From: Actinomadura luteofluorescens
GTDB lineage: Bacteria > Actinomycetota > Actinomycetes > Streptosporangiales > Streptosporangiaceae
DNA: 64,000 bases
Assembly: GCF_013409365.1 (NCBI RefSeq)
Contig: NZ_JACCBA010000001.1
Span: 9,486,001 to 9,550,000, forward strand
Reading direction: 5' to 3'
Shown in pieces: positions 1-64,000 of the stretch (its first letter is position 1; each line of letters starts with the position of its first letter). The notes beneath the pieces were generated by a model. The model saw only the letters and a list, made by a program, of their open reading frames with translations, was not told where the DNA came from and ran no database searches. A program made the translations under genes and the position numbers.

Positions 1-1
1 G

Positions 2-400
2 CGCTTCGGCGCGGGCGCGGCGGTCACCACCGGAATCGGCGTCATGGCGGCCACGCTGGCCGGGCTGGCGATCCTGCACACCGAGGTCTGGCACCTCGTC
101 GCGGGCAAGGCGCTGATCGCCCTGGCCAGCGGCGTCTGCGTCACGGCGATGGTCGTCCGGACGGCCACCTCCGTCGAGCACGGCGACACCGGAACCGCCA
201 CCAGCCTGGTCCTGGTGACGCGGGTGATCGGCTTCGCCGCGGGCGCCCAGGTCAGCGGCGCCCTTCTCACCTCAGGCACCCCGTCCGGGTCGGACGTCCC
301 GGCCGAATCGGCCTTCGTCACCGGTTTCGTCATCGCCGGCGCCGTCACAGCACTGTCCCTGCTCGCCGTCCGCACCATGAGCAAAGGAGCCAACAAATGA
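2..400 (+). CDS. MFS drug-efflux transporter, C-terminal part (cut by window start)
   Basis: The frame is open from base 2, so the gene begins upstream of the window. The 132 visible residues form about four hydrophobic helices joined by short loops (one around GVMAATLAGLAIL, one around ALIALASGVCVTAMVV), followed by a short charged tail ending MSKGANK. This matches the last third of a DHA2-type major facilitator exporter, which would move drugs or metabolites outward using the proton gradient. The stop overlaps the ATG of the FAD monooxygenase (ATGA at 397-400), so the two are translationally coupled. An exporter coupled to a flavin monooxygenase suggests resistance or modification of an aromatic compound. 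The family is fairly clear; the substrate is unknown. Confidence 0.75.
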   Translation, partial: RFGAGAAVTTGIGVMAATLAGLAILHTEVWHLVAGKALIALASGVCVTAMVVRTATSVEHGDTGTATSLVLVTRVIGFAAGAQVSGALLTSGTPSGSDVPAESAFVTGFVIAGAVTALSLLAVRTMSKGANK

Positions 401-1608
401 CCCGAATGACGGCCGCTCGTACCGCGCCGAAGCGCGAGGTCCTGATATCGGGGGCCGGAATCACAGGCCTCGCCCTCGCTTTCTGGCTGAACCGTCACGG
501 ACTCGCCGTCACGGTGGTGGAGAAGGCGGGCACGCTTCGCAGCGGTGGTTATCCCATCGACGTGCGCGGCAGTGCACTTGAGGTCGTTCGACGGATGGGA
601 ATCCTGCAGCGGCTGCGGGACGCGCACGTCGACTTGCGGCGGCTGACCTTCCTCGACGGGGACGGCGGAGAGGTGGCCTCGGTCGACCCCCACGCCGTCA
701 CCGGCGGCGTCGCGGACCGGGACCTGGAGGTGCGGCGCGGCGATCTGACTGACGTTCTGTACGCGGCGGTCAGTGACGACGTGGAGATCCTGTTCGACGA
801 TTCCATCGCCACCCTCGACCAGTCTGGCCACGGAGTGGACGTCACCCTCCACGGGGGCGGCGCGCGTACATTCGACATGGTGTTCGGTGCGGACGGCACG
901 CACTCCCGTACCCGGGAAATGCTGTTCGGCCCCGAAGAACGGTTCCACCGATACCTCGGCTACTGCTTCGCCGTGTTCACCATGCCCAACACCTTCGGAC
1001 TTTCCCACGAGACCGTCATGTGGAATACGCCAGGCAGGGCCGCGGCACTCTACGCCGTTGGCGACGACGACGAAGTGCACGCGTTCCTGAACTTCGCTCG
1101 GCAAAGGCCACCGTCCGACGCGTGGAGGAACCCGGAAGCCCAACGGGAGATGGTCGCCGCCGTCTTCGCCGACGCGGGATGGGAGGTCCCGAGCATGCTG
1201 GACGCCCTGCGCGACACGTCCGACCTGTTCTTCGACGGAGTCGGCCAGATCCGGATGCCCCGCTGGTCCAGCGGCAGGGTCGCGCTGGTGGGAGACGCCG
1301 CGTACGCACCCTCGTTCCTCACGGGGCAGGGCACCAGCCTCGCGCTCGTCGGCGCGTACATGCTCGCCGGTTCCCTGGCCGGTCGGGACCACACCGCGGG
1401 CTTCGCCACCTACGAACGCGACACCCGTGAGTTCGTGACCCTGAACCAGGACCTGGTCGGCGAGGGCGGTGCCGCCCTGTTCCCGACCACCGCCCAAGCC
1501 CTGGAACAGCGAAACGAAAGGCTGCGCAAGCTCGGAGCCACGCCCGCCACGGGCGGACGAGCAGCCCACTCGGCCCTCACTCTGCCCGAGTTCACGCCCT
1601 CAACATGA
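397..1608 (+). CDS. FAD-dependent monooxygenase (group A aromatic hydroxylase, TetX-like)
   Basis: A 403-residue cytosolic flavoprotein predicted to hydroxylate an aromatic substrate with NAD(P)H and O2. The N-terminus has the Rossmann FAD motif GAGITGLALAFWL (about residues 19-31) followed by the acidic end of beta-2 (VVEKAG). GADGTHSRTR (about 164-173) is the DG motif and RVALVGDAAYAPS (about 294-306) is the GD motif that binds the FAD ribityl chain, so all three family signatures are intact. Length is normal for the family (380-410). It overlaps the MFS gene by 4 bp and is probably co-transcribed with it. The best guess is drug or metabolite inactivation, but substrate cannot be read from sequence. 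Confidence 0.85.
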   Translation: MTRMTAARTAPKREVLISGAGITGLALAFWLNRHGLAVTVVEKAGTLRSGGYPIDVRGSALEVVRRMGILQRLRDAHVDLRRLTFLDGDGGEVASVDPHAVTGGVADRDLEVRRGDLTDVLYAAVSDDVEILFDDSIATLDQSGHGVDVTLHGGGARTFDMVFGADGTHSRTREMLFGPEERFHRYLGYCFAVFTMPNTFGLSHETVMWNTPGRAAALYAVGDDDEVHAFLNFARQRPPSDAWRNPEAQREMVAAVFADAGWEVPSMLDALRDTSDLFFDGVGQIRMPRWSSGRVALVGDAAYAPSFLTGQGTSLALVGAYMLAGSLAGRDHTAGFATYERDTREFVTLNQDLVGEGGAALFPTTAQALEQRNERLRKLGATPATGGRAAHSALTLPEFTPST

Positions 1609-2366
1609 GCGCGAGCCCCTGCGGCAAACGCGGCGGCGTCGCCGAGGGCTGGCTGCTGGCGGAGCGTCCCGCAGTGTGTGCGGGACGCTCCACCACCGGG
1701 CATCTCGCCGGCGGCGAGCGCGCCTCCGCTGATGCACCGCCTGGCGCGCGGGCCCGCCTAGGACTACGAGCACGCCCAGGACTTCGCGGCCGCCGCCATG
1801 GGCGGCGCGGGCCCGGAGGGCGCGCTGCACGGGCCCATGAGCCTGCTGGTCAGCGCCCGGCTCGGGCAAGCGGGTCGCGCGGGGTGCCGGGCATCGGACT
1901 GAGGACGGCCGCGCGAGCAGCGCGCAGCGGTCGGCGCGCCGCAGCGGGCTGTCGCTGCTTGCGCCGACTGCTAGCCAGGCCGCAGCCGGAACCGGGATGT
2001 GGTTGCGCCCGTAGGGCCGCCCAGCCGGGCACGGATCGGCCGCGCGCGCCGCGATGGCCCGGTCCGTGACCATCCAGACCAGCAGATCAACCCCGCCCGC
2101 CGAACAGTCCCAGTCGACGCAGGCGATCCCATCGCTGGTCCCGGAACGCTCCTTGCGACCGCGACGCGGGGAGGCCTACGGCGACCGCCCGCTCACCCGC
2201 TACGCGGCGGAGCTGATCGTCCCGCGGGCGCAGCGCCTGGAGAACGCCCTGCTCAAGTGCGCGGATGGCGCGGCCGGTCGCGATCAGGACAGAGCAGGTC
2301 GGCACACACTACGGACTCGGCGGGGACGGATCTGCCCGCCGAGGGCGGTGGCGGCGGGTAGGCGGG
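1609..2366 (+). other. 758-bp stretch with no secure gene; possibly decayed coding DNA
   Basis: No frame here gives a protein I recognise. One plus-strand frame around 1727-1880 reads like real protein (LMHRLARGPA, stop, DYEHAQDFAAAAMGG), and another around 2160-2260 reads YGDRPLTRYAAELIVPRAQR. Both are interrupted by stops or lose their protein-like composition. This looks like eroded coding sequence on the left flank of the integrase module, but the parent genes are unidentified. Confidence 0.35.
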
Positions 2367-3776
2367 TCATGGCCCACCGGAGCCCTCCCGAAGTCCGGAA
2401 CCGGAGGCATGCGCGGCAACGGCCAGCATGGCGCGGGCGAGGTCACGGGCCTCCTCGAAGCTCAGCCGCTCGTCCACGCCCGCCAGGTGCAGCAACCCCT
2501 CGGCGGCGGTCACGGTGACGCCGCCGGCGCGTAGGCCCGTAACGCCCTCGACATCGCCGACCGGGGGGAGATGCAGTGCCGCCCGCAGCCGATCGGCGTC
2601 GGCGGCCAGGCGGTCGGCGCGCTCGCTCGCCCGGTCGGCTCGCGTGGCGGCCTCCTCGGCACGCGTGATCGCCCGGTCGGCGCGCTGCTCTGCCTGGTCA
2701 GTGCGGGCTTGGGACTCCTGGGCGCGTGTGGACGCCTGGCTGGCCTGGGTGTGCGCGGCGTCGCGCGCGGTTTCGGCCTCGGCGAGGCGGCGGCGGGCGT
2801 CGGCCAGCGCGGTCTCGGTGTGCTGCAGGGTCTCGGCGGAGGTCGTGGCGCGCTGCTCGGCTCCCTCGGCGTGCTGTTTGTAAGCGTCGCGCTCGTCGCT
2901 GGCGGTTTGCAGCTCCGCCGTTAGCCGGGCGGCCTGCTCCTCGACGGCCCGCAGCCGCTCGGCGGCGTCCCGGAGTGCCCGTTCGGCGTCGGCTTGGGCG
3001 TGCCGGGCCTGCTCGGCTACGCGGGCGGCAGCCGTGGCCTGCTCCTCGGCGCGGCCGCGGGCCCGGTCGTGTTCGGCGACCCGCCGGTCGGCCAGCCGCT
3101 GGGTCTCGGCGGCCCGCGCGTCGGCGTCGTCGGCGCGGGCCACCGCGAGCTGAGTGCGCTGCTCGGCTGCGGCCACCTCACGTTTGGCCTGTGCCTCGGT
3201 CTCGGCGACGCGTCGGTCGGCGTCCTGGACGGCCTCGCGGATGCGGCGGCGGGCGTCGGCCTCCACGTCGGCGTTGCGTTCGGTGAGCCCGTCGATCTGG
3301 GCTTCCAGCGCCTCCCGCCCGTCGAGTTCGTACAACAGCTGTTGGTGGCGGGCGGCGTGCTCGGTCAGCAGTCGGGCGACCTCGGTGAGGGTGGGCGCAG
3401 CCTGGGCCGCGACCTGATCGTGCGAGCGCAGCACCGCGGCTACACCGCTCCGGTTCTTGCTGCGGCGGGTGTTGTTGTGCGCCATGCGGCACTTCTTCTC
3501 GGGGCCGGGACAGTACTCCAGCCGGCGGCCTCCGCGACGCAGCGGAGCAGGCAGCGGATCGCCACAGTGCGCGCACCTGCCGTAGGGGGCGTCCGGGTCC
3601 GCGCCGCCCGCCCCGCTCTCCGCGCCGGTGGCGCCCGCGCCTCCGGCGGCCTTCCCGACCGCGGCGGAGTCCTCGGCGCCTGGTGTGGGTGCGGTGCCCT
3701 CGGCGGGAGGGACGCCGGCCGCATCGGAGTCGCCGGTCGCCGTCCCGTCCCAGTGCTCAGAGTGCTGGTCGACCAT
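2367..3776 (-). CDS. Long coiled-coil protein with N-terminal zinc-finger-like Cys cluster
   Basis: A 469-residue protein I cannot assign to a named family. Residues 1-85 are low-complexity (Ala, Gly, Pro, acidic). Residues about 86-115 hold a Cys cluster (CAHCGDPL then YCPGPEKKC, ending in His) that could bind zinc. From about 150 to 395 the chain is almost unbroken Ala/Glu/Arg heptad coiled coil with frequent RAEEQA-like blocks. A short globular tail follows. The design (small DNA-binding-like head plus very long coiled coil) recalls plasmid KfrA-type or chromosome-organising proteins. It faces a tyrosine integrase across a 218-bp gap full of inverted repeats, which suggests a plasmid or integrative-element origin. 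Function is inferred only from architecture. Confidence 0.7.
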   Translation of the reverse strand: MVDQHSEHWDGTATGDSDAAGVPPAEGTAPTPGAEDSAAVGKAAGGAGATGAESGAGGADPDAPYGRCAHCGDPLPAPLRRGGRRLEYCPGPEKKCRMAHNNTRRSKNRSGVAAVLRSHDQVAAQAAPTLTEVARLLTEHAARHQQLLYELDGREALEAQIDGLTERNADVEADARRRIREAVQDADRRVAETEAQAKREVAAAEQRTQLAVARADDADARAAETQRLADRRVAEHDRARGRAEEQATAAARVAEQARHAQADAERALRDAAERLRAVEEQAARLTAELQTASDERDAYKQHAEGAEQRATTSAETLQHTETALADARRRLAEAETARDAAHTQASQASTRAQESQARTDQAEQRADRAITRAEEAATRADRASERADRLAADADRLRAALHLPPVGDVEGVTGLRAGGVTVTAAEGLLHLAGVDERLSFEEARDLARAMLAVAAHASGSGLREGSGGP

Positions 3777-3810
3777 GGCCCGACCTTAGCACGTATACGC
3801 ATCACGCAAT

Positions 3811-3830
3811 CGTTTCCTGAAACGTTTCCT
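3811..3830. promoter_or_regulatory. Overlapping inverted repeats in the coiled-coil/integrase divergent region
   Basis: CGTTTC-CT-GAAACG (3811-3824) overlaps the perfect palindrome GAAACGTTTC (3819-3828), and the octamer CGTTTCCT is repeated at 3811 and 3823. It lies 35 bp upstream of the coiled-coil start, in an AT-richer patch. It looks like a repressor site controlling the coiled-coil gene, possibly autoregulation, since KfrA-like proteins bind operators of this kind; that is inference. Confidence 0.5.
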
Positions 3831-3841
3831 TTGATTAGATT

Positions 3842-3875
3842 GCAGGGGCGCTTAACTGGCGTTAAGCGCTCCTGC
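3842..3875. repeat. 34-bp inverted repeat between coiled-coil gene and integrase
   Basis: GCAGG-G-GCGCTTAAC, loop TGGC, GTTAAGCGC-T-CCTGC. Fourteen pairs are exact and the single mismatch would be a G-U pair in RNA, so the element can form a 15-bp hairpin. It may be an operator, an attachment or recombination core for the adjacent tyrosine recombinase, or the end of a leader RNA. Its position 120 bp upstream of the integrase start fits all three. Confidence 0.6.
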
Positions 3876-3994
3876 TAGAGTGATCAACACGCGGGGCTTC
3901 GTCCCGCCGACCGCGCCGCCAGCTCAAGGGAAAGCCCCGCCGATGCCTCCGAGTCCGCTCGCCGCCGTGACTAGAACGCTCACCGGGGTCCGCA

Positions 3995-5221
3995 ATGACT
4001 GACGCCGGACTGGTCGCAGCGGGCCGGTCGGTGCCGGCGGCCGCAGTGCCGCCGCTGCTGCACGATGCGCTCACCACGCTGGACGCCGACCTGGGGGAGC
4101 GGTGCGTGGGGTGGGCCGATCTCACCGAACCGTCCGGCCGCGCCCGCAAGCAGCGGGTCTACCGGCGGCGGCTAGAGCTGCTGGCCGAGGCGCTGGAACC
4201 CGCCACCCTGCCGGTGGTGGTCGGGTGGCTGTCGTCCGCCAGGCGAACGTCGGTGGCCACCCGGCGCGGCTACTGCGACGATCTGCTGACGGTCTGGGCG
4301 CCACTGGCCCGCGAACTCGGCCACGACCGCTTCTTCGTCGGCTGCCTGAGCACCGCCCACCTGCAGATGTGGCGAGCCCGGGTCACCGGCCGCGCCGCCC
4401 GTCCTCTCACGGCGCGCAGCATCGCCCGCTACGTCAAGACGCTGTCCAGCCTGCACGCCTACGCCGCCGGCGTGCTGGACCCGCCGCCGCCCAACCCGGT
4501 CAGCGAGGACGTCCGCCCGGTCATCGACGAGGAGGACCCCTCCACCGCGACCCCGATCCTGGAGGAGGACGAGGTCGCCGCGGTGTTCGCCGCCGCCCGG
4601 TCGGCCGCGTCGCCTGGGCCGCGTCCCGGCCCGGACCGTGCGCAGTTGCGGGACCTTGCGCTGGTCACGCTGCTGTACGTGGTGGCGGGCCGGGTCAGTG
4701 AGATCTGCGCGGCCGACATCGAGGACCTGCGGACCTCCGGCGACCGCAGCTTCCTGCGGGTGCGGCGCAAGGGTCACCAGGTCCGCGACCTGGAGATCCC
4801 GCCGACGCTGGCCGGGCTGCTGCGCGCCTACCTGGGCGACCGCACCACGGGCCCGCTCCTGCTCGACGACGCCGGCCGGAGGCTGGACCGGCACGACGCC
4901 GACCGCATCAGCACCCGGCTGGGTCGCGCCGCAGGCGTGCTGGGCGGCGACCACCTCACCCCGCACGTGTGGCGCGCCTCCCGGATCACTCACCTGCTCG
5001 ACGCGCTGGAGCAGGCCGGCGGCGAGGAACGCGTGATGGCCGGCCTGCACCACGTGATGATCTACGCGAATCACAAAGATCCCAAGACCACCCTGCGGTA
5101 CTGGATTCGCCGTTCCAAGGCCAGGAAGAACGCCGAACTCTCCCGAACAGGCGAGGAGCTCTTGGTCGACCTGGTGCCCAACTGGCTTCACTCCGACCTT
5201 CCGGAGCAGAACATCCACTGA
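3995..5221 (+). CDS. Tyrosine recombinase / site-specific integrase
   Basis: A 408-residue phage-integrase-family enzyme that cuts and rejoins DNA through a 3'-phosphotyrosine. The N-terminal about 170 residues form the SAM-like core-binding domain (RRTSVATRRGYCDDL, then RSIARYVKTLSSLHAYA). The catalytic domain shows Arg in VVAGRVSEI, Lys in RRKGHQVRDLEIP, the HxxR box as HVWRASRITHL, the second His in ANHKDPKTT and the nucleophile Tyr in TLRYWIRR. All catalytic residues are present, so it is probably active. It is divergent from the coiled-coil gene and flanked on the right by decayed genes, as expected at the edge of an integrated element. No attachment-site duplication was recognised by eye. 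Confidence 0.9.
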   Translation: MTDAGLVAAGRSVPAAAVPPLLHDALTTLDADLGERCVGWADLTEPSGRARKQRVYRRRLELLAEALEPATLPVVVGWLSSARRTSVATRRGYCDDLLTVWAPLARELGHDRFFVGCLSTAHLQMWRARVTGRAARPLTARSIARYVKTLSSLHAYAAGVLDPPPPNPVSEDVRPVIDEEDPSTATPILEEDEVAAVFAAARSAASPGPRPGPDRAQLRDLALVTLLYVVAGRVSEICAADIEDLRTSGDRSFLRVRRKGHQVRDLEIPPTLAGLLRAYLGDRTTGPLLLDDAGRRLDRHDADRISTRLGRAAGVLGGDHLTPHVWRASRITHLLDALEQAGGEERVMAGLHHVMIYANHKDPKTTLRYWIRRSKARKNAELSRTGEELLVDLVPNWLHSDLPEQNIH

Positions 5222-5886
5222 TCAGCCGACCCACGAAGCCCCTCACCTGGCTCGCTCTACCTTTCCTTCCTCGCCGACCGCCGACACACGTGGCGCGATC
5301 AACGCCATCCAATTGGCGCACGGCAGCTAACCCGGACGGCTCCGCAGCGCGTCACCGTCGCCCGCGCCCGAAAGCCCCGGGCACAGGCGGATCAGTGATC
5401 GGCACCCTGGATAGGTGCATCGCCGCTGGTCAGCAAGCCCGGACAAAGCAACAGCCACGTCCCGCTTGTCGAGATCTATCTATGGAGCGCCGAATAAGGG
5501 GGCGTCAAGAAACGCGTCATGAGCCCTAAACGAGCGGATGCAGGGGTCTTGGCTGCTGTGACGCGGGTGGCGTACACCTGGCGGCGGCCTTGCGTTCGGC
5601 AGGCCCGGTGTCTCGGGCGGCGAGGGCGGTGCTGTGGTGCAGCGCGGCGCGGTGGAGGGTCAACGGGGCGGTGAGGCGTACCGGGTGGCCTTGGCCGCGG
5701 CGGATGGTCCGGCCAGCGGCGAGTGCCTCGCGGACGGAGTCGTCACCGGAGGTGTTCAGGCAGTTCGCAAGCGCGGGCGCTGTCCAGGCTCCGGCGGATG
5801 GTCTTGGGGGCGACGTGGTGCAGTTCCTGGAGGCTCTCCAGAGACTTCTCCAGCTCCGTTCCCTGCCTCCGAAGAGTAAGCTCCCC
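5222..5886. other. 665-bp region without a supported gene
   Basis: No intact reading frame is convincing. On the minus strand, pieces in two frames read like protein (TELEKSLESLQELHHVAPKTIRRSL around 5770-5850, and SVREALAAGRTIRRGQGHP around 5680-5740). They would join if a frameshift near 5745 were repaired, so an eroded minus-strand gene of unknown family may lie here. The segment just downstream of the integrase (5222-5520) shows nothing. Confidence 0.3.
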
Positions 5887-6581
5887 GTGGTGATCAACAA
5901 GGAGGCTTGCCGGCTCGGACGCGAAGCCGCGCGGCGCCTTGCCCGGCGAGGCAGCATCGAGATCGCACCTGGCCTCACCGAGGCCGAGTTCGAGAAAATC
6001 GAGCAGACCTATGGGTTCGAGTTCGCTGACGATCACCGAGCGTTCCTGGCAGAGGGGCTTCCGCTCAGCGGGCCTTCATGGCCACGGCGAAGTGGGAGGA
6101 CGCCCTGGCCGAACTGGCGCAACGGCGTTCCTGCGGAACTGCGGAACTGCGCAAGCATCTCGAGTGGCCGGTTGAGGGGGCCCTCTTCGACGTTGAGAGA
6201 AACGGACTCTGGTGTTCGGCCTGGGGGCTGCGGCCGCCCGACCCTGCGGCAGCGATCGACCTTGCCCGATCCCACCTGGAGCAGGCCCCGAAGCTCGTGC
6301 CTGTCAGGGGACACCGCTATCTCCCTGCTGGTCGCGGTGCTTTTGGGCATCCCGTCTTGTCTATCGTTCAGACCGACATCGTCTTCTACGGGACCGATAT
6401 CGCCGACTACATCACCAACGAGTTCGACGGCGGGCACATCAGCGCTGCTGGTAGGACGGCTTCGCGGATCGTCGAAAGCTGGTGGAGCACTACGACACGA
6501 CCGCTTGATCGAACCGCGCATCTCCCGCCGACCGTTCTTGCGCAGCCATGGCAGCGAACACGCCGCCTTTTTGAGGTCTGA
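5887..6581 (+). pseudogene. SMI1/KNR4 (SUKH)-like gene split by an 8-bp tandem duplication
   Basis: The first part, from a GTG at 5887, reads REAARRLARRGSIEIAPG and then GLTEAEFEKIEQTYGFEF, ending TPWPNWRNGVPAELR. The continuation HLEWPVEGALFDVE, GHRYLPAGRG, and TDIVFYGTDIADYI lies in a different frame from about 6141. Together they make a roughly 200-residue SMI1/KNR4-like protein of the type common in actinomycetes, a fold used by many toxin-immunity proteins and by uncharacterised housekeeping relatives. The break is a tandem copy of CTGCGGAA at 6131-6146; removing 8 bp restores one continuous frame. The last about 30 codons no longer resemble the family end, so the 3' end may also be damaged. 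Confidence 0.75.
6131..6150 (+). repeat. 8-bp tandem duplication (2.5 copies of CTGCGGAA)
   Basis: CTGCGGAA occurs at 6131-6138 and 6139-6146 and is followed by CTGC. GCG-GAA-CTG is read in frame at 6133 and again, shifted by 8 bases, at 6141, which is exactly where the SMI1/KNR4 similarity switches frame. Confidence 0.85.
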
Positions 6582-6936
6582 GCGGGCGACGGCCGTCGCC
6601 GACTCAGTTAGCGCGCGTCGCTCACTTGGCCTGCCGGCGCCTTCACTGTGCCGCTGGTCGGCGTGATCGGCCTGTTGAACCAGGTCAAGATCGGGCGCGA
6701 CATACGCGTTATGGCCGACGACGTCATCCGCACCTGCTCTGGAACCAGGGCCTTATGACTCGGTCCGGGTGACGGCGAGGCCGAATTGCGGGGCTACTGG
6801 GACAAGTTGGCCAGCGTCGCGACCATTCTCCAGGCCCTGGGGCCGTCGCGGTGGGCTGCGCCAACGGATCACCGACCGCTTGGGCGTGACTTGGGTGCTT
6901 GACATCGCCGTGCGGCATTCCGCGGCCTTACACGCT
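6582..6936. other. 355-bp region with no supported gene
   Basis: Reading both strands gives only short frames with no recognisable family. A fragment around 6664-6760 (VIGLLNQVKIGRDIRVMADD) has protein-like composition and may be the end of an eroded gene. Nothing else is seen before the terminator of the Rid gene. Confidence 0.3.
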
Positions 6937-6977
6937 GAACGCGGCGGGTGTGGTGAGAGTCTTCGCCCGCCGCGTTC
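6937..6977 (-). terminator. Rho-independent-type hairpin after the Rid gene
   Basis: GAACGCGGCGGG (6937-6948) pairs perfectly with CCCGCCGCGTTC (6966-6977), loop 17 nt. It lies 34 bp beyond the minus-strand stop of the Rid gene. No U tract is visible, as is usual in high-GC actinobacteria. Confidence 0.7.
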
Positions 6978-7010
6978 GTGTGGTTCGTGGACCGTGCCGC
7001 GCCGTGGTGG

Positions 7011-7418
7011 TCAGTCCAGGACTGCGGTGGCCTCGACCTCGACGAGAACGTCCGGCTCGAACAGTGCCTCGACACCGATGAGCGACGCCGGCGGCATCGG
7101 CGAGCCGAGGCCGGTCTCGTCGGCGACGGATTCGACGCCGGCCATGAATTCCGCGATCTTCTCCGGGCTCCACTGGGTCACGTAGAACGTCAGCCGCACC
7201 ACGTCGTCGAAGGTCGCACCGGCCCCGGCGAGTCCAGTGGCCGTGTTCCGCAGGGCCTGCGCGACCTGCCCGGCCAGGTCGGACGGGACCGGCGAGCCGT
7301 CGGGCCGGTGGGCGACTTGACCTGCGACGTGGACATGCCGGGTCCCGGCGGCCACGGCCACGTGGTGATACGGGGCGGGCTGAAGCATCCCTGCGGGGGT
7401 GAAGCGCTGAACGGTCAT
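7011..7418 (-). CDS. Rid-family (YjgF/YER057c/UK114) protein, non-canonical active site
   Basis: A 135-residue cytosolic protein of the Rid superfamily, whose trimers hydrolyse reactive enamine/imine intermediates. HVHVAGQVAHRPDG, QVAQALRNTATGLAGAGA and FEPDVLVEVEATAV match the chorismate-mutase-like core. In RidA the conserved PARS segment carries the catalytic Arg (Arg105 in E. coli numbering); here the aligned segment is PPAS, so the Arg is replaced by Ala. It therefore belongs with the Rid4-7 type groups or has another activity. It is divergent from an HxlR regulator with a candidate operator between them, a pairing often seen with redox-responsive HxlR proteins. Confidence 0.85.
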   Translation of the reverse strand: MTVQRFTPAGMLQPAPYHHVAVAAGTRHVHVAGQVAHRPDGSPVPSDLAGQVAQALRNTATGLAGAGATFDDVVRLTFYVTQWSPEKIAEFMAGVESVADETGLGSPMPPASLIGVEALFEPDVLVEVEATAVLD

Positions 7419-7439
7419 GACGAATGTCCCCTCTTTTAG

Positions 7440-7454
7440 GTATCGTCAAGATAC
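7440..7454. promoter_or_regulatory. Candidate HxlR operator (GTATC-N5-GATAC)
   Basis: The inverted repeat GTATC-GTCAA-GATAC sits in the 76-bp divergent gap, 22 bp upstream of the Rid start and 40 bp upstream of the HxlR start. Its position suits simultaneous control of both genes; the assignment to this regulator is inferred. Confidence 0.55.
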
Positions 7455-7494
7455 TTAGGCGCGAGAAGACACTTCAACGAGACCAGGTTTCACC

Positions 7495-7860
7495 ATGGAT
7501 ACCCCCGCCGAGCTGCGGATCAGTACCGCGCACCGAGAGCTCCTCGACCAGGTGCTCGACAAGTGGTCGCTCAGCATCCTGAACGAGCTCTGCGAACGGC
7601 CCTGCCGCTTCAACGAACTCCGGCGCGCCATCCCCGAGGTCACGCAGAAGTCGCTCACCGGGACGCTCCGCCGGCTCGAACGCAATGGCGTCGTCGAACG
7701 CAAGGTGACCTCGACTCGCCCGGTCGCCGTGACGTACTCCATCACGCCGCTGGGCAAGACCCTCCGCGGCCCGGTCGACGTGTTGTTGGACTGGGCGGAC
7801 CAGCACCTGCCGGCCATCGAGGCCGCACGGGACGCATTCGACGGCGCGGGCGACGCTTAA
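7495..7860 (+). CDS. HxlR-family winged-helix transcriptional regulator
   Basis: A 121-residue dimeric DNA-binding protein. The HxlR signature is clear: DKWSLSILNELCERPCRFNELRRAIPEVTQKSLTGTLRRLERNGVVER is the winged helix (about residues 22-70), followed by the wing VTSTRPVAVTYSITPLGKTL and a C-terminal dimer helix. Two Cys residues (about 34 and 38) could serve as a thiol sensor as in other HxlR proteins, but that is inference. It is transcribed away from the Rid gene and probably represses it and itself. Confidence 0.88.
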   Translation: MDTPAELRISTAHRELLDQVLDKWSLSILNELCERPCRFNELRRAIPEVTQKSLTGTLRRLERNGVVERKVTSTRPVAVTYSITPLGKTLRGPVDVLLDWADQHLPAIEAARDAFDGAGDA

Positions 7861-7861
7861 C

Positions 7862-7972
7862 CGCTACGACCCCGGCGACCACATGGTCAGCGAAGCCAAC
7901 CCCTCGCCGAAGCTCACGTACCTGAATACGCTGCTCCACCAAGCCGAGCGCTCCGGAAAGTGGAAGGCGTGA
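7862..7972 (+). pseudogene. C-terminal remnant of an unidentified protein
   Basis: A 36-codon open stretch reading YDPGDHMVSEANPSPK, then LTYLNTLLHQAERSGKWKA and a TGA at 7970-7972. It has well-formed amphipathic composition but no start codon or upstream body. It looks like the tail of a gene whose 5' part was lost when the HxlR segment arrived. Family unknown. Confidence 0.35.
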
Positions 7973-8424
7973 GATTACACGCTGGCGGGGCCACGCACCC
8001 GTACGCAGGAGTGACAGATGTGCCAGGTGTGCGAGACCCTGCAACAACCTAGGGTGAGGCCAGGGCGCCCGCGAGCCCACGCGGCCCGTCAGCCTGCGCG
8101 CCACCGCATGAGCTCGGCGCGGTTCCGCGGATCTGCCGTGGCGAGCCTGGCGCACAGTCGGCGGGCGGACTGTTGCCCCCCAGCGGACGTCCGCCAGAAC
8201 AGCGTCACCAAGCCTTATCCGCGGGGGTCCCTTTGCGGACCGGGATCGCACGGTCGAGACCAACCCCCTGTAGCGCCCGTCGATGAGCGCGCTGTCCACG
8301 CACACCGACACAGGATTCGTACAGCCGCAACGCGACTGGAGTTGTGGCTCCGCGGGATCCCTGGAGTTCCAGGCCAACGAGCTGCGCTGGCTCCACACGA
8401 TGACCCCTGCCCTCGAACGCGCCC
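7973..8424. other. 452-bp region with no supported gene
   Basis: Several frames stay open but none has recognisable motifs, a ribosome-binding site or a plausible composition. I see nothing definable before the IS5 remnant. Confidence 0.3.
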
Positions 8425-8564
8425 TCAGCGGACGAGGCGTCGCCAGCAGATGATGGCTGCGGCAAGGGTCATCAACGCTCCGTGGACGTCGTCGCGGATA
8501 GCGGCTCGATCCGCTCCCAGAGACTGTCCCGCACGATCCACGGCGACTGCTCGCCCTTCCTCAC
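8425..8564 (-). mobile_element. Internally deleted IS5-family (IS427-group-like) transposase remnant
   Basis: On the minus strand a GTG at 8564 starts a frame reading KGEQSPWIVRDSLWERIEPL, the typical N-terminus of these transposases (DUF4096 region). From about 8500 to the stop at 8425-8427 another frame reads RDDVHGALMTLAAAIICWRRL, the typical C-terminus. The whole central DDE catalytic region is missing. The two ends are fused out of frame in only 140 bp, so this is an inactive scar of an insertion element. Confidence 0.65.
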
Positions 8565-8740
8565 GAAGGGTGGTCAAACCGGCGAACAGGCCCTGAGGTC
8601 ACCGCAGTGATCATTGTGTTATGACCTCTTAGGTGCAGCTCCTTCTCAGGGAGCTGCTGAGCTGGACGGACGGGTCGTCAAAACCAGCCTCGTCCAAAAT
8701 GGTTCGCGCTTGGGAAGGCGGCCGGGCAGGCTGCCGGGCG

Positions 8741-9811
8741 ATGGATGACGAAGAAAACTTCTACGCCCATCCCAGCACCCTGCTGGGCGCCCTTCAACGC
8801 GGAATGGGCCGGGGTGTGATCCAAGCGATGGACGACCCTGCCGCCGCCGTCGAAGCGGTGTTGTCCTGCCTGCGGCGCGACCACCGCTGGTCGTGGGACG
8901 TCGATGAGCGTGCCGTCTATCTGGCTCGCCTGGTCTGCGACCTGGAGATCCCGATCGACCGCCTTCTGGCGGTGCTGGATCAGACACCACTCGAGGACGA
9001 CGAGAACGGCGCGGCCCTGACTCTGGAGGTGCTGGAGACCCTCGGCCGCGCCGGACACCAACAGGCAATCGACGGTGTGCGCCGCCACATCATCCAAGGC
9101 CCGCACTGGCTCCAGGCCCTGCACGTGGTGGGTCCCAGTTGGGACGCCGAACTCTGGGAGGATCTGTATCCGCATTTGCGGGATCGCATCGCCACTGTCG
9201 ACCGCCGCCTGATCCTGTGCAGATCCTTGCCGTGGACACGGTGGGCCGCACAAGACGAGCGCGTCGCAGCAGCGATCGTGGACGCTCGAAACGCCTCTGC
9301 CCGGCCGCTGTCTGAGCCGCCCGCAGATCCTGAGCTGGCGCAGGCCCGCCGGTGGGCAGCGACACCAGATCATCCCCAGTACTGGCTTTCCGTCTGGGTT
9401 TTGGCCACGACGGGTGACGAGCATGATGTCCCGGCCTTGCTGGGGGCAGTGGGCCGGGTGCGTACACGCGATGGGGGCCTCGGCTGGTGCTACCGCGACC
9501 TGGTCGCGGGGCTGACCCGCATCGGAGGCGACCGGGCGGCACAGATCGTGCCGCGGCTGAAGCGACTGTGGTTCTCCCCCCACACCTACGAACGCGCCGC
9601 CGTCCTCAAGGCGCTCGTGGCGTTCGCACCTGCGGGAGAGCCTCCCTGGCAGTTGCTCGAGGGGCTGTGGGACTGCGAGGCCAACGTCCGGGAACTGGCC
9701 GCCGCGCACGTCCAGCTCACCGGCACCACCCGCGCACGCCTGCGCTACCTGCGAGACGACCCCATGGAAACTCCCGAGGTTCGCGGCGCCGCCGCACAGC
9801 GCCTCGGCTGA
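8741..9811 (+). CDS. HEAT-repeat protein of unknown function
   Basis: A 356-residue protein starting MDDEENFYAHPSTLLGALQRGMGRGV. The frame is open back to 8633, but the conserved-looking start is at 8741. It is almost wholly helical, with repeating helix pairs such as DPAAAVEAVLSCLRR, QQAIDGVRRHII and YERAAVLKALVAFAP, which fits an alpha-solenoid of HEAT/PBS-lyase type used for protein-protein contacts. No catalytic motif is seen. It stands alone between an IS scar and a folded leader. The real-gene call is firm from composition; the function is unknown. Confidence 0.75.
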   Translation: MDDEENFYAHPSTLLGALQRGMGRGVIQAMDDPAAAVEAVLSCLRRDHRWSWDVDERAVYLARLVCDLEIPIDRLLAVLDQTPLEDDENGAALTLEVLETLGRAGHQQAIDGVRRHIIQGPHWLQALHVVGPSWDAELWEDLYPHLRDRIATVDRRLILCRSLPWTRWAAQDERVAAAIVDARNASARPLSEPPADPELAQARRWAATPDHPQYWLSVWVLATTGDEHDVPALLGAVGRVRTRDGGLGWCYRDLVAGLTRIGGDRAAQIVPRLKRLWFSPHTYERAAVLKALVAFAPAGEPPWQLLEGLWDCEANVRELAAAHVQLTGTTRARLRYLRDDPMETPEVRGAAAQRLG

Positions 9812-10011
9812 ACCGCTGAGGGGCCGCCGATGGGTGCAGTTCTGCTCCAGCAGCCGACTGCACTAGGCGGGCAGGTTCCGTACAAGTGCTGGGCCCGTCC
9901 GGCCCGGGTGCGGCTCGCTCTCGAGGACGATTTCATCTGGGCGGATAGGTCCTGCTGGGGCCGCTGAAGAAGAGCCAAACCCACCTAGGTTCGGCTGACC
10001 TGCGAAACACG

Positions 10012-10088
10012 CGGACGGCTTGCCGGTGGCCTGACACGATGAGGATCTGCCGAGGTCGAGGCAGAACCGCTAGCAGCCAAGCCGTCCG
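10012..10088 (+). promoter_or_regulatory. Folded leader or operator upstream of the GNAT gene
   Basis: CGGACGGCTTG (10012-10022) pairs perfectly with CAAGCCGTCCG (10078-10088), and inside it TCTGCC (10046-10051) pairs with GGCAGA (10060-10065). The resulting two-helix structure ends 12 bp before the first ATG (10100) and 24 bp before the better start (10112). Could be a 5'-UTR switch, or a spaced operator read as DNA. Confidence 0.45.
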
Positions 10089-10111
10089 AGCGAGCGTCAA
10101 TGGGGGGCCGC

Positions 10112-10596
10112 ATGGCCGACGTCATCTATAGGGTGGCGGGCGCCACGGAACGGCCAGCCGTGGCGGAGCTGTGGCGCAGGGTCGAGAGTGACGCCGCGTT
10201 CATGCTCGCGGAACCCGGCGAGAGGGCCGCCCCGATGGAGGATCGGTCATTCGAGGTCGTGGCCGGCGGCGACCCGCTGCTCGGCGCGCTGCGCGTGGCC
10301 GTCGGGCGGTTCCATCGGGTCGCGCACTGCGGGCATCTCGTCCTCGGAGTGCTGCCCTCACACCGAGGACAAGGAATCGGGACAGGCCTGCTGCACACGC
10401 TTATCAAGCACGAAGCCCCCGAACGGGGCCTGACCCGGCTGCAGTTGAACGTAGCCGTCGAGAACCCAGCGCACCGGCTGTACCAGCGCACCGGCTGTAC
10501 CAGCGACTGGGGTTCACGATCGAGGGCATACGCAAGCACGCAGTCATCATGGACGGGATTCCGCGCGACGAGTACGCGATGGCTCTCCTGCTGTAG
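10112..10596 (+). pseudogene. GNAT acetyltransferase split by a 17-bp tandem duplication
   Basis: From ATG 10112 (GGGGGG just upstream) the frame gives an intact GNAT core: VAELWRRVE, HLVLGVLPSHRGQGIGTGLL (the acetyl-CoA pyrophosphate loop RGQGIG) and NVAVENPAHRLYQRTG. It then leaves frame. The proper ending LGFTIEGIRKHAVIMDG, PRDEYAMALLL, stop 10594-10596 is in another frame. The cause is a tandem repeat of CGCACCGGCTGTACCAG at 10470-10486 and 10487-10503; deleting one copy restores a normal enzyme of about 155 residues. As written the reading frame would run far downstream into unrelated sequence. Confidence 0.85.
10466..10505 (+). repeat. 17-bp tandem duplication inside the GNAT gene
   Basis: A period-17 repeat covers 40 bp (2.35 copies). 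The unit length is not a multiple of three, so one extra copy shifts the frame by two and inactivates the gene. Confidence 0.88.
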
Positions 10597-11066
10597 CCAG
10601 GCGCGCGGCCAGCGCGACCCCGCCTCACAAGCTCCTCACATTCAGTGTCGAGCAGTGAACGGTGAGCATGAACGTCGTCTCGGTGTCCAACGCGCGGCGA
10701 AGCTCGGCAAGGGCCTCGCCGTGGTCGCCGGGTTGTCATGGCTGCAGGATGCCTGCCAGGGCATCACGTTCCGGTGCTCGCGGTTCTCAGAAGCAGGCAG
10801 CCAGTGTGAGTGCTCACCCGTCATGGGGCGGTCGGTCGATCGCGTTGGCCAAGGCGCGAGCGCCGCAGCCGCCCCGGCGTGCTGTTGCCTGCCCGATACA
10901 TGTGGCCTCCCCGTCGTGGCCGCTGGTCCGCACGCTGGTCAAGGTCGGCGCTGGTTTCCGTCGGATGCGCAGCGACCGCGGTCGGTCTCCCAGCGGGCGT
11001 CGACTGTCGTGGGGGTTCGGGCGCGTTCGGTCTTGAGGTGGCCGTCTGGTCTCTACGATCGGCGGC
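10597..11066. other. 470-bp region without a supported gene
   Basis: Between the GNAT stop and hemC I see no convincing frame on either strand. The last about 60 bp before 11067 should hold the hemC promoter, but no clear -35/-10 pair stands out. Confidence 0.35.
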
Positions 11067-11996
11067 ATGGCAGCAGGGCCGCGGATGCGGGAACTGGTGA
11101 TCGGCTCGCGGGGGAGCCGCCTGGCGTGTGCGATGGTGGCCGAGTTCCGCGCGAGGCTGGGGTATCGCGGACCGGTGCGGACGGTGACGGTCATGACGGC
11201 CGGCGACCGGGATCGCCGCCGGCCGCTGGGGGAGATCGCGGAGGACGGGGCGTTCTCCGGTGCGCTGGAGCAGGCACTGCTGGACGGCCGGGTCGACGTG
11301 GCGGTGCACTCGGCCAAGGATCTTGCGGCGGGTGGGCATCCGGACCTGGCATTGGCGGTCACTCCGCCGCGCGGCGATGTCCGCGACGCGCTGTGTGGGG
11401 CGACGCTGGAGACGCTGCCGCTTGGGGCCCGGGTGGGGACCAGTGCCGCGCGTCGCGTGGCCCAACTGCGGGCGCTTCGTCCTGACGTGCGCACCGTCGC
11501 GATCCGCGGGAACGTTCCGCCGAGGCTGGCGCGCGCTCGTGCTCACGGCGGGACCTTGGACGCGGTGATGCTGGCCGCAGCGGGGCTGGACCGTCTCGCG
11601 CTGGCCGACGCCGCCACCCAGCGGCTGCCCGCCGATGAGTTCCTGCCCGATCCAGGCCAGGGTGCGCTGGCGATCCAGGTCCGCCGGGACGACGTTGACC
11701 TTCTTGCCGCGATGTCGCAGGCCGGGGACGCGGTCACCGACGTCGCGGTGCGCGCGGAACGCGCGATGATGCGCGCCTTGCACGGCGGCTGCACCCTGCC
11801 GATCGGCGCCCACGCCGAGCACTTGTCCGCGGGGCTGCGTCTCACCGGGAGCGTCACCAGCCTCGACGGCCGCCACCAGATCCGCGCCTCAGACACCGCC
11901 GAGCGGGGTGAATCTCCGGAGGAGCTCGCTGGCCGGCTGGCCGACCTGCTGCGTGCTCGTGGTGCCGACGCTCTGCTGCCCCGAACAAAGGAGTGA
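11067..11996 (+). CDS. hemC: Hydroxymethylbilane synthase (porphobilinogen deaminase) paralogue
   Basis: A 309-residue enzyme of tetrapyrrole synthesis that joins four porphobilinogens. It has the N-terminal LVIGSRGSRLACAMV, the catalytic Asp in VDVAVHSAKDLAAGG, the two Args in GTSAARRVAQLRAL, RGNVPPRLAR (RGNVDTRL in typical enzymes), and the dipyrromethane-cofactor Cys in LHGGCTLPIGAHA. The key Asp and Cys are present, so activity is plausible. Differences in otherwise invariant loops (GSRGSRLA for GTRGSPLA, PP for DT) and its isolation from hemA/hemD/hemB suggest a divergent second copy rather than the housekeeping gene. Alternative start at 11085 (MRELVIG). Confidence 0.85.
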   Translation: MAAGPRMRELVIGSRGSRLACAMVAEFRARLGYRGPVRTVTVMTAGDRDRRRPLGEIAEDGAFSGALEQALLDGRVDVAVHSAKDLAAGGHPDLALAVTPPRGDVRDALCGATLETLPLGARVGTSAARRVAQLRALRPDVRTVAIRGNVPPRLARARAHGGTLDAVMLAAAGLDRLALADAATQRLPADEFLPDPGQGALAIQVRRDDVDLLAAMSQAGDAVTDVAVRAERAMMRALHGGCTLPIGAHAEHLSAGLRLTGSVTSLDGRHQIRASDTAERGESPEELAGRLADLLRARGADALLPRTKE

Positions 11997-12037
11997 GAGG
12001 CAGCCTCTGTCGGCCCGGCGCGGTCAGGCTGGGAGAC

Positions 12038-12123
12038 ATGGAACTCGACCGTCGTGGCGCCGAGCTGCTGTTTCAGGTTCTGACCGAGCGCGATCGCCTA
12101 CCGAACCAGCCAGACGCGCGCCC
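12038..12123 (+). mobile_element. IS21-family IstB helper ATPase remnant
   Basis: MELDRRGAELLFQVLTERD at 12038-12094 is the conserved segment just after Walker B in actinobacterial IstB proteins. It is followed within a few bases, in another frame, by IAYRTSQTRARE (from about 12094), which resembles the IstB C-terminal tail (SYRLRTSKT-like). The part between, about 50 residues, is deleted, and the N-terminal ATPase domain is absent. It is a dead fragment 41 bp after hemC. Confidence 0.55.
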
Positions 12124-12235
12124 GCGAACACGTCGCCGACTGGCCTCTTGTGCCCTCCCAAGAGCGGGAGCGCAATGGAAGTGAGGTGGAAGAAAGGCCC
12201 ATTCTCGGTGGTGTTACGCCACCTGTTGCCGATCC

Positions 12236-12993
12236 TCAGGGGTCCCGGGGGCCGTGCCGGAGATGGAAGTGCACGTCTGTAGCGGCAGCAGGGGCTGGAT
12301 TGCCGTGAGGGTCGCTGATCGCGGTCACGGTTAGGCCGGCCGCTGCGGCCAGGGCCTGGAATCCGTTGCGCGTATACCAATGCAGCACCCACGGGCGCTC
12401 GTCGACGAAGTGGTCCCGGCCGTGGCGACGTTCATAACGCAGCAGCGTCGTCTGCGTCCGTGCGGCCTCGTCCCGTTGTTCAGCCACGACGGATACCCGA
12501 AGCTCGGCGCCGTCAGGTGCGGTCGCCGTGCGCGCCTGACCGATCTGCTCGGCCGGGGTCGGACGTGGGACGAACAGGGTATCAGGGCCGCGCCGGCCTC
12601 GGCCAGGTGAGCGCGGATGCCGTGCAGGCACGCCAGCGCGGCGGCGTCGTCGGGGAGCAGGGTGAAGGTCGGTCCGGCCAGGAAGATCGCGCGATAGTGG
12701 TGGGGCAGATTCAGCGCCTCCATGCGCTGGCAATAGACAGTGGCACTGATGCCTTGCTCGTGTGCCCGGCGACGGAGGCGTTCCAGCATGTCAGCGGAGG
12801 AGTCGACGCCCTCGACCTCCAAACCGCGTGCGCGCAGCTCAAGTAAGGGATCGCCATCCCCGCAGCCCAACTCCAGCGCCGGCGTGCCGGATTGTTCAAT
12901 GAAGGCCGCATAGGCCTTGGGATCTTGGGAGAAGGACTTCAGTGGTCCGTAGAGCTCCGCGACGATGCCCGTGTAGAAGTCGGCCGCGTCCAC
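12236..12993 (-). pseudogene. Class I SAM-dependent methyltransferase with a -1 frameshift
   Basis: From 12993 the frame reads MDAADFYTGIVAELYGP and PALELGCGDGDPLLEL (motif I, the SAM-binding loop), then VDSSADMLERL and LPHHYRAIFLAGPTFTLL, as far as HLAEAGAAL. The next part, LFVPRPTPAEQIGQART through RPWVLHWYTRNGFQALAAAAGL to the stop at 12236, lies one frame away. One base missing from the GGG run at 12577-12579 (CCC on the coding strand, CCCC expected) explains it. With one base restored it is a normal methyltransferase of about 250 residues. Either a young pseudogene or a homopolymer sequencing error. Confidence 0.78.
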
Positions 12994-13076
12994 GCCGTCA
13001 CCTTAAACAGGCCCCTCCTGCACAGCACTCCAATTTTCAGCGAGCTCTCACCGAACGGGCGGAGCTCTCCAGGGCC

Positions 13077-16000
13077 TTATGAGATGTTGAAGTTGGGACG
13101 CAGTACCGCTGTGGCGGTCGTGCGGACTCCTGACTCCACGAGGGGGCCCTGGTTTCCTCCGATCGTGCTGAGCCTGCCGTGGCCGAGATTGCGGACCACG
13201 ATGTTGATGTGGGCGTTGTCGCCGTAGATGGCCAGGTCGCCTGGTCGTGCTTCGCTGACGGGGAGGGACCTGCCTGCGGCACGCCACTGCCAGACGCCCG
13301 CCCACCGGTGGGCCGGTGTTCCGGTCGGGCTGTTCCAGTACGCCTGCGTGGCTCCGGCTTTGTCGATCACCCAGCTGACGAAGTCGGCGCACCAGGGCTC
13401 GCCGTTGTACTGGTTGTACTGGTTGAGGTTGTTGTCGCGGCCGCCTCTGTCCCCCGTCCCGATCAGTGAGGTGGCCACGCTGATGACTTTCGCGGCGGAT
13501 CCGTCGCCGCCTTGGTAGACCGGTGTCGACGGGGAGAGCGGCGTGCCGGACAGGCTCTTGCCGGCGCTGTCGAACGGGGGAATGACGCCGCCGAAGAACC
13601 AGGCGTATTCGACGGCGATCCTCTGCAGGGGGAGGGTCACGCTCTCGGACGTGCCGAGACGCGACCAGGCGTCACTGTCCTGTGAGTCGACCGGCACGTT
13701 GATCTCCTTCGAGGGGCGTGGTGCCAGCCGCGGGATCACCAGGCTGTCCCGGCCGGGTGCCGGATCGATGCGCTTATTGGCCTCCTCTCTGGCCTGGTAG
13801 AAACTGGCCAGGCCCTTGAGGTCGGCGGCGTCCACGCCGCTGGACAGATCCGTGGCGATCCGGGAGAGCGTGGCGCTGTACCCCGCCGACCAGGAACCGA
13901 CGACGCAGGCTTTGTCGTCGACCGGATCGGTGATGCCGTAGGCCGTTTCCAGGGATTCCAATTTCGGCTCCCAGGTCGTGCGCAGCGCCTCGGTGTCCGG
14001 GGGGTCCTGCAAGGTGGCGAAGGCCGTCGAGTGCGGAGCGATCGCCGTCAGGAACCGTCTCATCACCGTGGTGCACGCGGCCGACGCGGTGAAGTCCTCC
14101 TGCGCGGGGCCGACCTTGGAGAAGAGGCCGAGGTCGTTGCCCATGGCGACGCCGATCTTCTGCCAGCCGCCGATCATCGGCTGGAAGACGCCGAGGTCGT
14201 GCGGGCGCTCCTTGGGCGGGACCTTCTCGACGGACAGCTCCAGAGTGGCGGCGCCGGCGATGTTCTTGTCCACGTCGCACCGGTTCTTGATGTGGGCCTC
14301 CTCCGCCTCCTCCTTGGTCATCGGGAAGACGCCTTCGCGGTCGTCCTTGGAGTCGTCGCACTTGTCGGTCTTCCAGTGGCCGGCTCCGTAGCTGACCGCC
14401 AGCGCCTCGTTGATGAGGATCCCGATGGCGGTGGCCCGGTCGTCCTCGACGGCGTAGCCGAAGTCGCCCTTCTGGTCGTAGGAGCCGCCGCTGACCAGGT
14501 AGAGATCCTGGAGGCGGGTGGCCTCGCAGCGCCAGATCGAAATGATCTTGAAGCTGACCGGCCACGGTTTGTTCGGGTCGTCGGGTGGTGGGACCGCGCA
14601 GGGGGCGCCGGGGTCGGGGCTGCGGTCCATGAAGATCCCGGAGGTCTCGATGACCTTGCTCCAGTACTTGCGGGCGTTGGCCTGGTCCTTCTTGTCGCCG
14701 TCGGCCTTCCACGCGGGGCTCTTGGGGTCGCGGTGCACCTTCTCCGCCGCCTTGACGAGCTCGAAGGCGACGAAGTAGGAGGACTGGCAGGGGTTCTGCG
14801 GGGCGAGGCCGTGCATGCGCATCTGGCCCGCCGCCGCGGGCGTGAGCAGGTACGGCCCGCTGCCCTGGTCGTCCTTGCCGCCGATATCGGGGTTCGGGTC
14901 GGCGACGTCGCACCCGTCCGCGTAGAGGCCGGTATCCGGCCTGTCGGCCCGGAACGCCGCGCGCCGGACACCGGGACCGCCCGGAGCGACGCGGAACGAG
15001 GCGGGCTGCACGCCGCCCGGGCTGCCGCTCTCCGGGTGGTCCCGTGCCGCGGCCCGCATCTTCGACATCACGCCGTCCGCGTACTTCCATGCCGACGGGT
15101 TGAAATCGCATGCCCCCGGGCACTGGTGCCATTTCCCGGGAGAGTCCCCCCAGCTACCGGTGAAGTGTTCGACCGCGACCTGCTGCCACTTGTGGAACCT
15201 GTTCCAGTTGGCGAGGACGTCTTTCTTGGCCCGGCGGTCCTGCACGCTCGGCGGGGCCTGGCATGCTCTCCGGTAGCCCGCGTAGTTGCCCCAGGTGCTG
15301 GTGATGTACTGGTAGGCGCCGCAGGCGCTGCTTTCGTCCGTCCCGGCTTCCTTGGTGTAATTGCCGCCCGATTCCTGCATGCGCAGTGCCCAGAGGAACC
15401 AGCCGAGCTGGTGGCTGAGATCGCCGTCCGGCGGCGCGACGTGCTCGCTGCCGGTGCCGGGGACGGTGGCGGCCGAGCCGGCTCCGGTGACTCCCTGGAC
15501 GGGTCCCGGGCCCGCGCCGACGGTGTTGCTGACGTTGGTGTTCGTGTTGCCGCCGTCGCCGGGGTCCTCCCCGCCGGGGACGTCCTTCGCCTTGCGTCCC
15601 GGGTCGCGGTCGATGTTGTCGTACGGGCTGTAGCGGGCGAGGTCGGTCTGCGCCTTGGCCAGCCCCGCCAGAATGGTCCAGGGCACTTCGGAGTATTCCT
15701 GCGCACTGCCCGACGTCTGCTCTGACGCCTGTTTCAGGATCCGCTGCCAGTTCCCGGGTAAGTACTCGGCGACCTTCTCGTCCGAGCGCGTCTGCGGCTG
15801 CGAGTCCGGGTCGTCGTCGACGTCGACCCCCAGAATCATTGCGGCGATCAGCACGATGCACAGGAACGGGATGAGGATCGGCAGGCCGCCGACCAGAAGC
15901 AGCTTGAGCTTCCCGTGCTGCTTCTCTTTGTCTGAACCGGAACCGTCGGCCTTGTCCTTCTTCTTGTCGCCAGAGGTGTACCTGGCCTGGAAACCTTCCC

Positions 16001-16670
16001 AGAACGAGTGCGGGACGAGCCGTCCGGCGGGTGACCCCTTGAGCCTGCGCATCACGAGCCAGCGGCCGAGCCCGTTGCTCATGACCTTGTCGAAGACCCC
16101 GGGCGCGTACCGGTCGAGGTAGCGGCCGACAGCGAAATTGGCGCCCTGGCCCACGCCGTGGGCGATCTTTTCGCCCTTGGTCTCGCCTTCCGGCATCGAC
16201 AGGCCGTATCGGCCGGCGACTTCCTCGGCCGCGTTCCTGGCGGCGTTCTTCGCGGCGTCCGCCGCCACTTTCTTGACCCCGCCCGAGGAGTTCTCGCCGC
16301 TCTCGGAGGCACCGGTCGCTCGCCGGCCGGTGAGCGGGTTGGCCCTGGACGGAGGCTTGACCGGCCCCCCGCGCGACGCGGCAGCGCCGTAGGGGGCTTG
16401 CCCCCGGCCGTCCACGCCTCGATCGCTTCGCGACTGCTGGGCGAGGATGTCCTGGACGTTCTCCGGCCTCTGGGCCGCCGCCGCGATGCGCGGGTCCGAC
16501 TCCAGCGCGGAAGCTTCTTCTGGGGCGAGCTCAGCCACATCGTCCGGTGGCGCGCCCTTTGGCGCCGGACGCAATTCCGCCGCCCCGGGCGGAGGCGAGT
16601 CCGACGGAGGCTCGCCATCGTCCAGGGGCCGCGGGACTAACTCCCCTTCTGACCTGGTCTCGTCGTCCAT
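13077..16670 (-). CDS. Membrane-anchored double peptidoglycan hydrolase (lytic transglycosylase-like + CHAP)
   Basis: A 1,197-residue protein. Residues 1-250 are a cytosolic, charged and disordered region; 254-282 is a single transmembrane helix (KLKLLLVGGLPILIPFLCIV). Outside it is a lysozyme/transglycosylase-like domain with WALRMQESGGNYTKE (catalytic Glu about 433) and ACGAYQYITSTWGNYAGY. A roughly 550-residue middle part carries Cys pairs (CDVADPN, NPCQSSYFVAFELV, IISIWRC). The end is a CHAP amidase/endopeptidase domain with EPWCADFVSWV (Cys about 1094) and GDNAHINIVV (His about 1154). Two wall-cutting activities on one tethered chain fit a cell-wall-opening component of a conjugation machine or a cell-wall remodelling factor. 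It has no transfer genes beside it. Start 16670 is the first ATG after stops. Confidence 0.8.
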   Translation of the reverse strand: MDDETRSEGELVPRPLDDGEPPSDSPPPGAAELRPAPKGAPPDDVAELAPEEASALESDPRIAAAAQRPENVQDILAQQSRSDRGVDGRGQAPYGAAASRGGPVKPPSRANPLTGRRATGASESGENSSGGVKKVAADAAKNAARNAAEEVAGRYGLSMPEGETKGEKIAHGVGQGANFAVGRYLDRYAPGVFDKVMSNGLGRWLVMRRLKGSPAGRLVPHSFWEGFQARYTSGDKKKDKADGSGSDKEKQHGKLKLLLVGGLPILIPFLCIVLIAAMILGVDVDDDPDSQPQTRSDEKVAEYLPGNWQRILKQASEQTSGSAQEYSEVPWTILAGLAKAQTDLARYSPYDNIDRDPGRKAKDVPGGEDPGDGGNTNTNVSNTVGAGPGPVQGVTGAGSAATVPGTGSEHVAPPDGDLSHQLGWFLWALRMQESGGNYTKEAGTDESSACGAYQYITSTWGNYAGYRRACQAPPSVQDRRAKKDVLANWNRFHKWQQVAVEHFTGSWGDSPGKWHQCPGACDFNPSAWKYADGVMSKMRAAARDHPESGSPGGVQPASFRVAPGGPGVRRAAFRADRPDTGLYADGCDVADPNPDIGGKDDQGSGPYLLTPAAAGQMRMHGLAPQNPCQSSYFVAFELVKAAEKVHRDPKSPAWKADGDKKDQANARKYWSKVIETSGIFMDRSPDPGAPCAVPPPDDPNKPWPVSFKIISIWRCEATRLQDLYLVSGGSYDQKGDFGYAVEDDRATAIGILINEALAVSYGAGHWKTDKCDDSKDDREGVFPMTKEEAEEAHIKNRCDVDKNIAGAATLELSVEKVPPKERPHDLGVFQPMIGGWQKIGVAMGNDLGLFSKVGPAQEDFTASAACTTVMRRFLTAIAPHSTAFATLQDPPDTEALRTTWEPKLESLETAYGITDPVDDKACVVGSWSAGYSATLSRIATDLSSGVDAADLKGLASFYQAREEANKRIDPAPGRDSLVIPRLAPRPSKEINVPVDSQDSDAWSRLGTSESVTLPLQRIAVEYAWFFGGVIPPFDSAGKSLSGTPLSPSTPVYQGGDGSAAKVISVATSLIGTGDRGGRDNNLNQYNQYNGEPWCADFVSWVIDKAGATQAYWNSPTGTPAHRWAGVWQWRAAGRSLPVSEARPGDLAIYGDNAHINIVVRNLGHGRLSTIGGNQGPLVESGVRTTATAVLRPNFNIS

Positions 16671-16895
16671 TCAGCCGCCGCCACCTCGGTTTAGGTGCCT
16701 TGCTCAGCTCCGGGCCCTCGGCACAGGAAGCTGATCAGCCATGACCGTCCGTCATTTCGCGGCTGGCGCAAGCCGGGTACCTGAGCACGGCCATTCGGAA
16801 ACCGTCAGGACGACGCCGGCGCGGTCACTCGTCATCGCCCGAGGCTGACACGCCGCTGAAATCGCGGAGAACGATCGATAAACGGATGTGTCTGT

Positions 16896-16926
16896 TTGAC
16901 AGGTCGCGCGGTCGCTGGGCTACGGT
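16896..16926 (+). promoter_or_regulatory. Promoter of the Ser/Thr kinase gene, leaderless type
   Basis: TTGACA (16896-16901) and TACGGT (16921-16926) are separated by 19 bp. The GTG start at 16933 is 7 bp past the -10 box, so the transcript should begin at or near the start codon. Confidence 0.55.
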
Positions 16927-16932
16927 CCCACC

Positions 16933-18371
16933 GTGGCTGATCAACTTGAGCGGGTGTTGCTGGACCGGTACCGGCTCTTGGGTCCGCTGGGACGCGGTGG
17001 CATGGGCACGGTCTGGCGCGCGTACGACGAGCGGCTCGGCCGCGAGGTGGCGGTCAAGGAGCTGCGCCTGCCCGAGGACCTGGACGCCGAGCAGCGGCAG
17101 GCCTGGACCGCGCGCGTCGATCGGGAGGCACGGGCCGCGGCCCGTCTCCGGCATCCGGGCATCGTCACCGTCCACGATCTCGTCACCACGGCGGACGAGC
17201 AGCCCTGGATCATCATGGAGCTGGTGCCCGGCAGGTCCTTGGCCGACCTGCTCGCCGAGCACGGCCCCCTGCCGCCCGGGCGTGCCGCCGCTCTCGGACT
17301 GGAGGTCCTGGACGCCCTTCGCGCAGCGCACCGGGTGGCATCGTCCATCGCGACATCAAGCCCGCCAACGTTCTCCTGGAAGGGGAACGCGCCGTGCTGA
17401 CCGACTTCGGCATCGCCGCCGTCGACGGCGACACGACGCTGACGCGTTCGGGTGCGCTCCTTGGGACCCCGGCGTACATGTCTCCTGAACAGGTCCGCGG
17501 CCTGCCCGCCACCGCGGAGTCGGACCTGTGGTCGCTGGGGGCGACGTTGCACGCCCTGGTGGAAGGCCGTCCGCCCTTCCCCGGTCCGAGCACCGGGGCC
17601 GTGTTCGTCGCCATCGCGACGCAGGAACCCGCTCCGGCCCCGAACGCCGGCCCTCTCGCTCCCGTTCTGACCGGGCTGCTGCGCAAGAACCCGGCCGAGC
17701 GGATGACCCTTGATCAGGCGCAGGCGATGCTGGCCCCGCTCGCGTCGTCCCAGGCCGGGCCCGTTCCCGCGCCGGTCGTTCAGCAGGTCCGGCCCGCCGC
17801 CCCTGGCCACGGAGGGCGCTCCTCTCCAGGCTCGCCGTCCCCGGCCGGACTGATCGCGGGTGTGCCGTCTTCGCCTGGCAGAAGCCGTTGGGCCGGGTTC
17901 GCGGTCGCGGGGGCCGCGGCGCTGCTGATGGTCGCGGTGATGCTGCCCTGGCTGAAGGTTTCCGCGTCCCTGCCAGAGGTCTCCGGCGCCCGCGGGGTGA
18001 CGGCGACGTCCAGCGGCCTCGCCGCCGGCTGGGGCTGGGGGACGCTGGCCTGCGGGGCCGCCGCGGCCGTTCTCGGCATGATCGGTGGCGTCCGGAACAA
18101 GGGCGGCCTGGCGGCGAGTGCTGCCGCGCCGGCTCTGCTCAGCCTGCTCATGCTGGGCATCGTCGCCGTCCTGTCGCGGATCGACAAGCCGACGGTCCCG
18201 GTCCCGAAGTCGCTGCCGCCGGCGCTGGGCGCCGCCCTGAACGCGCACGCGAAGGAGTCCCTGGGATTCGGCTGGTATCTCGCGGTGCTCCTGACACTGC
18301 TGGTCATCGGTCTGAGCGTCGTCGCCTTCGCTCTCGCGAACCGAGATCGCGCGCGGCCGCCCGTGCACTGA
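16933..18371 (+). pseudogene. PknB-type Ser/Thr protein kinase with four-helix membrane tail, -1 frameshift
   Basis: The GTG at 16933 opens a kinase domain: GPLGRGGMGTVWRAYD (P-loop), REVAVKELRLP (ATP-binding Lys) and PWIIMELVPGRSLADLL (hinge). At about 17335 the frame breaks after LRAAHR. GIVHRDIKPANVLLEGE (catalytic HRD) and LTDFGIAAVDGD (DFG), then GTPAYMSPEQVRG, continue one frame away to 18371. One missing base near 17331-17337 explains it, and all catalytic residues are present once it is restored. After the kinase come a Pro-rich linker and four hydrophobic helices (the first WAGFAVAGAAALLMVAVML), an unusual multi-pass tail in place of a PASTA sensor. Broken gene or sequencing error. 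Confidence 0.82.
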
Positions 18372-18413
18372 GGGCGCCGGCCCGCATCCGCAGCGCGCCC
18401 CCGTCACGCGCGA

Positions 18414-18480
18414 CGGCGCGGTCCGGCGGTGCCGTTCAGTGTCCGCGTCGAGACACCTCGGGCACCGCCGGACCGCGCCG
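18414..18480. terminator. Strong bidirectional terminator between kinase and GH97 genes
   Basis: CGGCGCGGTCCGGCGGTGCC (18414-18433) pairs over all 20 bp with its complement at 18461-18480. A small inner stem, GTGTC/GACAC, lies in the loop. It sits exactly between two convergent genes. Confidence 0.88.
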
Positions 18481-18498
18481 CCGGCGTGACGGACGCCG

Positions 18499-21400
18499 TT
18501 ATCGCTGGACGACCCCGAGGTCGGGTTCGATGGTGATCGAGTCCAGGTTGACGTTGCCGTTGTCGTTCGGTCCGTAGACGAAGGTCAGCGGCGTGGACGG
18601 GGCGAGGCGGATGCCGGCCCGGTGCTCCGACCAGGTGTCCCAGGACGCGAGGTCGGGGAGCTGGAGCTGGACGGACTGCGTCCCTCCGGCGAGGGTCATG
18701 GTCCGCGTCGAGCCCATGCCGTTGGCGTAGCGGAGGCGGACCGTGTAGAGGCCCTCGGCGGTGACCGGGGCGTCGACCCGCACGCCGCTGTCCTTGGTCT
18801 TCAGGCAGGCCACGAATCCGGTGCCGGTGTAGCCGGTGTGGTCGGTGCGCCGGCAGGCGCCGCTGACGAGTTGCGCGGTCTCCGCCTCGATCGTGCGTGG
18901 TTCGGCGGCGAGCGCCCGGCTCGCGGCGAGCAGGCCGGCCGCGACGTCCGGGGAGATCGGCGCTGCCTTGACCAGGGCGTCGAACCGGTCGAGGGCCTTC
19001 CTCATGCCCGCGGCGTCGCCCGCGGACGCGGCGTGGACCGCGGCCTTGATCTCGGCGGCGAGCTTGCCGGACAGGGCCGCGTCGACGGCCCGGTCGTCGG
19101 CCGCCCCCCGTACCTTGAGCGCGAGGGAGACGAGCCCCTCCGGTGCGCCGAGCCGGGCGGTGAGCCGGTCGTCGATCGCGGTGCGGGCCGGCGCGCTCAC
19201 TTCGTCGAGCGGAAGGCGGTAGAGGGCGAGCCGCACGTCCTGCAGGGCCAGGAGGCGGCCGGTCGCGTCGCCCCGGCGGAGCATGGCCTCGCCCTTGACG
19301 ATCGAGGGCTGGAGTTCGGCCGCCGCCGACGGGGTCAGCGCGCCGGACCGCCGCAGGTCCCGGACGAGTTCGAGCAGTGGACGCGGCTGCTCCACCTTGA
19401 CCGGTTTGCCGTGCTCGCCCGCCGCGACCTGGAAGTCCCCGTCGGGCACCTCGGAGGCGGGCAGCGTCCACTCGACGGTCCGGGTCCCGCCGCCCGCCAC
19501 GCGGACGCGCTGGGGCTCGCCGGCGGCGCGGCCGTCGAGGAACACCCGGGCCTGGAATTCGGCCACGGTGCTGCCCTCGTTGGTGAGCGGGGCCTTCACG
19601 GTGAGCCGCTGGGTTTCCTGGTCCAGGACGGCCTCGGCGGCGCCGTAGTCCGCGCGGGGCGGGGCGTACCGGGAGAGGCCGCGGAGGTCGTCGGCGGTCG
19701 CGGGCCTGAGCTTGACCGCCTGCCCGCCGCCGCCGACGAGTGACATCGACAGCCGGGTGGAGGACCTGACCAGCGTCTTGTGGATCTCGACGGGCAGCGG
19801 GTCGCCCTTCCAGGTGGTCTCCTGGGCGTCGGCGTAGGTCTCCGCCACGAACGTGCCGGGCGGCAGGAACGACAGCGGCACCTGGAGGGTCCGGTCGTTC
19901 TCGTCGGTGACCGCCCCGAGGTACCAGGTCCGGCCGCTGCGCCGGGCCGTCGTGGTGTAGTCCCCGATGGCGCTGTCCAGGACGCGGGTCTCGTCCCACG
20001 TGGCGGGCATGTCCTTGAGGAACGCGAACCCGGGGTGGGCGGCGTAGTTCTCGGGGGTGTCGGCGAGCATCTGCATCGGGCTGAAGAACGTCGGATACAG
20101 GGCGAGCTGCGCGGCGGAGGTGGTCTGGACGCGGGTCCCGAGGCGGGCCGGGTCCCAGGTGACGTTGAGGACGCCGGGCGTGTAGTCGGCGGGCCCTCCC
20201 ATGAACCGGGTGAAGGGGAGGATCGTGGCCTGCGCGGGCGGGTTGCCGCCCGCGCCCATGTAGTTGTGCTGCTCCATGCCCGCGACGCCCTCGCCCGTCA
20301 TCATGTTCGGGTAGGTGCGCGCGAGGCCGGTGGGCTTGATCGCCTCATGGGCGTCGACCGTGATGCGGTGCCGGGCCGCCGTGTCGACCACCCGCTGGTA
20401 GTGCCGGACGGCCTCCTGGTCGTAGTGGCTGCGGTTGACGCCGCCGAGCAGGTACTTCGTGGCGTAGCCGGTCTTGATCGAGTGGATGCCGAGGGCCTCG
20501 TACCTGGAGAAGATCTTCTCCAGGTTGCGGTCGTAGTAGTCGACGTCGCCCCGGGTCTCGTTGTGCGCGATGAACCCGACGCCGTTGGCCTTGGCGTACC
20601 GCAGTACCTCGGGGAGGTCGAGGTCGGCCTGCGGGGTGAGGAAGTCCTGGCCGCTCCACGAGCCGCCGGAGCCGGTGTTCCAGCCCTCGGCGAGCACGAA
20701 CTTGGCGCCCGCCTGCTTGGCGAGGTCGATGTACTGCTTGACCCGCGCGGTGGTCGCGCCGTGGTTCGGCCCGGCGTTCCAGGTGGTGGCCCGCCGTTGC
20801 AGTTCCCACCAGACGCCGACGTAGGTCGCGGGCTCGATCCAGGACGTGTCGTCGCAGATGGCGCACGCGTCGTTGAGGTTCTCGATCAGGTGGGACTCGC
20901 CGAGGTCGCCGGGCCGCTCACCCGTGGTCAGGGTGCGCCAGGGGGTGGAGAACTCGCCGTTCAGCTTGGCCTTCGTGCCGTCGGGCAGGCCGATCAGGTC
21001 GCTGGAGAAGGCGCCGGGGCGTCCCGGTACCGCCTTCAGGGTCATGCTGGGGTAGTCGGTCAGGTCGGCCTCGTGCACCACCACGTAGGAGTCGGAGGCG
21101 GGCGAGGCGGTGATGGGCGTCTGCGCGGTGGGGACGCTGGACAGGGGCAGGTCGCGGTAGTGCTTCTCGTCGGCGGTCCAGTTGGTGCCGGCGGCGATCG
21201 ACCAGCTCCGCGCGCCGGGCTCGAAGGTGAACTCGGTCTGCTCGGCGGTGACGGTGTAGGCGCCGAGGCCGGGCTGCCCGGGGAAGTGGTAGCGGAACCC
21301 GACACCGTCGTCGAACACCCGGAACACCAGGTCGAGCTTGAACCCGGTCCCGTCCTGTACGGCGTGGACGGTGAGCTCGTTCGCGTGGTTCCTGACCTTG

Positions 21401-21777
21401 CTGGACGTGCCCCAGACGGGCTTCCACGTCTCGTCGATCGTGCGCCGTTCGACGGACTCGATGGACATGTCCCGCGTGAGGCTGGGCCGTCCCGCGAGGT
21501 CCATGCCGAGTCCGGACGCGCCGACGAGGACCCTGCCGCGCTCCTTCACGCTGTAGGTGAGGCGCCCGTCGTCGGTGGCGACCGTCACCCGCAGGTCCCC
21601 GTCCGGTGACCGGACGGCCCGGGCGTCCTTCCCGGAGGCCTCGGCGAGTCCGCCGGAGGGGGCGGGCTCGCCTGCCCGGGCCGGGGCCGCCGCGAGCGCT
21701 CCCGGAACCATGAGGGCCGCCGCCGTGACGAGCGATACCGCCCGTCTTCTTCGCCATTTCGTGCCTGCACGGCCCAT
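18499..21777 (-). CDS. Secreted GH97 alpha-glycosidase with C-terminal CBM35/CBM6-like domain
   Basis: A 1,092-residue extracellular glycosidase. The start at 21777 is chosen because AGGGAG lies just upstream and MGRAGTKWRRRRAVSLV opens a signal peptide cleaved near PARAGEP. The N-terminal beta-sandwich ends around residue 290. The (beta/alpha)8 barrel carries FIAHNETRGDVDYYDRNLEK, HSIKTGYATKYLL, VDAHEAIKPTGLARTYPN and MTGEGVAGMEQHNY, all GH97 hallmarks; the KTGY strand resembles the inverting (SusB-like) subgroup. A beta domain, then an about 200-residue helical region, then TIEAETAQLVSGACRRTD through NDNGNVNLDSITIEPD, a carbohydrate-binding module. It probably cleaves alpha-glucosides or alpha-galactosides outside the cell and is controlled by the divergent ROK repressor. 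Confidence 0.9.
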   Translation of the reverse strand: MGRAGTKWRRRRAVSLVTAAALMVPGALAAAPARAGEPAPSGGLAEASGKDARAVRSPDGDLRVTVATDDGRLTYSVKERGRVLVGASGLGMDLAGRPSLTRDMSIESVERRTIDETWKPVWGTSSKVRNHANELTVHAVQDGTGFKLDLVFRVFDDGVGFRYHFPGQPGLGAYTVTAEQTEFTFEPGARSWSIAAGTNWTADEKHYRDLPLSSVPTAQTPITASPASDSYVVVHEADLTDYPSMTLKAVPGRPGAFSSDLIGLPDGTKAKLNGEFSTPWRTLTTGERPGDLGESHLIENLNDACAICDDTSWIEPATYVGVWWELQRRATTWNAGPNHGATTARVKQYIDLAKQAGAKFVLAEGWNTGSGGSWSGQDFLTPQADLDLPEVLRYAKANGVGFIAHNETRGDVDYYDRNLEKIFSRYEALGIHSIKTGYATKYLLGGVNRSHYDQEAVRHYQRVVDTAARHRITVDAHEAIKPTGLARTYPNMMTGEGVAGMEQHNYMGAGGNPPAQATILPFTRFMGGPADYTPGVLNVTWDPARLGTRVQTTSAAQLALYPTFFSPMQMLADTPENYAAHPGFAFLKDMPATWDETRVLDSAIGDYTTTARRSGRTWYLGAVTDENDRTLQVPLSFLPPGTFVAETYADAQETTWKGDPLPVEIHKTLVRSSTRLSMSLVGGGGQAVKLRPATADDLRGLSRYAPPRADYGAAEAVLDQETQRLTVKAPLTNEGSTVAEFQARVFLDGRAAGEPQRVRVAGGGTRTVEWTLPASEVPDGDFQVAAGEHGKPVKVEQPRPLLELVRDLRRSGALTPSAAAELQPSIVKGEAMLRRGDATGRLLALQDVRLALYRLPLDEVSAPARTAIDDRLTARLGAPEGLVSLALKVRGAADDRAVDAALSGKLAAEIKAAVHAASAGDAAGMRKALDRFDALVKAAPISPDVAAGLLAASRALAAEPRTIEAETAQLVSGACRRTDHTGYTGTGFVACLKTKDSGVRVDAPVTAEGLYTVRLRYANGMGSTRTMTLAGGTQSVQLQLPDLASWDTWSEHRAGIRLAPSTPLTFVYGPNDNGNVNLDSITIEPDLGVVQR

Positions 21778-21911
21778 CGCGTCTCCCTGGGGGTGGGGGT
21801 GGAACGCTCCACAACAGTCCGGTGATCGTAAGTTGAGCGAAACTCTATGGTCAACACTCTTAAAGACCGATATTTTTAACATTCAGCGCTCTAATTCGCT
21901 ATCGTCGTCGG
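21778..21911. promoter_or_regulatory. AT-rich divergent promoter region of the GH97 and ROK genes
   Basis: A 134-bp gap of which about 70 bp (21828-21900) is strikingly AT-rich for this genome. TTAAAGA (about 21859) and ATTTTTAA (21870-21877) form a loose inverted pair, the usual look of a ROK operator. The ROK protein probably binds here and releases when a sugar is present; the exact site is inferred. Confidence 0.5.
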
Positions 21912-23069
21912 GTGCCCACCTCACCGAACACCAGGGTCGAACGCGGCAGGCGCGCGATCCTCGACGCGCTGAACCAGTCCTTCCCCGCGACCCGGCAGGA
22001 GCTGAGCCGCCGGACCGGGCTCGCGCCGAGCACGGTGGCGGGGATTGTCCGGGGGCTGCTGGCCGAAGGGCTGGTGCACGAGCACGCGGCCACCGAGCGC
22101 GCGGGCCGGGGCAGGCCGTCCTCCCCGCTGTCGCCGCACCGCCCCCCGGGGTATCTGGTCGGCATCGACTTCGGGCACACGCACGTCTCCGCGGCCCTCG
22201 CCTCGACCGCGCAGCAGGTCGTCGCCGAGGACCGGGTGCCCGTGGACGTCGACGGTTCGGCGGGCCACGCGCTCGACCGGGCGGGGGCCCTGGTCGCGGG
22301 CCTGCTCGACCGGTCGAAAGTGCCGGCCGGTTCGGTGCTGCGGACGGTGGCGGGGATCCCGGGGCCGATCAACCAGGCGACCGGCCGGATCCAGTCGGCC
22401 ACGATCCTCGCGGGCTGGGCGGGCGTCCGGCCGCGGGAGGAGCTCACCGCCAGGCTCGGCGGCGAGGTGACGATCGCCAACGACGCGGAGCTCGCCGCGC
22501 TGGCCGAGCACACGCACGGGGCCGCCCGCGGCGTGTCGGACCTGATCTACGTCAAGGCGTCCCACGGCATCGGGGCCGGGCTGATCCTCGCGGGCCGCCG
22601 GTACACCGGGGCCTACGGGGCGTCCGGGGAGATCGGGCACACGCTGGTCCAGGAGGGCGGGGCGCAGTGCCGCTGCGGGCAGCGCGGCTGCCTGGAGTCG
22701 GTGGTGTCGATCGGCGAGGTGTGGCGGCAGCTCATCGCGGCGGGCCTGCCGCTCCCCGAGCAGCCCGACGAGCTCTCCCTGGACGCACTGGTCGGCGATC
22801 CGGTGGTGGCCCGGATCGTCGCCGACGCGGGGCGCCGGCTCGGACGCGTCCTGTCCGACCTGTGCAACGCCCTGGACCCCGCGATGCTCGTCATCGGCGG
22901 TGAGCTCGCGACGGGCGGCGAGCCCCTCCTGGAGGGGATCCGCGAGTCGCTGCGCCGCTTCGCCCAGCCCGCGATCAGCGACCGGGTCCATGTCCGGTCC
23001 TCGGCCCTGGGCGCGCGGGCGGCGCTGGTCGGCGCGCTGGCCCTCGCCGCCACGGAGGCCATCATCTGA
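21912..23069 (+). CDS. ROK-family sugar-responsive transcriptional repressor
   Basis: A 385-residue regulator starting with GTG. Residues about 10-60 form a winged helix (RAILDALNQSFPATRQEL, SRRTGLAPSTVAGIVRGLL). The remainder is a sugar-kinase-like ROK fold: GYLVGIDFGHTHVSAAL (phosphate-binding loop), VAGIPGPINQATG, IANDAELAALAEH, GIGAGLILAGRRYTGAYG, and the zinc motif CRCGQRGCLES. It is divergent from the GH97 gene, so it most likely represses the glycosidase until the product sugar binds. Confidence 0.9.
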   Translation: MPTSPNTRVERGRRAILDALNQSFPATRQELSRRTGLAPSTVAGIVRGLLAEGLVHEHAATERAGRGRPSSPLSPHRPPGYLVGIDFGHTHVSAALASTAQQVVAEDRVPVDVDGSAGHALDRAGALVAGLLDRSKVPAGSVLRTVAGIPGPINQATGRIQSATILAGWAGVRPREELTARLGGEVTIANDAELAALAEHTHGAARGVSDLIYVKASHGIGAGLILAGRRYTGAYGASGEIGHTLVQEGGAQCRCGQRGCLESVVSIGEVWRQLIAAGLPLPEQPDELSLDALVGDPVVARIVADAGRRLGRVLSDLCNALDPAMLVIGGELATGGEPLLEGIRESLRRFAQPAISDRVHVRSSALGARAALVGALALAATEAII

Positions 23070-23124
23070 AAAACGACGGGTGAGGGTCCGGGCGTCCGGG
23101 CTGGCGGGCCTAGGGTGGGGCGGC

Positions 23125-23880
23125 ATGGCGCTGCGACTTGTCCAGGTGAACTTCAAGGCTCGGGACGATTCGGCGCTCGGCCGGTTCTGGGCGGAGGCGC
23201 TCGGCTGGGGCACCGACAGCGAGGCGCCCGGGGTGACCAACCTTGAGCCCGCGGGCTTCGACTGGCCCGACCCCACCGCCGTCTGCGTCGACCTCGTCAC
23301 CGTGCCGGATCCCGAGTCGGTGAAGGACCGCGTGCACCTCGATCTCGCCACCGCTTCCGCGGCCCATCAGGCCGAGCTGGTCGCGCGCCTGAAGGATCTC
23401 GGTGCGACGCCCGCGGATGTGGGCCAGGGCGATGTCCCGTGGACGGTCCTGGCCGACCCGGAGGGCAACGTGTTCTGCGTGCTGGAGCCCCGGGAGGTCT
23501 ACCGGGACACCGGGCCGATCGCCGCGGTGGTTGTCGACTGCGCCGATCCCCGGGCCATGGCCCGGTTCTGGGGCGAGGCGATGGACTGGACCCTGCACGA
23601 GCTGACCGACGACCGTGCGGTGATGCGTGCCCCCGAGGGCGTCGGCCCGTATCTGGAGTTCCTCCGCACGCCCGCCGAGAGGACGTGGTGGAACCGCGTG
23701 CACCTCGACCTGCTGCCGTACGTCGTCAGCGACAAGGAGGCGGAGGTGGACCGGCTGCGGGGCCTGGGCGCCACAGACCTCGACGTCGGTCAGGGCGACG
23801 TGCCGTGGACGTGCCTCGCCGACCCGGAGGGCAACGAGTTCTGCGTCCTCGGCCGGAGCACCGACGAAGCCTCGGCGTGA
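23125..23880 (+). CDS. Two-domain VOC (glyoxalase-like) protein
   Basis: A 251-residue protein starting MALRLVQVNFKARDDSALG. It has two tandem vicinal-oxygen-chelate modules of about 120 residues: the first ends VPWTVLADPEGNVFCVLEP, the second VPWTCLADPEGNEFCVLGR. Each carries the family's RFWxEAxxW and RVHLDL elements. Such Glyoxalase_6-type actinobacterial proteins are abundant and mostly uncharacterised; roles include antibiotic binding and small-molecule isomerisation. It lies 55 bp after the ROK gene and may be co-transcribed. Confidence 0.85.
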   Translation: MALRLVQVNFKARDDSALGRFWAEALGWGTDSEAPGVTNLEPAGFDWPDPTAVCVDLVTVPDPESVKDRVHLDLATASAAHQAELVARLKDLGATPADVGQGDVPWTVLADPEGNVFCVLEPREVYRDTGPIAAVVVDCADPRAMARFWGEAMDWTLHELTDDRAVMRAPEGVGPYLEFLRTPAERTWWNRVHLDLLPYVVSDKEAEVDRLRGLGATDLDVGQGDVPWTCLADPEGNEFCVLGRSTDEASA

Positions 23881-23887
23881 AAACCGC

Positions 23888-23917
23888 TTGAGCTTCCCTT
23901 CCGCGGTCCCGTAGGTT
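23888..23917 (+). promoter_or_regulatory. Candidate promoter for the DUF1062 leader
   Basis: TTGAGC (23888-23893) and TAGGTT (23912-23917) with an 18-bp spacer fit the actinobacterial housekeeping consensus (TTGACA / TAGNNT). It starts 7 bp after the VOC stop and would give a leader of about 185 nt before the DUF1062 ATG. Confidence 0.55.
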
Positions 23918-23977
23918 GCCCGCGGCTCCATCGCAGTGAAGGCAAAGGACAGAACCGCGTGACCCCGCCTGCTCTTC

Positions 23978-24098
23978 AGACCTGACATCTTCTTTCGCTC
24001 ACCTGTAGCCGACGCTCCCGTCGGTCCTGCCGGGCCGCACTTGCGCGCCCGGCCCTGCAGCGTTTGAGGCCGCGCGTAATCGGCCTCGTGTCAGGTCT
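23978..24098 (+). ncRNA. Structured 5' leader (multi-helix RNA) upstream of the DUF1062 gene
   Basis: A 121-nt stretch folds by perfect helices. P1 is AGACCTGACA (23978-23987) with TGTCAGGTCT (24089-24098). Inside, CTGTAG (24003-24008) pairs with CTGCAG (24055-24060, one U-G pair) and encloses two hairpins: CCGACG/CGTCGG (24009-24024) and GCCGGGC/GCCCGGC (24029-24053, further capped by CGC-ACTT-GCG). A fourth hairpin, GAGGCC/GGCCTC, is at 24066-24087. P1's 3' strand ends 9 nt before the ATG, touching the ribosome-binding region (AGAGAG), so P1 formation could mask it. A tiny frame, GTG at 23959 to TGA at 23983 (MTPPALQT), overlaps P1's 5' strand. Architecture suggests a riboswitch or attenuator; I do not recognise it as a known class. 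Confidence 0.65.
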
Positions 24099-24107
24099 AG
24101 AGAGCTC

Positions 24108-24668
24108 ATGTCTTCACAACCTCATATCGTGCTGCCCTGGGTCGTCCGTCGGACCAGGCTGCCTCTGCTGTCGTCGCGGTGCGTGGACTGCGGGTCGCGG
24201 TCGGCCACCACCGGCGAGGGCAGGTTCCGCGTCAACGCCAACGGCAAGCTGCTGGACGTGTGGCTGCTGGTCCGCTGCGTCTCCTGCGATCGGACGGGCA
24301 AGGTCCCCGTCCACGAGCGGGCGCCGGTCAGATCCCTCGATCCGGCCGAGCTCCACGGCTACCGCGTCAACGATCCGGAGCTGGTGGCGTCCACGCTGCT
24401 GGATCCGTTGCTCGCCCGGCGCAGCCGCTTCACCCTGGACTGGACGGAGGCCTGGCGGTTGGAGGCCCCCTCGCCGCGGCTCGACGAGGCATGGCCGGTC
24501 CAGGTGGAGGTGGTCTTCGAGGATCCGGTGCCGCTGCGCCCGGACCGGCTCATCGCGCAGGGGCTCGGCCTCAGCCGGAACGAGGTCCTGCGCCGGATCA
24601 AGTCCGAGACCTCGTTGCGCCGTCCGAGGAACACCGGATTCACCTTCACGGTGCTGCCGATGCGGTAG
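24108..24668 (+). CDS. DUF1062 family protein
   Basis: A 186-residue cytosolic protein. It opens IVLPWVVRRTRLP and carries a zinc-ribbon-like pair CVDCGS and RCVSCD (about residues 25-65), with GRFRVNANGKLLDVWLLVRC between, the DUF1062 hallmark. The second half contains a DUF1062 tail with IAQGLGLSRNEVLRRI, which looks like a helix-turn-helix-like element. Function is unknown for the family. It follows an elaborate folded leader and is followed by its own terminator, so it is a single-gene unit. Confidence 0.88.
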   Translation: MSSQPHIVLPWVVRRTRLPLLSSRCVDCGSRSATTGEGRFRVNANGKLLDVWLLVRCVSCDRTGKVPVHERAPVRSLDPAELHGYRVNDPELVASTLLDPLLARRSRFTLDWTEAWRLEAPSPRLDEAWPVQVEVVFEDPVPLRPDRLIAQGLGLSRNEVLRRIKSETSLRRPRNTGFTFTVLPMR

Positions 24669-24678
24669 CGGGGATGGA

Positions 24679-24706
24679 GCCGGGCGGGTCACCCGGCCCG
24701 CCCGGC
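24679..24706 (+). terminator. Terminator of the DUF1062 gene
   Basis: GCCGGGCGGG (24679-24688) pairs perfectly with CCCGCCCGGC (24697-24706) around an 8-nt loop, 10 bp after the stop codon. Confidence 0.8.
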
Positions 24707-24788
24707 TTCCCCCTGCGAGCGCGGCCGCCCTGGGCGTGCTCAAGCCGTTCGGGCCGGTGGTGGAACGCGCGCTGGTAGCGTCTGCGGC

Positions 24789-25916
24789 GTGCGTGACCGG
24801 TTCGAGGCGTCGTTGCCGGCGCGGTGGAAGGCGCCGCTGGTGGCGGGCGCGCTGGCGGCGCTGTCGCCGGTGCTGCTCCTGGCGCCCCGCGGGGTGCCGG
24901 CTGAGGCGGGGCGTCCGCTGGTGACGGCGTTCGTCGTCGTCCAGGCCGCGGCGCTGTGGTGGCTGGGCGCGCGGCCCGCCGTGGTCACCGCCGTCGCGGT
25001 GGTCTCCGGGGCGGCCCTGCAGTTCCTGGTTCCGACGGCCGGGCCGGGGATCGCGCTGGTCGTGCTGAGCACGTTCGCCTGGCTGCGGCCCGCGCGGACG
25101 TCGCTGTGGGCGGCGGCGGGAGCCGCCGCCGTCCTCGGCGCGACGGCCGGTGCCGGCGGGCACGGCGTCGCGGCGGTCCTGTGGCCGGTCGCGGCGGTGC
25201 TGGCCTGGAGCTGGGGCGCGCTCGGACGGGCGTGGGCGGCGCGGCGGCAGGCCGAGGCGCGCAGGGTGGTGCTGGAGGAGCGGGCGCGCATCGCGCGTGA
25301 ACTGCACGACGTCCTGGCGCACACGGTGTCGGTGATGGTGGTGCAGGCCGCCGCCGCGGACGACGTGTTCGACAGCAGCCCCGAGAAGGCGCGGCAGGCG
25401 GTGCGGAGCCTGGAGGCGTCGGGCCGGGAGGCGCTGGTCGAGCTCCGCCGCTTCGTGCGCACCGTGCGCCTGCTGGACGGGGAGACCGCGGCGGTCCCCG
25501 AAGGCGACGCCCTGGTGCCGCAGCCGTCCCTGGCGGATCTGGACCGGCTCGCCGGGAGGGTGGAGTCCGCGGGGCTGCCCGTCCGCGTGGTGCTGGACGG
25601 CTTGGAGGACGCCGACGTCCCGCCGGGCGTGGCCCTGTCGGCGTACCGGATCGTGCAGGAGTCGCTCACCAACGCTCTGCGGCACGCGCGCGCGTCCGTC
25701 GCCGTCGTCACGGTCCGCGCGCGGGACGGCGGGCTGACCGTGGAGGTCCGCGACGACGGGAAGGGCGGCCGGTCGGCCTGGACGGGCGGCTCCGGGCAGG
25801 GCGTCGCCGGTATGCGCGAGCGCGCGGCGCTGCTCGGCGGGACGCTGGAGGCCTCGCCGGATCCGGCGGGCGGGTTCCGGGTCCGCGCCCATCTGCCGCT
25901 GGAGGACACCGCATGA
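24789..25916 (+). CDS. NarL-type sensor histidine kinase (HisKA_3), orphan
   Basis: A 375-residue membrane kinase starting with GTG. Four to five transmembrane helices occupy residues about 15-145 with no large extracellular domain. The dimerisation helix has ARIARELHDVLAHTVSVMVV (phospho-accepting His 173). The ATPase domain shows NALRHARASV (N box), VEVRDDGKG (G1) and GQGVAGMRERAALLGG (G2). All motifs are intact. These kinases normally sit directly before a LuxR/NarL response regulator; here the ATGA overlap is present but the regulator is a 23-codon remnant, so the kinase has lost its cis partner. Confidence 0.9.
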   Translation: MRDRFEASLPARWKAPLVAGALAALSPVLLLAPRGVPAEAGRPLVTAFVVVQAAALWWLGARPAVVTAVAVVSGAALQFLVPTAGPGIALVVLSTFAWLRPARTSLWAAAGAAAVLGATAGAGGHGVAAVLWPVAAVLAWSWGALGRAWAARRQAEARRVVLEERARIARELHDVLAHTVSVMVVQAAAADDVFDSSPEKARQAVRSLEASGREALVELRRFVRTVRLLDGETAAVPEGDALVPQPSLADLDRLAGRVESAGLPVRVVLDGLEDADVPPGVALSAYRIVQESLTNALRHARASVAVVTVRARDGGLTVEVRDDGKGGRSAWTGGSGQGVAGMRERAALLGGTLEASPDPAGGFRVRAHLPLEDTA

Positions 25917-25984
25917 CGATCCGGGCGCTGCCCGGGGTGCCCGCCTACGACCCCGGAGTGGTCCGGCCCCGTCTCTCCGTCTGA
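25913..25984 (+). pseudogene. Internally deleted NarL-type response regulator (23 codons)
   Basis: The ATG overlaps the kinase stop (ATGA), the usual coupling for this gene pair. It reads MTIRALPGVP, then AYDPGVVRPRLSV and stop. MTIR is a common first tetrapeptide of NarL-type regulators, and AYxxGVVRPR resembles their last residues (AYESGLVRPG-like). The receiver and most of the LuxR helix-turn-helix are missing while the frame is kept, consistent with one large internal deletion. It cannot act as a regulator. Confidence 0.5.
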
Positions 25985-26051
25985 GGACGGAGGCCGCAGA
26001 CCAATCCGCCGCCGGAGGCGCGGGGGCGGGTCGCGTCCCTAGCGTCGGGGC

Positions 26052-27119
26052 ATGGTCCTTTCTCGAAACCGGCCGCCCCGGGCGGGCCGCGCGCAGCGGC
26101 GGCGGCAGCGGCGCGCCGCGCTCGCGCTGGTGCTCGTAGCGCCCGCCGTCGCCGAACTCACCCTCGGCTCGATCTCCGTGAGGATGCTGTGGCTGGTCGT
26201 CCTCTACGTGCCGATCTACGGGGCGGGGGTCCTGCTGATCCGCGAGGCGGTCCGCCGGACGGGCGGCGGGGCGGGCGCCCTGCTGCTGATGGGCCTCGCC
26301 TACGGGCTGGTCGAGGAGGGCCTGGCGTTGCAGAGCCTCACCAGCCCCCATCTGTACGGTGCCGCGGGCTGGGGGCCGAGGCCGTGGGGCGTCAACGCCC
26401 CCTACGCCGAGCTGAACCTGCCGTACCACGCGGTGTTCAGCGTCCTGCTGCCGGTGACGCTCGTCGAGTTGATGTTCCGCGACCTGGGCCGGAGGCCGTA
26501 TCTGCGGCGCGGGGGGCTCGTCGGGACGGCCGCCGCGGCGCTGCTGGGGGTGGGGCTGCTGCGGGTGTCGGTGCCCCCGTCGCAGGACTCCGGCTACCTG
26601 CTGTCGGGGCGCGCCGTCCTGGTGGTCCTGGGGCTGGCGGCCACGGCGGTGGTGGCGGCGGTGGCGGCGGCGCTCGTCCGGTTCCCGCGCCGCGCGGGCC
26701 GGCGTCGCGCCGGCGTGGCGGGTCCGGTCCCCGGTCTGTTCCGGCTCGGCGCCGTGTGCGCCGTGGCGGCCTTCGCCTTCCTGGCGCTGCTGTTCCCGTT
26801 CGCCGGCGCGCACCATCCCGCGTTCCTGCCCCGCGCGTGGGCGCCGCTGCCGATGGCGGCCGCGGCGGTGGTCGCCGCGGCCGCCGCCTGGGCGGTGCGC
26901 CGGTGGAGCGCGGCGGACGGCTGGACCGCGCGCCACCGGCTGGCGGCCGTGACCGGGGCGCTGGTCGCCCACACCGCCTTCGGCCTGGTGTCCCACACTC
27001 GCGACCCGCTCGACACCGCGGGCCTGGCCGTCATCGGGGCGGTGATGGTCCTGCTGCTGCACCGCCTCGACGACCGCCTCGCCACCGGTCCCGCGGCGCC
27101 GATCCCCGATTACCGCTGA
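26052..27119 (+). CDS. Multi-pass membrane protein of unknown function
   Basis: A 355-residue integral membrane protein with about nine hydrophobic segments after a basic N-terminus (RAGRAQRRRQRR). Notable is AYGLVEEGLALQSL (about residue 87), a Glu-Glu pair within a membrane helix, and HAVFSVLLPVTLVELMF. Glu-Glu in a helix recalls CAAX-protease (CPBP) proteins, but the other CPBP His motifs are not evident. It stands alone 67 bp after the response-regulator remnant and converges on the rox gene 22 bp away. A real gene by composition and topology; function unassigned. Confidence 0.7.
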   Translation: MVLSRNRPPRAGRAQRRRQRRAALALVLVAPAVAELTLGSISVRMLWLVVLYVPIYGAGVLLIREAVRRTGGGAGALLLMGLAYGLVEEGLALQSLTSPHLYGAAGWGPRPWGVNAPYAELNLPYHAVFSVLLPVTLVELMFRDLGRRPYLRRGGLVGTAAAALLGVGLLRVSVPPSQDSGYLLSGRAVLVVLGLAATAVVAAVAAALVRFPRRAGRRRAGVAGPVPGLFRLGAVCAVAAFAFLALLFPFAGAHHPAFLPRAWAPLPMAAAAVVAAAAAWAVRRWSAADGWTARHRLAAVTGALVAHTAFGLVSHTRDPLDTAGLAVIGAVMVLLLHRLDDRLATGPAAPIPDYR

Positions 27120-27141
27120 TCGCTGTCGTGAGTCCGTCTGC

Positions 27142-28717
<1,576 letters not shown>

Positions 28718-28816
28718 TTGAAAATGGAGGGAGTGAGTTCGTCCTCCTTCCCGCGCCGCGCGGAGCGCAATATCCGGTGGTGCCGGATTTCCCGGCCCGG
28801 GCCTTCCCCGATTGAT

Positions 28817-28834
28817 AATCTCAACGTTGAGATT
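28817..28834. promoter_or_regulatory. Perfect 18-bp palindrome, candidate MarR operator
   Basis: AATCTCAAC directly followed by GTTGAGATT, 17 bp before the MarR ATG. Size, symmetry and position are typical for a MarR-dimer site and suggest autorepression. Confidence 0.75.
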
Positions 28835-28851
28835 GTCGCGGGAGGGTGGGC

Positions 28852-29370
28852 ATGGCGGACGCGGTGGACGCGATCCTGGCGCAGTGGGGCCGCGAGCGTC
28901 CCGACCTGGACGTGTCGGCGATGGGCGTGGTCGGGCGGATCTCGCGGGCGCAGTCGCTGCTCGGCCGGGAGCTGAAGGAGTTCTTCGCCGCGCGGGGGCT
29001 GGAGAGCTGGGAGTTCGACGTGCTGGCGACGCTGCGGCGGCACGGCGCCCCCTACGAGCTGACGGCGGGGGCGCTGCTGCGGGCGGCGATGGTCACCTCG
29101 GGGGCGATCACCAACCGGATCGACCGGATGGAGGCCAAGGGCCTGGTGGAGCGGGTGCGCGACACCGGTGACCGGCGGTCGGTGCGGGTCCGGCTGGCGC
29201 CGCGCGGCCTGGAGATCGTGGACGAGCTGGTCGGCCTGCACGCCGCCAACGAGGAGCGCCTGCTGGCGGCGCTGTCGCCGGCCGAGCGCGGGCACCTGGC
29301 CGCCGCCCTGCGCACCCTGCTGGAGTCGCTCGGCGACACGACCCTCGGCTCCCCGCCCGGCGAACGCTGA
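28852..29370 (+). CDS. MarR-family transcriptional regulator
   Basis: A 172-residue regulator; ATG 28852 is preferred because GGGAGGGTGGG precedes it (an in-frame GTG at 28846 is also possible). FDVLATLRRHGAPYELTAGALLRAAMVTSGAITNRIDRMEAKGLVER is the winged helix and VRDTGDRRSVRVRLAPRG the wing with the DxRS/R motif of MarR proteins. Helices at both ends form the dimer interface. It is divergent from rox; whether it also regulates rox or only itself is not shown by the sequence. Confidence 0.88.
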   Translation: MADAVDAILAQWGRERPDLDVSAMGVVGRISRAQSLLGRELKEFFAARGLESWEFDVLATLRRHGAPYELTAGALLRAAMVTSGAITNRIDRMEAKGLVERVRDTGDRRSVRVRLAPRGLEIVDELVGLHAANEERLLAALSPAERGHLAAALRTLLESLGDTTLGSPPGER

Positions 29371-29377
29371 GGTCCCC

Positions 29378-29402
29378 GGCCGCGCGGGCGGGCGGCGCGG
29401 CC
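29378..29402. terminator. Bidirectional terminator between MarR and WYL genes
   Basis: GGCCGCGC (29378-29385) pairs with GCGCGGCC (29395-29402), 7 bp after the MarR stop and 13 bp from the WYL stop. Confidence 0.7.
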
Positions 29403-29415
29403 TCTCGCGCCGTGG

Positions 29416-30405
29416 TCAGGGTGCGGTGAAGGGTCGGATGGCGCGGGTGGCGCGGTCGGCGATGGCGGCCAGGTGGCCGGCGAGTTCGGGCGGGTCCAGC
29501 AGGGTGTAGTCGATGGGCAGCAGGGTGACGCGGTAGGCCAGGAAGCGCATCGAGTCCGACCGGGTGTGCAGGAGGCAGGTGCGGTCGCCTGCGGGTTCCA
29601 GGACGCCCTGCCATGCGGTGACGTGCTCGGCGGCCTCCTCGACGGGGGCGTGCAGCAGCAGCCGGGCCCGGATCGTGCCCGATCCGCCGGCCAGGGCGTC
29701 CATGGCCCAGGCGGCGGCGTCGGCGCCGCCGGGCAGGCGGAGTTCGGGGCCGCGCATGCCGGTGCGGTGCGGGTCGGTGAGGCGGTCGACGCGGAAGGTG
29801 CGCCAGGCGGCGCGGTCCTCGTCGTGGGCGACCAGGTACCAGCGGCGGCCGGCGGTGACGAGGCGGTGGGGCTGGGCCAGCCGGCGGGTGCCGCGGCCGT
29901 CGGCGGCGGTGTAGGTGAAGCGGACCTTCTCGCGGGTGAGGCAGGCGGCGGCGAGCAGGGCCAGGACGGAGGGGTCGGCGGCGGGCGGGGCGCCGTCCTG
30001 CGGCGGGAGGGGCACGGCGGCCTCGGTGAGGGCGGCGACGCGGTGCCGCAGCCGGTGGGGGAGGACCTGTTCGAGCTTGGCCAGGGCGCGCAGCGAGGTG
30101 TCCTCGATGCCGGTGACGGCGGCCGCGGCGGCGGTGCGCAGGCCGATCGCGACGGCGGTGGCCTCGTCGTCGTCCAGCAGCAGCGGCGGCATCGCGGCGC
30201 CGGCGGTGAGCCGGTAGCCGCCGGCGCTGCCGTGGGTGGCGTGGACGGGGTAGCCGAGCTCGCGCAGGCGGTCGACGTCGCGGCGGATGGTGCGGGCGGT
30301 GACGCCGAGCCGCTCGGCCAGCTCGGTGCCCGACCACTCGCGGGGGGTCTGCAGGAGGGACAGCAATCGCAGGAGCCGTCCGGACGGATCGCGCATGACG
30401 TCCAT
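29416..30405 (-). CDS. WYL-domain transcriptional regulator (HTH_11 + WYL)
   Basis: A 329-residue regulator. RLLRLLSLLQTPREWSGTEL then AERLGVTARTIRRDVDRLRELGYPV is a DeoR-like winged helix; YRLTAGAAMPPLLLDDDEATAVAIGL follows. The WYL domain centres on GRRWYLVAHDEDRAAWRTFRVDRL, and a WCX-type domain follows. These proteins sense small ligands or nucleic acid. It is divergent from a VOC gene, a very common actinobacterial pairing in which the regulator controls the VOC protein. M4 (30396) is an alternative start. Confidence 0.88.
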   Translation of the reverse strand: MDVMRDPSGRLLRLLSLLQTPREWSGTELAERLGVTARTIRRDVDRLRELGYPVHATHGSAGGYRLTAGAAMPPLLLDDDEATAVAIGLRTAAAAAVTGIEDTSLRALAKLEQVLPHRLRHRVAALTEAAVPLPPQDGAPPAADPSVLALLAAACLTREKVRFTYTAADGRGTRRLAQPHRLVTAGRRWYLVAHDEDRAAWRTFRVDRLTDPHRTGMRGPELRLPGGADAAAWAMDALAGGSGTIRARLLLHAPVEEAAEHVTAWQGVLEPAGDRTCLLHTRSDSMRFLAYRVTLLPIDYTLLDPPELAGHLAAIADRATRAIRPFTAP

Positions 30406-30502
30406 CCTGCCGGGCCTCTAGGACGTTGGGTGACCTATTGGCCGTCTAGCGTCGTGGGTGTCGGGGCCGGAGCGTCCGGTTCCCGGTGATCGGAGGCACG
30501 AC

Positions 30503-30928
30503 ATGCTGCGGGGATTCGCGACCATCAGCTTCTGGGCGGACGACGTGGAGGCGGCCAAGGACTGGTACGCCGAACTGCTGGGGATCCAGCCGTACTTCCG
30601 TGTCGCGGGCCCGGACGGCGGCGCCGCCTACTACGAGTTCCGGGTGGGCGACTACGAGCACGAGCTGGGGTTGATCGACGCCCGGTACCGTCCGGGAGGG
30701 CCGCCGGCGGGTCCGGGCGGGGCGGTGACGTTCTGGCACGTGGACGACCTGGAGGCGGCGGTGGAGCGGCTGCTGGCGATGGGCGCGCGGCCGCACGAGG
30801 AGATCACCGAGCGGGGCGAGGGGACGGGGTTCGCGACCGCGTCGGTGGTGGACCCGTTCGGCAACGTGCTGGGCGTGATGTCCAACCCGCACTACCTGGA
30901 GGTGCTGGCCAAGGCGACTCCCCGCTGA
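30503..30928 (+). CDS. VOC-family (glyoxalase/bleomycin-resistance-like) protein
   Basis: A 141-residue protein; ATG 30503 is chosen for the GGAGG 7 bases upstream. MLRGFATISFWADDVEAAKDW, AYYEFRVGDYEHELGLID and VVDPFGNVLGVMSNPHY show the paired beta-alpha-beta-beta-beta modules with the usual metal ligands (His and Glu positions). Controlled in all likelihood by the divergent WYL regulator 97 bp away. Substrate unknown. Confidence 0.85.
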   Translation: MLRGFATISFWADDVEAAKDWYAELLGIQPYFRVAGPDGGAAYYEFRVGDYEHELGLIDARYRPGGPPAGPGGAVTFWHVDDLEAAVERLLAMGARPHEEITERGEGTGFATASVVDPFGNVLGVMSNPHYLEVLAKATPR

Positions 30929-30940
30929 CGGGGCCCGGCC

Positions 30941-30966
30941 GGCCCGCCGGAGGCGGGCGGCGGGCC
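30941..30966. terminator. Terminator between VOC and UvrA2 genes
   Basis: GGCCCGCC (30941-30948) pairs with GGCGGGCC (30959-30966), between convergent genes. Confidence 0.65.
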
Positions 30967-30979
30967 GGGGCGGGGCGGG

Positions 30980-33304
<2,325 letters not shown>

Positions 33305-33349
33305 TCGCTTGATATCTTAGGGCGTAAAGAGATCCTCGATCCGGTTAGT

Positions 33350-33360
33350 TTATGGCATAA
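33350..33360. promoter_or_regulatory. Candidate TetR operator half-palindrome
   Basis: TTATG-G-CATAA lies in the 67-bp divergent gap just before the TetR ribosome-binding site AAGGAG (33359-33364). A second AT-rich motif, CTTAGGGCGTAAAG, is at 33316-33329. Either could be the operator shared with the UvrA2 gene. Confidence 0.45.
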
Positions 33361-33371
33361 GGAGATGCAGG

Positions 33372-34160
33372 TTGGTCGTCTTCGCCGGGCAGGGCGATCC
33401 GCGCCGCTCGATGGACCTGCTGTGGCGCGGCGCGCCTGCGCCCCGCACGGGGCCGGGGCCGCGGCCGGGGCTGAGCGTGGAGCTGATCGTCGACACCGCG
33501 ATCGCCGTCGCGGACGCCGAGGGGATGGCGGCGCTGTCGATGCGCGCGGTCGGGGAGCGGCTCGGCCGCACGGCGATGGCCCTGTACACCTACGTGCCGG
33601 GCAAGGCCGAGCTGGTCGATCTGATGTACGACCGCGCGCTGGCCGAGCTGCCCGGCGGCTACGACTCCGCGGACGGCTGGCGCGCGGCGCTGACCCGGTG
33701 GGCGCAGGACTCCTGGGAGTTCTACCTGCGGCACCCGTGGATGCTGCAGGTGTCGCAGGCGCGCCCGGTGCTCGGCCCGAACGAGTACCGGGCGCTGGAG
33801 GCGCTGCTGGGCGTGCTGGCCGGCACCGGGCTGCCGGCGCGGCGGGTGCGGCGCGCGGTGTCGGCGCTGTCGAGCGTGGTGCGCGGCGCGGCGCAGACCC
33901 TCGCCGAGTCGCGGCAGGCGGTGCGGGCGACGGGCCTGTCGGAGGAGCAGTGGTGGTACGGCCGGGCCGGGGCCCTGGAGGCGCTGGCGCCCGGGTTCGC
34001 CGAGCGCTTCCCGCTGGTGGCCTGGCTGGACGCCGAGGACGCCGTCGGCGGCGCCGAGGACGTCCCGTTCCTGGAGCAGGCGGCGCGGGAGGCGTTCGAG
34101 GGCGGCCTGGCCCTGGTCCTGGACGGCATCGCCGCGGCCCTCGACGCCGGCGGCGGCTGA
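33372..34160 (+). CDS. TetR/AcrR-family regulator (TetR_C tetracycline-repressor-like)
   Basis: A 262-residue regulator. A TTG start at 33372 is supported by AAGGAG 8 bases upstream; an in-frame ATG lies at 33411. The helix-turn-helix is SVELIVDTAIAVADAEGMAAL, SMRAVGERLGRTAMALYTYVPGKAELVDLMYD. The rest is a large helical ligand domain of the TetR_C_1 type (WMLQVSQARPVLGPNEYRAL, then WWYGRAGALEALAPGF). It is divergent from the UvrA2 ATPase and probably represses it until a drug binds. Confidence 0.88.
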   Translation: MVVFAGQGDPRRSMDLLWRGAPAPRTGPGPRPGLSVELIVDTAIAVADAEGMAALSMRAVGERLGRTAMALYTYVPGKAELVDLMYDRALAELPGGYDSADGWRAALTRWAQDSWEFYLRHPWMLQVSQARPVLGPNEYRALEALLGVLAGTGLPARRVRRAVSALSSVVRGAAQTLAESRQAVRATGLSEEQWWYGRAGALEALAPGFAERFPLVAWLDAEDAVGGAEDVPFLEQAAREAFEGGLALVLDGIAAALDAGGG

Positions 34161-34177
34161 CCGGGCGCCCCGCGGCG

Positions 34178-34213
34178 TGTGACGTGCGTCTCTCGGGCGC
34201 GCGGGACGTCACA
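34178..34213. promoter_or_regulatory. 8-bp inverted repeat upstream of the hemerythrin-like gene
   Basis: TGTGACGT (34178-34185) and ACGTCACA (34206-34213), 20-bp spacer. It lies between the TetR stop and the hemerythrin start. Could be a weak terminator for the first or an operator for the second. Confidence 0.35.
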
Positions 34214-34242
34214 TCGGGGGACGCCGAAGGCCTCCTATTGGC

Positions 34243-34902
34243 ATGGAGACCTTCGCGGTCCAGCCGCGCGACACGACCTGCCGCACCCTCCTGCACGCCG
34301 CCCACCACGCGTTCCGCCGGGATCTGGACCGGCTCGCGGCGGCCGCGGCGGCGGGCAAGGGCGGGGCGTCGCACGTGCGCGCGGGCTGGGAGAACCTCAA
34401 GGAGCAGATCCGGCTGCATCAGGAGCTGGAGGACGGGTGGCTGTGGCCGCGGGTGGAGCGCGCGGTGGCGGGGCGCCGGGTGGAGCGCGCGGTGCTGGAG
34501 GAGATGCGCGCCGACCACGTCCGCCTGGCCCCGCTGATCGCGCGCGTCGACGCGGCGATGGGCACCGCGCCGGGCCGGGGTTCGGCGGTGGGGGAGGGCG
34601 GTGAGCTGTCGGCCGCGGCGCGGGAGCTGCGCGAGGCGCTGGAGCGGCACCTGCTGCACGAGGAGATGAGCGCGCTGCCGCTGGCGGAGTCGGTGCTGGC
34701 CGACGCGCAGTGGCGGGAGCTGGCCGCCGAGGCGCGGGGCCGCTGCGAGGCGGGGACGCCGCTGTTCGTCCCGTGGGTGGTGGACGGGATCGGGCCTGTG
34801 GAGCGGAGCCGGTTCCTGACGTCGCTGCCCGCGCCGCTGCGGGACCTGAACCGGGTGATGTGGGAGCCCCGGTACCGCAAGCGCCGCCTCTGGAGCGTCT
34901 GA
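34243..34902 (+). CDS. Hemerythrin-like (HHE) domain protein
   Basis: A 219-residue four-helix-bundle protein. HAAHHAFRRDLDRL, IRLHQELEDGWLWPRVE, ADHVRLAPLIARVDA and ERHLLHEEMSALPLAES supply the His and Glu ligands of a di-iron site in the order expected for HHE proteins (about residues 24, 67, 95, 142-146). Such proteins sense or buffer O2, NO or peroxide. The C-terminal about 60 residues (PWVVDGIGPVERSRF) form an extra helical tail seen in actinobacterial members. It shares its terminator with the antiporter operon. Confidence 0.85.
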   Translation: METFAVQPRDTTCRTLLHAAHHAFRRDLDRLAAAAAAGKGGASHVRAGWENLKEQIRLHQELEDGWLWPRVERAVAGRRVERAVLEEMRADHVRLAPLIARVDAAMGTAPGRGSAVGEGGELSAAARELREALERHLLHEEMSALPLAESVLADAQWRELAAEARGRCEAGTPLFVPWVVDGIGPVERSRFLTSLPAPLRDLNRVMWEPRYRKRRLWSV

Positions 34903-34938
34903 CCCCGCCGCGGCCCGGGGGCGCGGCCCTGGGGTCAG
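34899..34938. terminator. Shared terminator that contains the stop codons of both flanking genes
   Basis: CTGACCCC (34899-34906) pairs with GGGGTCAG (34931-34938), and GCCGCG pairs with CGCGGC inside. The TGA of the hemerythrin gene (34900-34902) and the TGA of mnhD on the other strand (34935-34937) both lie in the outer stem. Confidence 0.85.
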
Positions 34939-36761
34939 AAGCGTGCGGTGAGCAGGGCCAGGACGGCGACGCCCGCGGTGAGCCAGGCGGCGTAGTCGCC
35001 GACGTGGCCCGAGTGCAGCGCGTGCAGGCGGCGGGTGGCGGCGCCGGCGGCGCGGGCCAGGGCGGCGCGCGCAGGGGCCGGGGCCGCCGGGCGGGTCCGG
35101 GCGGCGCGGCGGACGCCGGCGGCGGCGACGGCCAGCGCGAGCAGCACGGTGGCGGCCGCTCCGGCGAGGCCCGCCGGTGTCCAGGGCTCGGCGGGCGCCG
35201 CGTGCGGGTGGGTCAGGCGGCCGTCCAGGACGAGGGCGGCGTAGGCGCCGCGGTCGGTGAACATCGCGGCGGCGTCGGCGACGGGTCCGCCGGGCAGCAG
35301 CCCGGCCGCCAGGCCGGCGGCCAGCAGCGCGACCGCGGGCGCGACCATGACCCAGGGGATTGAGGCGAGGATGCCGGGCGTCTCGGGCCCCTCGTGCTCG
35401 CCCAGGTCCGAGGATCCGCCCGGGGCGCCGGTCTCGCCAGGATCGCGGCGCAGGGGCAGGCCGCGCCACACCACCAGCCACACGCGCAGGACGGCGCCGG
35501 CGGTGACGGCGGACGCGGCGATGGACAGGGGGGTGAACCACCACCAGCCCTGCTCCAGCACGGCGTGCTCGGTCACGGAGTGCCCGGCGAACAGCCCCGA
35601 CGGCGGGAGCCCGGCCAGGCACAGCCCGCCGACCAGGACGACGGCGCCGGTGACGGGCATGACGCGTCCGCGTCCGCGCAGGTCGCGGGCGTCGACGCTC
35701 TGGTACCGGTTCAGCAGCGCCCCGGCGGCCAGGAACAGGGCGCCCTTGACGCCGGCGTGCCCGGCCAGGGAGTAGGCGGTGCCCGCCAGCGCCGCGGGGG
35801 CGCCGGCGGCGACGCCGACCAGCAGCAGCCCGGCGTGGCTGATGGTGGAGTAGGCCAGCAGCCGCTTGACGTGGTGCTGCAGGAGGCACATGACCGCGCC
35901 GAGCAGCGCCGCGGCGGCGCCCAGGACGGCGACGGCGCGCAGCGGCACCAGCCCGGGGAACACCGCCCAGTAGGTCCGCGCGACCCCGTAGACGCCGAGT
36001 TCGACCATGACGCCGGAGAACAGGACGCAGACGGGGGTGGGGGCGACGGCGTGGGCGTCGGCGAGCCAGAAGTGGAAGGGGACGGCGGCGGCCTTGACCA
36101 GGTATCCGGTGCAGATGAGCACGAACGCGGCGGTGATCAGGGCGCCGGGGCGCCCGTGGGGGGCGGCGCCGCTGAGGTGGCGGCCGAGGGCGGCGAGTCC
36201 GAGCTGCCCGGTGCGTCCGTAGACCAGGGCGATGCCGGCGAGGGTGAGGTAGGCGCCCAGGGACTGGACGATGCCGAAGTTGAGGGCGCCGTGGACGGTG
36301 GCGGGCTCCTCGGAGCGGTAGCCGGTGAGCGCGAACGCCACGACGCTCATCAGCTCGAAGAACACGAAGGCGTCGAACAGGTCGCCGGTGTAGACGAACG
36401 CGCACATGGAGGCCAGGAACAGCAGGATGAGCGCGTGGAAGATCGCCTGGATCTCGGTGAAGTACCGCCAGGAGAACGCCAGCGCGGCCAGGGTGAGGGC
36501 GGCGGCGACGCAGGCGAGCCCGGCGGCGAGGGGGTCGGCGGCCAGGGGGATGCCGACGCCGGTGCCGGGGCCCCAGCCGCCGAGCCAGGTGACCTGCGGG
36601 TGGCGGGGGGCGCGGGCGAGGGTGAGGGCGGTCAGCGCGGTGACGGCGGCGGCGGTGGCCAGGGCGGTGATGTCGACGACCGGGCGCGGCAGCCACCGTC
36701 CGGTCGCGGCGAGGAGGGCGGCGGCCAGGACGGGCAGCGCGACGGTGGCCTGCAGGATCAC
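34935..36761 (-). CDS. mnhD: Mrp antiporter subunit D (proton-translocating NuoN/MnhD-like)
   Basis: A 608-residue protein with about 14 or more transmembrane helices; the last gene of the operon. GTG 36761 overlaps the mnhC stop (GTGA). The proton-channel core shows [20 protein letters not shown] (key membrane Glu), [25 protein letters not shown] (key Lys) and [18 protein letters not shown], as in the antiporter-like subunits of complex I. It is longer than typical MnhD (about 500), with a C-terminal extension of about 100 residues. With no large MnhA subunit in the operon, it is the only NuoL/M/N-like pump. Confidence 0.88.
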
Positions 36762-37111
36762 GGTTCGAGGGTGCGCAGGGCGCCGGGGTCCAGGGTCGCG
36801 CGCCGCTTGGCGACCTGCACGGCCAGGGCGAGCAGCAGCGCGGTGACGGTGGCGCCGACGACGATGTCGGTGAGGGTCATGGCCTGCACGACGGGGTCGG
36901 TGACGGGCCTGCCGGCGGGGGGCGGGGGCCGGTCGGAGAACACCGGGGCGGTGGCGCCGGAGCGGTAGCCGATGGCCAGCAGCAGCACGTAGGTGCCGGA
37001 CTGGGTGACCGACACGCACACCACGGCGTGCACGAGGTCGCGGGAGGTGACGACGCCGTAGAGGCCGGCGAGCATGATCCAGCCGGCGGTGAGGTAGGGC
37101 AGGGTGCTCAC
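36758..37111 (-). CDS. mnhC: Mrp antiporter subunit C (NuoK-like)
   Basis: A 117-residue three-helix membrane protein. [21 protein letters not shown] and [17 protein letters not shown] precede [24 protein letters not shown], the NuoK/MnhC signature (DPVVQALTLTDIVI-like). It overlaps mnhB by 4 bp upstream and mnhD by 4 bp downstream, so all three are translationally coupled. An unusual loop rich in Pro ([10 protein letters not shown]) sits before helix 3. Confidence 0.9.
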
Positions 37112-37830
37112 GCGGTCTCCCGGGTGTCGCCGGTTTCGCGGTGCTCGCGGATCAGGAGGGCCTGTTCGAAGAACTTGCCGAGCAGCAGGACCAGGGCGCA
37201 GCCGACCTCGATGCCGACGGCGGTGTTGAGGGCGGGGACGCGCTGGGCGGGGGAGGCCCCGGCGGCGGCCAGGGCGAGCAGGACGAACGCGGCGGCGGCG
37301 ACGGCCTCGGCGGACTCGAACACCGGGATGGGCCGCAGCCGCTGCAGGGCGGGGTAGTCGCCGGCGAGGTAGAGCAGGTGGATCGCGGTGCCGAGGATGA
37401 CGCCGCCCTGGAAGCCGCCGCCGGGGGACTGGGCGCCGTGCGCGACGATGTAGACGCCGATGAGCAGGGTGAGGGGGAGCAGCAGGTGGCCGACGATGCG
37501 CAGCGCGTCGGAGACCTCGGCGGGCCCGTGCCGCAGGGTGGCGCCGTCGCGCTCGTCCTCGCGGCGGACGACGCGCAGCAGCGCCACGGCGGCGATCGCG
37601 GCCGACAGCAGGATGAGCTCCTCGCCGAGGGTGTCGAAGGCCCGCTGGTCGAAGTTGACGGAGGAGACGACGTTGGGGGTGCCCCGCCGCACGGCCTGGT
37701 GGACGGCGCGGTCGGCGTAGGGGTGCAGGGTCCCGCCGAACGCGGGCAGGCCGAGCGTCCCGGCGGTGAACAGGGCGGCGGTCCCGGCGGCGCCGCCGGC
37801 GAAGACCAGGACGCGGGTGCGGGGCCTCAC
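37108..37830 (-). CDS. mnhB: Mrp antiporter subunit B (MnhB with N-terminal MbhE-like part)
   Basis: A 240-residue membrane protein. The first about 100 residues ([34 protein letters not shown]) match the MbhE module otherwise found at the end of MnhA. The rest is the MnhB domain with [22 protein letters not shown], its diagnostic Gly-rich segment, and [17 protein letters not shown]. Overlaps of 4 bp on both sides. Confidence 0.9.
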
Positions 37831-38219
37831 CGGGGCGTCCGTCCGCCGCCCGCGCCCTTGCGGCCGCTCTTGGAGCGCGCGGTGCGGCTGTCTGTCGTTG
37901 TGGTGTGGCGGTAGCGGCGGGTCGCGTGCAGGGCGAGCACGACCAGCAGCGGCAGCAGGACGGTCCCGACCCCGATCTGTGACATCGCGACGTCGGGCGC
38001 CTGGAGGATGAGGAACAGCAGGCCGAGGACCATCCCGTAGCCCGACAGGACGATCGCCTGGCGGACGGTGTCGCGGGTCAGGACGACGGCGGTGGCCATG
38101 AGCGCGACCAGGCCGAGGGCGGCGGCGATGAGCGCGTCGGCGAGCGGCCCGGACAGCGCGTCGAGCGCCGCCGCCGGCGCGGCGCTCGCGGTGCTGAGGG
38201 CGGTCGCGGTGGCGGTCAT
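37827..38219 (-). CDS. MbhD-like (DUF4040) Mrp subunit
   Basis: A 130-residue membrane protein with three helices: ALIAAALGLVALMATAVVLT, AIVLSGYGMVLGLLFLILQ and VGTVLLPLLVVLAL, with APDVAMSQIGVGTVLLP, the MbhD core (in MnhA this is the C-terminal PDVALTQLLVE region). The basic C-terminus is cytosolic. As a separate gene it shows that this Mrp complex is organised like archaeal membrane-bound hydrogenase/Mrp sets. Confidence 0.82.
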   Translation of the reverse strand: MTATATALSTASAAPAAALDALSGPLADALIAAALGLVALMATAVVLTRDTVRQAIVLSGYGMVLGLLFLILQAPDVAMSQIGVGTVLLPLLVVLALHATRRYRHTTTTDSRTARSKSGRKGAGGGRTPR

Positions 38220-38226
38220 GGCGGGT

Positions 38227-38520
38227 TCACTCCGATCGGCCGGCGGCGCGTTCGACGGCCTGCCCGGCGGTGACGACGGTGGCGGGGCCGGTCGCGGCGA
38301 GCAGGACGGCGATGACGGCGAGCTTGGCGACGTCGTGCCAGGAGGACCAGGGGCGCAGCGCCAGCCCGGCGATCAGCAGCGGCGCGGCCAGGACGGTGAC
38401 GGGCGCGACGGTGTGCAGGCGGGCGGCGGCGCCCGGGGTGAAGGGCAGCCGCAGCCCGGCGGCGACGGCCAGGGCCGTTCCGGCCCAGGTCAGCGCGTCG
38501 GCGAGCAGGTCCAGACTCAT
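38227..38520 (-). CDS. mnhG: Mrp antiporter subunit G
   Basis: A 97-residue, three-helix membrane protein. FTPGAAARLHTVAPVTVLAAPLLIAGLAL is the MnhG/PhaG signature (LRFPDxYxRLHA-like), followed by LAVIAVLLAATGPATVVTAGQAVERAA (the ATGPxxxHAIARAA-like C-terminus). Sits 16 bp after mnhF and 7 bp before the MbhD-like gene. Confidence 0.88.
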   Translation of the reverse strand: MSLDLLADALTWAGTALAVAAGLRLPFTPGAAARLHTVAPVTVLAAPLLIAGLALRPWSSWHDVAKLAVIAVLLAATGPATVVTAGQAVERAAGRSE

Positions 38521-38536
38521 CCGGTCGCTCCCCCTC

Positions 38537-38803
38537 TCACAGGGTCCGGCTCAGGAACCGGGCGAACACCAGGGACCCGGCGAACGACAGCAGCGCCAGC
38601 ACCAGGGCGACGTCGAGGTAGGCGGGCCGGCCGTAGGCGGCGGCCAGCAGCACCAGCGCGAGGGTGACCAGCGGCCCGGTGACGATCAACCCGGCCAGCC
38701 GCCCGTCGGGCCGCCCGCGCAGGGTGGCCAGCAGCGCCGGCAGCAGCGCGCCGACCATGACGGCCAGGGCGGGGATCGCGGTGCCCGCGACGTCGGGCTT
38801 CAC
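38537..38803 (-). CDS. mnhF: Mrp antiporter subunit F
   Basis: An 88-residue, three-helix protein normally called MnhF/PhaF. ALAVMVGALLPALLATLRGRP, LIVTGPLVTLALVLLAAAYGR and VALVLALLSFAGSLVFARFL match the F subunit, though the usual RxGP motif at helix 1-2 is replaced by RGRPDGR. ATG overlaps the mnhE stop (ATGA). Confidence 0.82.
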   Translation of the reverse strand: MKPDVAGTAIPALAVMVGALLPALLATLRGRPDGRLAGLIVTGPLVTLALVLLAAAYGRPAYLDVALVLALLSFAGSLVFARFLSRTL

Positions 38804-39432
38804 CCGCGGCCTCCTTCATGCGGGCCTCCTTCATGCGGGCCTCCTTCGTGCGGGCCTCCGTCATGCGGGCCCTCTGCGGGCGGGTCGCCGATCAGGCCGG
38901 TGCGCCGCAGGCTCCGTTCGAACGGCGACGGGCCGGTCAGGCGGTGCACGCGCAGCAGTCCGCGTTCGGGGTCGACGCCGCCGACGTAGGCGCCGGGGGA
39001 GGCCGACATCAGCAGGGTCGCGGCGCCGCGTCCGGCGGGGCCGGGCGGGCAGCCCTGCGCCGTCCAGGATCCGCCGGACGCGCCGCGCGCGGTGACGCGG
39101 GCGGTGTCGGCGACGATCTGGCCGGGCAGCCGCGCCAGCGGCGGGAGGAGCCGGACCGGCGCGACGGGACGGGACGGGCCGCCTTCGGGGCGGCGGGCGG
39201 TGCCGGTGGTGGTCCCGGTGGTGAGCAGGGCGCGGCGCGCGGCGACGGCGGCGGCTGCGCCCGCGGCGGCCGTCAGCGCTCCGACCGCGATCTCGGTGAG
39301 GGAGATCGCCGACACCAGAGCCAGGTACAGCGCCAGCAGCACCGTCCACCAGGCCAGCGGCTCCGCGGCGCGCCGGGCGGGGCCGGGTCGCGGCGCGTCC
39401 GGCGGCTCATCGGGTGGCATGGCGTTCGGCAT
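38800..39432 (-). CDS. mnhE: Mrp antiporter subunit E with repetitive His-rich tail
   Basis: A 210-residue subunit and the first gene of the operon. Two hydrophobic helices (TVLLALYLALVSAISLTEIAVG and [14 protein letters not shown]) precede a cytosolic domain with VAPVRLLPPLARLPGQIVADT and PGAYVGGVDPERGLLRVHRL, as in MnhE. The last about 25 residues are repeats of GGPHE coded by a 15-bp tandem repeat, not typical of MnhE. ATG 39432 (MPNAMPPD) is the first start after a non-protein-like stretch; 39420 is an alternative. Confidence 0.8.
   Translation of the reverse strand: MPNAMPPDEPPDAPRPGPARRAAEPLAWWTVLLALYLALVSAISLTEIAVGALTAAAGAAAAVAARRALLTTGTTTGTARRPEGGPSRPVAPVRLLPPLARLPGQIVADTARVTARGASGGSWTAQGCPPGPAGRGAATLLMSASPGAYVGGVDPERGLLRVHRLTGPSPFERSLRRTGLIGDPPAEGPHDGGPHEGGPHEGGPHEGGRG
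38809..38868 (-). repeat. Four tandem 15-bp units at the 3' end of mnhE
   Basis: GCCTCCTTCATGCGG at 38809, 38824, 38839 (one change) and 38854 (one change). Read on the coding strand each unit gives GGPHE or GGPHD, and the array ends 6 bp before the mnhF start. Confidence 0.9.
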
Positions 39433-39520
39433 ACCCGGAGCGAGGGTTCCAATCGTCGGCGCGGGCAGCCCGCCGCGTCCCGCGCTGCCCGGCCCGGCGG
39501 CTCCCGGGGGCGGCCCGGAT

Positions 39521-39544
39521 GTTTGCGGTGGCCGGGTGGGGTAG
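39521..39544 (+). promoter_or_regulatory. Sigma-B-like promoter of the LEA-like gene
   Basis: GTTT (39521-39524), 14-bp spacer, GGGTAG (39539-39544). Fits the streptomycete SigB-type consensus GNNT-N14-16-GGGTAY except for the last base. About 70 bp before the ATG. Confidence 0.55.
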
Positions 39545-39613
39545 CCCGTGTTACGGCCGACGAACGCGATTCCCCGCCGGTTCGGCAGCACGATCCCCCC
39601 GACGGAAGGACGG

Positions 39614-40054
39614 ATGATGGAGACCCCCTCGGTCCCGGGCAACGGGTCCGGACAAGCGAGCAAGAACGTCAGCGGCGCGGCGGGCAAGGCGACGAGCAAG
39701 GCGACGGGCACCGCCGAGGCCGCGGGCACGGGCGCCAAGAGCACCGCGAAGGGCACCAAGGACACCGCGCAGAACACGGCCAAGAGCACGGCGGGCACCG
39801 CCAAGGACACGGCCGGCACCGCCAGGGACACGGCGAAGGGCGCCACGGGCACCGCGAAGGACACCGCGCAGGGCGTGGCGAAGACCGCGGGCACGGGAGT
39901 CGCGCGGGCCGGCGGCCAGGTGGCGGCGCTGCCCGGCCGCGTGGCCGGGGTCGCCAAGCTCCTCACGCTCGGCCGGTTCCTGCGGGCGGTGCCGGTGGCG
40001 GGCGCGGCCGTCGCCGGAATCGTCGTCGGGCGTTTGACCGCCCGGAAGCGCTGA
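39614..40054 (+). CDS. LEA-like repetitive stress protein
   Basis: A 146-residue protein; ATG 39614 follows GGAAGG. Residues about 15-105 are imperfect 11- or 7-residue repeats on the theme GTAKDTAxxTAK (TAGTAKDTAGTARDTAKGAT), a Lys/Thr/Ala/Asp amphipathic pattern typical of late-embryogenesis-abundant group 3 and related desiccation or osmotic-stress proteins. The C-terminus (LRAVPVAGAAVAGIVVGRLTARKR) is a single hydrophobic helix with basic end, so the repeats may be tethered to a membrane. It precedes the gas-vesicle operon, with its own terminator and a matching promoter type. Confidence 0.65.
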   Translation: MMETPSVPGNGSGQASKNVSGAAGKATSKATGTAEAAGTGAKSTAKGTKDTAQNTAKSTAGTAKDTAGTARDTAKGATGTAKDTAQGVAKTAGTGVARAGGQVAALPGRVAGVAKLLTLGRFLRAVPVAGAAVAGIVVGRLTARKR

Positions 40055-40085
40055 ACCCTGGCATCCCGGAAATCCTCCGGCGAGC

Positions 40086-40123
40086 GCGACGCCCCCGCGG
40101 AAAAAGTTCTGCGGGGGCGTCGC
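40086..40123 (+). terminator. Terminator of the LEA-like gene
   Basis: GCGACGCCCCCGC (40086-40098) pairs perfectly with GCGGGGGCGTCGC (40111-40123), loop GGAAAAAGTTCT, 32 bp after the stop. Confidence 0.9.
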
Positions 40124-40179
40124 ACGTGCCGGGACGGGCCTTTCGCCCTGACTCGTCCATGACCGGAACCAGATCTCCT

Positions 40180-40203
40180 GTTTAGGGAGGTTGAGGGGGG
40201 TAC
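40180..40203 (+). promoter_or_regulatory. Sigma-B-like promoter of the gas-vesicle operon
   Basis: GTTT (40180-40183), 14-bp spacer, GGGTAC (40198-40203): an exact fit to GNNT-N14-16-GGGTAY. It lies 54 bp before the gvpA ATG, whose ribosome-binding site is AAGGAG at 40245-40250. Confidence 0.65.
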
Positions 40204-40257
40204 ATCGGGGTTCATGCTTCACCCCCAAACGGGTCAACCCCGAGAAGGAGCGATCAC

Positions 40258-40695
40258 ATGACTGGGCCGGTCGCCCAGCAGACTTCGGGCAGCAATGTCG
40301 TACAGCGCGGCGGCTCGGGCAGCGGCCTCGCCGACGTGGTCGACCTGATCCTGGAAAAGGGTCTGGTCATCGACCTGTACGCGCGAGTCTCGCTGGTGGG
40401 AATCGAGATCCTCACGATCGACGTGCGGATCGTGGTCGCGAGTGTCGACACCTACCTGCGGTTCGCCGAGGCGGTGAACCGTCTGGACATCGCTCACGAC
40501 GGCACCTCGCAGGGCCTGCCGGAGTTCGTTGGCGGAATGCAGGAGTCGGGCGCCAAGAAGAAGACGCGCGGTGCCCTGGAGGGAGCCCAGGAGCGGCTGA
40601 AGGAGACCTTCGGCGGCGACTCCGACGATGAAGAGGACGACAAGGAACCCGCGCGGCGCCGCTCGTCGCGCAAGAAGGAGGACGAGGAAGAATGA
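40258..40695 (+). CDS. gvpA: Gas vesicle structural protein GvpA
   Basis: A 145-residue member of the GvpA family and first gene of the operon. [20 protein letters not shown], then [20 protein letters not shown] and [15 protein letters not shown] form the helix-beta-beta-helix rib unit of the vesicle wall. The about 60-residue charged C-terminal extension ([16 protein letters not shown], then acidic and basic runs) is typical of streptomycete-type GvpA. Its stop overlaps gvpF by 4 bp. Actinobacterial gvp loci often make no visible vesicles, so the role may differ from buoyancy. Confidence 0.92.
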
Positions 40696-41480
40696 GCACG
40701 CCTCAGACCCCCGGCGGCTCTGAGGCCGGGGACCGGATCCCGCAGTACGTGTACGGGGTCACCCGGTCGGGCGCGTCGCTGCCACCGGACCTGGCCGGCC
40801 TGGACGACCGGCCGGTGTCGCTGATCGAGGACGGCGGCTCGGCCGCCGCGGTCGTCAGCGACCTGCCCGCCGACCGCGCCCTGGGCGAGCGCGCCGACCT
40901 GGTCGCGCACCAGCGGGTCCTGAACGCGCTGGTCGACGCCGGAACCGTCGTCCTGCCCTTCCGCTTCGGCGCCGCGCTCGCCGACCGCGGCGCGGTCGAG
41001 AAGGAACTGCTGGCCGACAACTCCGAACGCTTCGAGCAGGTCCTGGACCAGCTCGAGGGCCGCGTCGAGCTGCGCGTCAAGGGCACCTACGTCGAGGACG
41101 CGGTGCTGCGGGAGATCATGCAGAACGACCCCGAGGTCGCCGAGCTGTCGCAGCGGCTCCGGGAGGTCCCGGCCGACGCCGCCGACGCCGTCTACTACGA
41201 CCGCGTCCGGCTCGGCGAGCTGATCGCGCAGTCGATGCAGCGGCTCCGGGAGAACGACGAGCAGGTCCTGCTGGACGGGGCCGCCTCGGCCGCCGAGGCG
41301 TTCACGCGCAAGACCCCGGCCAGGGAGGAGGACGTCCTGGACGCCTCGTTCCTGGTCCGCGCCGACCGCCGCGCCGCGTTCGAGGAGGCCGTGGAGAAGC
41401 TGGGCCAGCAGCACGGCGACCGCATCCGCATCCGGCTGATCGGGCCGCTGCCGCCCTACGACTTCGTACCGGAGGCGTAA
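40692..41480 (+). CDS. gvpF: Gas vesicle protein GvpF/GvpL family
   Basis: A 262-residue GvpL/F protein. [17 protein letters not shown] opens it; [24 protein letters not shown] is the conserved centre of domain 1, [18 protein letters not shown] follows, and [18 protein letters not shown] is the canonical C-terminus. GvpF binds GvpA monomers and is thought to keep them soluble before assembly. ATG overlaps the gvpA stop; gvpG follows after 6 bp. Confidence 0.92.
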
Positions 41481-41486
41481 TACGCG

Positions 41487-41738
41487 ATGGGATTCTTCAG
41501 CGGGCTGGTCACGGCGCCCCTGGCACCCGTCAAAGGCGTGATGTGGCTGGCCGAGACCCTCACCGAGCAGGCCGAGGCGCAGCTGTACGACCCGGGGCGG
41601 ATCGCCGCGGAGATGCAGCAGGTGGCGGACGAGTCCGCCGCCGGCGAGATCACCGAGGAGGAGGCCGCCGAACGCGAGGAGGAGCTCATCCGCCGGCTGA
41701 ACGAGGGCCGCGCCCGCGGCTACCAGCCCGGCGGCTAG
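41487..41738 (+). CDS. gvpG: Gas vesicle protein GvpG
   Basis: An 83-residue helical protein. MGFFSGLVTAPLAPVKGVMW, LAETLTEQAEAQLYDPGRI and EITEEEAAEREEELIRRL are the GvpG pattern (a hydrophobic N-terminus and an acidic helix). It belongs to the minor assembly proteins. Confidence 0.9.
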   Translation: MGFFSGLVTAPLAPVKGVMWLAETLTEQAEAQLYDPGRIAAEMQQVADESAAGEITEEEAAEREEELIRRLNEGRARGYQPGG

Positions 41739-41748
41739 GAGGCCGGTG

Positions 41749-42006
41749 ATGTTGTCCGCGTCCAAGGCCGCCGAGATGGCGGTGGAGCACGTCACGGCGA
41801 TGACCGGCCGCCGCGCCGAGAGCGTCGTGGGAATGGAGCGCACGGAGGAGGGCTGGCGCGTCACGGTGGAGGTCGTGGAGACCCACCGCATCCCCGACTC
41901 CGCGGACATCCTCGCGGTCTACGACACCGAGGTGGACGCCGAGGGGGAGCTGGTGAGCTACCGGCGCGCCGGCCGCTACTCCCGCGGACGAGTGGAGAGG
42001 AACTGA
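41749..42006 (+). CDS. gvpO: Gas vesicle protein GvpO
   Basis: An 85-residue protein; ATG 41749 is preferred to the adjacent GTG 41746 because AGGAGG (41737-41742) is then 6 bp away. AAEMAVEHVTAMTGRRAESVVGMER, GWRVTVEVVETHRIPDSADIL and LVSYRRAGRYSRGRV match GvpO, which is required for vesicle formation in haloarchaea and is conserved in actinobacterial gvp operons. Confidence 0.9.
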   Translation: MLSASKAAEMAVEHVTAMTGRRAESVVGMERTEEGWRVTVEVVETHRIPDSADILAVYDTEVDAEGELVSYRRAGRYSRGRVERN

Positions 42007-42012
42007 GCGGCT

Positions 42013-42411
42013 GTGAGTGAGATCTCCTGGACCGGCCAGCGATCCCCGTCGCGGTCGATGGCCGGGGAACGGCAGGGCGCCAACCTGGCCGACCTGCTGG
42101 AACGCATCCTCGACAAGGGGATCGTGATCGTCGGAGACGTCCGGGTGAACCTGCTGGACATCGAACTGCTGACGATCAAGCTTCGGCTGCTGGTCGCATC
42201 GGTGGACCGGGCCAAGGAAATGGGCATCGACTGGTGGGAACACGACCCGTCCCTGTCCTCCAAGGCCCGGCAGAAGGAGGTGGACGGCCAAGGCGACCGC
42301 GAGCAGCTGGAGGAGGAGAACCGGCGCCTGCGCGAACGCCTGGCCGCCCTCGAGGCGGGCGCCGACGGCGCCGCCGAACGGACCGGAGACGGGAAGGAGT
42401 CCTCATCATGA
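42013..42411 (+). CDS. gvpJ: GvpA-family minor protein, GvpJ type
   Basis: A 132-residue GvpA-family protein starting with GTG. NLADLLERILDKGIVIVGDV, RVNLLDIELLTIKLRLLVAS and VDRAKEMGIDWWEHDP match the J-type members, with the WWE segment distinguishing it from the major GvpA. A coiled-coil tail (REQLEEENRRLRERLAALEA) follows, suited to contacts with other assembly factors. Stop overlaps the next gene's ATG. Confidence 0.85.
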   Translation: MSEISWTGQRSPSRSMAGERQGANLADLLERILDKGIVIVGDVRVNLLDIELLTIKLRLLVASVDRAKEMGIDWWEHDPSLSSKARQKEVDGQGDREQLEEENRRLRERLAALEAGADGAAERTGDGKESSS

Positions 42412-43307
42412 CCGCCCCCGGGCTCGCCGGCCAGACCGCCGGCGCCCACGGCACCGCCGGCCCGTCCGACACCGGCGTCTACCTGTACGGGGTGGCGCGG
42501 GGCCTGGACCCGGCCGCCCTGGGCGACACCACCGGGGTGGCCGGAGCGCCGGTGCGCGGCGTGGCCGCCGCCGGGCTGACCGCGCTGGTCAGCACCGTCC
42601 GCCTCGCCGAGTACGGCGAGGCGGCGCTGCGCGCCAACCTGGAGGACCTGGAGTGGCTGGAGGCCACCGCCCGCGCCCACCACGACGTCGTCGACCGCGC
42701 CGCGCACGCCGCCCCGACCGCACCGGTGCGCATCGCGACCATCTACCGCGACGACGCCCGCGTCGCCGAGGTGCTCACCGACGAGGGCGGCCGGTTCACC
42801 GAGGTCCTGGACCTCATCGCCGGCCGCTCGGAGTGGGGCGTGAAGGCCTACGCCGATCCCGCGCTGCTGCGCGGCGACACCGGCCAGGACGCCACCGACC
42901 CCGGTGGGGGGCTCGCGCCGGGCGCCGAGCCCCCCACCGGCCCCGCCCCCGCGCACACCCCCGGCGACGCCTCGCCGGGCGGGGTGGGAACCGCGTACCT
43001 GCGGCGCCGGCAGCAGGAGCGCCGACGCCGCGCCGACGCCGGGCGCCGCGTCGGCGAGCAGGCCGACGCGGTGCACGCCGAACTCGCCGACCACGCCGTC
43101 GCGTCCCGGCACCACCCGCCGCAGGACCCGCGGCTGTCGGGCCGGGACGGCACCCAGATCCTCAACGTCGCCTACCTGCTGGACGAGGAGCAGGTGGAGG
43201 GGTTCCTCGCGGTGACCCGCGCGGCCGCCGAGAAACTGGCGGGCATCGAGGTGGAGGTGACCGGGCCCTGGCCGCCCTACTCCTTCATCGAGCCGGGGGA
43301 GGTGTGA
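42408..43307 (+). CDS. gvpL: Gas vesicle protein GvpF/GvpL family, second copy with long insert
   Basis: A 299-residue GvpL/F protein; ATG 42408 overlaps the previous stop. GVYLYGVARGLDPAAL and ARAHHDVVDRAAHAAPTAPVRIATIY form domain 1, and LNVAYLLDEEQVEGFLAVTR with VEVTGPWPPYSFIEPGE the C-terminal domain. Between them is an about 45-residue Pro/Gly/Ala insert (ending around HTPGDASPGGVG), then a basic helix (YLRRRQQERRRRADAGRR). GTGA overlap with the next gene. Confidence 0.9.
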   Translation: MTAPGLAGQTAGAHGTAGPSDTGVYLYGVARGLDPAALGDTTGVAGAPVRGVAAAGLTALVSTVRLAEYGEAALRANLEDLEWLEATARAHHDVVDRAAHAAPTAPVRIATIYRDDARVAEVLTDEGGRFTEVLDLIAGRSEWGVKAYADPALLRGDTGQDATDPGGGLAPGAEPPTGPAPAHTPGDASPGGVGTAYLRRRQQERRRRADAGRRVGEQADAVHAELADHAVASRHHPPQDPRLSGRDGTQILNVAYLLDEEQVEGFLAVTRAAAEKLAGIEVEVTGPWPPYSFIEPGEV

Positions 43308-43510
43308 CCGCCGTCCTGGACCAGGGCCGCGACGCCCCGATGCAGCGGATCGCGCTGGTCGACCTCCTGGACCGGCTCCTGGCCGGCGGCGTCGTCATCA
43401 CCGGCGACCTGGTCATCTCGATCGCGGGCGTGGACCTGGTGGAGGTGTCCCTGCGGGCACTGATCACCTCCGTCCGCGACGAGCTGCTGCCCGAGGAGGA
43501 ACGACCATGA
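43304..43510 (+). CDS. gvpS: Short GvpA-family protein, GvpS type
   Basis: A 68-residue GvpA-family protein starting with GTG inside the previous stop. RIALVDLLDRLLAGGVVITG, DLVISIAGVDLVEVSLRALI and TSVRDELLPEEE form only the core rib unit, with no extension, as in the small S-type members of actinobacteria. Overlaps gvpK by 4 bp. Confidence 0.85.
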   Translation: MTAVLDQGRDAPMQRIALVDLLDRLLAGGVVITGDLVISIAGVDLVEVSLRALITSVRDELLPEEERP

Positions 43511-44007
43511 GCCGACCCGACCGCGACACCCCCGACCGCGACACCCCCGCGCGCGGCGACCGCGAGCGGGGGACCCGCGAACCGGTGAGCGGGGAGGTGT
43601 CAGTGCACGACCCCGCCCCGGGGGACCCGTTCACCGACGACATCCTGGCCGGACGCACCGAATCCTCCGGGGACGCCCCGGTGCGCGCCGCGCCCGTGCG
43701 GGAGGCGGACCTGCGGGAGCGCTCCTCCCGCACGATGCAGCGGCTGCGCTCGGACCCCGAGACCGTCGAGCGCGACCTGGTGAAGCTCGTCCTGACCCTG
43801 GTCGAACTGATCCGGCAGCTCATGGAGCGGCAGGCGCTGCGCCGCGCCGAGGGCGGCGACCTCACCGACCAGCAGGTCGAGGACCTGGGCCTGGCGCTGA
43901 TGCGCCTGGACGAGGCCATGACCCGGCTCAAGGACCACTTCGACCTGGACGACCACGACCTCAACCTCGACCTGGGCCCACTCGGCCCGCTCCTGCCCGA
44001 CCACTGA
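43507..44007 (+). CDS. gvpK: Gas vesicle protein GvpK
   Basis: A 166-residue protein; the first about 70 residues are a disordered Asp/Arg/Pro stretch. RLRSDPETVERDLVKLVLTL, VELIRQLMERQALRRAEGG, LTDQQVEDLGLALMRLDEAM and DLNLDLGPLGPLL are a full GvpK domain. It is the last gene of the operon, followed by a terminator. Confidence 0.92.
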   Translation: MSRPDRDTPDRDTPARGDRERGTREPVSGEVSVHDPAPGDPFTDDILAGRTESSGDAPVRAAPVREADLRERSSRTMQRLRSDPETVERDLVKLVLTLVELIRQLMERQALRRAEGGDLTDQQVEDLGLALMRLDEAMTRLKDHFDLDDHDLNLDLGPLGPLLPDH

Positions 44008-44013
44008 CCCGCC

Positions 44014-44046
44014 CCGCCCCGCCCGGCACCGGTCACCGCGGGGCGG
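44014..44046. terminator. Bidirectional terminator after the gas-vesicle operon
   Basis: CCGCCCCGC (44014-44022) pairs with GCGGGGCGG (44038-44046), between gvpK and the convergent methyltransferase gene. Confidence 0.75.
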
Positions 44047-44049
44047 CGG

Positions 44050-44898
44050 TCACCGCGGGTTCACAGCGGTCGCCTTGAAGAAGGTGTAGTGGAACGTGCC
44101 TTCGGGGCCCGCCGCGCGGCGCAGGTCGGCCACCGCCCGGTCGAAGTCGGCCGGGGTGGCCAGCCCGGCCGCGACGGCCTCGTCACGGACCGACTCGATC
44201 ATCGCGGTGAAGGTGTCGCGGGTGAAGGCCCGCGCCAGCTCGGGCCGCGCCCCGTCGGCGTAGACCGTCCGCGGGACGACCTCCACCCGCCCGTACCCAG
44301 CCTCGCCCAGCAGCGGCCCCAGCCGCCGCCCGAGCAGCGCGTCACCGCCCGCCGCCGCCTGCAACGCGACCTGATGGGCGATCGCGGCGCGCGCGTGCGC
44401 GCTGTCGGGGTGGAAGAACGCCGACCCGTGGTCGCCCTCGATCACGGTGAGGGTCCCCCAGGCCGCAGCACCCGCCGCAGCGCCACCAGCGCACCGCGCG
44501 GGTCGGGCACGTGCTCCAGCACGAAGCACACGAACACGTGGTCGAACGCCGCGTCGGGGAACGGCAGGTCCCGCAGGTCGGCGCACCGCCACCGCACCCG
44601 CGCCGCCGGGAACGACGCCCGCACGCGGGCGCGGGCCTGGTCCAGGGACGCGGGTGACAGGTCCACGGCCGTCAGCCGCATGCCGGGGGAGCGCGCCACC
44701 AGGTGCACCGTCTGCGCCCCGACACCGCAGCCGGCCTCCAGCACCCGGCTGCCCGCCGGGTAGGCGGTCCCCTCGTGCAGCAGCGCGGCCAGCGCGTCGG
44801 CCTGGTCGCCGAGCCGCCGCGCCTCCCGCCCCGAGTACCCGTGCACGTAGCCGCCGGCCGTCATGCTCTCCGACGTGCTCTCCGTCGTGGTGTCCATG
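44050..44898 (-). pseudogene. Class I SAM-dependent methyltransferase with a -1 frameshift in a G run
   Basis: The frame from ATG 44898 gives YVHGYSGREARRLGDQADAL, SRVLEAGCGVGAQTVHLV (motif I), TAVDLSPASLDQARARVR, CADLRDLPFPDAAFDHVFV and LVALRRVLRPGG, then stops almost at once. The rest, GTLTVIEGDHGSAFFHPDS to TFHYTFFKATAVNPR, is one frame away. The break lies at the C5 run 44455-44459 (G5 on the coding strand); six Gs would restore a normal 282-residue enzyme. Divergent from the MocR gene with only 27 bp between starts, so the pair is probably co-regulated. Either recently broken or a homopolymer error. Confidence 0.8.
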
Positions 44899-44925
44899 GG
44901 TCCACCGTGGCCGCACAATGGCCTG

Positions 44926-46539
44926 ATGGACAGATCCAAAGACGGCGAACACGACGGGTCCATAACGCGCGGGTCGGACTTCCTGCAGCTCGACCCCGCC
45001 GACGCCCCGCCCGGCGGGCTGGCCGACTGGCTCGCCGGACGGCTCCGCGACGCCGTCGCCGACGGCCGCCTGCCCGTCGGCGCCCGCCTGCCCGCCACCC
45101 GCGTCCTCGCCGCCGAACTGCGCGTCTCCCGCGGCGCCGTCACCGAGGCCTACCAGCGCCTCGCCGACGAGGGCCACCTCGCCGGACGCGGCCGCGCCGG
45201 CACCATCGTCGTCGCGGCACCCCTCACCCCGGCACCCCCCGCCCGGCCCCCGCACGGCATCACTGGGACCGCTGGCACCACCGGTGAGGCCTCCGCCCCG
45301 CCGCCGGCCCCCGCGCCGTTCCCGCCACGGCCCGGCGCGGACGTGTTCGACGTCCTGCGCGACCAGCCCGCCCGCATCGACCTGTCACCCGGACTGCCCG
45401 ACCTGGCCGCGTTCCCCCGCGCGGCCTGGCAGCGCGCCGAACGCACCGTCCTGCGCGACCTGCCCGCCACCGGCCTCGGCTACGGCGACCCCCGCGGCAC
45501 CCCCGCACTGCGCCTCGCCGTCGCCGCGTGGCTCGCCCGCTACCGCGGCATCCGCACCGACCCCGCCGGCATCGTCATCGTCGCCGGCACCGCCCAGGCG
45601 CTCGGCCTCATCACCCGCGTCCTGGCCCGCGACGGCATCGACCGGATCGCCGTGGAGGACCCCGGCTCCCTCGGCGTCCGCCAGCATCTGGCGCACTGGG
45701 GGATGGGCACCCCGCCCGTCCCGGTCGACACCGCCGGGATCCGCGTCGACCGCCTGCGCGCCACCGGCGCCCCCGCCGTCCTGCTCACCCCCGCCCACCA
45801 GTTCCCCACCGGCGCCGTGCTCGGCGGCGACCGCCGCCGCGACCTCACACGCTGGGCCGCAGAAGGCGGCCTGGTCATCGAGGACGACTACGACGCCGAG
45901 CACCGCTACGACCGGCCCCCGGTCCCCGCACTGCGCTCCCTGCTCACCGACCGCGCCTACTACGCCGGAAGCGTCTCCAAACTCCTGGCCCCCGCCCTGC
46001 GCATCGGCTGGATCCTGCCGCCGCCCCGGCACCTGGACGCCCTCGTCGCCGAGAAACGCTTCGCCGACCTCGGCAACGCCGCCCTCCCGCAACTCGTCCT
46101 CGCCGAGCTGATGAACTCGGGGGAGATGGAGCGCACCCTGCGGCTGCTGCGGCGCCGCCACCGCCGCCGCCGCGACACGATGATCGAAGCCATCGCCGCG
46201 CAGCTGCCCGCGGCGGCCGTGCACGGCGCCGCCGCCGGCCTGCACCTCACCGTCACCTTCCCCGGCCGCCTCCCCGACGGCCTGCACGACACCGACCTCG
46301 CCGCGGCGGCGCTGGAACTCGGCGTCAAAACCCACCCGCTGTCATGGCACGCGCAACGCCCCCACCCGCCCGGCCTGGTCCTCGGCTACGCCGCCGCCCC
46401 CACCTCGGCCATCCCCGACGCCATCGCCGCCCTCGCCCGCGCCCTCCACCACCTCACCACCGGCACCGGCCGCCGCGGCGGACATCAGGCCGCCACCGCC
46501 CGGGACGCCAACAACTCGGCCCCCCACAGGTCACGGTAG
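44926..46539 (+). CDS. MocR-type regulator (GntR winged helix + PLP aminotransferase fold)
   Basis: A 537-residue regulator. The start at 44926 (MDRSKDG) is chosen because upstream codons are not protein-like; it would be nearly leaderless (CACAAT 10 bp upstream as -10). LADWLAGRLRDAVADGRLPV, GARLPATRVLAAELRVSRGAV and TEAYQRLADEGHL is the GntR domain. The aminotransferase domain shows VIEDDYDAEHRYDRPPVPAL and YYAGSVSKLLAPALRIGW with the PLP-binding Lys. Such proteins sense PLP and amino-acid-like effectors, activating e.g. pyridoxal or GABA genes. Its last 55 bp overlap the end of cydC on the other strand. Confidence 0.88.
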   Translation: MDRSKDGEHDGSITRGSDFLQLDPADAPPGGLADWLAGRLRDAVADGRLPVGARLPATRVLAAELRVSRGAVTEAYQRLADEGHLAGRGRAGTIVVAAPLTPAPPARPPHGITGTAGTTGEASAPPPAPAPFPPRPGADVFDVLRDQPARIDLSPGLPDLAAFPRAAWQRAERTVLRDLPATGLGYGDPRGTPALRLAVAAWLARYRGIRTDPAGIVIVAGTAQALGLITRVLARDGIDRIAVEDPGSLGVRQHLAHWGMGTPPVPVDTAGIRVDRLRATGAPAVLLTPAHQFPTGAVLGGDRRRDLTRWAAEGGLVIEDDYDAEHRYDRPPVPALRSLLTDRAYYAGSVSKLLAPALRIGWILPPPRHLDALVAEKRFADLGNAALPQLVLAELMNSGEMERTLRLLRRRHRRRRDTMIEAIAAQLPAAAVHGAAAGLHLTVTFPGRLPDGLHDTDLAAAALELGVKTHPLSWHAQRPHPPGLVLGYAAAPTSAIPDAIAALARALHHLTTGTGRRGGHQAATARDANNSAPHRSR

Positions 46540-48197
46540 GCGCCCGCCACCGTGAGCAACTCCTCGTGCCGGCCCCGCTGCACCACCCGCCCCCGATCCA
46601 GCACCACCACCTCATCGGCCGACCCCAGCGCCGCCAGCCGATGCGTCACCAGCAGCAGCGTCCCCCCACCGGGAGCCTCCAGCAGCCCCCGCGTCACCTC
46701 GTCCGCCACCACGGGATCCAGCCCCTCCGCCGGCTCGTCCAGCACCAGCACCGGCGGATCGGCCAGCAGCGCCCGCGCCAGCAGCAGCCGCTGCCGCTGA
46801 CCACCCGACAGGCCGCGCCCACCCGCCCCCACCACCGTGTCCCACCCGTCCGGCAGCGCCCGCACCACCTCGGCGAACCGCGCCCGCTCCGCCGCCGCCC
46901 ACAACCGCGCCTCATCCGCGTCCGGACACGCCAGCAGCAGATTCGCCCGCACCGACGCCGCGAACACATGCGCGTCCTGCGCCAGCCCCCGCACCGCCGC
47001 CCGCACCTCCCCAGGCGCATACCCGCCCACATCCCGCCCACCGAGCAACACCGCGCCCGACACCACCGGCACATCACCCGACACCGCCGCCAGCAGCGTG
47101 CTCTTGCCCGCCCCGCTCGCCCCCACCACCGCGACCCGCCGGCCCCGACCCACCCGCAGATCCACCCCGTCCAGCGCCACCCCGCGCCCGTAGTCGACCC
47201 GCACCCCCAGCAACTCCACCTCCAGCGGCCCCCGCGGCACCGCCACCGCACCCGCCGGGCACGGCGCCGGGGGAGCGGCCAGCACCGCCCCGACCCGCCG
47301 CACCGCCGGAACCACCTCCCGCAACCGCTGCGCCGCACCCGCCAGCGGCAGCACCGACTCCACCGCCACCAGCGCCGTCAACGCCAGCACCGCCGAACCC
47401 ACCTCACCCACACCCGCACCCAGCCCCACCCACACCACCGCCGCGACCGTCACGCCCTGCACCACGAAACCGGCCGCACCCACCACCGCCGACACCCGCG
47501 CCGCCGACCGCTCCGCCCGATCCAGCCCCCGCACCGCACCCCGCGCCCGCTCCCCGAACCGGGCCGACGCACCGAACATCGCCAGATCCCGCGCACCCTC
47601 CAGCACGTCCAGCGCCCGCACCGCCAACACCTCACGACCGTCCGCCATCCGCGCCGCCGCGCGCCCACCGGCCACCGCCGCCGCCCCCGGCAGCACCACC
47701 CCCGCCACCAGCAGACCCACCGCCAGCACCACCGCCGCCGGCGCCTCCACCAGCGCGCACACCCCCACCCCGGCCGCACCGCACACCACCGACGCCGCCA
47801 CCGGCAGCACGCACCGCAGCAGCAGATCCTGCACGGCGTCCACATCCGACACCATCCGCGTCAACGCGTCACCGTCCCGCACCCGCCGCGCCCCCGGACG
47901 CGCCGCCGCCAACGCGTCGAACACCCGCCCCCGCAACTCCGCCAGCACCCGCAACGCCGCGTCATGCCCCGCCAGCCGCTCCACATACCGCAGCGACCCC
48001 TTCGCCAACGCGAACCCCCGCACCGCCACGATCGCCACCGACAAGGCCGCCAACTCCGGACGCTGCGACGCCCGCGCGATCAACCACGCTGCCGCCGCGA
48101 CCAACCCCAGCCCGCACAGCTCCGCCGCCGCCCCCGCCACACCCGCCGCCACCAGCCGCACCGCGTGCGGACGCACCGCACCCCACACCCCCCTCAC
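46485..48197 (-). CDS. cydC: Heterodimeric ABC exporter subunit CydC (cytochrome bd assembly)
   Basis: A 570-residue ABC transporter half. Six membrane helices fill the first about 300 residues (VAAAAWLIARASQRPELAAL; RYVERLAGHDAALRVLAEL). The ATPase has VAVVGASGAGKSTLLAAVSG (Walker A), GRGLSGGQRQRLLLARALL (signature) and PVLVLDEPAEGLDPVVADEV (Walker B), with LVTHRLAAL as the switch. CydCD exports thiols (cysteine, glutathione or here probably other thiols) or handles haem, and is needed to assemble cytochrome bd. ATG overlaps the cydD stop by 4 bp. Confidence 0.92.
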   Translation of the reverse strand: MRGVWGAVRPHAVRLVAAGVAGAAAELCGLGLVAAAAWLIARASQRPELAALSVAIVAVRGFALAKGSLRYVERLAGHDAALRVLAELRGRVFDALAAARPGARRVRDGDALTRMVSDVDAVQDLLLRCVLPVAASVVCGAAGVGVCALVEAPAAVVLAVGLLVAGVVLPGAAAVAGGRAAARMADGREVLAVRALDVLEGARDLAMFGASARFGERARGAVRGLDRAERSAARVSAVVGAAGFVVQGVTVAAVVWVGLGAGVGEVGSAVLALTALVAVESVLPLAGAAQRLREVVPAVRRVGAVLAAPPAPCPAGAVAVPRGPLEVELLGVRVDYGRGVALDGVDLRVGRGRRVAVVGASGAGKSTLLAAVSGDVPVVSGAVLLGGRDVGGYAPGEVRAAVRGLAQDAHVFAASVRANLLLACPDADEARLWAAAERARFAEVVRALPDGWDTVVGAGGRGLSGGQRQRLLLARALLADPPVLVLDEPAEGLDPVVADEVTRGLLEAPGGGTLLLVTHRLAALGSADEVVVLDRGRVVQRGRHEELLTVAGAYRDLWGAELLASRAVAA

Positions 48198-49822
48198 GCC
48201 GCCTCCTCACCCACACGACCACCCGCCGCCGCGCACACCCGGCCGCCCTCCAGCCGCACCACCCGATCCGCCGCCCGCAGCAACGCCGGACGATGCGCCA
48301 CCAGCACCGCCGTCCGCCCCGCCAGCAACCGCACCGCCGCATCCACCAGCACCCGCTCACTGTGCAGATCCAGCCGCGCCGTCGGCTCGTCCAGCAGCAT
48401 CACCGGCCCCCCCGACAGGAACGCCCGCGCGATCGCCAGCCGCTGCCGCTGCCCCGCCGACAACCCCGCACCGCCCTCACCCAGCACCGTCGCCAACCCC
48501 TCCGGCAACTCCCCGACGAAATCCGCCGCGGCCGCCCGCACCGCCTCCTCGACCCGCTCCACCCCAGCACCCGGATCACCCAGCCGGACGTTGTCGGCCA
48601 CCGACGCCGCGAACAGATGCGGACGCTGCGGCACCCACCCCACACGCGCCCGCCACGCCTCCCCGTCCAACTCCGCCAGATCCACCCCGTCCACCAGCAC
48701 CCGCCCCGAATCAGGGGCCACCAAACCCGCCAGCACCAGCAGCAACGTCGACTTGCCCGCCCCCGACGGCCCCGTCACCGCCACCCGCTCACCCGGCCCC
48801 ACCCGCAACGACACCCGATCCAACGCCGCCCCGGCCGCACCCGGATACCGGACCGTCACCTCCTCCAGCACGATCCCCGGCGCCCCCGCACCCACCACCA
48901 CCCGGCCCCCGAACCCCGAAACCGGCGACGCGTCCAGCACCGCGAACACCTCCCGCGCCGCCGCCACACCCTCCGCACTCGCATGGAAACGCTGCCCCAG
49001 CGCCCGCAACGGCAGATACACCTCCGGCGTCAACACCAGCACCAGCAGACCCGTCACCAGCGCCATCTCCCCGCCCAGCAACCGCAACCCCACCGGAACC
49101 GCCACCAACGCCACCGACAACGCGCACACCAGCTCCAGCACCAGCGACGACAGGAACGCCACCCGCAGCGCCCGCACACTCGCCCGCCGATGCTCACCCG
49201 CCAGCTCCCGCACCACCACCGACTGATGACCGGTCCGCCCGAACGCCCGCAACGTCCCCAACCCCGCCACCACGTCCCGGAAATGCCCGCCCAGCCGATG
49301 CAGCAGCCCCCACTGCCGGCCCGTCAAAGCCGCCGTCCGCATCCCCACCAACGCACCGAACACCGGCACCAGCGGAACCGTCACCGCCACCACCAGCGCC
49401 GACGCCCAATCGGCCGCCACCAGCCGCACCAGCACCACCACCGGCACCACACACGCCGCCACCACCTGCGGCACATAACCCGTGAAGAACGGATCGACCG
49501 CGTCCAACCCCCGCGTCAGCAACGTCACCCGCGCCCCCGCATCACCCGCCTCCCTCTCCAGCAGCGCCCCCCGCAGATCCCGCTTCACCCGCGCCGCCGC
49601 CCGGCCCGCCACCAGCGCCACCACCCACGCCAGCACCGCCCGCCCGGCCACCACCACCGCCAGCCACGGCAACGGCCCCGCATCCAGACCCGCCACCGCC
49701 CGCACCAGCAACTCCGCCTGCACCACCAGCAGGACACCCTGCCCCGCCGCCAACACCACCAGCAGCACCATCACCCGGCCGGCGACCAACCGCAGCAAAC
49801 GCCGCTCGACACCCTTCACCCC
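48194..49822 (-). CDS. cydD: Heterodimeric ABC exporter subunit CydD (cytochrome bd assembly)
   Basis: A 542-residue ABC half with GTG start at 49822, 7 bp after the cydB stop; the frame is open 11 codons further up but that part overlaps cydB. FFTGYVPQVVAACVVPVVVLV and LTGRQWGLLHRLGGHFRDVV are CydD landmarks. ATPase motifs: VAVTGPSGAGKSTLLLVLAG, GGAGLSAGQRQRLAIARAFL, GPVMLLDEPTARLDLHSERV. Works as a dimer with CydC. Confidence 0.92.
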   Translation of the reverse strand, partial: GVKGVERRLLRLVAGRVMVLLVVLAAGQGVLLVVQAELLVRAVAGLDAGPLPWLAVVVAGRAVLAWVVALVAGRAAARVKRDLRGALLEREAGDAGARVTLLTRGLDAVDPFFTGYVPQVVAACVVPVVVLVRLVAADWASALVVAVTVPLVPVFGALVGMRTAALTGRQWGLLHRLGGHFRDVVAGLGTLRAFGRTGHQSVVVRELAGEHRRASVRALRVAFLSSLVLELVCALSVALVAVPVGLRLLGGEMALVTGLLVLVLTPEVYLPLRALGQRFHASAEGVAAAREVFAVLDASPVSGFGGRVVVGAGAPGIVLEEVTVRYPGAAGAALDRVSLRVGPGERVAVTGPSGAGKSTLLLVLAGLVAPDSGRVLVDGVDLAELDGEAWRARVGWVPQRPHLFAASVADNVRLGDPGAGVERVEEAVRAAAADFVGELPEGLATVLGEGGAGLSAGQRQRLAIARAFLSGGPVMLLDEPTARLDLHSERVLVDAAVRLLAGRTAVLVAHRPALLRAADRVVRLEGGRVCAAAGGRVGEEAA

Positions 49823-49829
49823 GACCCGC

Positions 49830-50576
49830 CTACAGGTACGAGGGCGACTCCACACGCCCCCGGAACGTCCACCACACCAGCGCCTGCGACGCCAACAGCA
49901 ACGGCAGCACCACCACCGTCACCACCGCCGTCATCGTCAGCCCCGCACCCTCCGCCACGACCCGCGACCACTCCACCTGCACCCCGGCCACCACCGGCGC
50001 CCCCGCCATCACCAGCGCCGACAACCCGTACCGCGCCGGAACCCGCCCGGCACGCTCCGCCAGCCCTGCCGGAAGGCGCCAACGAGCGAAACCCGCACCA
50101 TGCCAGGCGAACAGCGCCGCCAACGGCAACCCCGCAACACTCCCCACACCCAGCCCGCCACCGGCCAGCACCGACCCCAGCACCGACCCCCACGCCAGCG
50201 CCAGCGCCCAGCTCCCCGCCACGATCGCCGCGTCCCACACACCACGCCACGCCGCCGCGTCCACCCGGCCCCGCAACCACAGGCCCATGTCCCGCACGAC
50301 CCACCCGAACAGCAGCACCGCGAACAGCGGATACAGCTCCTCCACCAGCCCGTGCTCCAGCCCCGGGAACGCGCCCGCCACCAGGCCCGCCGCCGCCACC
50401 AGCCACACCTCGTTGCCCAGGAAGAACGGCGCGAACGACGCGATCACCAACCGCCGCTCCCGCTGGTCCCGCCCCAGCCACGGCAGCAGCATCCCCACCC
50501 CGACATCGGCGCCCGCCAGCACCAGATAGCCGGCCGAGAACACCGCCAGCAACACCACCGCGAGAGAATCCATCAC
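49830..50576 (-). CDS. cydB: Cytochrome bd ubiquinol/menaquinol oxidase subunit II, short form
   Basis: A 248-residue membrane protein with about seven to eight helices. GYLVLAGADVGVGMLLPWLGRD and APFFLGNEVWLVAAAGLVAGAFPG match the CydB start (GFDFGVGxLLP and NEVWL), and VVVLPLLLASQALVWWTFRG ends it. Usual CydB is 330-380 residues, so about 90 are missing from the C-terminal half; no frameshift is evident, so it is a naturally short form or an old in-frame deletion. Sits 10 bp after cydA with GGAG as ribosome-binding site; 50573 is an alternative start. Confidence 0.85.
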   Translation of the reverse strand: MMDSLAVVLLAVFSAGYLVLAGADVGVGMLLPWLGRDQRERRLVIASFAPFFLGNEVWLVAAAGLVAGAFPGLEHGLVEELYPLFAVLLFGWVVRDMGLWLRGRVDAAAWRGVWDAAIVAGSWALALAWGSVLGSVLAGGGLGVGSVAGLPLAALFAWHGAGFARWRLPAGLAERAGRVPARYGLSALVMAGAPVVAGVQVEWSRVVAEGAGLTMTAVVTVVVLPLLLASQALVWWTFRGRVESPSYL

Positions 50577-50586
50577 CAGGCTCCAG

Positions 50587-51837
50587 TCAGAACGTCGGGC
50601 TCATCAACGGCGCGGCCGGCTCCGCCGGGGGAGAGGCACCCAGCCCCGCACCCTCCGGCCCCCGCCGCGCGAACCGCGCCAGCAGCCACGCGTTCACCCC
50701 GAACAGCACCGCGAACAGCACCGAGAACGCCACGAACGACACCGTGATCGCCCCCGACCCCACACCCGGCGACAACGCGTCCCGCGTCTTCAGCACCCCG
50801 TACACCATCCACGGCTGCCGCCCCACCTCACGGAACACCCACCCCGCCAGCATCGCCACATACGGCAGCGGCACCGCCGCGATCATCAGCACGTGGAACA
50901 CCCGCCCCCGCACCAGCCACCGCCCGAACGGGAACTTCACCAACGCCACCGCCGCCACCAGCAGCATCAGCAACCACACCGTCACCATCACCGCCTCGCC
51001 GACCCCCGCCAGCACCGGCGCCCGATAGTCGTCCGGCCCGAACCGCGCCGTGAAATCCGCCACCGCGGCAGCCGCCTCATGCCCACCCGTCTTCGTCGGC
51101 TGCGCGTACTGGAACTGCATCCCGCCGAACACCACCACCGGCATCACCGACACCATCACCGTCAGCAACCCGATCCGCATCGACCGCCGGAAGAACTCCA
51201 CCTCCGACGTCCGCCGCAGCAGATGAAAACCACTCACCCCCGCCATGAAGAACCCCGCCGTCAGCAACCCCCCGAACAGCACATGGAAGAACGCCAGCAA
51301 CGCCGTCGGATTCGCCAGCAGCGCCCCCACGTCGTCCAGCCGCGCCACACCGTCCACCATCACGAACCCCACCGGACGCTGCAGCCACCCGTTCGCCACC
51401 AGCACGAAGTACGCCGACAGATACGCCGTCAACGTCACCACCCAGATCAGCGCCAGATGCACCCACCGGTTCAGCCGATCCCACCCGAAGATCCACAACC
51501 CCAGGAACGTCGACTCCACGAAGAACGCCACGATCGTCTCCAGCGCCAACGGCGCCCCGAACACGTTCCCCGTCACCCGCGACAGCCCCGACCAGTTCAA
51601 CCCGAACTGGAACTCCATCACCAACCCGGTGACGATCCCCACCGCATAGTTGATGACATACAACTGCCCCCAGAACCGCACCATCCGCGCATGCACCGCA
51701 CTGCCCGACACCACCGCACGCGTCTGCGTCAACGCCACCAGCGTCGCCAACCCCAGCGTCAGCGCCACGAACAGAAAATGCGTGCCGGCCGTCAACGCGA
51801 ACTGCACCCGCGCCAGAACCAGCGGGTCCGCACCCAT
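50587..51837 (-). CDS. cydA: Cytochrome bd oxidase subunit I
   Basis: A 416-residue quinol oxidase subunit. ATG 51837 (MGADPLVLARVQFALTAGTH) is chosen because it is the family's usual N-terminus and GGAG precedes it; the frame is open to 51990. LTAGTHFLFVALTLGLATLV carries a haem-ligand His, ALETIVAFFVESTFLGLWIF the conserved Glu, and GGMQFQYAQPTKTGGHEAAA with GWVFREVGRQPWMVYGVLKT are diagnostic of CydA. The Q-loop is the short type found in actinobacteria. First gene of cydA-B-D-C, a high-affinity oxidase for low oxygen or stress. Confidence 0.93.
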   Translation of the reverse strand: MGADPLVLARVQFALTAGTHFLFVALTLGLATLVALTQTRAVVSGSAVHARMVRFWGQLYVINYAVGIVTGLVMEFQFGLNWSGLSRVTGNVFGAPLALETIVAFFVESTFLGLWIFGWDRLNRWVHLALIWVVTLTAYLSAYFVLVANGWLQRPVGFVMVDGVARLDDVGALLANPTALLAFFHVLFGGLLTAGFFMAGVSGFHLLRRTSEVEFFRRSMRIGLLTVMVSVMPVVVFGGMQFQYAQPTKTGGHEAAAAVADFTARFGPDDYRAPVLAGVGEAVMVTVWLLMLLVAAVALVKFPFGRWLVRGRVFHVLMIAAVPLPYVAMLAGWVFREVGRQPWMVYGVLKTRDALSPGVGSGAITVSFVAFSVLFAVLFGVNAWLLARFARRGPEGAGLGASPPAEPAAPLMSPTF

Positions 51838-52164
51838 CAGCACACGCTCCAAGAATCGATCCGCAACGACCCCACGATCCTCGGCCCGCACCCGCCACCC
51901 GCGAATCCGGCGAGAGCGTTCAACCGCCATGCGCCTTTCGCGTACCGACCACCCGCCGCCTACGCCTCCGGATGTACACCGCCGCACCAAGCCCCCAACC
52001 CCAGCACGACCGCAACCCCCAGCTACGGCAGCGCCGCCACCCCATCAACACCCGGCCCCGCCCACCGCGACCCCGCGCATAGCCCGCGACGGTGGACTGC
52101 ACCACCAGCACCGTCGCCCGCGCCCCGCCACCCACCCGCCCCTGCAACCGCGCGCCCGCCGCCA
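51838..52164. other. 327-bp region upstream of cydA with no supported gene
   Basis: It must contain the cydA promoter, which I cannot pinpoint, and the lost 5' part of the serine-recombinase pseudogene on the other strand. No other feature seen. Confidence 0.35.
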
Positions 52165-52960
52165 TTGCCCAATCGACGACTCGGTCCACTTCGAAGAGCA
52201 GGCTGACACCTCCAGTCGCCTGCACCCACTCCAGCGCCCGGCGCTCCGCGACGAGCTGCTCGCCTACGCGCGGACCGGCGACACCGCGCACATCTCCGAG
52301 ATGTTCCGCCCGGTGCGCGGCAACCAGCACATCCTGGACGTCCTCTAGGTCCAACACGCCCACCGTCTGCGCATTCACGACGGCGCGTTCTCCGCGATGG
52401 ACCTCACAGCCCGCCACCCCCGCACCGGCGACTGCCGTCCACGGTCAAGTTCCTGGGCCAAACCCTTACGTCCGCCGGCGAACCCCAACGCGACCTGCAG
52501 CGGGAAACGACCTACGACGGACTGCGCGCCGCCCAAGCCAAGGTCAACCGGCGCGGCCGCAGACACCGCCAGCGTCCGCTCCGCCTACTCCGCCGGAACC
52601 TCCATCGCCGCCCTCGCCCGCCAGCACCGAGTCGCGCCGTTGCGCCATCCGAACCGCCGTCGCCGACCTGCTGCCCAACCACATCCTCGAAGCCCGTCAA
52701 GGGCGCCCCAGCCAGGGCCGACACCGAGTGCCGGCCACGTCGACATGCCCGGCAAGGGTCGCCGACCTCCTGCGCGCCGCCGACCGACGACACCGAAGAG
52801 GCCGCGCTCGACCCTGGCCAGGCCCAACGGCGCGGCCAGTGCTACACCCTGCGCATCAACGCCTCGCCCACCGTGCACCACCAACTCCTGGGCCGCCCAG
52901 CGCAAAGCCCACCGCGAGTACGCCAAGCGCGTCAACGCCCTCCCGGCCGCCACACCCTGA
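52165..52960 (+). pseudogene. Decayed serine recombinase (resolvase family)
   Basis: Pieces in three frames line up along one actinobacterial recombinase. SVHFEEQADTSSRLHPLQRP, LRDELLAYARTGDTAHISEM and FRPVRGNQHILDVL run to a TAG at 52346-52348. VQHAHRLRIHDGAFSAMDLTARHPRTG continues in the same frame beyond it; ASVRSAYSAGTSIAALARQHRV (target-binding helix-turn-helix) and RKAHREYAKRVNALPAA lie further on. The catalytic Ser end is missing. An internal stop and at least two frameshifts show long decay. Confidence 0.7.
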
Positions 52961-53064
52961 CCCAAGACCACGACCTCAGCAACGGACGCACTCGCAGCTA
53001 ACCCCTGGCGCCTACTGCTGATGGCTGCACTCGGCCTCCTCGCGGGCCGAAATGACGCTAGGGC

Positions 53065-53077
53065 TTCGATATCAGAA
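53065..53077. promoter_or_regulatory. HxlR-site copy 1 (TTCGATATCAGAA)
   Basis: Copy of the 13-bp motif TTCG-ATWTC-CGAA with one mismatch, lying 3 bp beyond the HxlR stop codon (53081-53083) on the far side of the gene from the other two copies. Confidence 0.5.
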
Positions 53078-53080
53078 GCG

Positions 53081-53437
53081 CTAGCGGGTGTCTTCGGAAT
53101 CGGCGGGGGAGAGGGTCGCGGCCCACTCTTCGGACCACCGGACGAGCGGGCGCAGCGCGCGGCGGGCGCTGTGGCCCAGCTCGGTGAGGGCGTAGGTGGT
53201 GTCCGGAAGTTGCTCGACGACGGCGGCGTCGAGCAACTCGGTCAGCCGTTGCCGCAGCACGCTGGAGGACATGTTGTCGCAGCGCTCCTGCAACGCACGG
53301 AACCCGACCGGCCCGTCTCGCAGTTCCCAGACGATCCGCAGGTTCCACCTGCGGCCGAACAGGTCGAGGGCGGCCATCAGTGGCCGGCCGGTGCTCGACC
53401 CTCGGACCGCCCGTCCCGGCCTGGGTGCCGCCATCCG
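53081..53437 (-). CDS. HxlR-family transcriptional regulator
   Basis: A 118-residue regulator. ATG 53437 is chosen because upstream codons are not family-like. LMAALDLFGRRWNLRIVWEL, RDGPVGFRALQERCDNMSSS and VLRQRLTELLDAAVVEQLPD form the winged helix, then TTYALTELGHSARRALRPLVRW. One Cys (QERCDNM) is placed where thiol-sensing HxlR proteins have theirs. It is divergent from a DUF1330 gene; two copies of a shared 13-bp motif lie between them, so it probably controls that gene and itself. Confidence 0.88.
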   Translation of the reverse strand, partial: RMAAPRPGRAVRGSSTGRPLMAALDLFGRRWNLRIVWELRDGPVGFRALQERCDNMSSSVLRQRLTELLDAAVVEQLPDTTYALTELGHSARRALRPLVRWSEEWAATLSPADSEDTR

Positions 53438-53459
53438 TCGTACCGTCCCATCTTGCTGC

Positions 53460-53472
53460 TTCGATATCCGAC
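53460..53472. promoter_or_regulatory. HxlR-site copy 2 (TTCGATATCCGAC)
   Basis: Same 13-bp motif as at 53065 and 53495, 22 bp upstream of the HxlR start. Its centre is 35 bp from copy 3, between three and four helical turns. Confidence 0.55.
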
Positions 53473-53494
53473 ACACTATCGTGGATCCCAACGA

Positions 53495-53507
53495 TTCGAT
53501 TTCCGAA
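53495..53507. promoter_or_regulatory. HxlR-site copy 3 (TTCGATTTCCGAA)
   Basis: Perfect half-site symmetry TTCG/CGAA around ATTTC. Lies 57 bp upstream of the HxlR start and 170 bp from the DUF1330 start. Confidence 0.55.
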
Positions 53508-53676
53508 GCACTGAGCGAGGCTTCACCGGGACACGAACCGGCAGCCGCGGGCGGCAGAGCCGAACCAGGCCGTATCGGCACGTCCTCACAAGCGCCTGGC
53601 GCTCCGGTCTCCGGGATCGATCGATCTGAGTGTCATTTCGAAGTCGGACACGTCCGGCCGAACACAGGAGGTTTCC

Positions 53677-53982
53677 ATGACTAAGGGCTACTGGGTCAGT
53701 GTCTACCCCGCCAATTCCGACCCTGAGAGGCTGACTGCCTACGACAAGCTGGCCGGTCCGGCTGTCCAGGCTGGGGGCGGGCGGGTCCTGTCCCTCCTCC
53801 CGTCCCGTGGCGGTCGAGTCGTCGCCTACGAGGCCGGGATCACGCAACGCGTCGTTCTGATCGAGTTCGACAGCTTCGAAAAGGCCGTCGCGGCATACGA
53901 GAGCGAGGCATACCAGAAGGCGCTGGCGGCCTTCCCCGACGGCGTCGAGCGCGACTTCCGCATCATCGAAGGCATCGATTGA
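53677..53982 (+). CDS. DUF1330 family protein
   Basis: A 101-residue ferredoxin-fold (dimeric alpha-beta barrel) protein; AGGAGG lies 7 bp before the ATG. KGYWVSVYPANSDPERLTAY opens it, GGRVLSLLPSRGGRVVAYEAG follows, and VVLIEFDSFEKAVAAYESEA, YQKALAAFPDGVERDFRIIEG is the conserved DUF1330 end. The activity of the family is not established. Probably regulated by the divergent HxlR protein. Confidence 0.88.
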   Translation: MTKGYWVSVYPANSDPERLTAYDKLAGPAVQAGGGRVLSLLPSRGGRVVAYEAGITQRVVLIEFDSFEKAVAAYESEAYQKALAAFPDGVERDFRIIEGID

Positions 53983-54179
53983 CCGGCGGGCCCAGCCATC
54001 GCTGAGCATCCGTCACCCGATACGCACGCCACCGGCGGTGCGTCATCATCCACTATCCGGTGCAGGACGGCACCGGATGAGACAGGACGGTACGCTCCGC
54101 GACGCGTTCGGTCGGCTGTTGCGGCCAGGCCCGGCTATCGGCGGACGCCGTTCGCGGTTGCCGGTTCGTTGAGCGTCAC

Positions 54180-55082
54180 TTGAGCGTCGAAGGTGGGTCG
54201 ATGTCCTGGCCGGATGTCACGGTGGTTGATGCGTGCGTGCGGCGCGACGGCCGGGGCGGTAGCCCCACGTCCGTCACCGACGACGACCCGGCGGCGACGG
54301 ACGCGGACCGGCGTGCGGTCGCGGCTGCGGCCGGCACCTCGCACGCGGCGCTCCTCGGCCCGCGGCGGACGCCGGACGGCGCCTGGCCGATCCGGTTCTT
54401 CACCGCCACCGCCGAACTGTCCGGCTGCGGCCACGGCACCGTTGCCGCGCAGGCCGTCCGGTTGACGCGCACCACGCTGAACGAACTGAACGACCGCCAA
54501 CACACGGGCAGGCGTACGTTCGACACCGTCGCGATCCGCCGCCCCGCCGGCATCGAGGCGTGGTTCGACCAGGGCCTCGTCGCGCTGCGTCACCCGGCAC
54601 AGGACGAGCGCGCCGCGATCAGCGCCGCGCTCGGGCTCACCGCGGACGACCAGCATCCGACCGACGCGCCACGGATCGCCGCGCCTGGCGCCCCACGCAT
54701 GCTGGTACCGGTCCACGATCGGTCGGCGCTGCTCCGGGTCCGCCCGCACTTCGGCAGGCTGACAGCGGCGTGCCAGCGGTACGGGCTCCTCGGCTGTTTC
54801 GTGTACGTCCCGCCGGTGGGCGACCGGCCGGGTGCGGCGCGGATGTTCGCGCCAGCGATCGGTGTCGACGAGGACGTCGCCAATGCCAACAGCACCGGTT
54901 GCCTTGCCGCCCACCTGCTCGACACGACGGGGGCACGGACGGTCGCGATCGAGGTGGAGCAGGGTGACGCCCTCGGTCGACCGGCCAGCGTGCTCGCCTC
55001 GGCCCGACGCGGGCCGGCGGGCATCACGACCCGGGTCGGCGGGTTGGCGGTGGTCCGTGACGGACCCAGAGGCGACGACTAG
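54180..55082 (+). CDS. PhzF-family epimerase/isomerase-like protein
   Basis: A 300-residue protein of the diaminopimelate-epimerase fold. IRFFTATAELSGCGHGTVAA holds the family Glu (TAE) and the CGHGT loop of the first half; FAPAIGVDEDVANANSTGCLAAHL is the matching half of the pseudo-symmetric fold. The start may be 54180 (non-ATG) or ATG 54201 (MSWPDVTVVDA). PhzF homologues carry out isomerisation in secondary metabolism, but many are uncharacterised. No phenazine genes are nearby, so this is a stand-alone paralogue. Confidence 0.82.
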   Translation: MSVEGGSMSWPDVTVVDACVRRDGRGGSPTSVTDDDPAATDADRRAVAAAAGTSHAALLGPRRTPDGAWPIRFFTATAELSGCGHGTVAAQAVRLTRTTLNELNDRQHTGRRTFDTVAIRRPAGIEAWFDQGLVALRHPAQDERAAISAALGLTADDQHPTDAPRIAAPGAPRMLVPVHDRSALLRVRPHFGRLTAACQRYGLLGCFVYVPPVGDRPGAARMFAPAIGVDEDVANANSTGCLAAHLLDTTGARTVAIEVEQGDALGRPASVLASARRGPAGITTRVGGLAVVRDGPRGDD

Positions 55083-55119
55083 ACCGTCCCCCTCTGCGAT
55101 CCGCGATGGGCTGGGGCTG

Positions 55120-55401
55120 TCCGCCAGAACCCGGTCCGATCCTTCTCGCGGGCCAGCCCGCGCCCGCCAGCGGGGGAGCGGCCACCAGCAGCAACCGCCG
55201 CGAGAGCACAACTGCCCGCAAACCGGACGGCAGCTCTAGCGCGAAGGCCCTGACCGACCGGATCACCAGCGACGACGAGACGGCGGCGGGGGAGAGCCCG
55301 GTCTCGGTGAACAGCGCCGCGTACACCGAGTACAGAAGGACGAGATCCTCGAGGAACGCGCAGCCGTACAGCCTCCGCGCGAGCCTCGCCTCAGGTGAAG
55401 A
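55120..55401 (-). pseudogene. N-terminal fragment of an MFS transporter
   Basis: The minus strand reads RLYGCAFLEDLVLLYSVYAALF, TETGLSPAAVSSSLVIRSVRA, FALELPSGLRAVVLSRRLLLVAAPPLAG, which is the first two to three helices of an MFS exporter, with A-motif-like LRAVVLSRR. No start codon precedes it before an in-frame stop (55402-55404), and the downstream ten helices are absent where the sequence runs into the PhzF end. A truncated relic. Confidence 0.65.
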
Positions 55402-55527
55402 TCAATGTCGTCGGCGCATGCCCGCACTCTGACCGGAGCGAGTCCGCCCCCGCGCCAGGAGAACGACGGGGGAGAGGACCCGGCCGAGCACGAACATCGT
55501 CACTCTCTGTAACGAACCTCGCTGACC

Positions 55528-56103
55528 TCACGCACCCGCAGGGGAGCGGCCGAAGAGCGCCAGCAAGCGCGCCTGGTCGTCGGCGTCCTCGGGGACCGCG
55601 ACCTCGGGCCCCAGCATGCCCGCCTCACGACCGCCGGGCGCCATCCGCCGCGCGGTCTCCAGCGCGGGAGCGACCAGATCGGCGTCGAAGACGACCCGCT
55701 GCCCGGTGGCCTGGGCCAGATCCCACGCGTGGACGAGCAACTCCAGCGGATAACCCTCCAGCCATTCGCCCAACGTCATCTCCAGCCCGAGAGCCAACCG
55801 CACAGGAAGCGCCAGCGCCTCAGGCGTCAGCTCGGCCGTCATCCGCGCCCGCACCTGCCGCCAGGACGCCAGCGGATCCGCGCCGGCGACCTCGCGCCAG
55901 TCCGGATCGTCCTCAGGCAGCGGACGCCCGGCGGCCCGCATCTCGACCACCAGCAGCCCGGCCGTCACATGCCCGGCCACGTCGACCGCCGCCCAGCCCT
56001 CGCACGGCGAGGGGGACAGCCACCGATCCGCGGGCGTCGCGGCCAGCACCGCCTCGAAGACGTCCAACGCGCGAACGAACCGCTCCGGTACCACCCGAAC
56101 CAC
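55528..56103 (-). CDS. TIGR03086-family metal-binding protein (mycothiol-dependent isomerase-like)
   Basis: A 191-residue protein of the DinB/MDMPI fold. LSPSPCEGWAAVDVAGHVTAGLL contains the first conserved His and CEGW motif; GYPLELLVHAWDLAQATGQRVV supplies the second metal His. These are relatives of maleylpyruvate isomerase that use mycothiol, the actinobacterial thiol; the activity here is not known. A 14-bp inverted repeat lies 12 bp upstream. Confidence 0.85.
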   Translation of the reverse strand: MVRVVPERFVRALDVFEAVLAATPADRWLSPSPCEGWAAVDVAGHVTAGLLVVEMRAAGRPLPEDDPDWREVAGADPLASWRQVRARMTAELTPEALALPVRLALGLEMTLGEWLEGYPLELLVHAWDLAQATGQRVVFDADLVAPALETARRMAPGGREAGMLGPEVAVPEDADDQARLLALFGRSPAGA

Positions 56104-56114
56104 CTCTACTTAAC

Positions 56115-56128
56115 ATAATGTTCATTAT
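56115..56128. promoter_or_regulatory. Operator-like ATAATG-TT-CATTAT upstream of the TIGR03086 gene
   Basis: Perfect 6-bp arms with a 2-bp spacer in an AT-rich promoter region, 12 bp before the start on the minus strand. No regulator gene is adjacent. Confidence 0.5.
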
Positions 56129-56209
56129 CGACCAACGATCAGACCTGTAGGAAGCGGGCGATCGACGCATTATTGTCGCTCGCCAGCGATCACGGCCATT
56201 GTCGCGGTA

Positions 56210-56231
56210 CTTGGCCAACTAGTTGGCCAAG
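56210..56231. promoter_or_regulatory. Perfect 22-bp palindrome with no neighbouring regulator
   Basis: CTTGGCCAACT joined to its exact complement AGTTGGCCAAG with no spacer. Lies between the TIGR03086 gene and a small membrane-protein gene. TTGGCC is seen again at 56244-56249 (GATTGGCCACC). GntR (HutC-type) operators can have an AACTAGTT centre. Confidence 0.6.
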
Positions 56232-56268
56232 GATCACGGGATTGGCCACCTTTCGTGGCGAGCCACCA

Positions 56269-56454
56269 TCACAACAACTCCGGTTGGCAGGCGGCAGTCA
56301 GCACGAACCCGCCGGTGAGATGGGCGCGGTTCGCCGAGACTTGTAACCCGTCCTTGTCTGCCAGTCGGGCGAACGGCACCATCCCCAGCGCCAGGACTCC
56401 GAGCACCGCCGCCAAGACCATCAGCCATGCCCACCAAGCCTTGCTGTTACGCAT
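56269..56454 (-). CDS. Small single-pass membrane protein, hypothetical
   Basis: A 61-residue frame: [62 protein letters not shown] basic N-terminus and one hydrophobic helix ([17 protein letters not shown]) suggest a membrane anchor or a signal sequence. AGGA lies 8-11 bases upstream of the ATG. Composition is good, but no family is recognised. Confidence 0.45.
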
Positions 56455-56739
56455 GGTCGCGATCCTGGTCCCGGCCCCGCCTGCTGGCGGCTGAAGTCCA
56501 CAATCCGCCCGTGCACGTGCCCGATCAAGCGGGCATCGAGGCGAGCGCTGCCATCCCTCTATGCTGGCCGACCGATGCCGACCGGTTGGAAGGCGCCTAC
56601 CAGGAGCGCCACAGTGTGCGGTGAGAGAGCGACTGAGCCCCTGATAGCGATCAGTGTCTAGTAGGTGAGACAAATCAGCGAATGCCTCGTGATCAACGAG
56701 TCTGCCTCAGGTTCGAAGAGCCACAATTATGCGGCGCAT

Positions 56740-57279
56740 TCACGCGGTGCGCGCCGCGCGCTCGGCTAGGTCGATCCAGAAGCGATCCTCGCCGCGAGCG
56801 CGTCCGTCGCGAAGGCCGCCGTTGGCGAGGATGACCCGACGGGACGGCTCGTTGTCGACGGCGCACGTCAGCAGAACGCGCTCCAGGCCGAGCCGGCGAG
56901 ATTCGGCCAGTCCCGCCGCGAGCATCCGCGTGGCGTGGCCTCGCCTCCGCCACGGGAACACGACGTGATACCCGATATGTCCGCCGACCTCGGCGAGCTC
57001 CGGCGTCAGGCGATGCCGAACGATCAGCGTCCCGATGTAGTGCTCGCCCGAGACGTACCAGAACGTCGTGGACGGGACGCCCCAGCGTTCCCGGACACCG
57101 CGCCGCCGCTCCACGAACGCCTCGAAGTCCCGGTCGGCCTCGTCCATCCAGTCCATGGGATCGCCGGTCGCCAGATGGTCGGCCCTCTCTCCGGCCAGGA
57201 ACGACTCGCGCACCTCAGCCGTGGGCGGCACCAGGCGCGGCGGCTCCGCGAGATCATCCACCGGGCCAGTCTGACCCAA
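56740..57279 (-). CDS. GNAT family N-acetyltransferase
   Basis: A 179-residue enzyme that would acetylate a small amine from acetyl-CoA. HYIGTLIVRHRLTPELAEVG, GHIGYHVVFPWRRRGHATRM is strand 4 and the pyrophosphate loop RRRGHA, then LAAGLAESRRLGLERVLLTC and NEPSRRVILANGGLRDG, the typical RimJ/L-like C-terminal half. Possible internal start at 57258 (GTG). Substrate unknown. Confidence 0.85.
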   Translation of the reverse strand: MGQTGPVDDLAEPPRLVPPTAEVRESFLAGERADHLATGDPMDWMDEADRDFEAFVERRRGVRERWGVPSTTFWYVSGEHYIGTLIVRHRLTPELAEVGGHIGYHVVFPWRRRGHATRMLAAGLAESRRLGLERVLLTCAVDNEPSRRVILANGGLRDGRARGEDRFWIDLAERAARTA

Positions 57280-57312
57280 GTTCGGTGCCGACGGAAACGG
57301 CTCGATCTCCGG

Positions 57313-57750
57313 TCAGGGCGCGAACGCCTGGGCGACGGCAAGGCTGTCCTCGTAGACGTGGTGCCGGACGACCAGACCGTCCTCGACCGTGAGGTGCAGC
57401 GCGAACCGGGCGCGATAGGCGCGCCCGGTCGACCTGGCCGTCAACCGGATCTCGCCGAGCACCACCGCGTCATCGCCGTCCACCAGGATGCGCTCCACCC
57501 GCGTGTCCGCCTTCTCGGGCACGTGATGCCCGGCGATCTGCCGGTAGTGCGCGGCGGCATCGGCGCGACTGGACCGGTGCCGGATCCAGGGCGTGGCGGC
57601 ACGGCCGTGCTCCGCCTCGGGCCAGTCCAGCTTCCAGTCGCTGCGCTCGGCGTACATGGCGGCGATCCGCTCGGGGTCGCCTTCGCCGATCCGGCGCAGC
57701 AGCTCCTCCACGACGGCGCGCGTGCTCGTCGGCGTCCTGGGTTCGGACAT
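57313..57750 (-). CDS. SnoaL-like / NTF2-fold protein
   Basis: A 145-residue protein; ATG 57750 (MSEPRTPTSTRAV) has GGAGG 8 bases upstream. VVEELLRRIGEGDPERIAAMYAE, WKLDWPEAEHGRAATPWIRH and VHVYED-like IRLTARSTGRAYRARFALHL, VRHHVYEDSLAVAQAF fit the ketosteroid-isomerase-like cone. Such proteins bind small hydrophobic ligands and are commonly paired with a TetR regulator; here only a TetR-like operator is seen upstream. Confidence 0.82.
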   Translation of the reverse strand: MSEPRTPTSTRAVVEELLRRIGEGDPERIAAMYAERSDWKLDWPEAEHGRAATPWIRHRSSRADAAAHYRQIAGHHVPEKADTRVERILVDGDDAVVLGEIRLTARSTGRAYRARFALHLTVEDGLVVRHHVYEDSLAVAQAFAP

Positions 57751-57883
57751 GGTCGACCTCCGGTGATGCGGGTTCGGCTCGACCTCCGACCTTGCCAGCG
57801 CCGGCGATGCCGAGGCGATGACCTCCCACGTCATGGATAACGCCATCTCTCCTCCGCGCGAGGTTTCGCCCCCTTTCGCCCCT

Positions 57884-57915
57884 AAACCGTACAGAAGCTA
57901 GATTCTGTCCGGTTT
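57884..57915. promoter_or_regulatory. 32-bp near-perfect inverted repeat upstream of the SnoaL gene
   Basis: AAACCGTACAGAA (57884-57896), spacer GCTAGA, TTCTGTCCGGTTT (57903-57915): 12 of 13 pairs match. Spacing and arm length suit a TetR-family operator. It lies 134 bp upstream of the SnoaL start and about 170 bp upstream of the divergent PPOX gene, so it could serve either. Confidence 0.6.
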
Positions 57916-58086
57916 GAGGAACGCGGTCGGATCGCTGCTGCGCCGTCCGTGCGGGCCGATGAGTTTCCCGGCGGGTTCGGGTCATCACCTGGGTGGGGTG
58001 TACCACCTGCCCGGAGGATGTGCCGGGTCGGCTCGGCTGCGTCAACGGCGCGGGGCCGGCCAAGGATCATGATCAAAGGATGTGAC

Positions 58087-58608
58087 ATGTTCGACCGTGA
58101 ACCCGATGCCGAACTCGGGCCCTTCTCCTCTCCGGACGCGCAGGCGACGCCGTGGGCGTCGGCCCTGGCGGTGCTCGGTGAGGCGGAGGTGTTCTGGCTT
58201 TCCACGGTGCGGCCGGACGGGCGGCCGCACGTGACGCCGTTGCTGGCGGCTTGGAGCCTGGGCGGCATGTGCTTCACCACGGGTGCCCAGGAGCGCAAGG
58301 CGCACAATCTCGAGCACAATCCCCGGTGCGCGCTGACGACCGGCACGAATGCCCTGACCGGCGTGGACGTCGTCATCGAGGGCCTCGCGTCCGTGGTGGA
58401 CGAGCGGTCGGATCGTGAACAGGCCGTCGCGGACTTCGAGCGGAAGTACGGCGCGCATCTGACCAGCCCTGAGGGCACCTGGTACGGGCTGGGCGAGGCC
58501 GTGGTCGCCGGTGATGTGAGGCTGTACCGAGTCGCGCCCACTGTCGGTTTCGCGTTCGGCAAGCTGCCGGTGGCCAGCCAGACCCGCTACACGTGGCCGA
58601 GCAGGTGA
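58087..58608 (+). CDS. PPOX-class (pyridoxamine-5'-phosphate-oxidase-like) flavin/F420 protein
   Basis: A 173-residue split-barrel protein; ATG 58087 follows AAAGGA by 7 bases. AEVFWLSTVRPDGRPHVTPLL and AQERKAHNLEHNPRCALTTG are the classic PPOX cofactor-binding strands, and VVIEGLASVVDERSDREQAV follows. May use FMN or F420; actinobacterial members are often F420-dependent. Overlaps the serine hydrolase region by the intergenic stop/start spacing, so probably an operon of two. Confidence 0.85.
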   Translation: MFDREPDAELGPFSSPDAQATPWASALAVLGEAEVFWLSTVRPDGRPHVTPLLAAWSLGGMCFTTGAQERKAHNLEHNPRCALTTGTNALTGVDVVIEGLASVVDERSDREQAVADFERKYGAHLTSPEGTWYGLGEAVVAGDVRLYRVAPTVGFAFGKLPVASQTRYTWPSR

Positions 58609-58613
58609 CGGCG

Positions 58614-59705
58614 ATGGCCTCACTGCAGCAGAAGGTTCAGAGCGTCCTTGACGAGCTCGTTGGCACCGGAGCCGAAACGGGGCTGCAGGTGGCCGTCCAC
58701 CACCGCGGCGCTCTGGTCGCCGATGCCGTTTCCGGCGTGGCGGACGGCGAGACCGGGCGCGAGGTGACCTCGGAGACCCCGTTCTTCAGTTTCTCCGCCG
58801 GCAAGGTCATGACGTCGCTCATCGCTCACCTGCTCGTCGGGTCCGGTGCCGTCGGGTACGACATGCCGGTGGTCGACCTGTGGCCGGAGTTCGGTGCCCA
58901 CGGCAAGGCGGCCGCGACCTTCCGGCACGTGCTCACGCATTCGGTAGGCGTGCCGGGGATGCCCCGGGGCGTCGGTCCCGGTGACCTGGCCGACTGGTCG
59001 CGGGTCTGCGCCGCGATCGCCGACGCCGAACCGAGGTGGCGGCCCGGGGCTGAGACGGGGTACCACTCGTTCACCTATGGCTTCCTGGTCGGCGAGGTCG
59101 CCCGCCGGGCCACGGGCAAGTCGATGCGGCAGCTCTTGCGTGAATGGGTCACCGCGCCGCTGGGCATCGAGGGCGACCTGTATTTCGGTGTCCCCCGAAG
59201 CGAGCTGGCCCGGCTGGCGCGGCTCGAAGACGCCGTGCCTCCCCCGGCCTCTCCCCCTGACGTTCCGCCTGGCGGCGATGCCTTTCTCGCGCCCTGGGAG
59301 TTGCAGCCGACTGCGGCCATGGGCAACAGCCACGAGATCCTCCAGGCGGACGTCCCGTCGGTCGGCACGTTCACCGCGCGGGGCATGGCCGCCGTGAACG
59401 CCGCGGTCCTGGACGGTCGGCTCGTCGGTTCACGTCAGTTGGAGGAGTTGACGGCGGTGGCCTTCGAGGGCACTGACCGGGTCTTCGGTAATCGCGTGCG
59501 GTTGGGGCTGGGCTTTCCGCTCGGCCGCATCGGTACGCGGCCGGATGAGACGCCTACCGCGTTCGGTTGGGTCGGTGGTGGCGGCAGCTACGTTTACGCC
59601 GAGGTCGCCACCGGTACGTCTTTCGCGTTGACCAAGACGCGTCTCACTCCCCATTTCGATACCGCGCAACGGCTCGCGGACCTGACCGCGTCGGTGCTCA
59701 CCTGA
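58614..59705 (+). CDS. Serine hydrolase of the beta-lactamase class C / esterase family
   Basis: A 363-residue enzyme; ATG 58614 is preferred (AGG 8 bases upstream), with GTG 58593 as alternative. FFSFSAGKVMTSLIAHLLV has the catalytic SxxK (Ser-Ala-Gly-Lys), TGYHSFTYGFLVGEVARRATG the Tyr of the YxN-like motif, and FGWVGGGGSYVYAEVATG the KTG-like HxG region. No signal peptide, so intracellular: more likely an esterase or transacylase (EstB/LovD-like) than a secreted lactamase. Sits directly after the PPOX gene. Confidence 0.85.
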   Translation: MASLQQKVQSVLDELVGTGAETGLQVAVHHRGALVADAVSGVADGETGREVTSETPFFSFSAGKVMTSLIAHLLVGSGAVGYDMPVVDLWPEFGAHGKAAATFRHVLTHSVGVPGMPRGVGPGDLADWSRVCAAIADAEPRWRPGAETGYHSFTYGFLVGEVARRATGKSMRQLLREWVTAPLGIEGDLYFGVPRSELARLARLEDAVPPPASPPDVPPGGDAFLAPWELQPTAAMGNSHEILQADVPSVGTFTARGMAAVNAAVLDGRLVGSRQLEELTAVAFEGTDRVFGNRVRLGLGFPLGRIGTRPDETPTAFGWVGGGGSYVYAEVATGTSFALTKTRLTPHFDTAQRLADLTASVLT

Positions 59706-60405
59706 TGAGGTCGGTGAAGCGCAGGGCGTTGCGGACGGCGGCGCCGCCGGGGTCGTTGTTGAAGTAGACGTAGGCGTCCTGCTCTCCCCCGCCGAGCTCG
59801 TCCGCCCAGCGTTGGAGGGTCTCGTCGTCGTACTCCGGCCAGGGTTCGGCGGGCCCCTCGTGCAGGCGCAGGTAGAGCCAGTCGGTCGTGCGCCATAGGG
59901 GTGTCTGCGCCTCGCCGAGGCTGTCGGCCCAGCACAGGGCGGCGCCGTGGTGTTCCAGGGCGCGGCGGGTGTGGTCCGTCCACCAGGACGGGTGGCGGGG
60001 TTCGACGGCGACGCGGACGCCTTTCGGGAAGCGGCGCAGGCATGCGGTGAGGCGGTCGGTGTCGGCCTGCAGGGTGGGTGGGAGCTGGAGCAGGACGGGG
60101 CCGAGCCGCTCCCCCAGGCCGCGGGCGGCGTTCATGAGGCGCGCGACCGGTTCCGCCGGGTCTTTGAGGCGTTTCATGTGGGTGAGGTAGCGGCTGGCTT
60201 TGACCGCCATGACGAATCCGGGTGGGGTGTCGTCGCGCCAGTGCTCGAACGTTTCGCGTGTGGGGAGGCGGTAGAAGGCGTTGTTGTTCTCGACGGTGGC
60301 GAAGGTGTCGGCGTAGTGCCGCAGCCAGTGTCGTTGGGCGAGGCCGGGCGGGTACAGGACGTCGCGCCAGTCGGTGTACTGCCATCCCGATGTGCCGATG
60401 AGCAC
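59698..60405 (-). CDS. DUF72 (YecE-like) protein
   Basis: A 235-residue protein starting with GTG. MLIGTSGWQYTDWRDVLYPP, VENNNAFYRLPTRETFEHWR, FVMAVKASRYLTHMKRLKDP and VAVEPRHPSWWTDHTRRAL form the TIM-barrel DUF72 core, and YFNNDPGGAAVRNALRF is the C-terminal signature. Widely conserved; biochemical role unknown. Overlaps the end of the serine hydrolase by 8 bp on the opposite strand. Confidence 0.88.
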   Translation of the reverse strand: MLIGTSGWQYTDWRDVLYPPGLAQRHWLRHYADTFATVENNNAFYRLPTRETFEHWRDDTPPGFVMAVKASRYLTHMKRLKDPAEPVARLMNAARGLGERLGPVLLQLPPTLQADTDRLTACLRRFPKGVRVAVEPRHPSWWTDHTRRALEHHGAALCWADSLGEAQTPLWRTTDWLYLRLHEGPAEPWPEYDDETLQRWADELGGGEQDAYVYFNNDPGGAAVRNALRFTDLIR

Positions 60406-60442
60406 GGGCCCCCTCCCCTGTCCGGTGGACGCGTGCGGGTGG

Positions 60443-60901
60443 TCATACCCGTTTTCGGTGGGGTTCCAGGGCGCGGATGTAGTCGACGAGGCGGACGCCG
60501 ATCTCGAAGGGGATGTCGGGGCCGGTGAGGTCGGTGTCGGGCCAGGTCTCGGAGATGCGGCGCCAGGTGGTGCGGCCGAGGAAGGGGCCGGTTTGGGGGT
60601 CGTCGCCGAGGTCGGCGCGCCATGCGGGTTCGGTGGTGAGCAGGTGGGTGAGGGCGGCCTGGTTGTCGGGTTCGGCGGGGTGTTCGGCGTGGAAGCCGAT
60701 CTCGATGGCGTGGTGGTGGGCGCCGGGGGCGAGTGCGGCGGGGATGATCTGGGCTTCGTAGTGCTCGCGCTGGGGTGCGGGGTCGCCGAACCAGACTTTG
60801 ACGCCGTTGTGGCGGACGTGGAGGTGGGGGTGGCCGAGGCGGGGTGGGGTGGAGCCGCGGACGATCTCGCTGATCTGGTCGAACAGTGCCCGGTCCCCCA
60901 T
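60443..60901 (-). CDS. Hypothetical protein (unknown family)
   Basis: A 152-residue protein from ATG 60901: MGDRALFDQISEIVRGSTPP, RLGHPHLHVRHNGVKVWFGD, HAIEIGFHAEHPAEPDNQAA and a C-terminus ending VRLVDYIRALEPHRKRV. His-rich in the first half and well-formed alpha/beta pattern, so probably real. Divergent from the recombinase gene with 51 bp between. No family recognised. Confidence 0.65.
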   Translation of the reverse strand: MGDRALFDQISEIVRGSTPPRLGHPHLHVRHNGVKVWFGDPAPQREHYEAQIIPAALAPGAHHHAIEIGFHAEHPAEPDNQAALTHLLTTEPAWRADLGDDPQTGPFLGRTTWRRISETWPDTDLTGPDIPFEIGVRLVDYIRALEPHRKRV

Positions 60902-60952
60902 GTTGTCGATCTTACGGGGGTTCTGTCGGTGGCGGGGGGTAGCGTCCGGCGG

Positions 60953-62029
60953 GTGCGTCCTGCCGATGTTCAGCGTGTGTCCGTGGCCGAGTGTGTGGAT
61001 CGTTATGCGGAGATGGTGCGTGCGAAGGCGTCGACGGGTGCGCTGGCGCCGGCGTCGGCGGAGGTGTACGTGCGGGACGTGGTGACGTTCGCGGCGCTGG
61101 CGGGTGAGGGTCGGGTGCTGGACGATCTGACGGGCGAGGACGTGGATGAGGTTCTGCTCAGGTTCGCGCGCAAGCCCGATGAGCGGCGGCGTCGGGGGGC
61201 GCGGCCTGTGGTGGCGGGGGGTGCGCCGTTGCAGAGTGCGGCGTCGCAGGCGCGGTTCCGGCGTTCGGTGTCGGCGTTCTTCCGGCATGCGGTGGTGGCG
61301 GGGTGGGTGCAGTTGAATCCGATGCAGGCGGTGACGGTGCGGCCGAAGCAGCGGGGTGGGTTGCGGGCGGAGCGGCGTGCATTGACGGTGGAGCAGGCGG
61401 AGGGGTTGCTGGGGGCGGCGCGTGGGCTGGCGGAGGAGCCGGAGGCGGGGGCCGGTGGGGCGGGGGCGCGGCGGCGTGCGGATCAGCGGACGGAGTTGCG
61501 GGACGGGCTGGTCGTGTTGCTGCTGGCGGCGGTGGGGCCGCGGGTGTCGGAGTTGACGGGGGCGAATGTGGAGGATTTCTTCGTCAACGGGGGGACGCGG
61601 TATTGGCGGATCTTCGGTAAGGGTGGGCGGACGCGGGATGTGCCGCTTCCCCGTCCGGTGGTGGAGGTGCTGGACGCGTATCTGGCGGAGGGGCGGGGGC
61701 TGCTGGATCGGGGGCGGGAGCCGAAGGCGTTGCTGTTGTCGTGGCGGGGGCGGCGGTTGGCGCGGGGTGATGTGCAGGGTGTGATCGATCGGGTGCTGGA
61801 GCGGGTGGACGGGGGGCGGCGGCGGAGTGTGACGCCGCATGGGTTGCGGCATACGACGGCGACGCATCTGCTGGCGGCGGCGACGGACATGGATGCGGTG
61901 CGGCGGGTGCTGGGGCATGCGGATCTGTCGACGTTGGGCCGGTATCGGGATGAGCTTCCGGGTGAGTTGGAGGCGGCGATGCGGGTGCATCCGCTGCTGG
62001 GTCCGGTGGAGGGCCGGCGGGGTGGTTGA
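60953..62029 (+). CDS. Tyrosine recombinase, XerC/D-like
   Basis: A 358-residue recombinase; GTG 60953 is chosen because protein-like sequence begins at VRPADVQRVSVAECVDRYAE. The SAM-like domain (RSVSAFFRHAVVAGWVQLNPMQ) comes first. Catalytic residues: Arg in AAVGPRVSELTG, Lys in FGKGGRTRDVPLP, HGLRHTTATHLL (His, Arg), GHADLSTLGRYRDEL (His and nucleophilic Tyr). An insert of about 25 residues rich in Ala, Gly and Glu (LAEEPEAGAGGAGARRRAD) precedes the first Arg. All residues for strand exchange are there. Flanked by two unknown genes on the other strand. Confidence 0.9.
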   Translation: MRPADVQRVSVAECVDRYAEMVRAKASTGALAPASAEVYVRDVVTFAALAGEGRVLDDLTGEDVDEVLLRFARKPDERRRRGARPVVAGGAPLQSAASQARFRRSVSAFFRHAVVAGWVQLNPMQAVTVRPKQRGGLRAERRALTVEQAEGLLGAARGLAEEPEAGAGGAGARRRADQRTELRDGLVVLLLAAVGPRVSELTGANVEDFFVNGGTRYWRIFGKGGRTRDVPLPRPVVEVLDAYLAEGRGLLDRGREPKALLLSWRGRRLARGDVQGVIDRVLERVDGGRRRSVTPHGLRHTTATHLLAAATDMDAVRRVLGHADLSTLGRYRDELPGELEAAMRVHPLLGPVEGRRGG

Positions 62030-62042
62030 GGTGGGGCGGTTT

Positions 62043-63017
62043 TCAGCCTTGGCCGATGACGCGCACGGTCGGTGGGGTCAGGCGGCGTGGTTCGGTGGGG
62101 AGGGTGTCGCGGGCGTGGTTCCTGATGGTGATCAGTTGGTCGTCCCAGTGGGCGTCGCGGAGTTCGGTGTCCGTCATGCTGAGGCCGTCGGGGTGTTGTC
62201 CGATGGCGGCGAGGTGGGCGAGGTGGCCCCAGGCGAGGCGTTCGACTTTCCAGCCGGGCCAGGTGGTTTCCATCTGTGCGATGAGCCCTGGTGGGATGGT
62301 GTCGGTGGTCCAGTAGCGCAGGCGGCGGGCGGGTAGGTCGATGACCGCGCCGTCGGTCACGGCGTCTTCGGCGGCCAGGGGGAAGGGTGCGCCGGCGGCC
62401 AGGGTGGTGGGGAGGGATTCCCCGTGGTGTGCCAGTAGCGGGGCGATGGTGTTGGTCAGTTGCCAGTGGGTGAGGGTCGCGTCGGCGGTGATGACGCTGA
62501 TGAGGCAGGTGGCGTGGGCGAAGGCGTCGGCGATCAGTTCGTCGTGGCGGACTGTGATCTGGTGGGCGTCCGGGTCCCAGTCGACGAACCAGTAGTCGCG
62601 TGAGGCAAGGTTCACTTCTACGGCCTCGGTCTTTGCGGGTTCGGTGGGGAGTTCGGGGAAGAGCAGGCGGCGGAGTTCGTCGTCTCCGCCCCAGGCGTGG
62701 GCGACGTCCCAGTCCTCCCAGCCCGGCGTCGCCGCCAGGCGCAGGGCCATGCTTTCGCGGTGGCTGACGCCCGCGGACGGCATGTTCAAGGCGCAGCTGT
62801 AGAACCGGTACCGGCGTGTGGGCAGGTCGAGGGCGATGCCCTGGCAGGACCGTGCCGTTTTCGGTGCTCCGTCGACGGGTCTGCCGTCGGTCAGGATCCG
62901 TTTCACGAGGTCGGCGCGGTCGTCGGCCCCTGTGAGGTGCCACCGGCCGTACTTCTCGTCCATCTCCCGGTGGGAGCCGTCGTCGAGGCGGAGGAGGTAG
63001 GCGGTCCAGCATCCCAT
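62043..63017 (-). CDS. Hypothetical protein (unknown family)
   Basis: A 324-residue cytosolic protein from ATG 63017: MGCWTAYLLRLDDGSHREMD, EKYGRWHLTGADDRADLVKR, RYRFYSCALNMPSAGVSHRE, MALRLAATPGWEDWDVAHAW. Trp- and His-rich, with an internal two-fold look (PGWEDWDVAHAWGG at about 105 and PGWKVERLAWGHLAHL at about 265), which hints at a duplicated module. No catalytic motif recognised. It converges with the recombinase gene, 13 bp apart. Confidence 0.7.
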   Translation of the reverse strand: MGCWTAYLLRLDDGSHREMDEKYGRWHLTGADDRADLVKRILTDGRPVDGAPKTARSCQGIALDLPTRRYRFYSCALNMPSAGVSHRESMALRLAATPGWEDWDVAHAWGGDDELRRLLFPELPTEPAKTEAVEVNLASRDYWFVDWDPDAHQITVRHDELIADAFAHATCLISVITADATLTHWQLTNTIAPLLAHHGESLPTTLAAGAPFPLAAEDAVTDGAVIDLPARRLRYWTTDTIPPGLIAQMETTWPGWKVERLAWGHLAHLAAIGQHPDGLSMTDTELRDAHWDDQLITIRNHARDTLPTEPRRLTPPTVRVIGQG

Positions 63018-63091
63018 GCGCGAACAGTACTGATCGTGGGCGTACCGGATCTGGTGGGCGCCGGACCGCGCCGCTCCCCCGCCTGTTCGGG

Positions 63092-64000
<909 letters not shown>

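Follow-up and report, generated by a model that had tools for sequence, protein, structure and literature searches.

The DUF1062 gene in the window (the whole 64,000-nt stretch of DNA analyzed here) is preceded by a structured RNA leader that is real and conserved, and that probably functions as a ribosome-controlled translational attenuator switched by a very short uORF. As far as our searches of Rfam and the literature go, the leader is new as a family and known as a kind. DUF1062 is itself probably a translation-stress response gene; the promoter motif and the leader both point to ribosome inhibition and offer a functional lead for this family.

Structure of the leader

The window leader, whose closing helix is P1 (Table 1), has an MFE of -75.5 kcal/mol and a z-score of -7.19, and 0 of 200 shuffled sequences were as stable. 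An earlier note on this DNA had drawn a closing helix at the position of P1, a hairpin at the position of P5 and a 9-nt gap between the fold and the ATG; the first is borne out by the MFE fold, and the hairpin and the gap are present as described. The note had also drawn an inner helix (24003-24008 with 24055-24060) enclosing two hairpins. The hairpins, P3 and P4, are real; the helix around them can form in this genome but is not conserved. Across 55 leaders the five of its six pairs that were tested are paired in 70.9% of cells, two of them in just 31 and 27 of the 55, and its covariation is no better than that of shuffled alignments (456 of 500 equal or exceed it). A helix that competes with it, P2, is paired in 92.7% of cells, with 48-53 of 55 leaders forming each pair.

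Beyond the earlier note, we identify an extension of P1 that masks the DUF1062 SD, a possible outer helix (P0) and the WblC type of the promoter. The 3′ half of the uORF doubles as the 5′ strand of the helix that closes the leader and masks the DUF1062 SD. In the anti-SD helix the five inner pairs are formed in 48-52 of 55 leaders and the outermost in 17. The longer segment 23924-24130 has an MFE of -91.1 kcal/mol (z -5.34), and P0 is part of this fold: GUGARGAC, 5′ of the uORF, is complementary to the P0 3′ arm at the DUF1062 start codon. A perfect 8-bp partner for P0 was found in 83 of 120 leaders, with 0.9 expected from shuffling. P0 is less certain than P1 because its arms are possibly conserved for other reasons, one being SD-like and the other coding.

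No intrinsic terminator was found on the + strand within 23850-24200, which favors translational over transcriptional control. The earlier note had not recognized the leader as a described class, and Rfam agrees, with 0 matches in the window and 0 in six related loci (best sub-threshold E 1.3 or worse). The leader sequence occurs as a single copy in the 9.6-Mb genome, which does not fit a mobile, MITE-like repeat.

Table 1. Features of the DUF1062 leader region, in window coordinates.
Feature	Position	Strand	Sequence or content	Details
WblC/WhiB7-type promoter	23879..23917	+	GAAAAC box 23879-23884; -35 TTGAGC 23888-23893; -10 TAGGTT 23912-23917	18-nt spacer
P0 5′ arm	23936..23943	+	GUGAAGGC	Possible outer helix to DUF1062 start region; MFE of 23924-24130
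uORF SD	23944..23949	+	AAAGGA	9 nt before GTG
uORF	23959..23985	+	GTG ACC CCG CCT GCT CTT CAG ACC TGA; MTPPALQT-stop	8 codons
Anti-SD	23971..23976	+	GCUCUU	uORF codons 5-6; pairs with 24100-24105 in MFE
P1 5′ arm	23978..23987	+	AGACCUGACA	Overlaps uORF codons 7-8 and stop
P2 5′ arm	23996..23999	+	CGCU	Pairs with 24059-24062; RNAalifold
P3 hairpin	24008..24025	+	GCCGACG...CGUCGGU	Most covarying helix
P4 hairpin	24030..24052	+	CCGGGC...GCCCGG	97.6% of cells paired (55 long leaders)
P2 3′ arm	24059..24062	+	AGCG	RNAalifold; per-pair counts
P5 hairpin	24066..24087	+	GAGGCCG...CGGCCUC	Highly conserved loop; 98.2% of cells paired (55 long leaders)
P1 3′ arm	24089..24098	+	UGUCAGGUCU	MFE fold and 55-leader test
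Likely DUF1062 SD	24100..24105	+	GAGAGC	Masked by anti-SD
DUF1062 gene	24108..24668	+	186 aa	PF06353, E 9e-34
P0 3′ arm	24110..24117	+	GUCUUCAC	From the G of ATG into codon 4

Conservation and association with a single gene family

Standard base pairs occupy 93.6% of cells in the 55 aligned long leaders; sliding the 3′ partners lowers this share to 25-45%. The earlier note had proposed looking for covariation in homologous leaders, and it is present: 25 cells have double changes versus 9.4 after shuffling, and 0 of 500 shuffles reach 25. The number of pairs with double changes, seven, is not unusual (77 of 500 shuffles). Most of the covariation lies in P3, where A-U is replaced by G-C in 12 of 55 leaders, and P1 contains one clear exchange (C-G, U-G and U-A in 42, 7 and 5 of 55). 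P1, P4 and P5 covary little because these helices hardly vary. In long leaders the conservation of P4, P5 and a near-invariant loop exceeds the need of a plain spacer; the P5 loop (GCGCGYAAUC) and the P4 flanks are near-invariant there, and the uORF model gives no explanation for this.

Long leaders were aligned for 38 loci of the genus and for 55 of 94 overall, and from the latter a covariance model (R1, 42 pairs) was built. It has 129 matches in 122 of 249 genomes of the order. By-eye comparison of coordinates places 91 of these next to a known DUF1062 match. Of the remaining 38, all but L311 and L331 are followed by DUF1062 sequence, in some cases damaged (36 matches); the leader is thus tied to a single gene family at 127 of 129 matches. 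Within the genus it is kept at 47 of 48 loci (L002-L049), the exception being L039, and at L049 most of the leader persists beside a decayed DUF1062 gene. Named hosts of the window leader type include Micromonospora, Actinoplanes, Asanoa, Nocardiopsis, Trebonia and Streptomyces hoynatensis. Our counts for the uORF, P0, codon changes, promoter and gating leave out L001 (a duplicate), L039 and L049 for the reasons given, and the partial, distant or decayed loci L099, L123, L124, L128, L129 and L130.

The assignment of the downstream gene to DUF1062 in the earlier note is confirmed by the Pfam match. The protein has invariant CxxC pairs, with an N-terminal CxxC...CxxC part and a C-terminal sequence pattern that we take to be S4-like, and structural matches are weak only. 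The protein may act on ribosomes or RNA. The closest named relative of the window protein is from Actinomadura luteofluorescens (93% identity). Counting fragments, DUF1062 matches occur in 49 of 65 genomes of the genus and in 83 of 200 genomes, or 33 of 68 genera, of the family; the domain is found in Actinomycetes, Clostridia, Gordonibacter-type bacteria and others, and mentions in the literature searched are very sparse. A number of public DUF1062 entries have a length of 179 aa, as if started ~7 codons after the conserved ATG (window 24108-24129), to which the leader geometry points. Directly upstream of DUF1062, at window 23110-23880, is a Glyoxalase_6 gene (Pfam), and either such a gene or a gene end resembling it (EGN-F-C-L type) is also found upstream at L039, L093, L095, L097, L098, L107-L109 and L128-L130.

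The uORF peptide

The 8-codon frame that the earlier note had seen overlapping the closing helix, and whose translation could open that helix, does overlap it and is widely kept. A uORF of 4-8 codons with an ATG, GTG or TTG start is present in 120 of 121 loci, and by eye nearly all leaders carry in front of it a GGA-containing site equivalent to the uORF SD of the window. Our picking rule required PA near the end of the peptide, and L106 (MPLTA-stop) was admitted by hand. At L118, the one locus with no uORF candidate, GTA stands in place of the start codon, and the DUF1062 match goes no further than residue 142.

Codon changes were counted on the DUF1062 gene tree for 113 of the 120 loci, dropping three short proteins and four odd uORFs (MPAL twice, MPPAL and MPLTA). 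Over codons 2-5 of the uORF there were 2, 2 and 32 changes at codon positions 1, 2 and 3, respectively. Pro4 underwent 13 codon changes and Ala5 nine, with the amino acid unchanged throughout. Where GCT has become GCC at codon 5, an anti-SD pair is lost but Ala is retained. Coding selection therefore acts on the peptide itself, in addition to any selection on the RNA. A single Pro and a single Ala are nearly always kept, with MPAL, MTQPAL, MTTPAL and MPLTA occurring as variants.

Short, extended and relic leaders

The 19 short leaders that we aligned (of 20; L045 was left out) keep the uORF, P1 and, by eye, P3, and lack both P4 and P5. Four short leaders were folded, with z-scores of -3.9 to -5.0 and a short P2-like helix, and P0 was seen in three of the four. 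The extended leaders L100-L104 carry extra hairpins and have P4 and P5 rearranged; gene, uORF and P1 are kept. At the relic loci L049, L130, L311, L312 and L118 the leader or part of it has outlasted a decayed or truncated DUF1062 gene, and L312 and L118 have lost the start codon of the uORF as well. Genome G005 has two DUF1062 copies (L045 and L036) that differ in their leaders: one copy is preceded by a long leader, the other by a much shorter one with no outer-helix partner in its start region.

A second leader type

Most of the Streptomyces DUF1062 genes examined have a leader unrelated in sequence and built on the same uORF-in-helix design, in front of proteins that are ~45% identical. 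Its uORF has a TTG start and four codons, reading M-[YH]-T-x-stop in all 33 aligned loci; counting one locus by eye, it was seen in 35 of 36. Within it, GUACACC pairs with GGUGUAC immediately 5′ of the DUF1062 start to form a helix, S1. All 7 bp of S1 match in 32 of 33 loci, with an expectation of 0.245, and in L206 both sides of one pair have changed, from U-A to C-G. The four Streptomyces-type leaders that were folded are no more stable than shuffled sequences (z -1.14 to +0.51), so the evidence for this type is its conserved complementarity. The loci, mostly with the leader, are L161, L163-L173, L176, L177-L206 and, from Amycolatopsis, L266, L273 and L274, which also have it. The alignment leaves out L161 (same genome as L205), L162 (no leader) and L182; L160 is likewise without this leader.

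A WblC/WhiB7-type promoter

The earlier note had fitted a promoter upstream of the leader, and the site found there is of the WblC/WhiB7 type, from which transcription would start at ~23924-23925. As described by Lee et al. 2020 (PMC7157823), WblC governs the S. coelicolor response to translation-targeting antibiotics, and WblC-activated promoters consist of GAAAWY, 3 bp, TKGMNN, 16-19 bp and TANNNT. The corresponding pattern, GAAAWY-N3-TKGMNN-N16..19-TANNNT, has its sole match in the 64-kb window at this promoter, with 0.00 matches in shuffled sequence. Matched by pattern only, the strict motif precedes 74 of 120 leaders, against a shuffled mean of 0.0, and it is present at 30 of the 36 loci of the Streptomyces type. 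Many of the 46 leaders that fail it are one letter or spacing off, and some, including short leaders, show none. This distribution of motifs suggests that DUF1062 may belong to the WblC/WhiB7 regulon.

The genome encodes a candidate WhiB7, a WhiB-domain gene (L340, G000:C1:2584549-2584689, minus strand) with an RGRPR AT-hook-like tail of the kind that marks WhiB7. Upstream of this gene the strict motif was not found and a loose copy only is present. In the same region an AT-rich segment lies close to a -35-like site, and a GC-rich inverted repeat with a T-rich segment after it comes before the gene; by eye the region resembles a whiB7 attenuation leader.

Predicted effect of a ribosome on the uORF

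We modeled gating in ViennaRNA by blocking a 31-nt ribosome footprint in each of 120 leaders. With the ribosome on the last uORF codon, the mean unpaired probability of the DUF1062 SD rose from 0.12 in the free leader to 0.56, and the gain was >0.3 in 87 of 120 leaders; a control block of equal size in mid-leader left the mean unchanged (0.26). The footprint did not free the start codon in the model (0.35 to 0.37), and SD and start together gained >0.3 in just 10 of 120 leaders. An initiating ribosome on the uORF was also predicted to open the DUF1062 SD partly (0.37), and the SD of the uORF itself was mostly paired at rest (0.29). In silico, a ribosome on the uORF would free the downstream SD.

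Proposed mechanism and alternatives

We propose that at rest P1 and its anti-SD extension, probably together with P0, hide the DUF1062 SD and start region, and that the start codon of the uORF is left partly accessible. Passing ribosomes would open P1 only briefly as they translate the 4-8 codons of the uORF. A stall or slowing on the uORF, caused by a translation inhibitor or by hindered termination at the uORF stop, would hold the 5′ arm of P1, and the DUF1062 SD would thereby be freed and DUF1062 made. Given a WblC/WhiB7-like promoter, transcription and translation would therefore both rise upon ribosome inhibition. Stalling, an inducer, WblC control and a stress function of DUF1062 are what we infer in building this model.

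We also offer, tentatively and as a possibility that we hold with some doubt, a wider reading in which DUF1062 would be an unrecognized actinobacterial translation-stress factor on which ribosome inhibition would act twice: WblC/WhiB7 would respond at the promoter, and a six-residue arrest peptide, MTPPAL, in the leader. Stalling would probably occur near the stop with Ala in the penultimate position, a context that chloramphenicol- and linezolid-type drugs prefer, and Streptomyces and Amycolatopsis would have evolved or acquired, for this gene too, an M-Y-T-x leader that is unrelated in sequence but alike in design. Chloramphenicol and linezolid are described as stalling best with Ala at the penultimate nascent-chain position (PMC8987054); in MTPPAL this condition would hold when Leu6 occupies the P site, a single codon ahead of the stop, and such drugs would be candidate inducers, if any inducer acts.

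Four other explanations were weighed against the attenuator. Autoregulation, in which the DUF1062 protein would bind its own leader and repress translation as in ribosomal-protein operons, seems to us unlikely. A ligand-binding riboswitch, in which a P2-P5 aptamer would stabilize P1 and mask the SD with the uORF incidental or tuning, appears rather unlikely. Riboswitches commonly use an expression platform like this one, in which a P1 helix masks the SD, and the near-invariance of P4, P5 and several loop positions in long leaders would suit an aptamer. However, a fixed aptamer is disfavored because the 19 short leaders do without P4 and P5, and L100-L104 have these hairpins rearranged; it is the uORF, the SD-masking helix and P3 that persist across lineages. 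The coding selection on the uORF peptide, the unrelated leader with the same uORF-in-helix design in front of most Streptomyces genes examined, the restriction of the leader to one gene family and the lack of an Rfam match argue in the same direction. The earlier note had titled the leader a candidate riboswitch or attenuator; the second half of that title describes it better, and ligand sensing as the favored reading is not supported.

Constitutive translational coupling, in which translation of the uORF would hand ribosomes to DUF1062 with no sensing, we regard as decidedly unlikely. Actinobacterial short leader genes near a gene have been proposed to raise translation by reinitiation (PMC4833913), and in our model the initiating ribosome already opens the SD in part. 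However, the effect as proposed in that source peaks at a stop-start distance of 10-11 bp, whereas the uORF stop here lies ~74-152 nt upstream of the DUF1062 start, and coupling leaves the masking helices and the conserved peptide unexplained. Amino-acid attenuation, with the Thr-Pro-Pro codons sensing charged tRNA, is very improbable: Pro4 is constant through its codon changes, and the Corynebacterium ilvB-II uORF is described as enriched for branched-chain residues (PMC10272879), but little beyond one Pro and one Ala is kept through the MPAL, MTQPAL, MTTPAL and MPLTA forms, the other leader type encodes M-Y-T-x, and DUF1062 is not a known biosynthetic gene.

The ribosome-controlled attenuator thus remains our preferred reading. 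Its 120 leaders, the ~100-nt minimal form, the decayed copies and the second, unrelated leader make up a natural set suited to the question of how the ribosome reads a peptide of 4-8 residues, and the leader could possibly serve as a reporter for translation inhibitors in antibiotic producers.

Comparison with known systems

ErmC is an antibiotic-inducible leader peptide at which a stalled ribosome remodels the leader. MefAL, ErmDL and MsrDL, as described in PMC10314930, have in common with our proposed attenuator a short uORF, a peptide that matters and a leader remodeled by the stalled ribosome. According to the same source MsrDL (MYLIFM) stalls at termination, which may be possible for MTPPAL-stop too; however, MsrDL relies on an intrinsic terminator to attenuate transcription (PMC10314930), and none was seen here on the + strand of 23850-24200. 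The antibiotic-inducible leaders differ also in that DUF1062 is not a known resistance gene.

The promoter resembles those of the WblC/WhiB7 regulon in its GAAAWY box 3 bp before the -35, its spacer within 16-19 bp and its TANNNT, and wblC itself is described with uORF-mediated attenuation (PMC7157823). Like our leader, ilvB-II is an actinobacterial conserved "structured RNA" candidate, one that later behaved as a uORF attenuator; as presented in PMC10272879, it differs in using transcription attenuation and a branched-chain-rich peptide, whereas here translational masking and a T-P-P-A peptide would be at work.

By analogy, the closest known design, and a very close one, is E. coli toiL-topAI. 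As reported in PMC12121999, toiL is a uORF contained in a hairpin that masks topAI, and ribosome inhibitors of several classes lift this masking. The likeness to the DUF1062 leader lies in a uORF hairpin masking the downstream ribosome-binding site, which stalls at various places in the toiL uORF are proposed to free (PMC12121999). The gene, the sequence and the host differ, and topAI is described as also under Rho-dependent termination; toiL as presented there (PMC12121999) is without Ala, Ser and Thr codons, whereas the DUF1062 uORF keeps Ala5 and usually Thr2.
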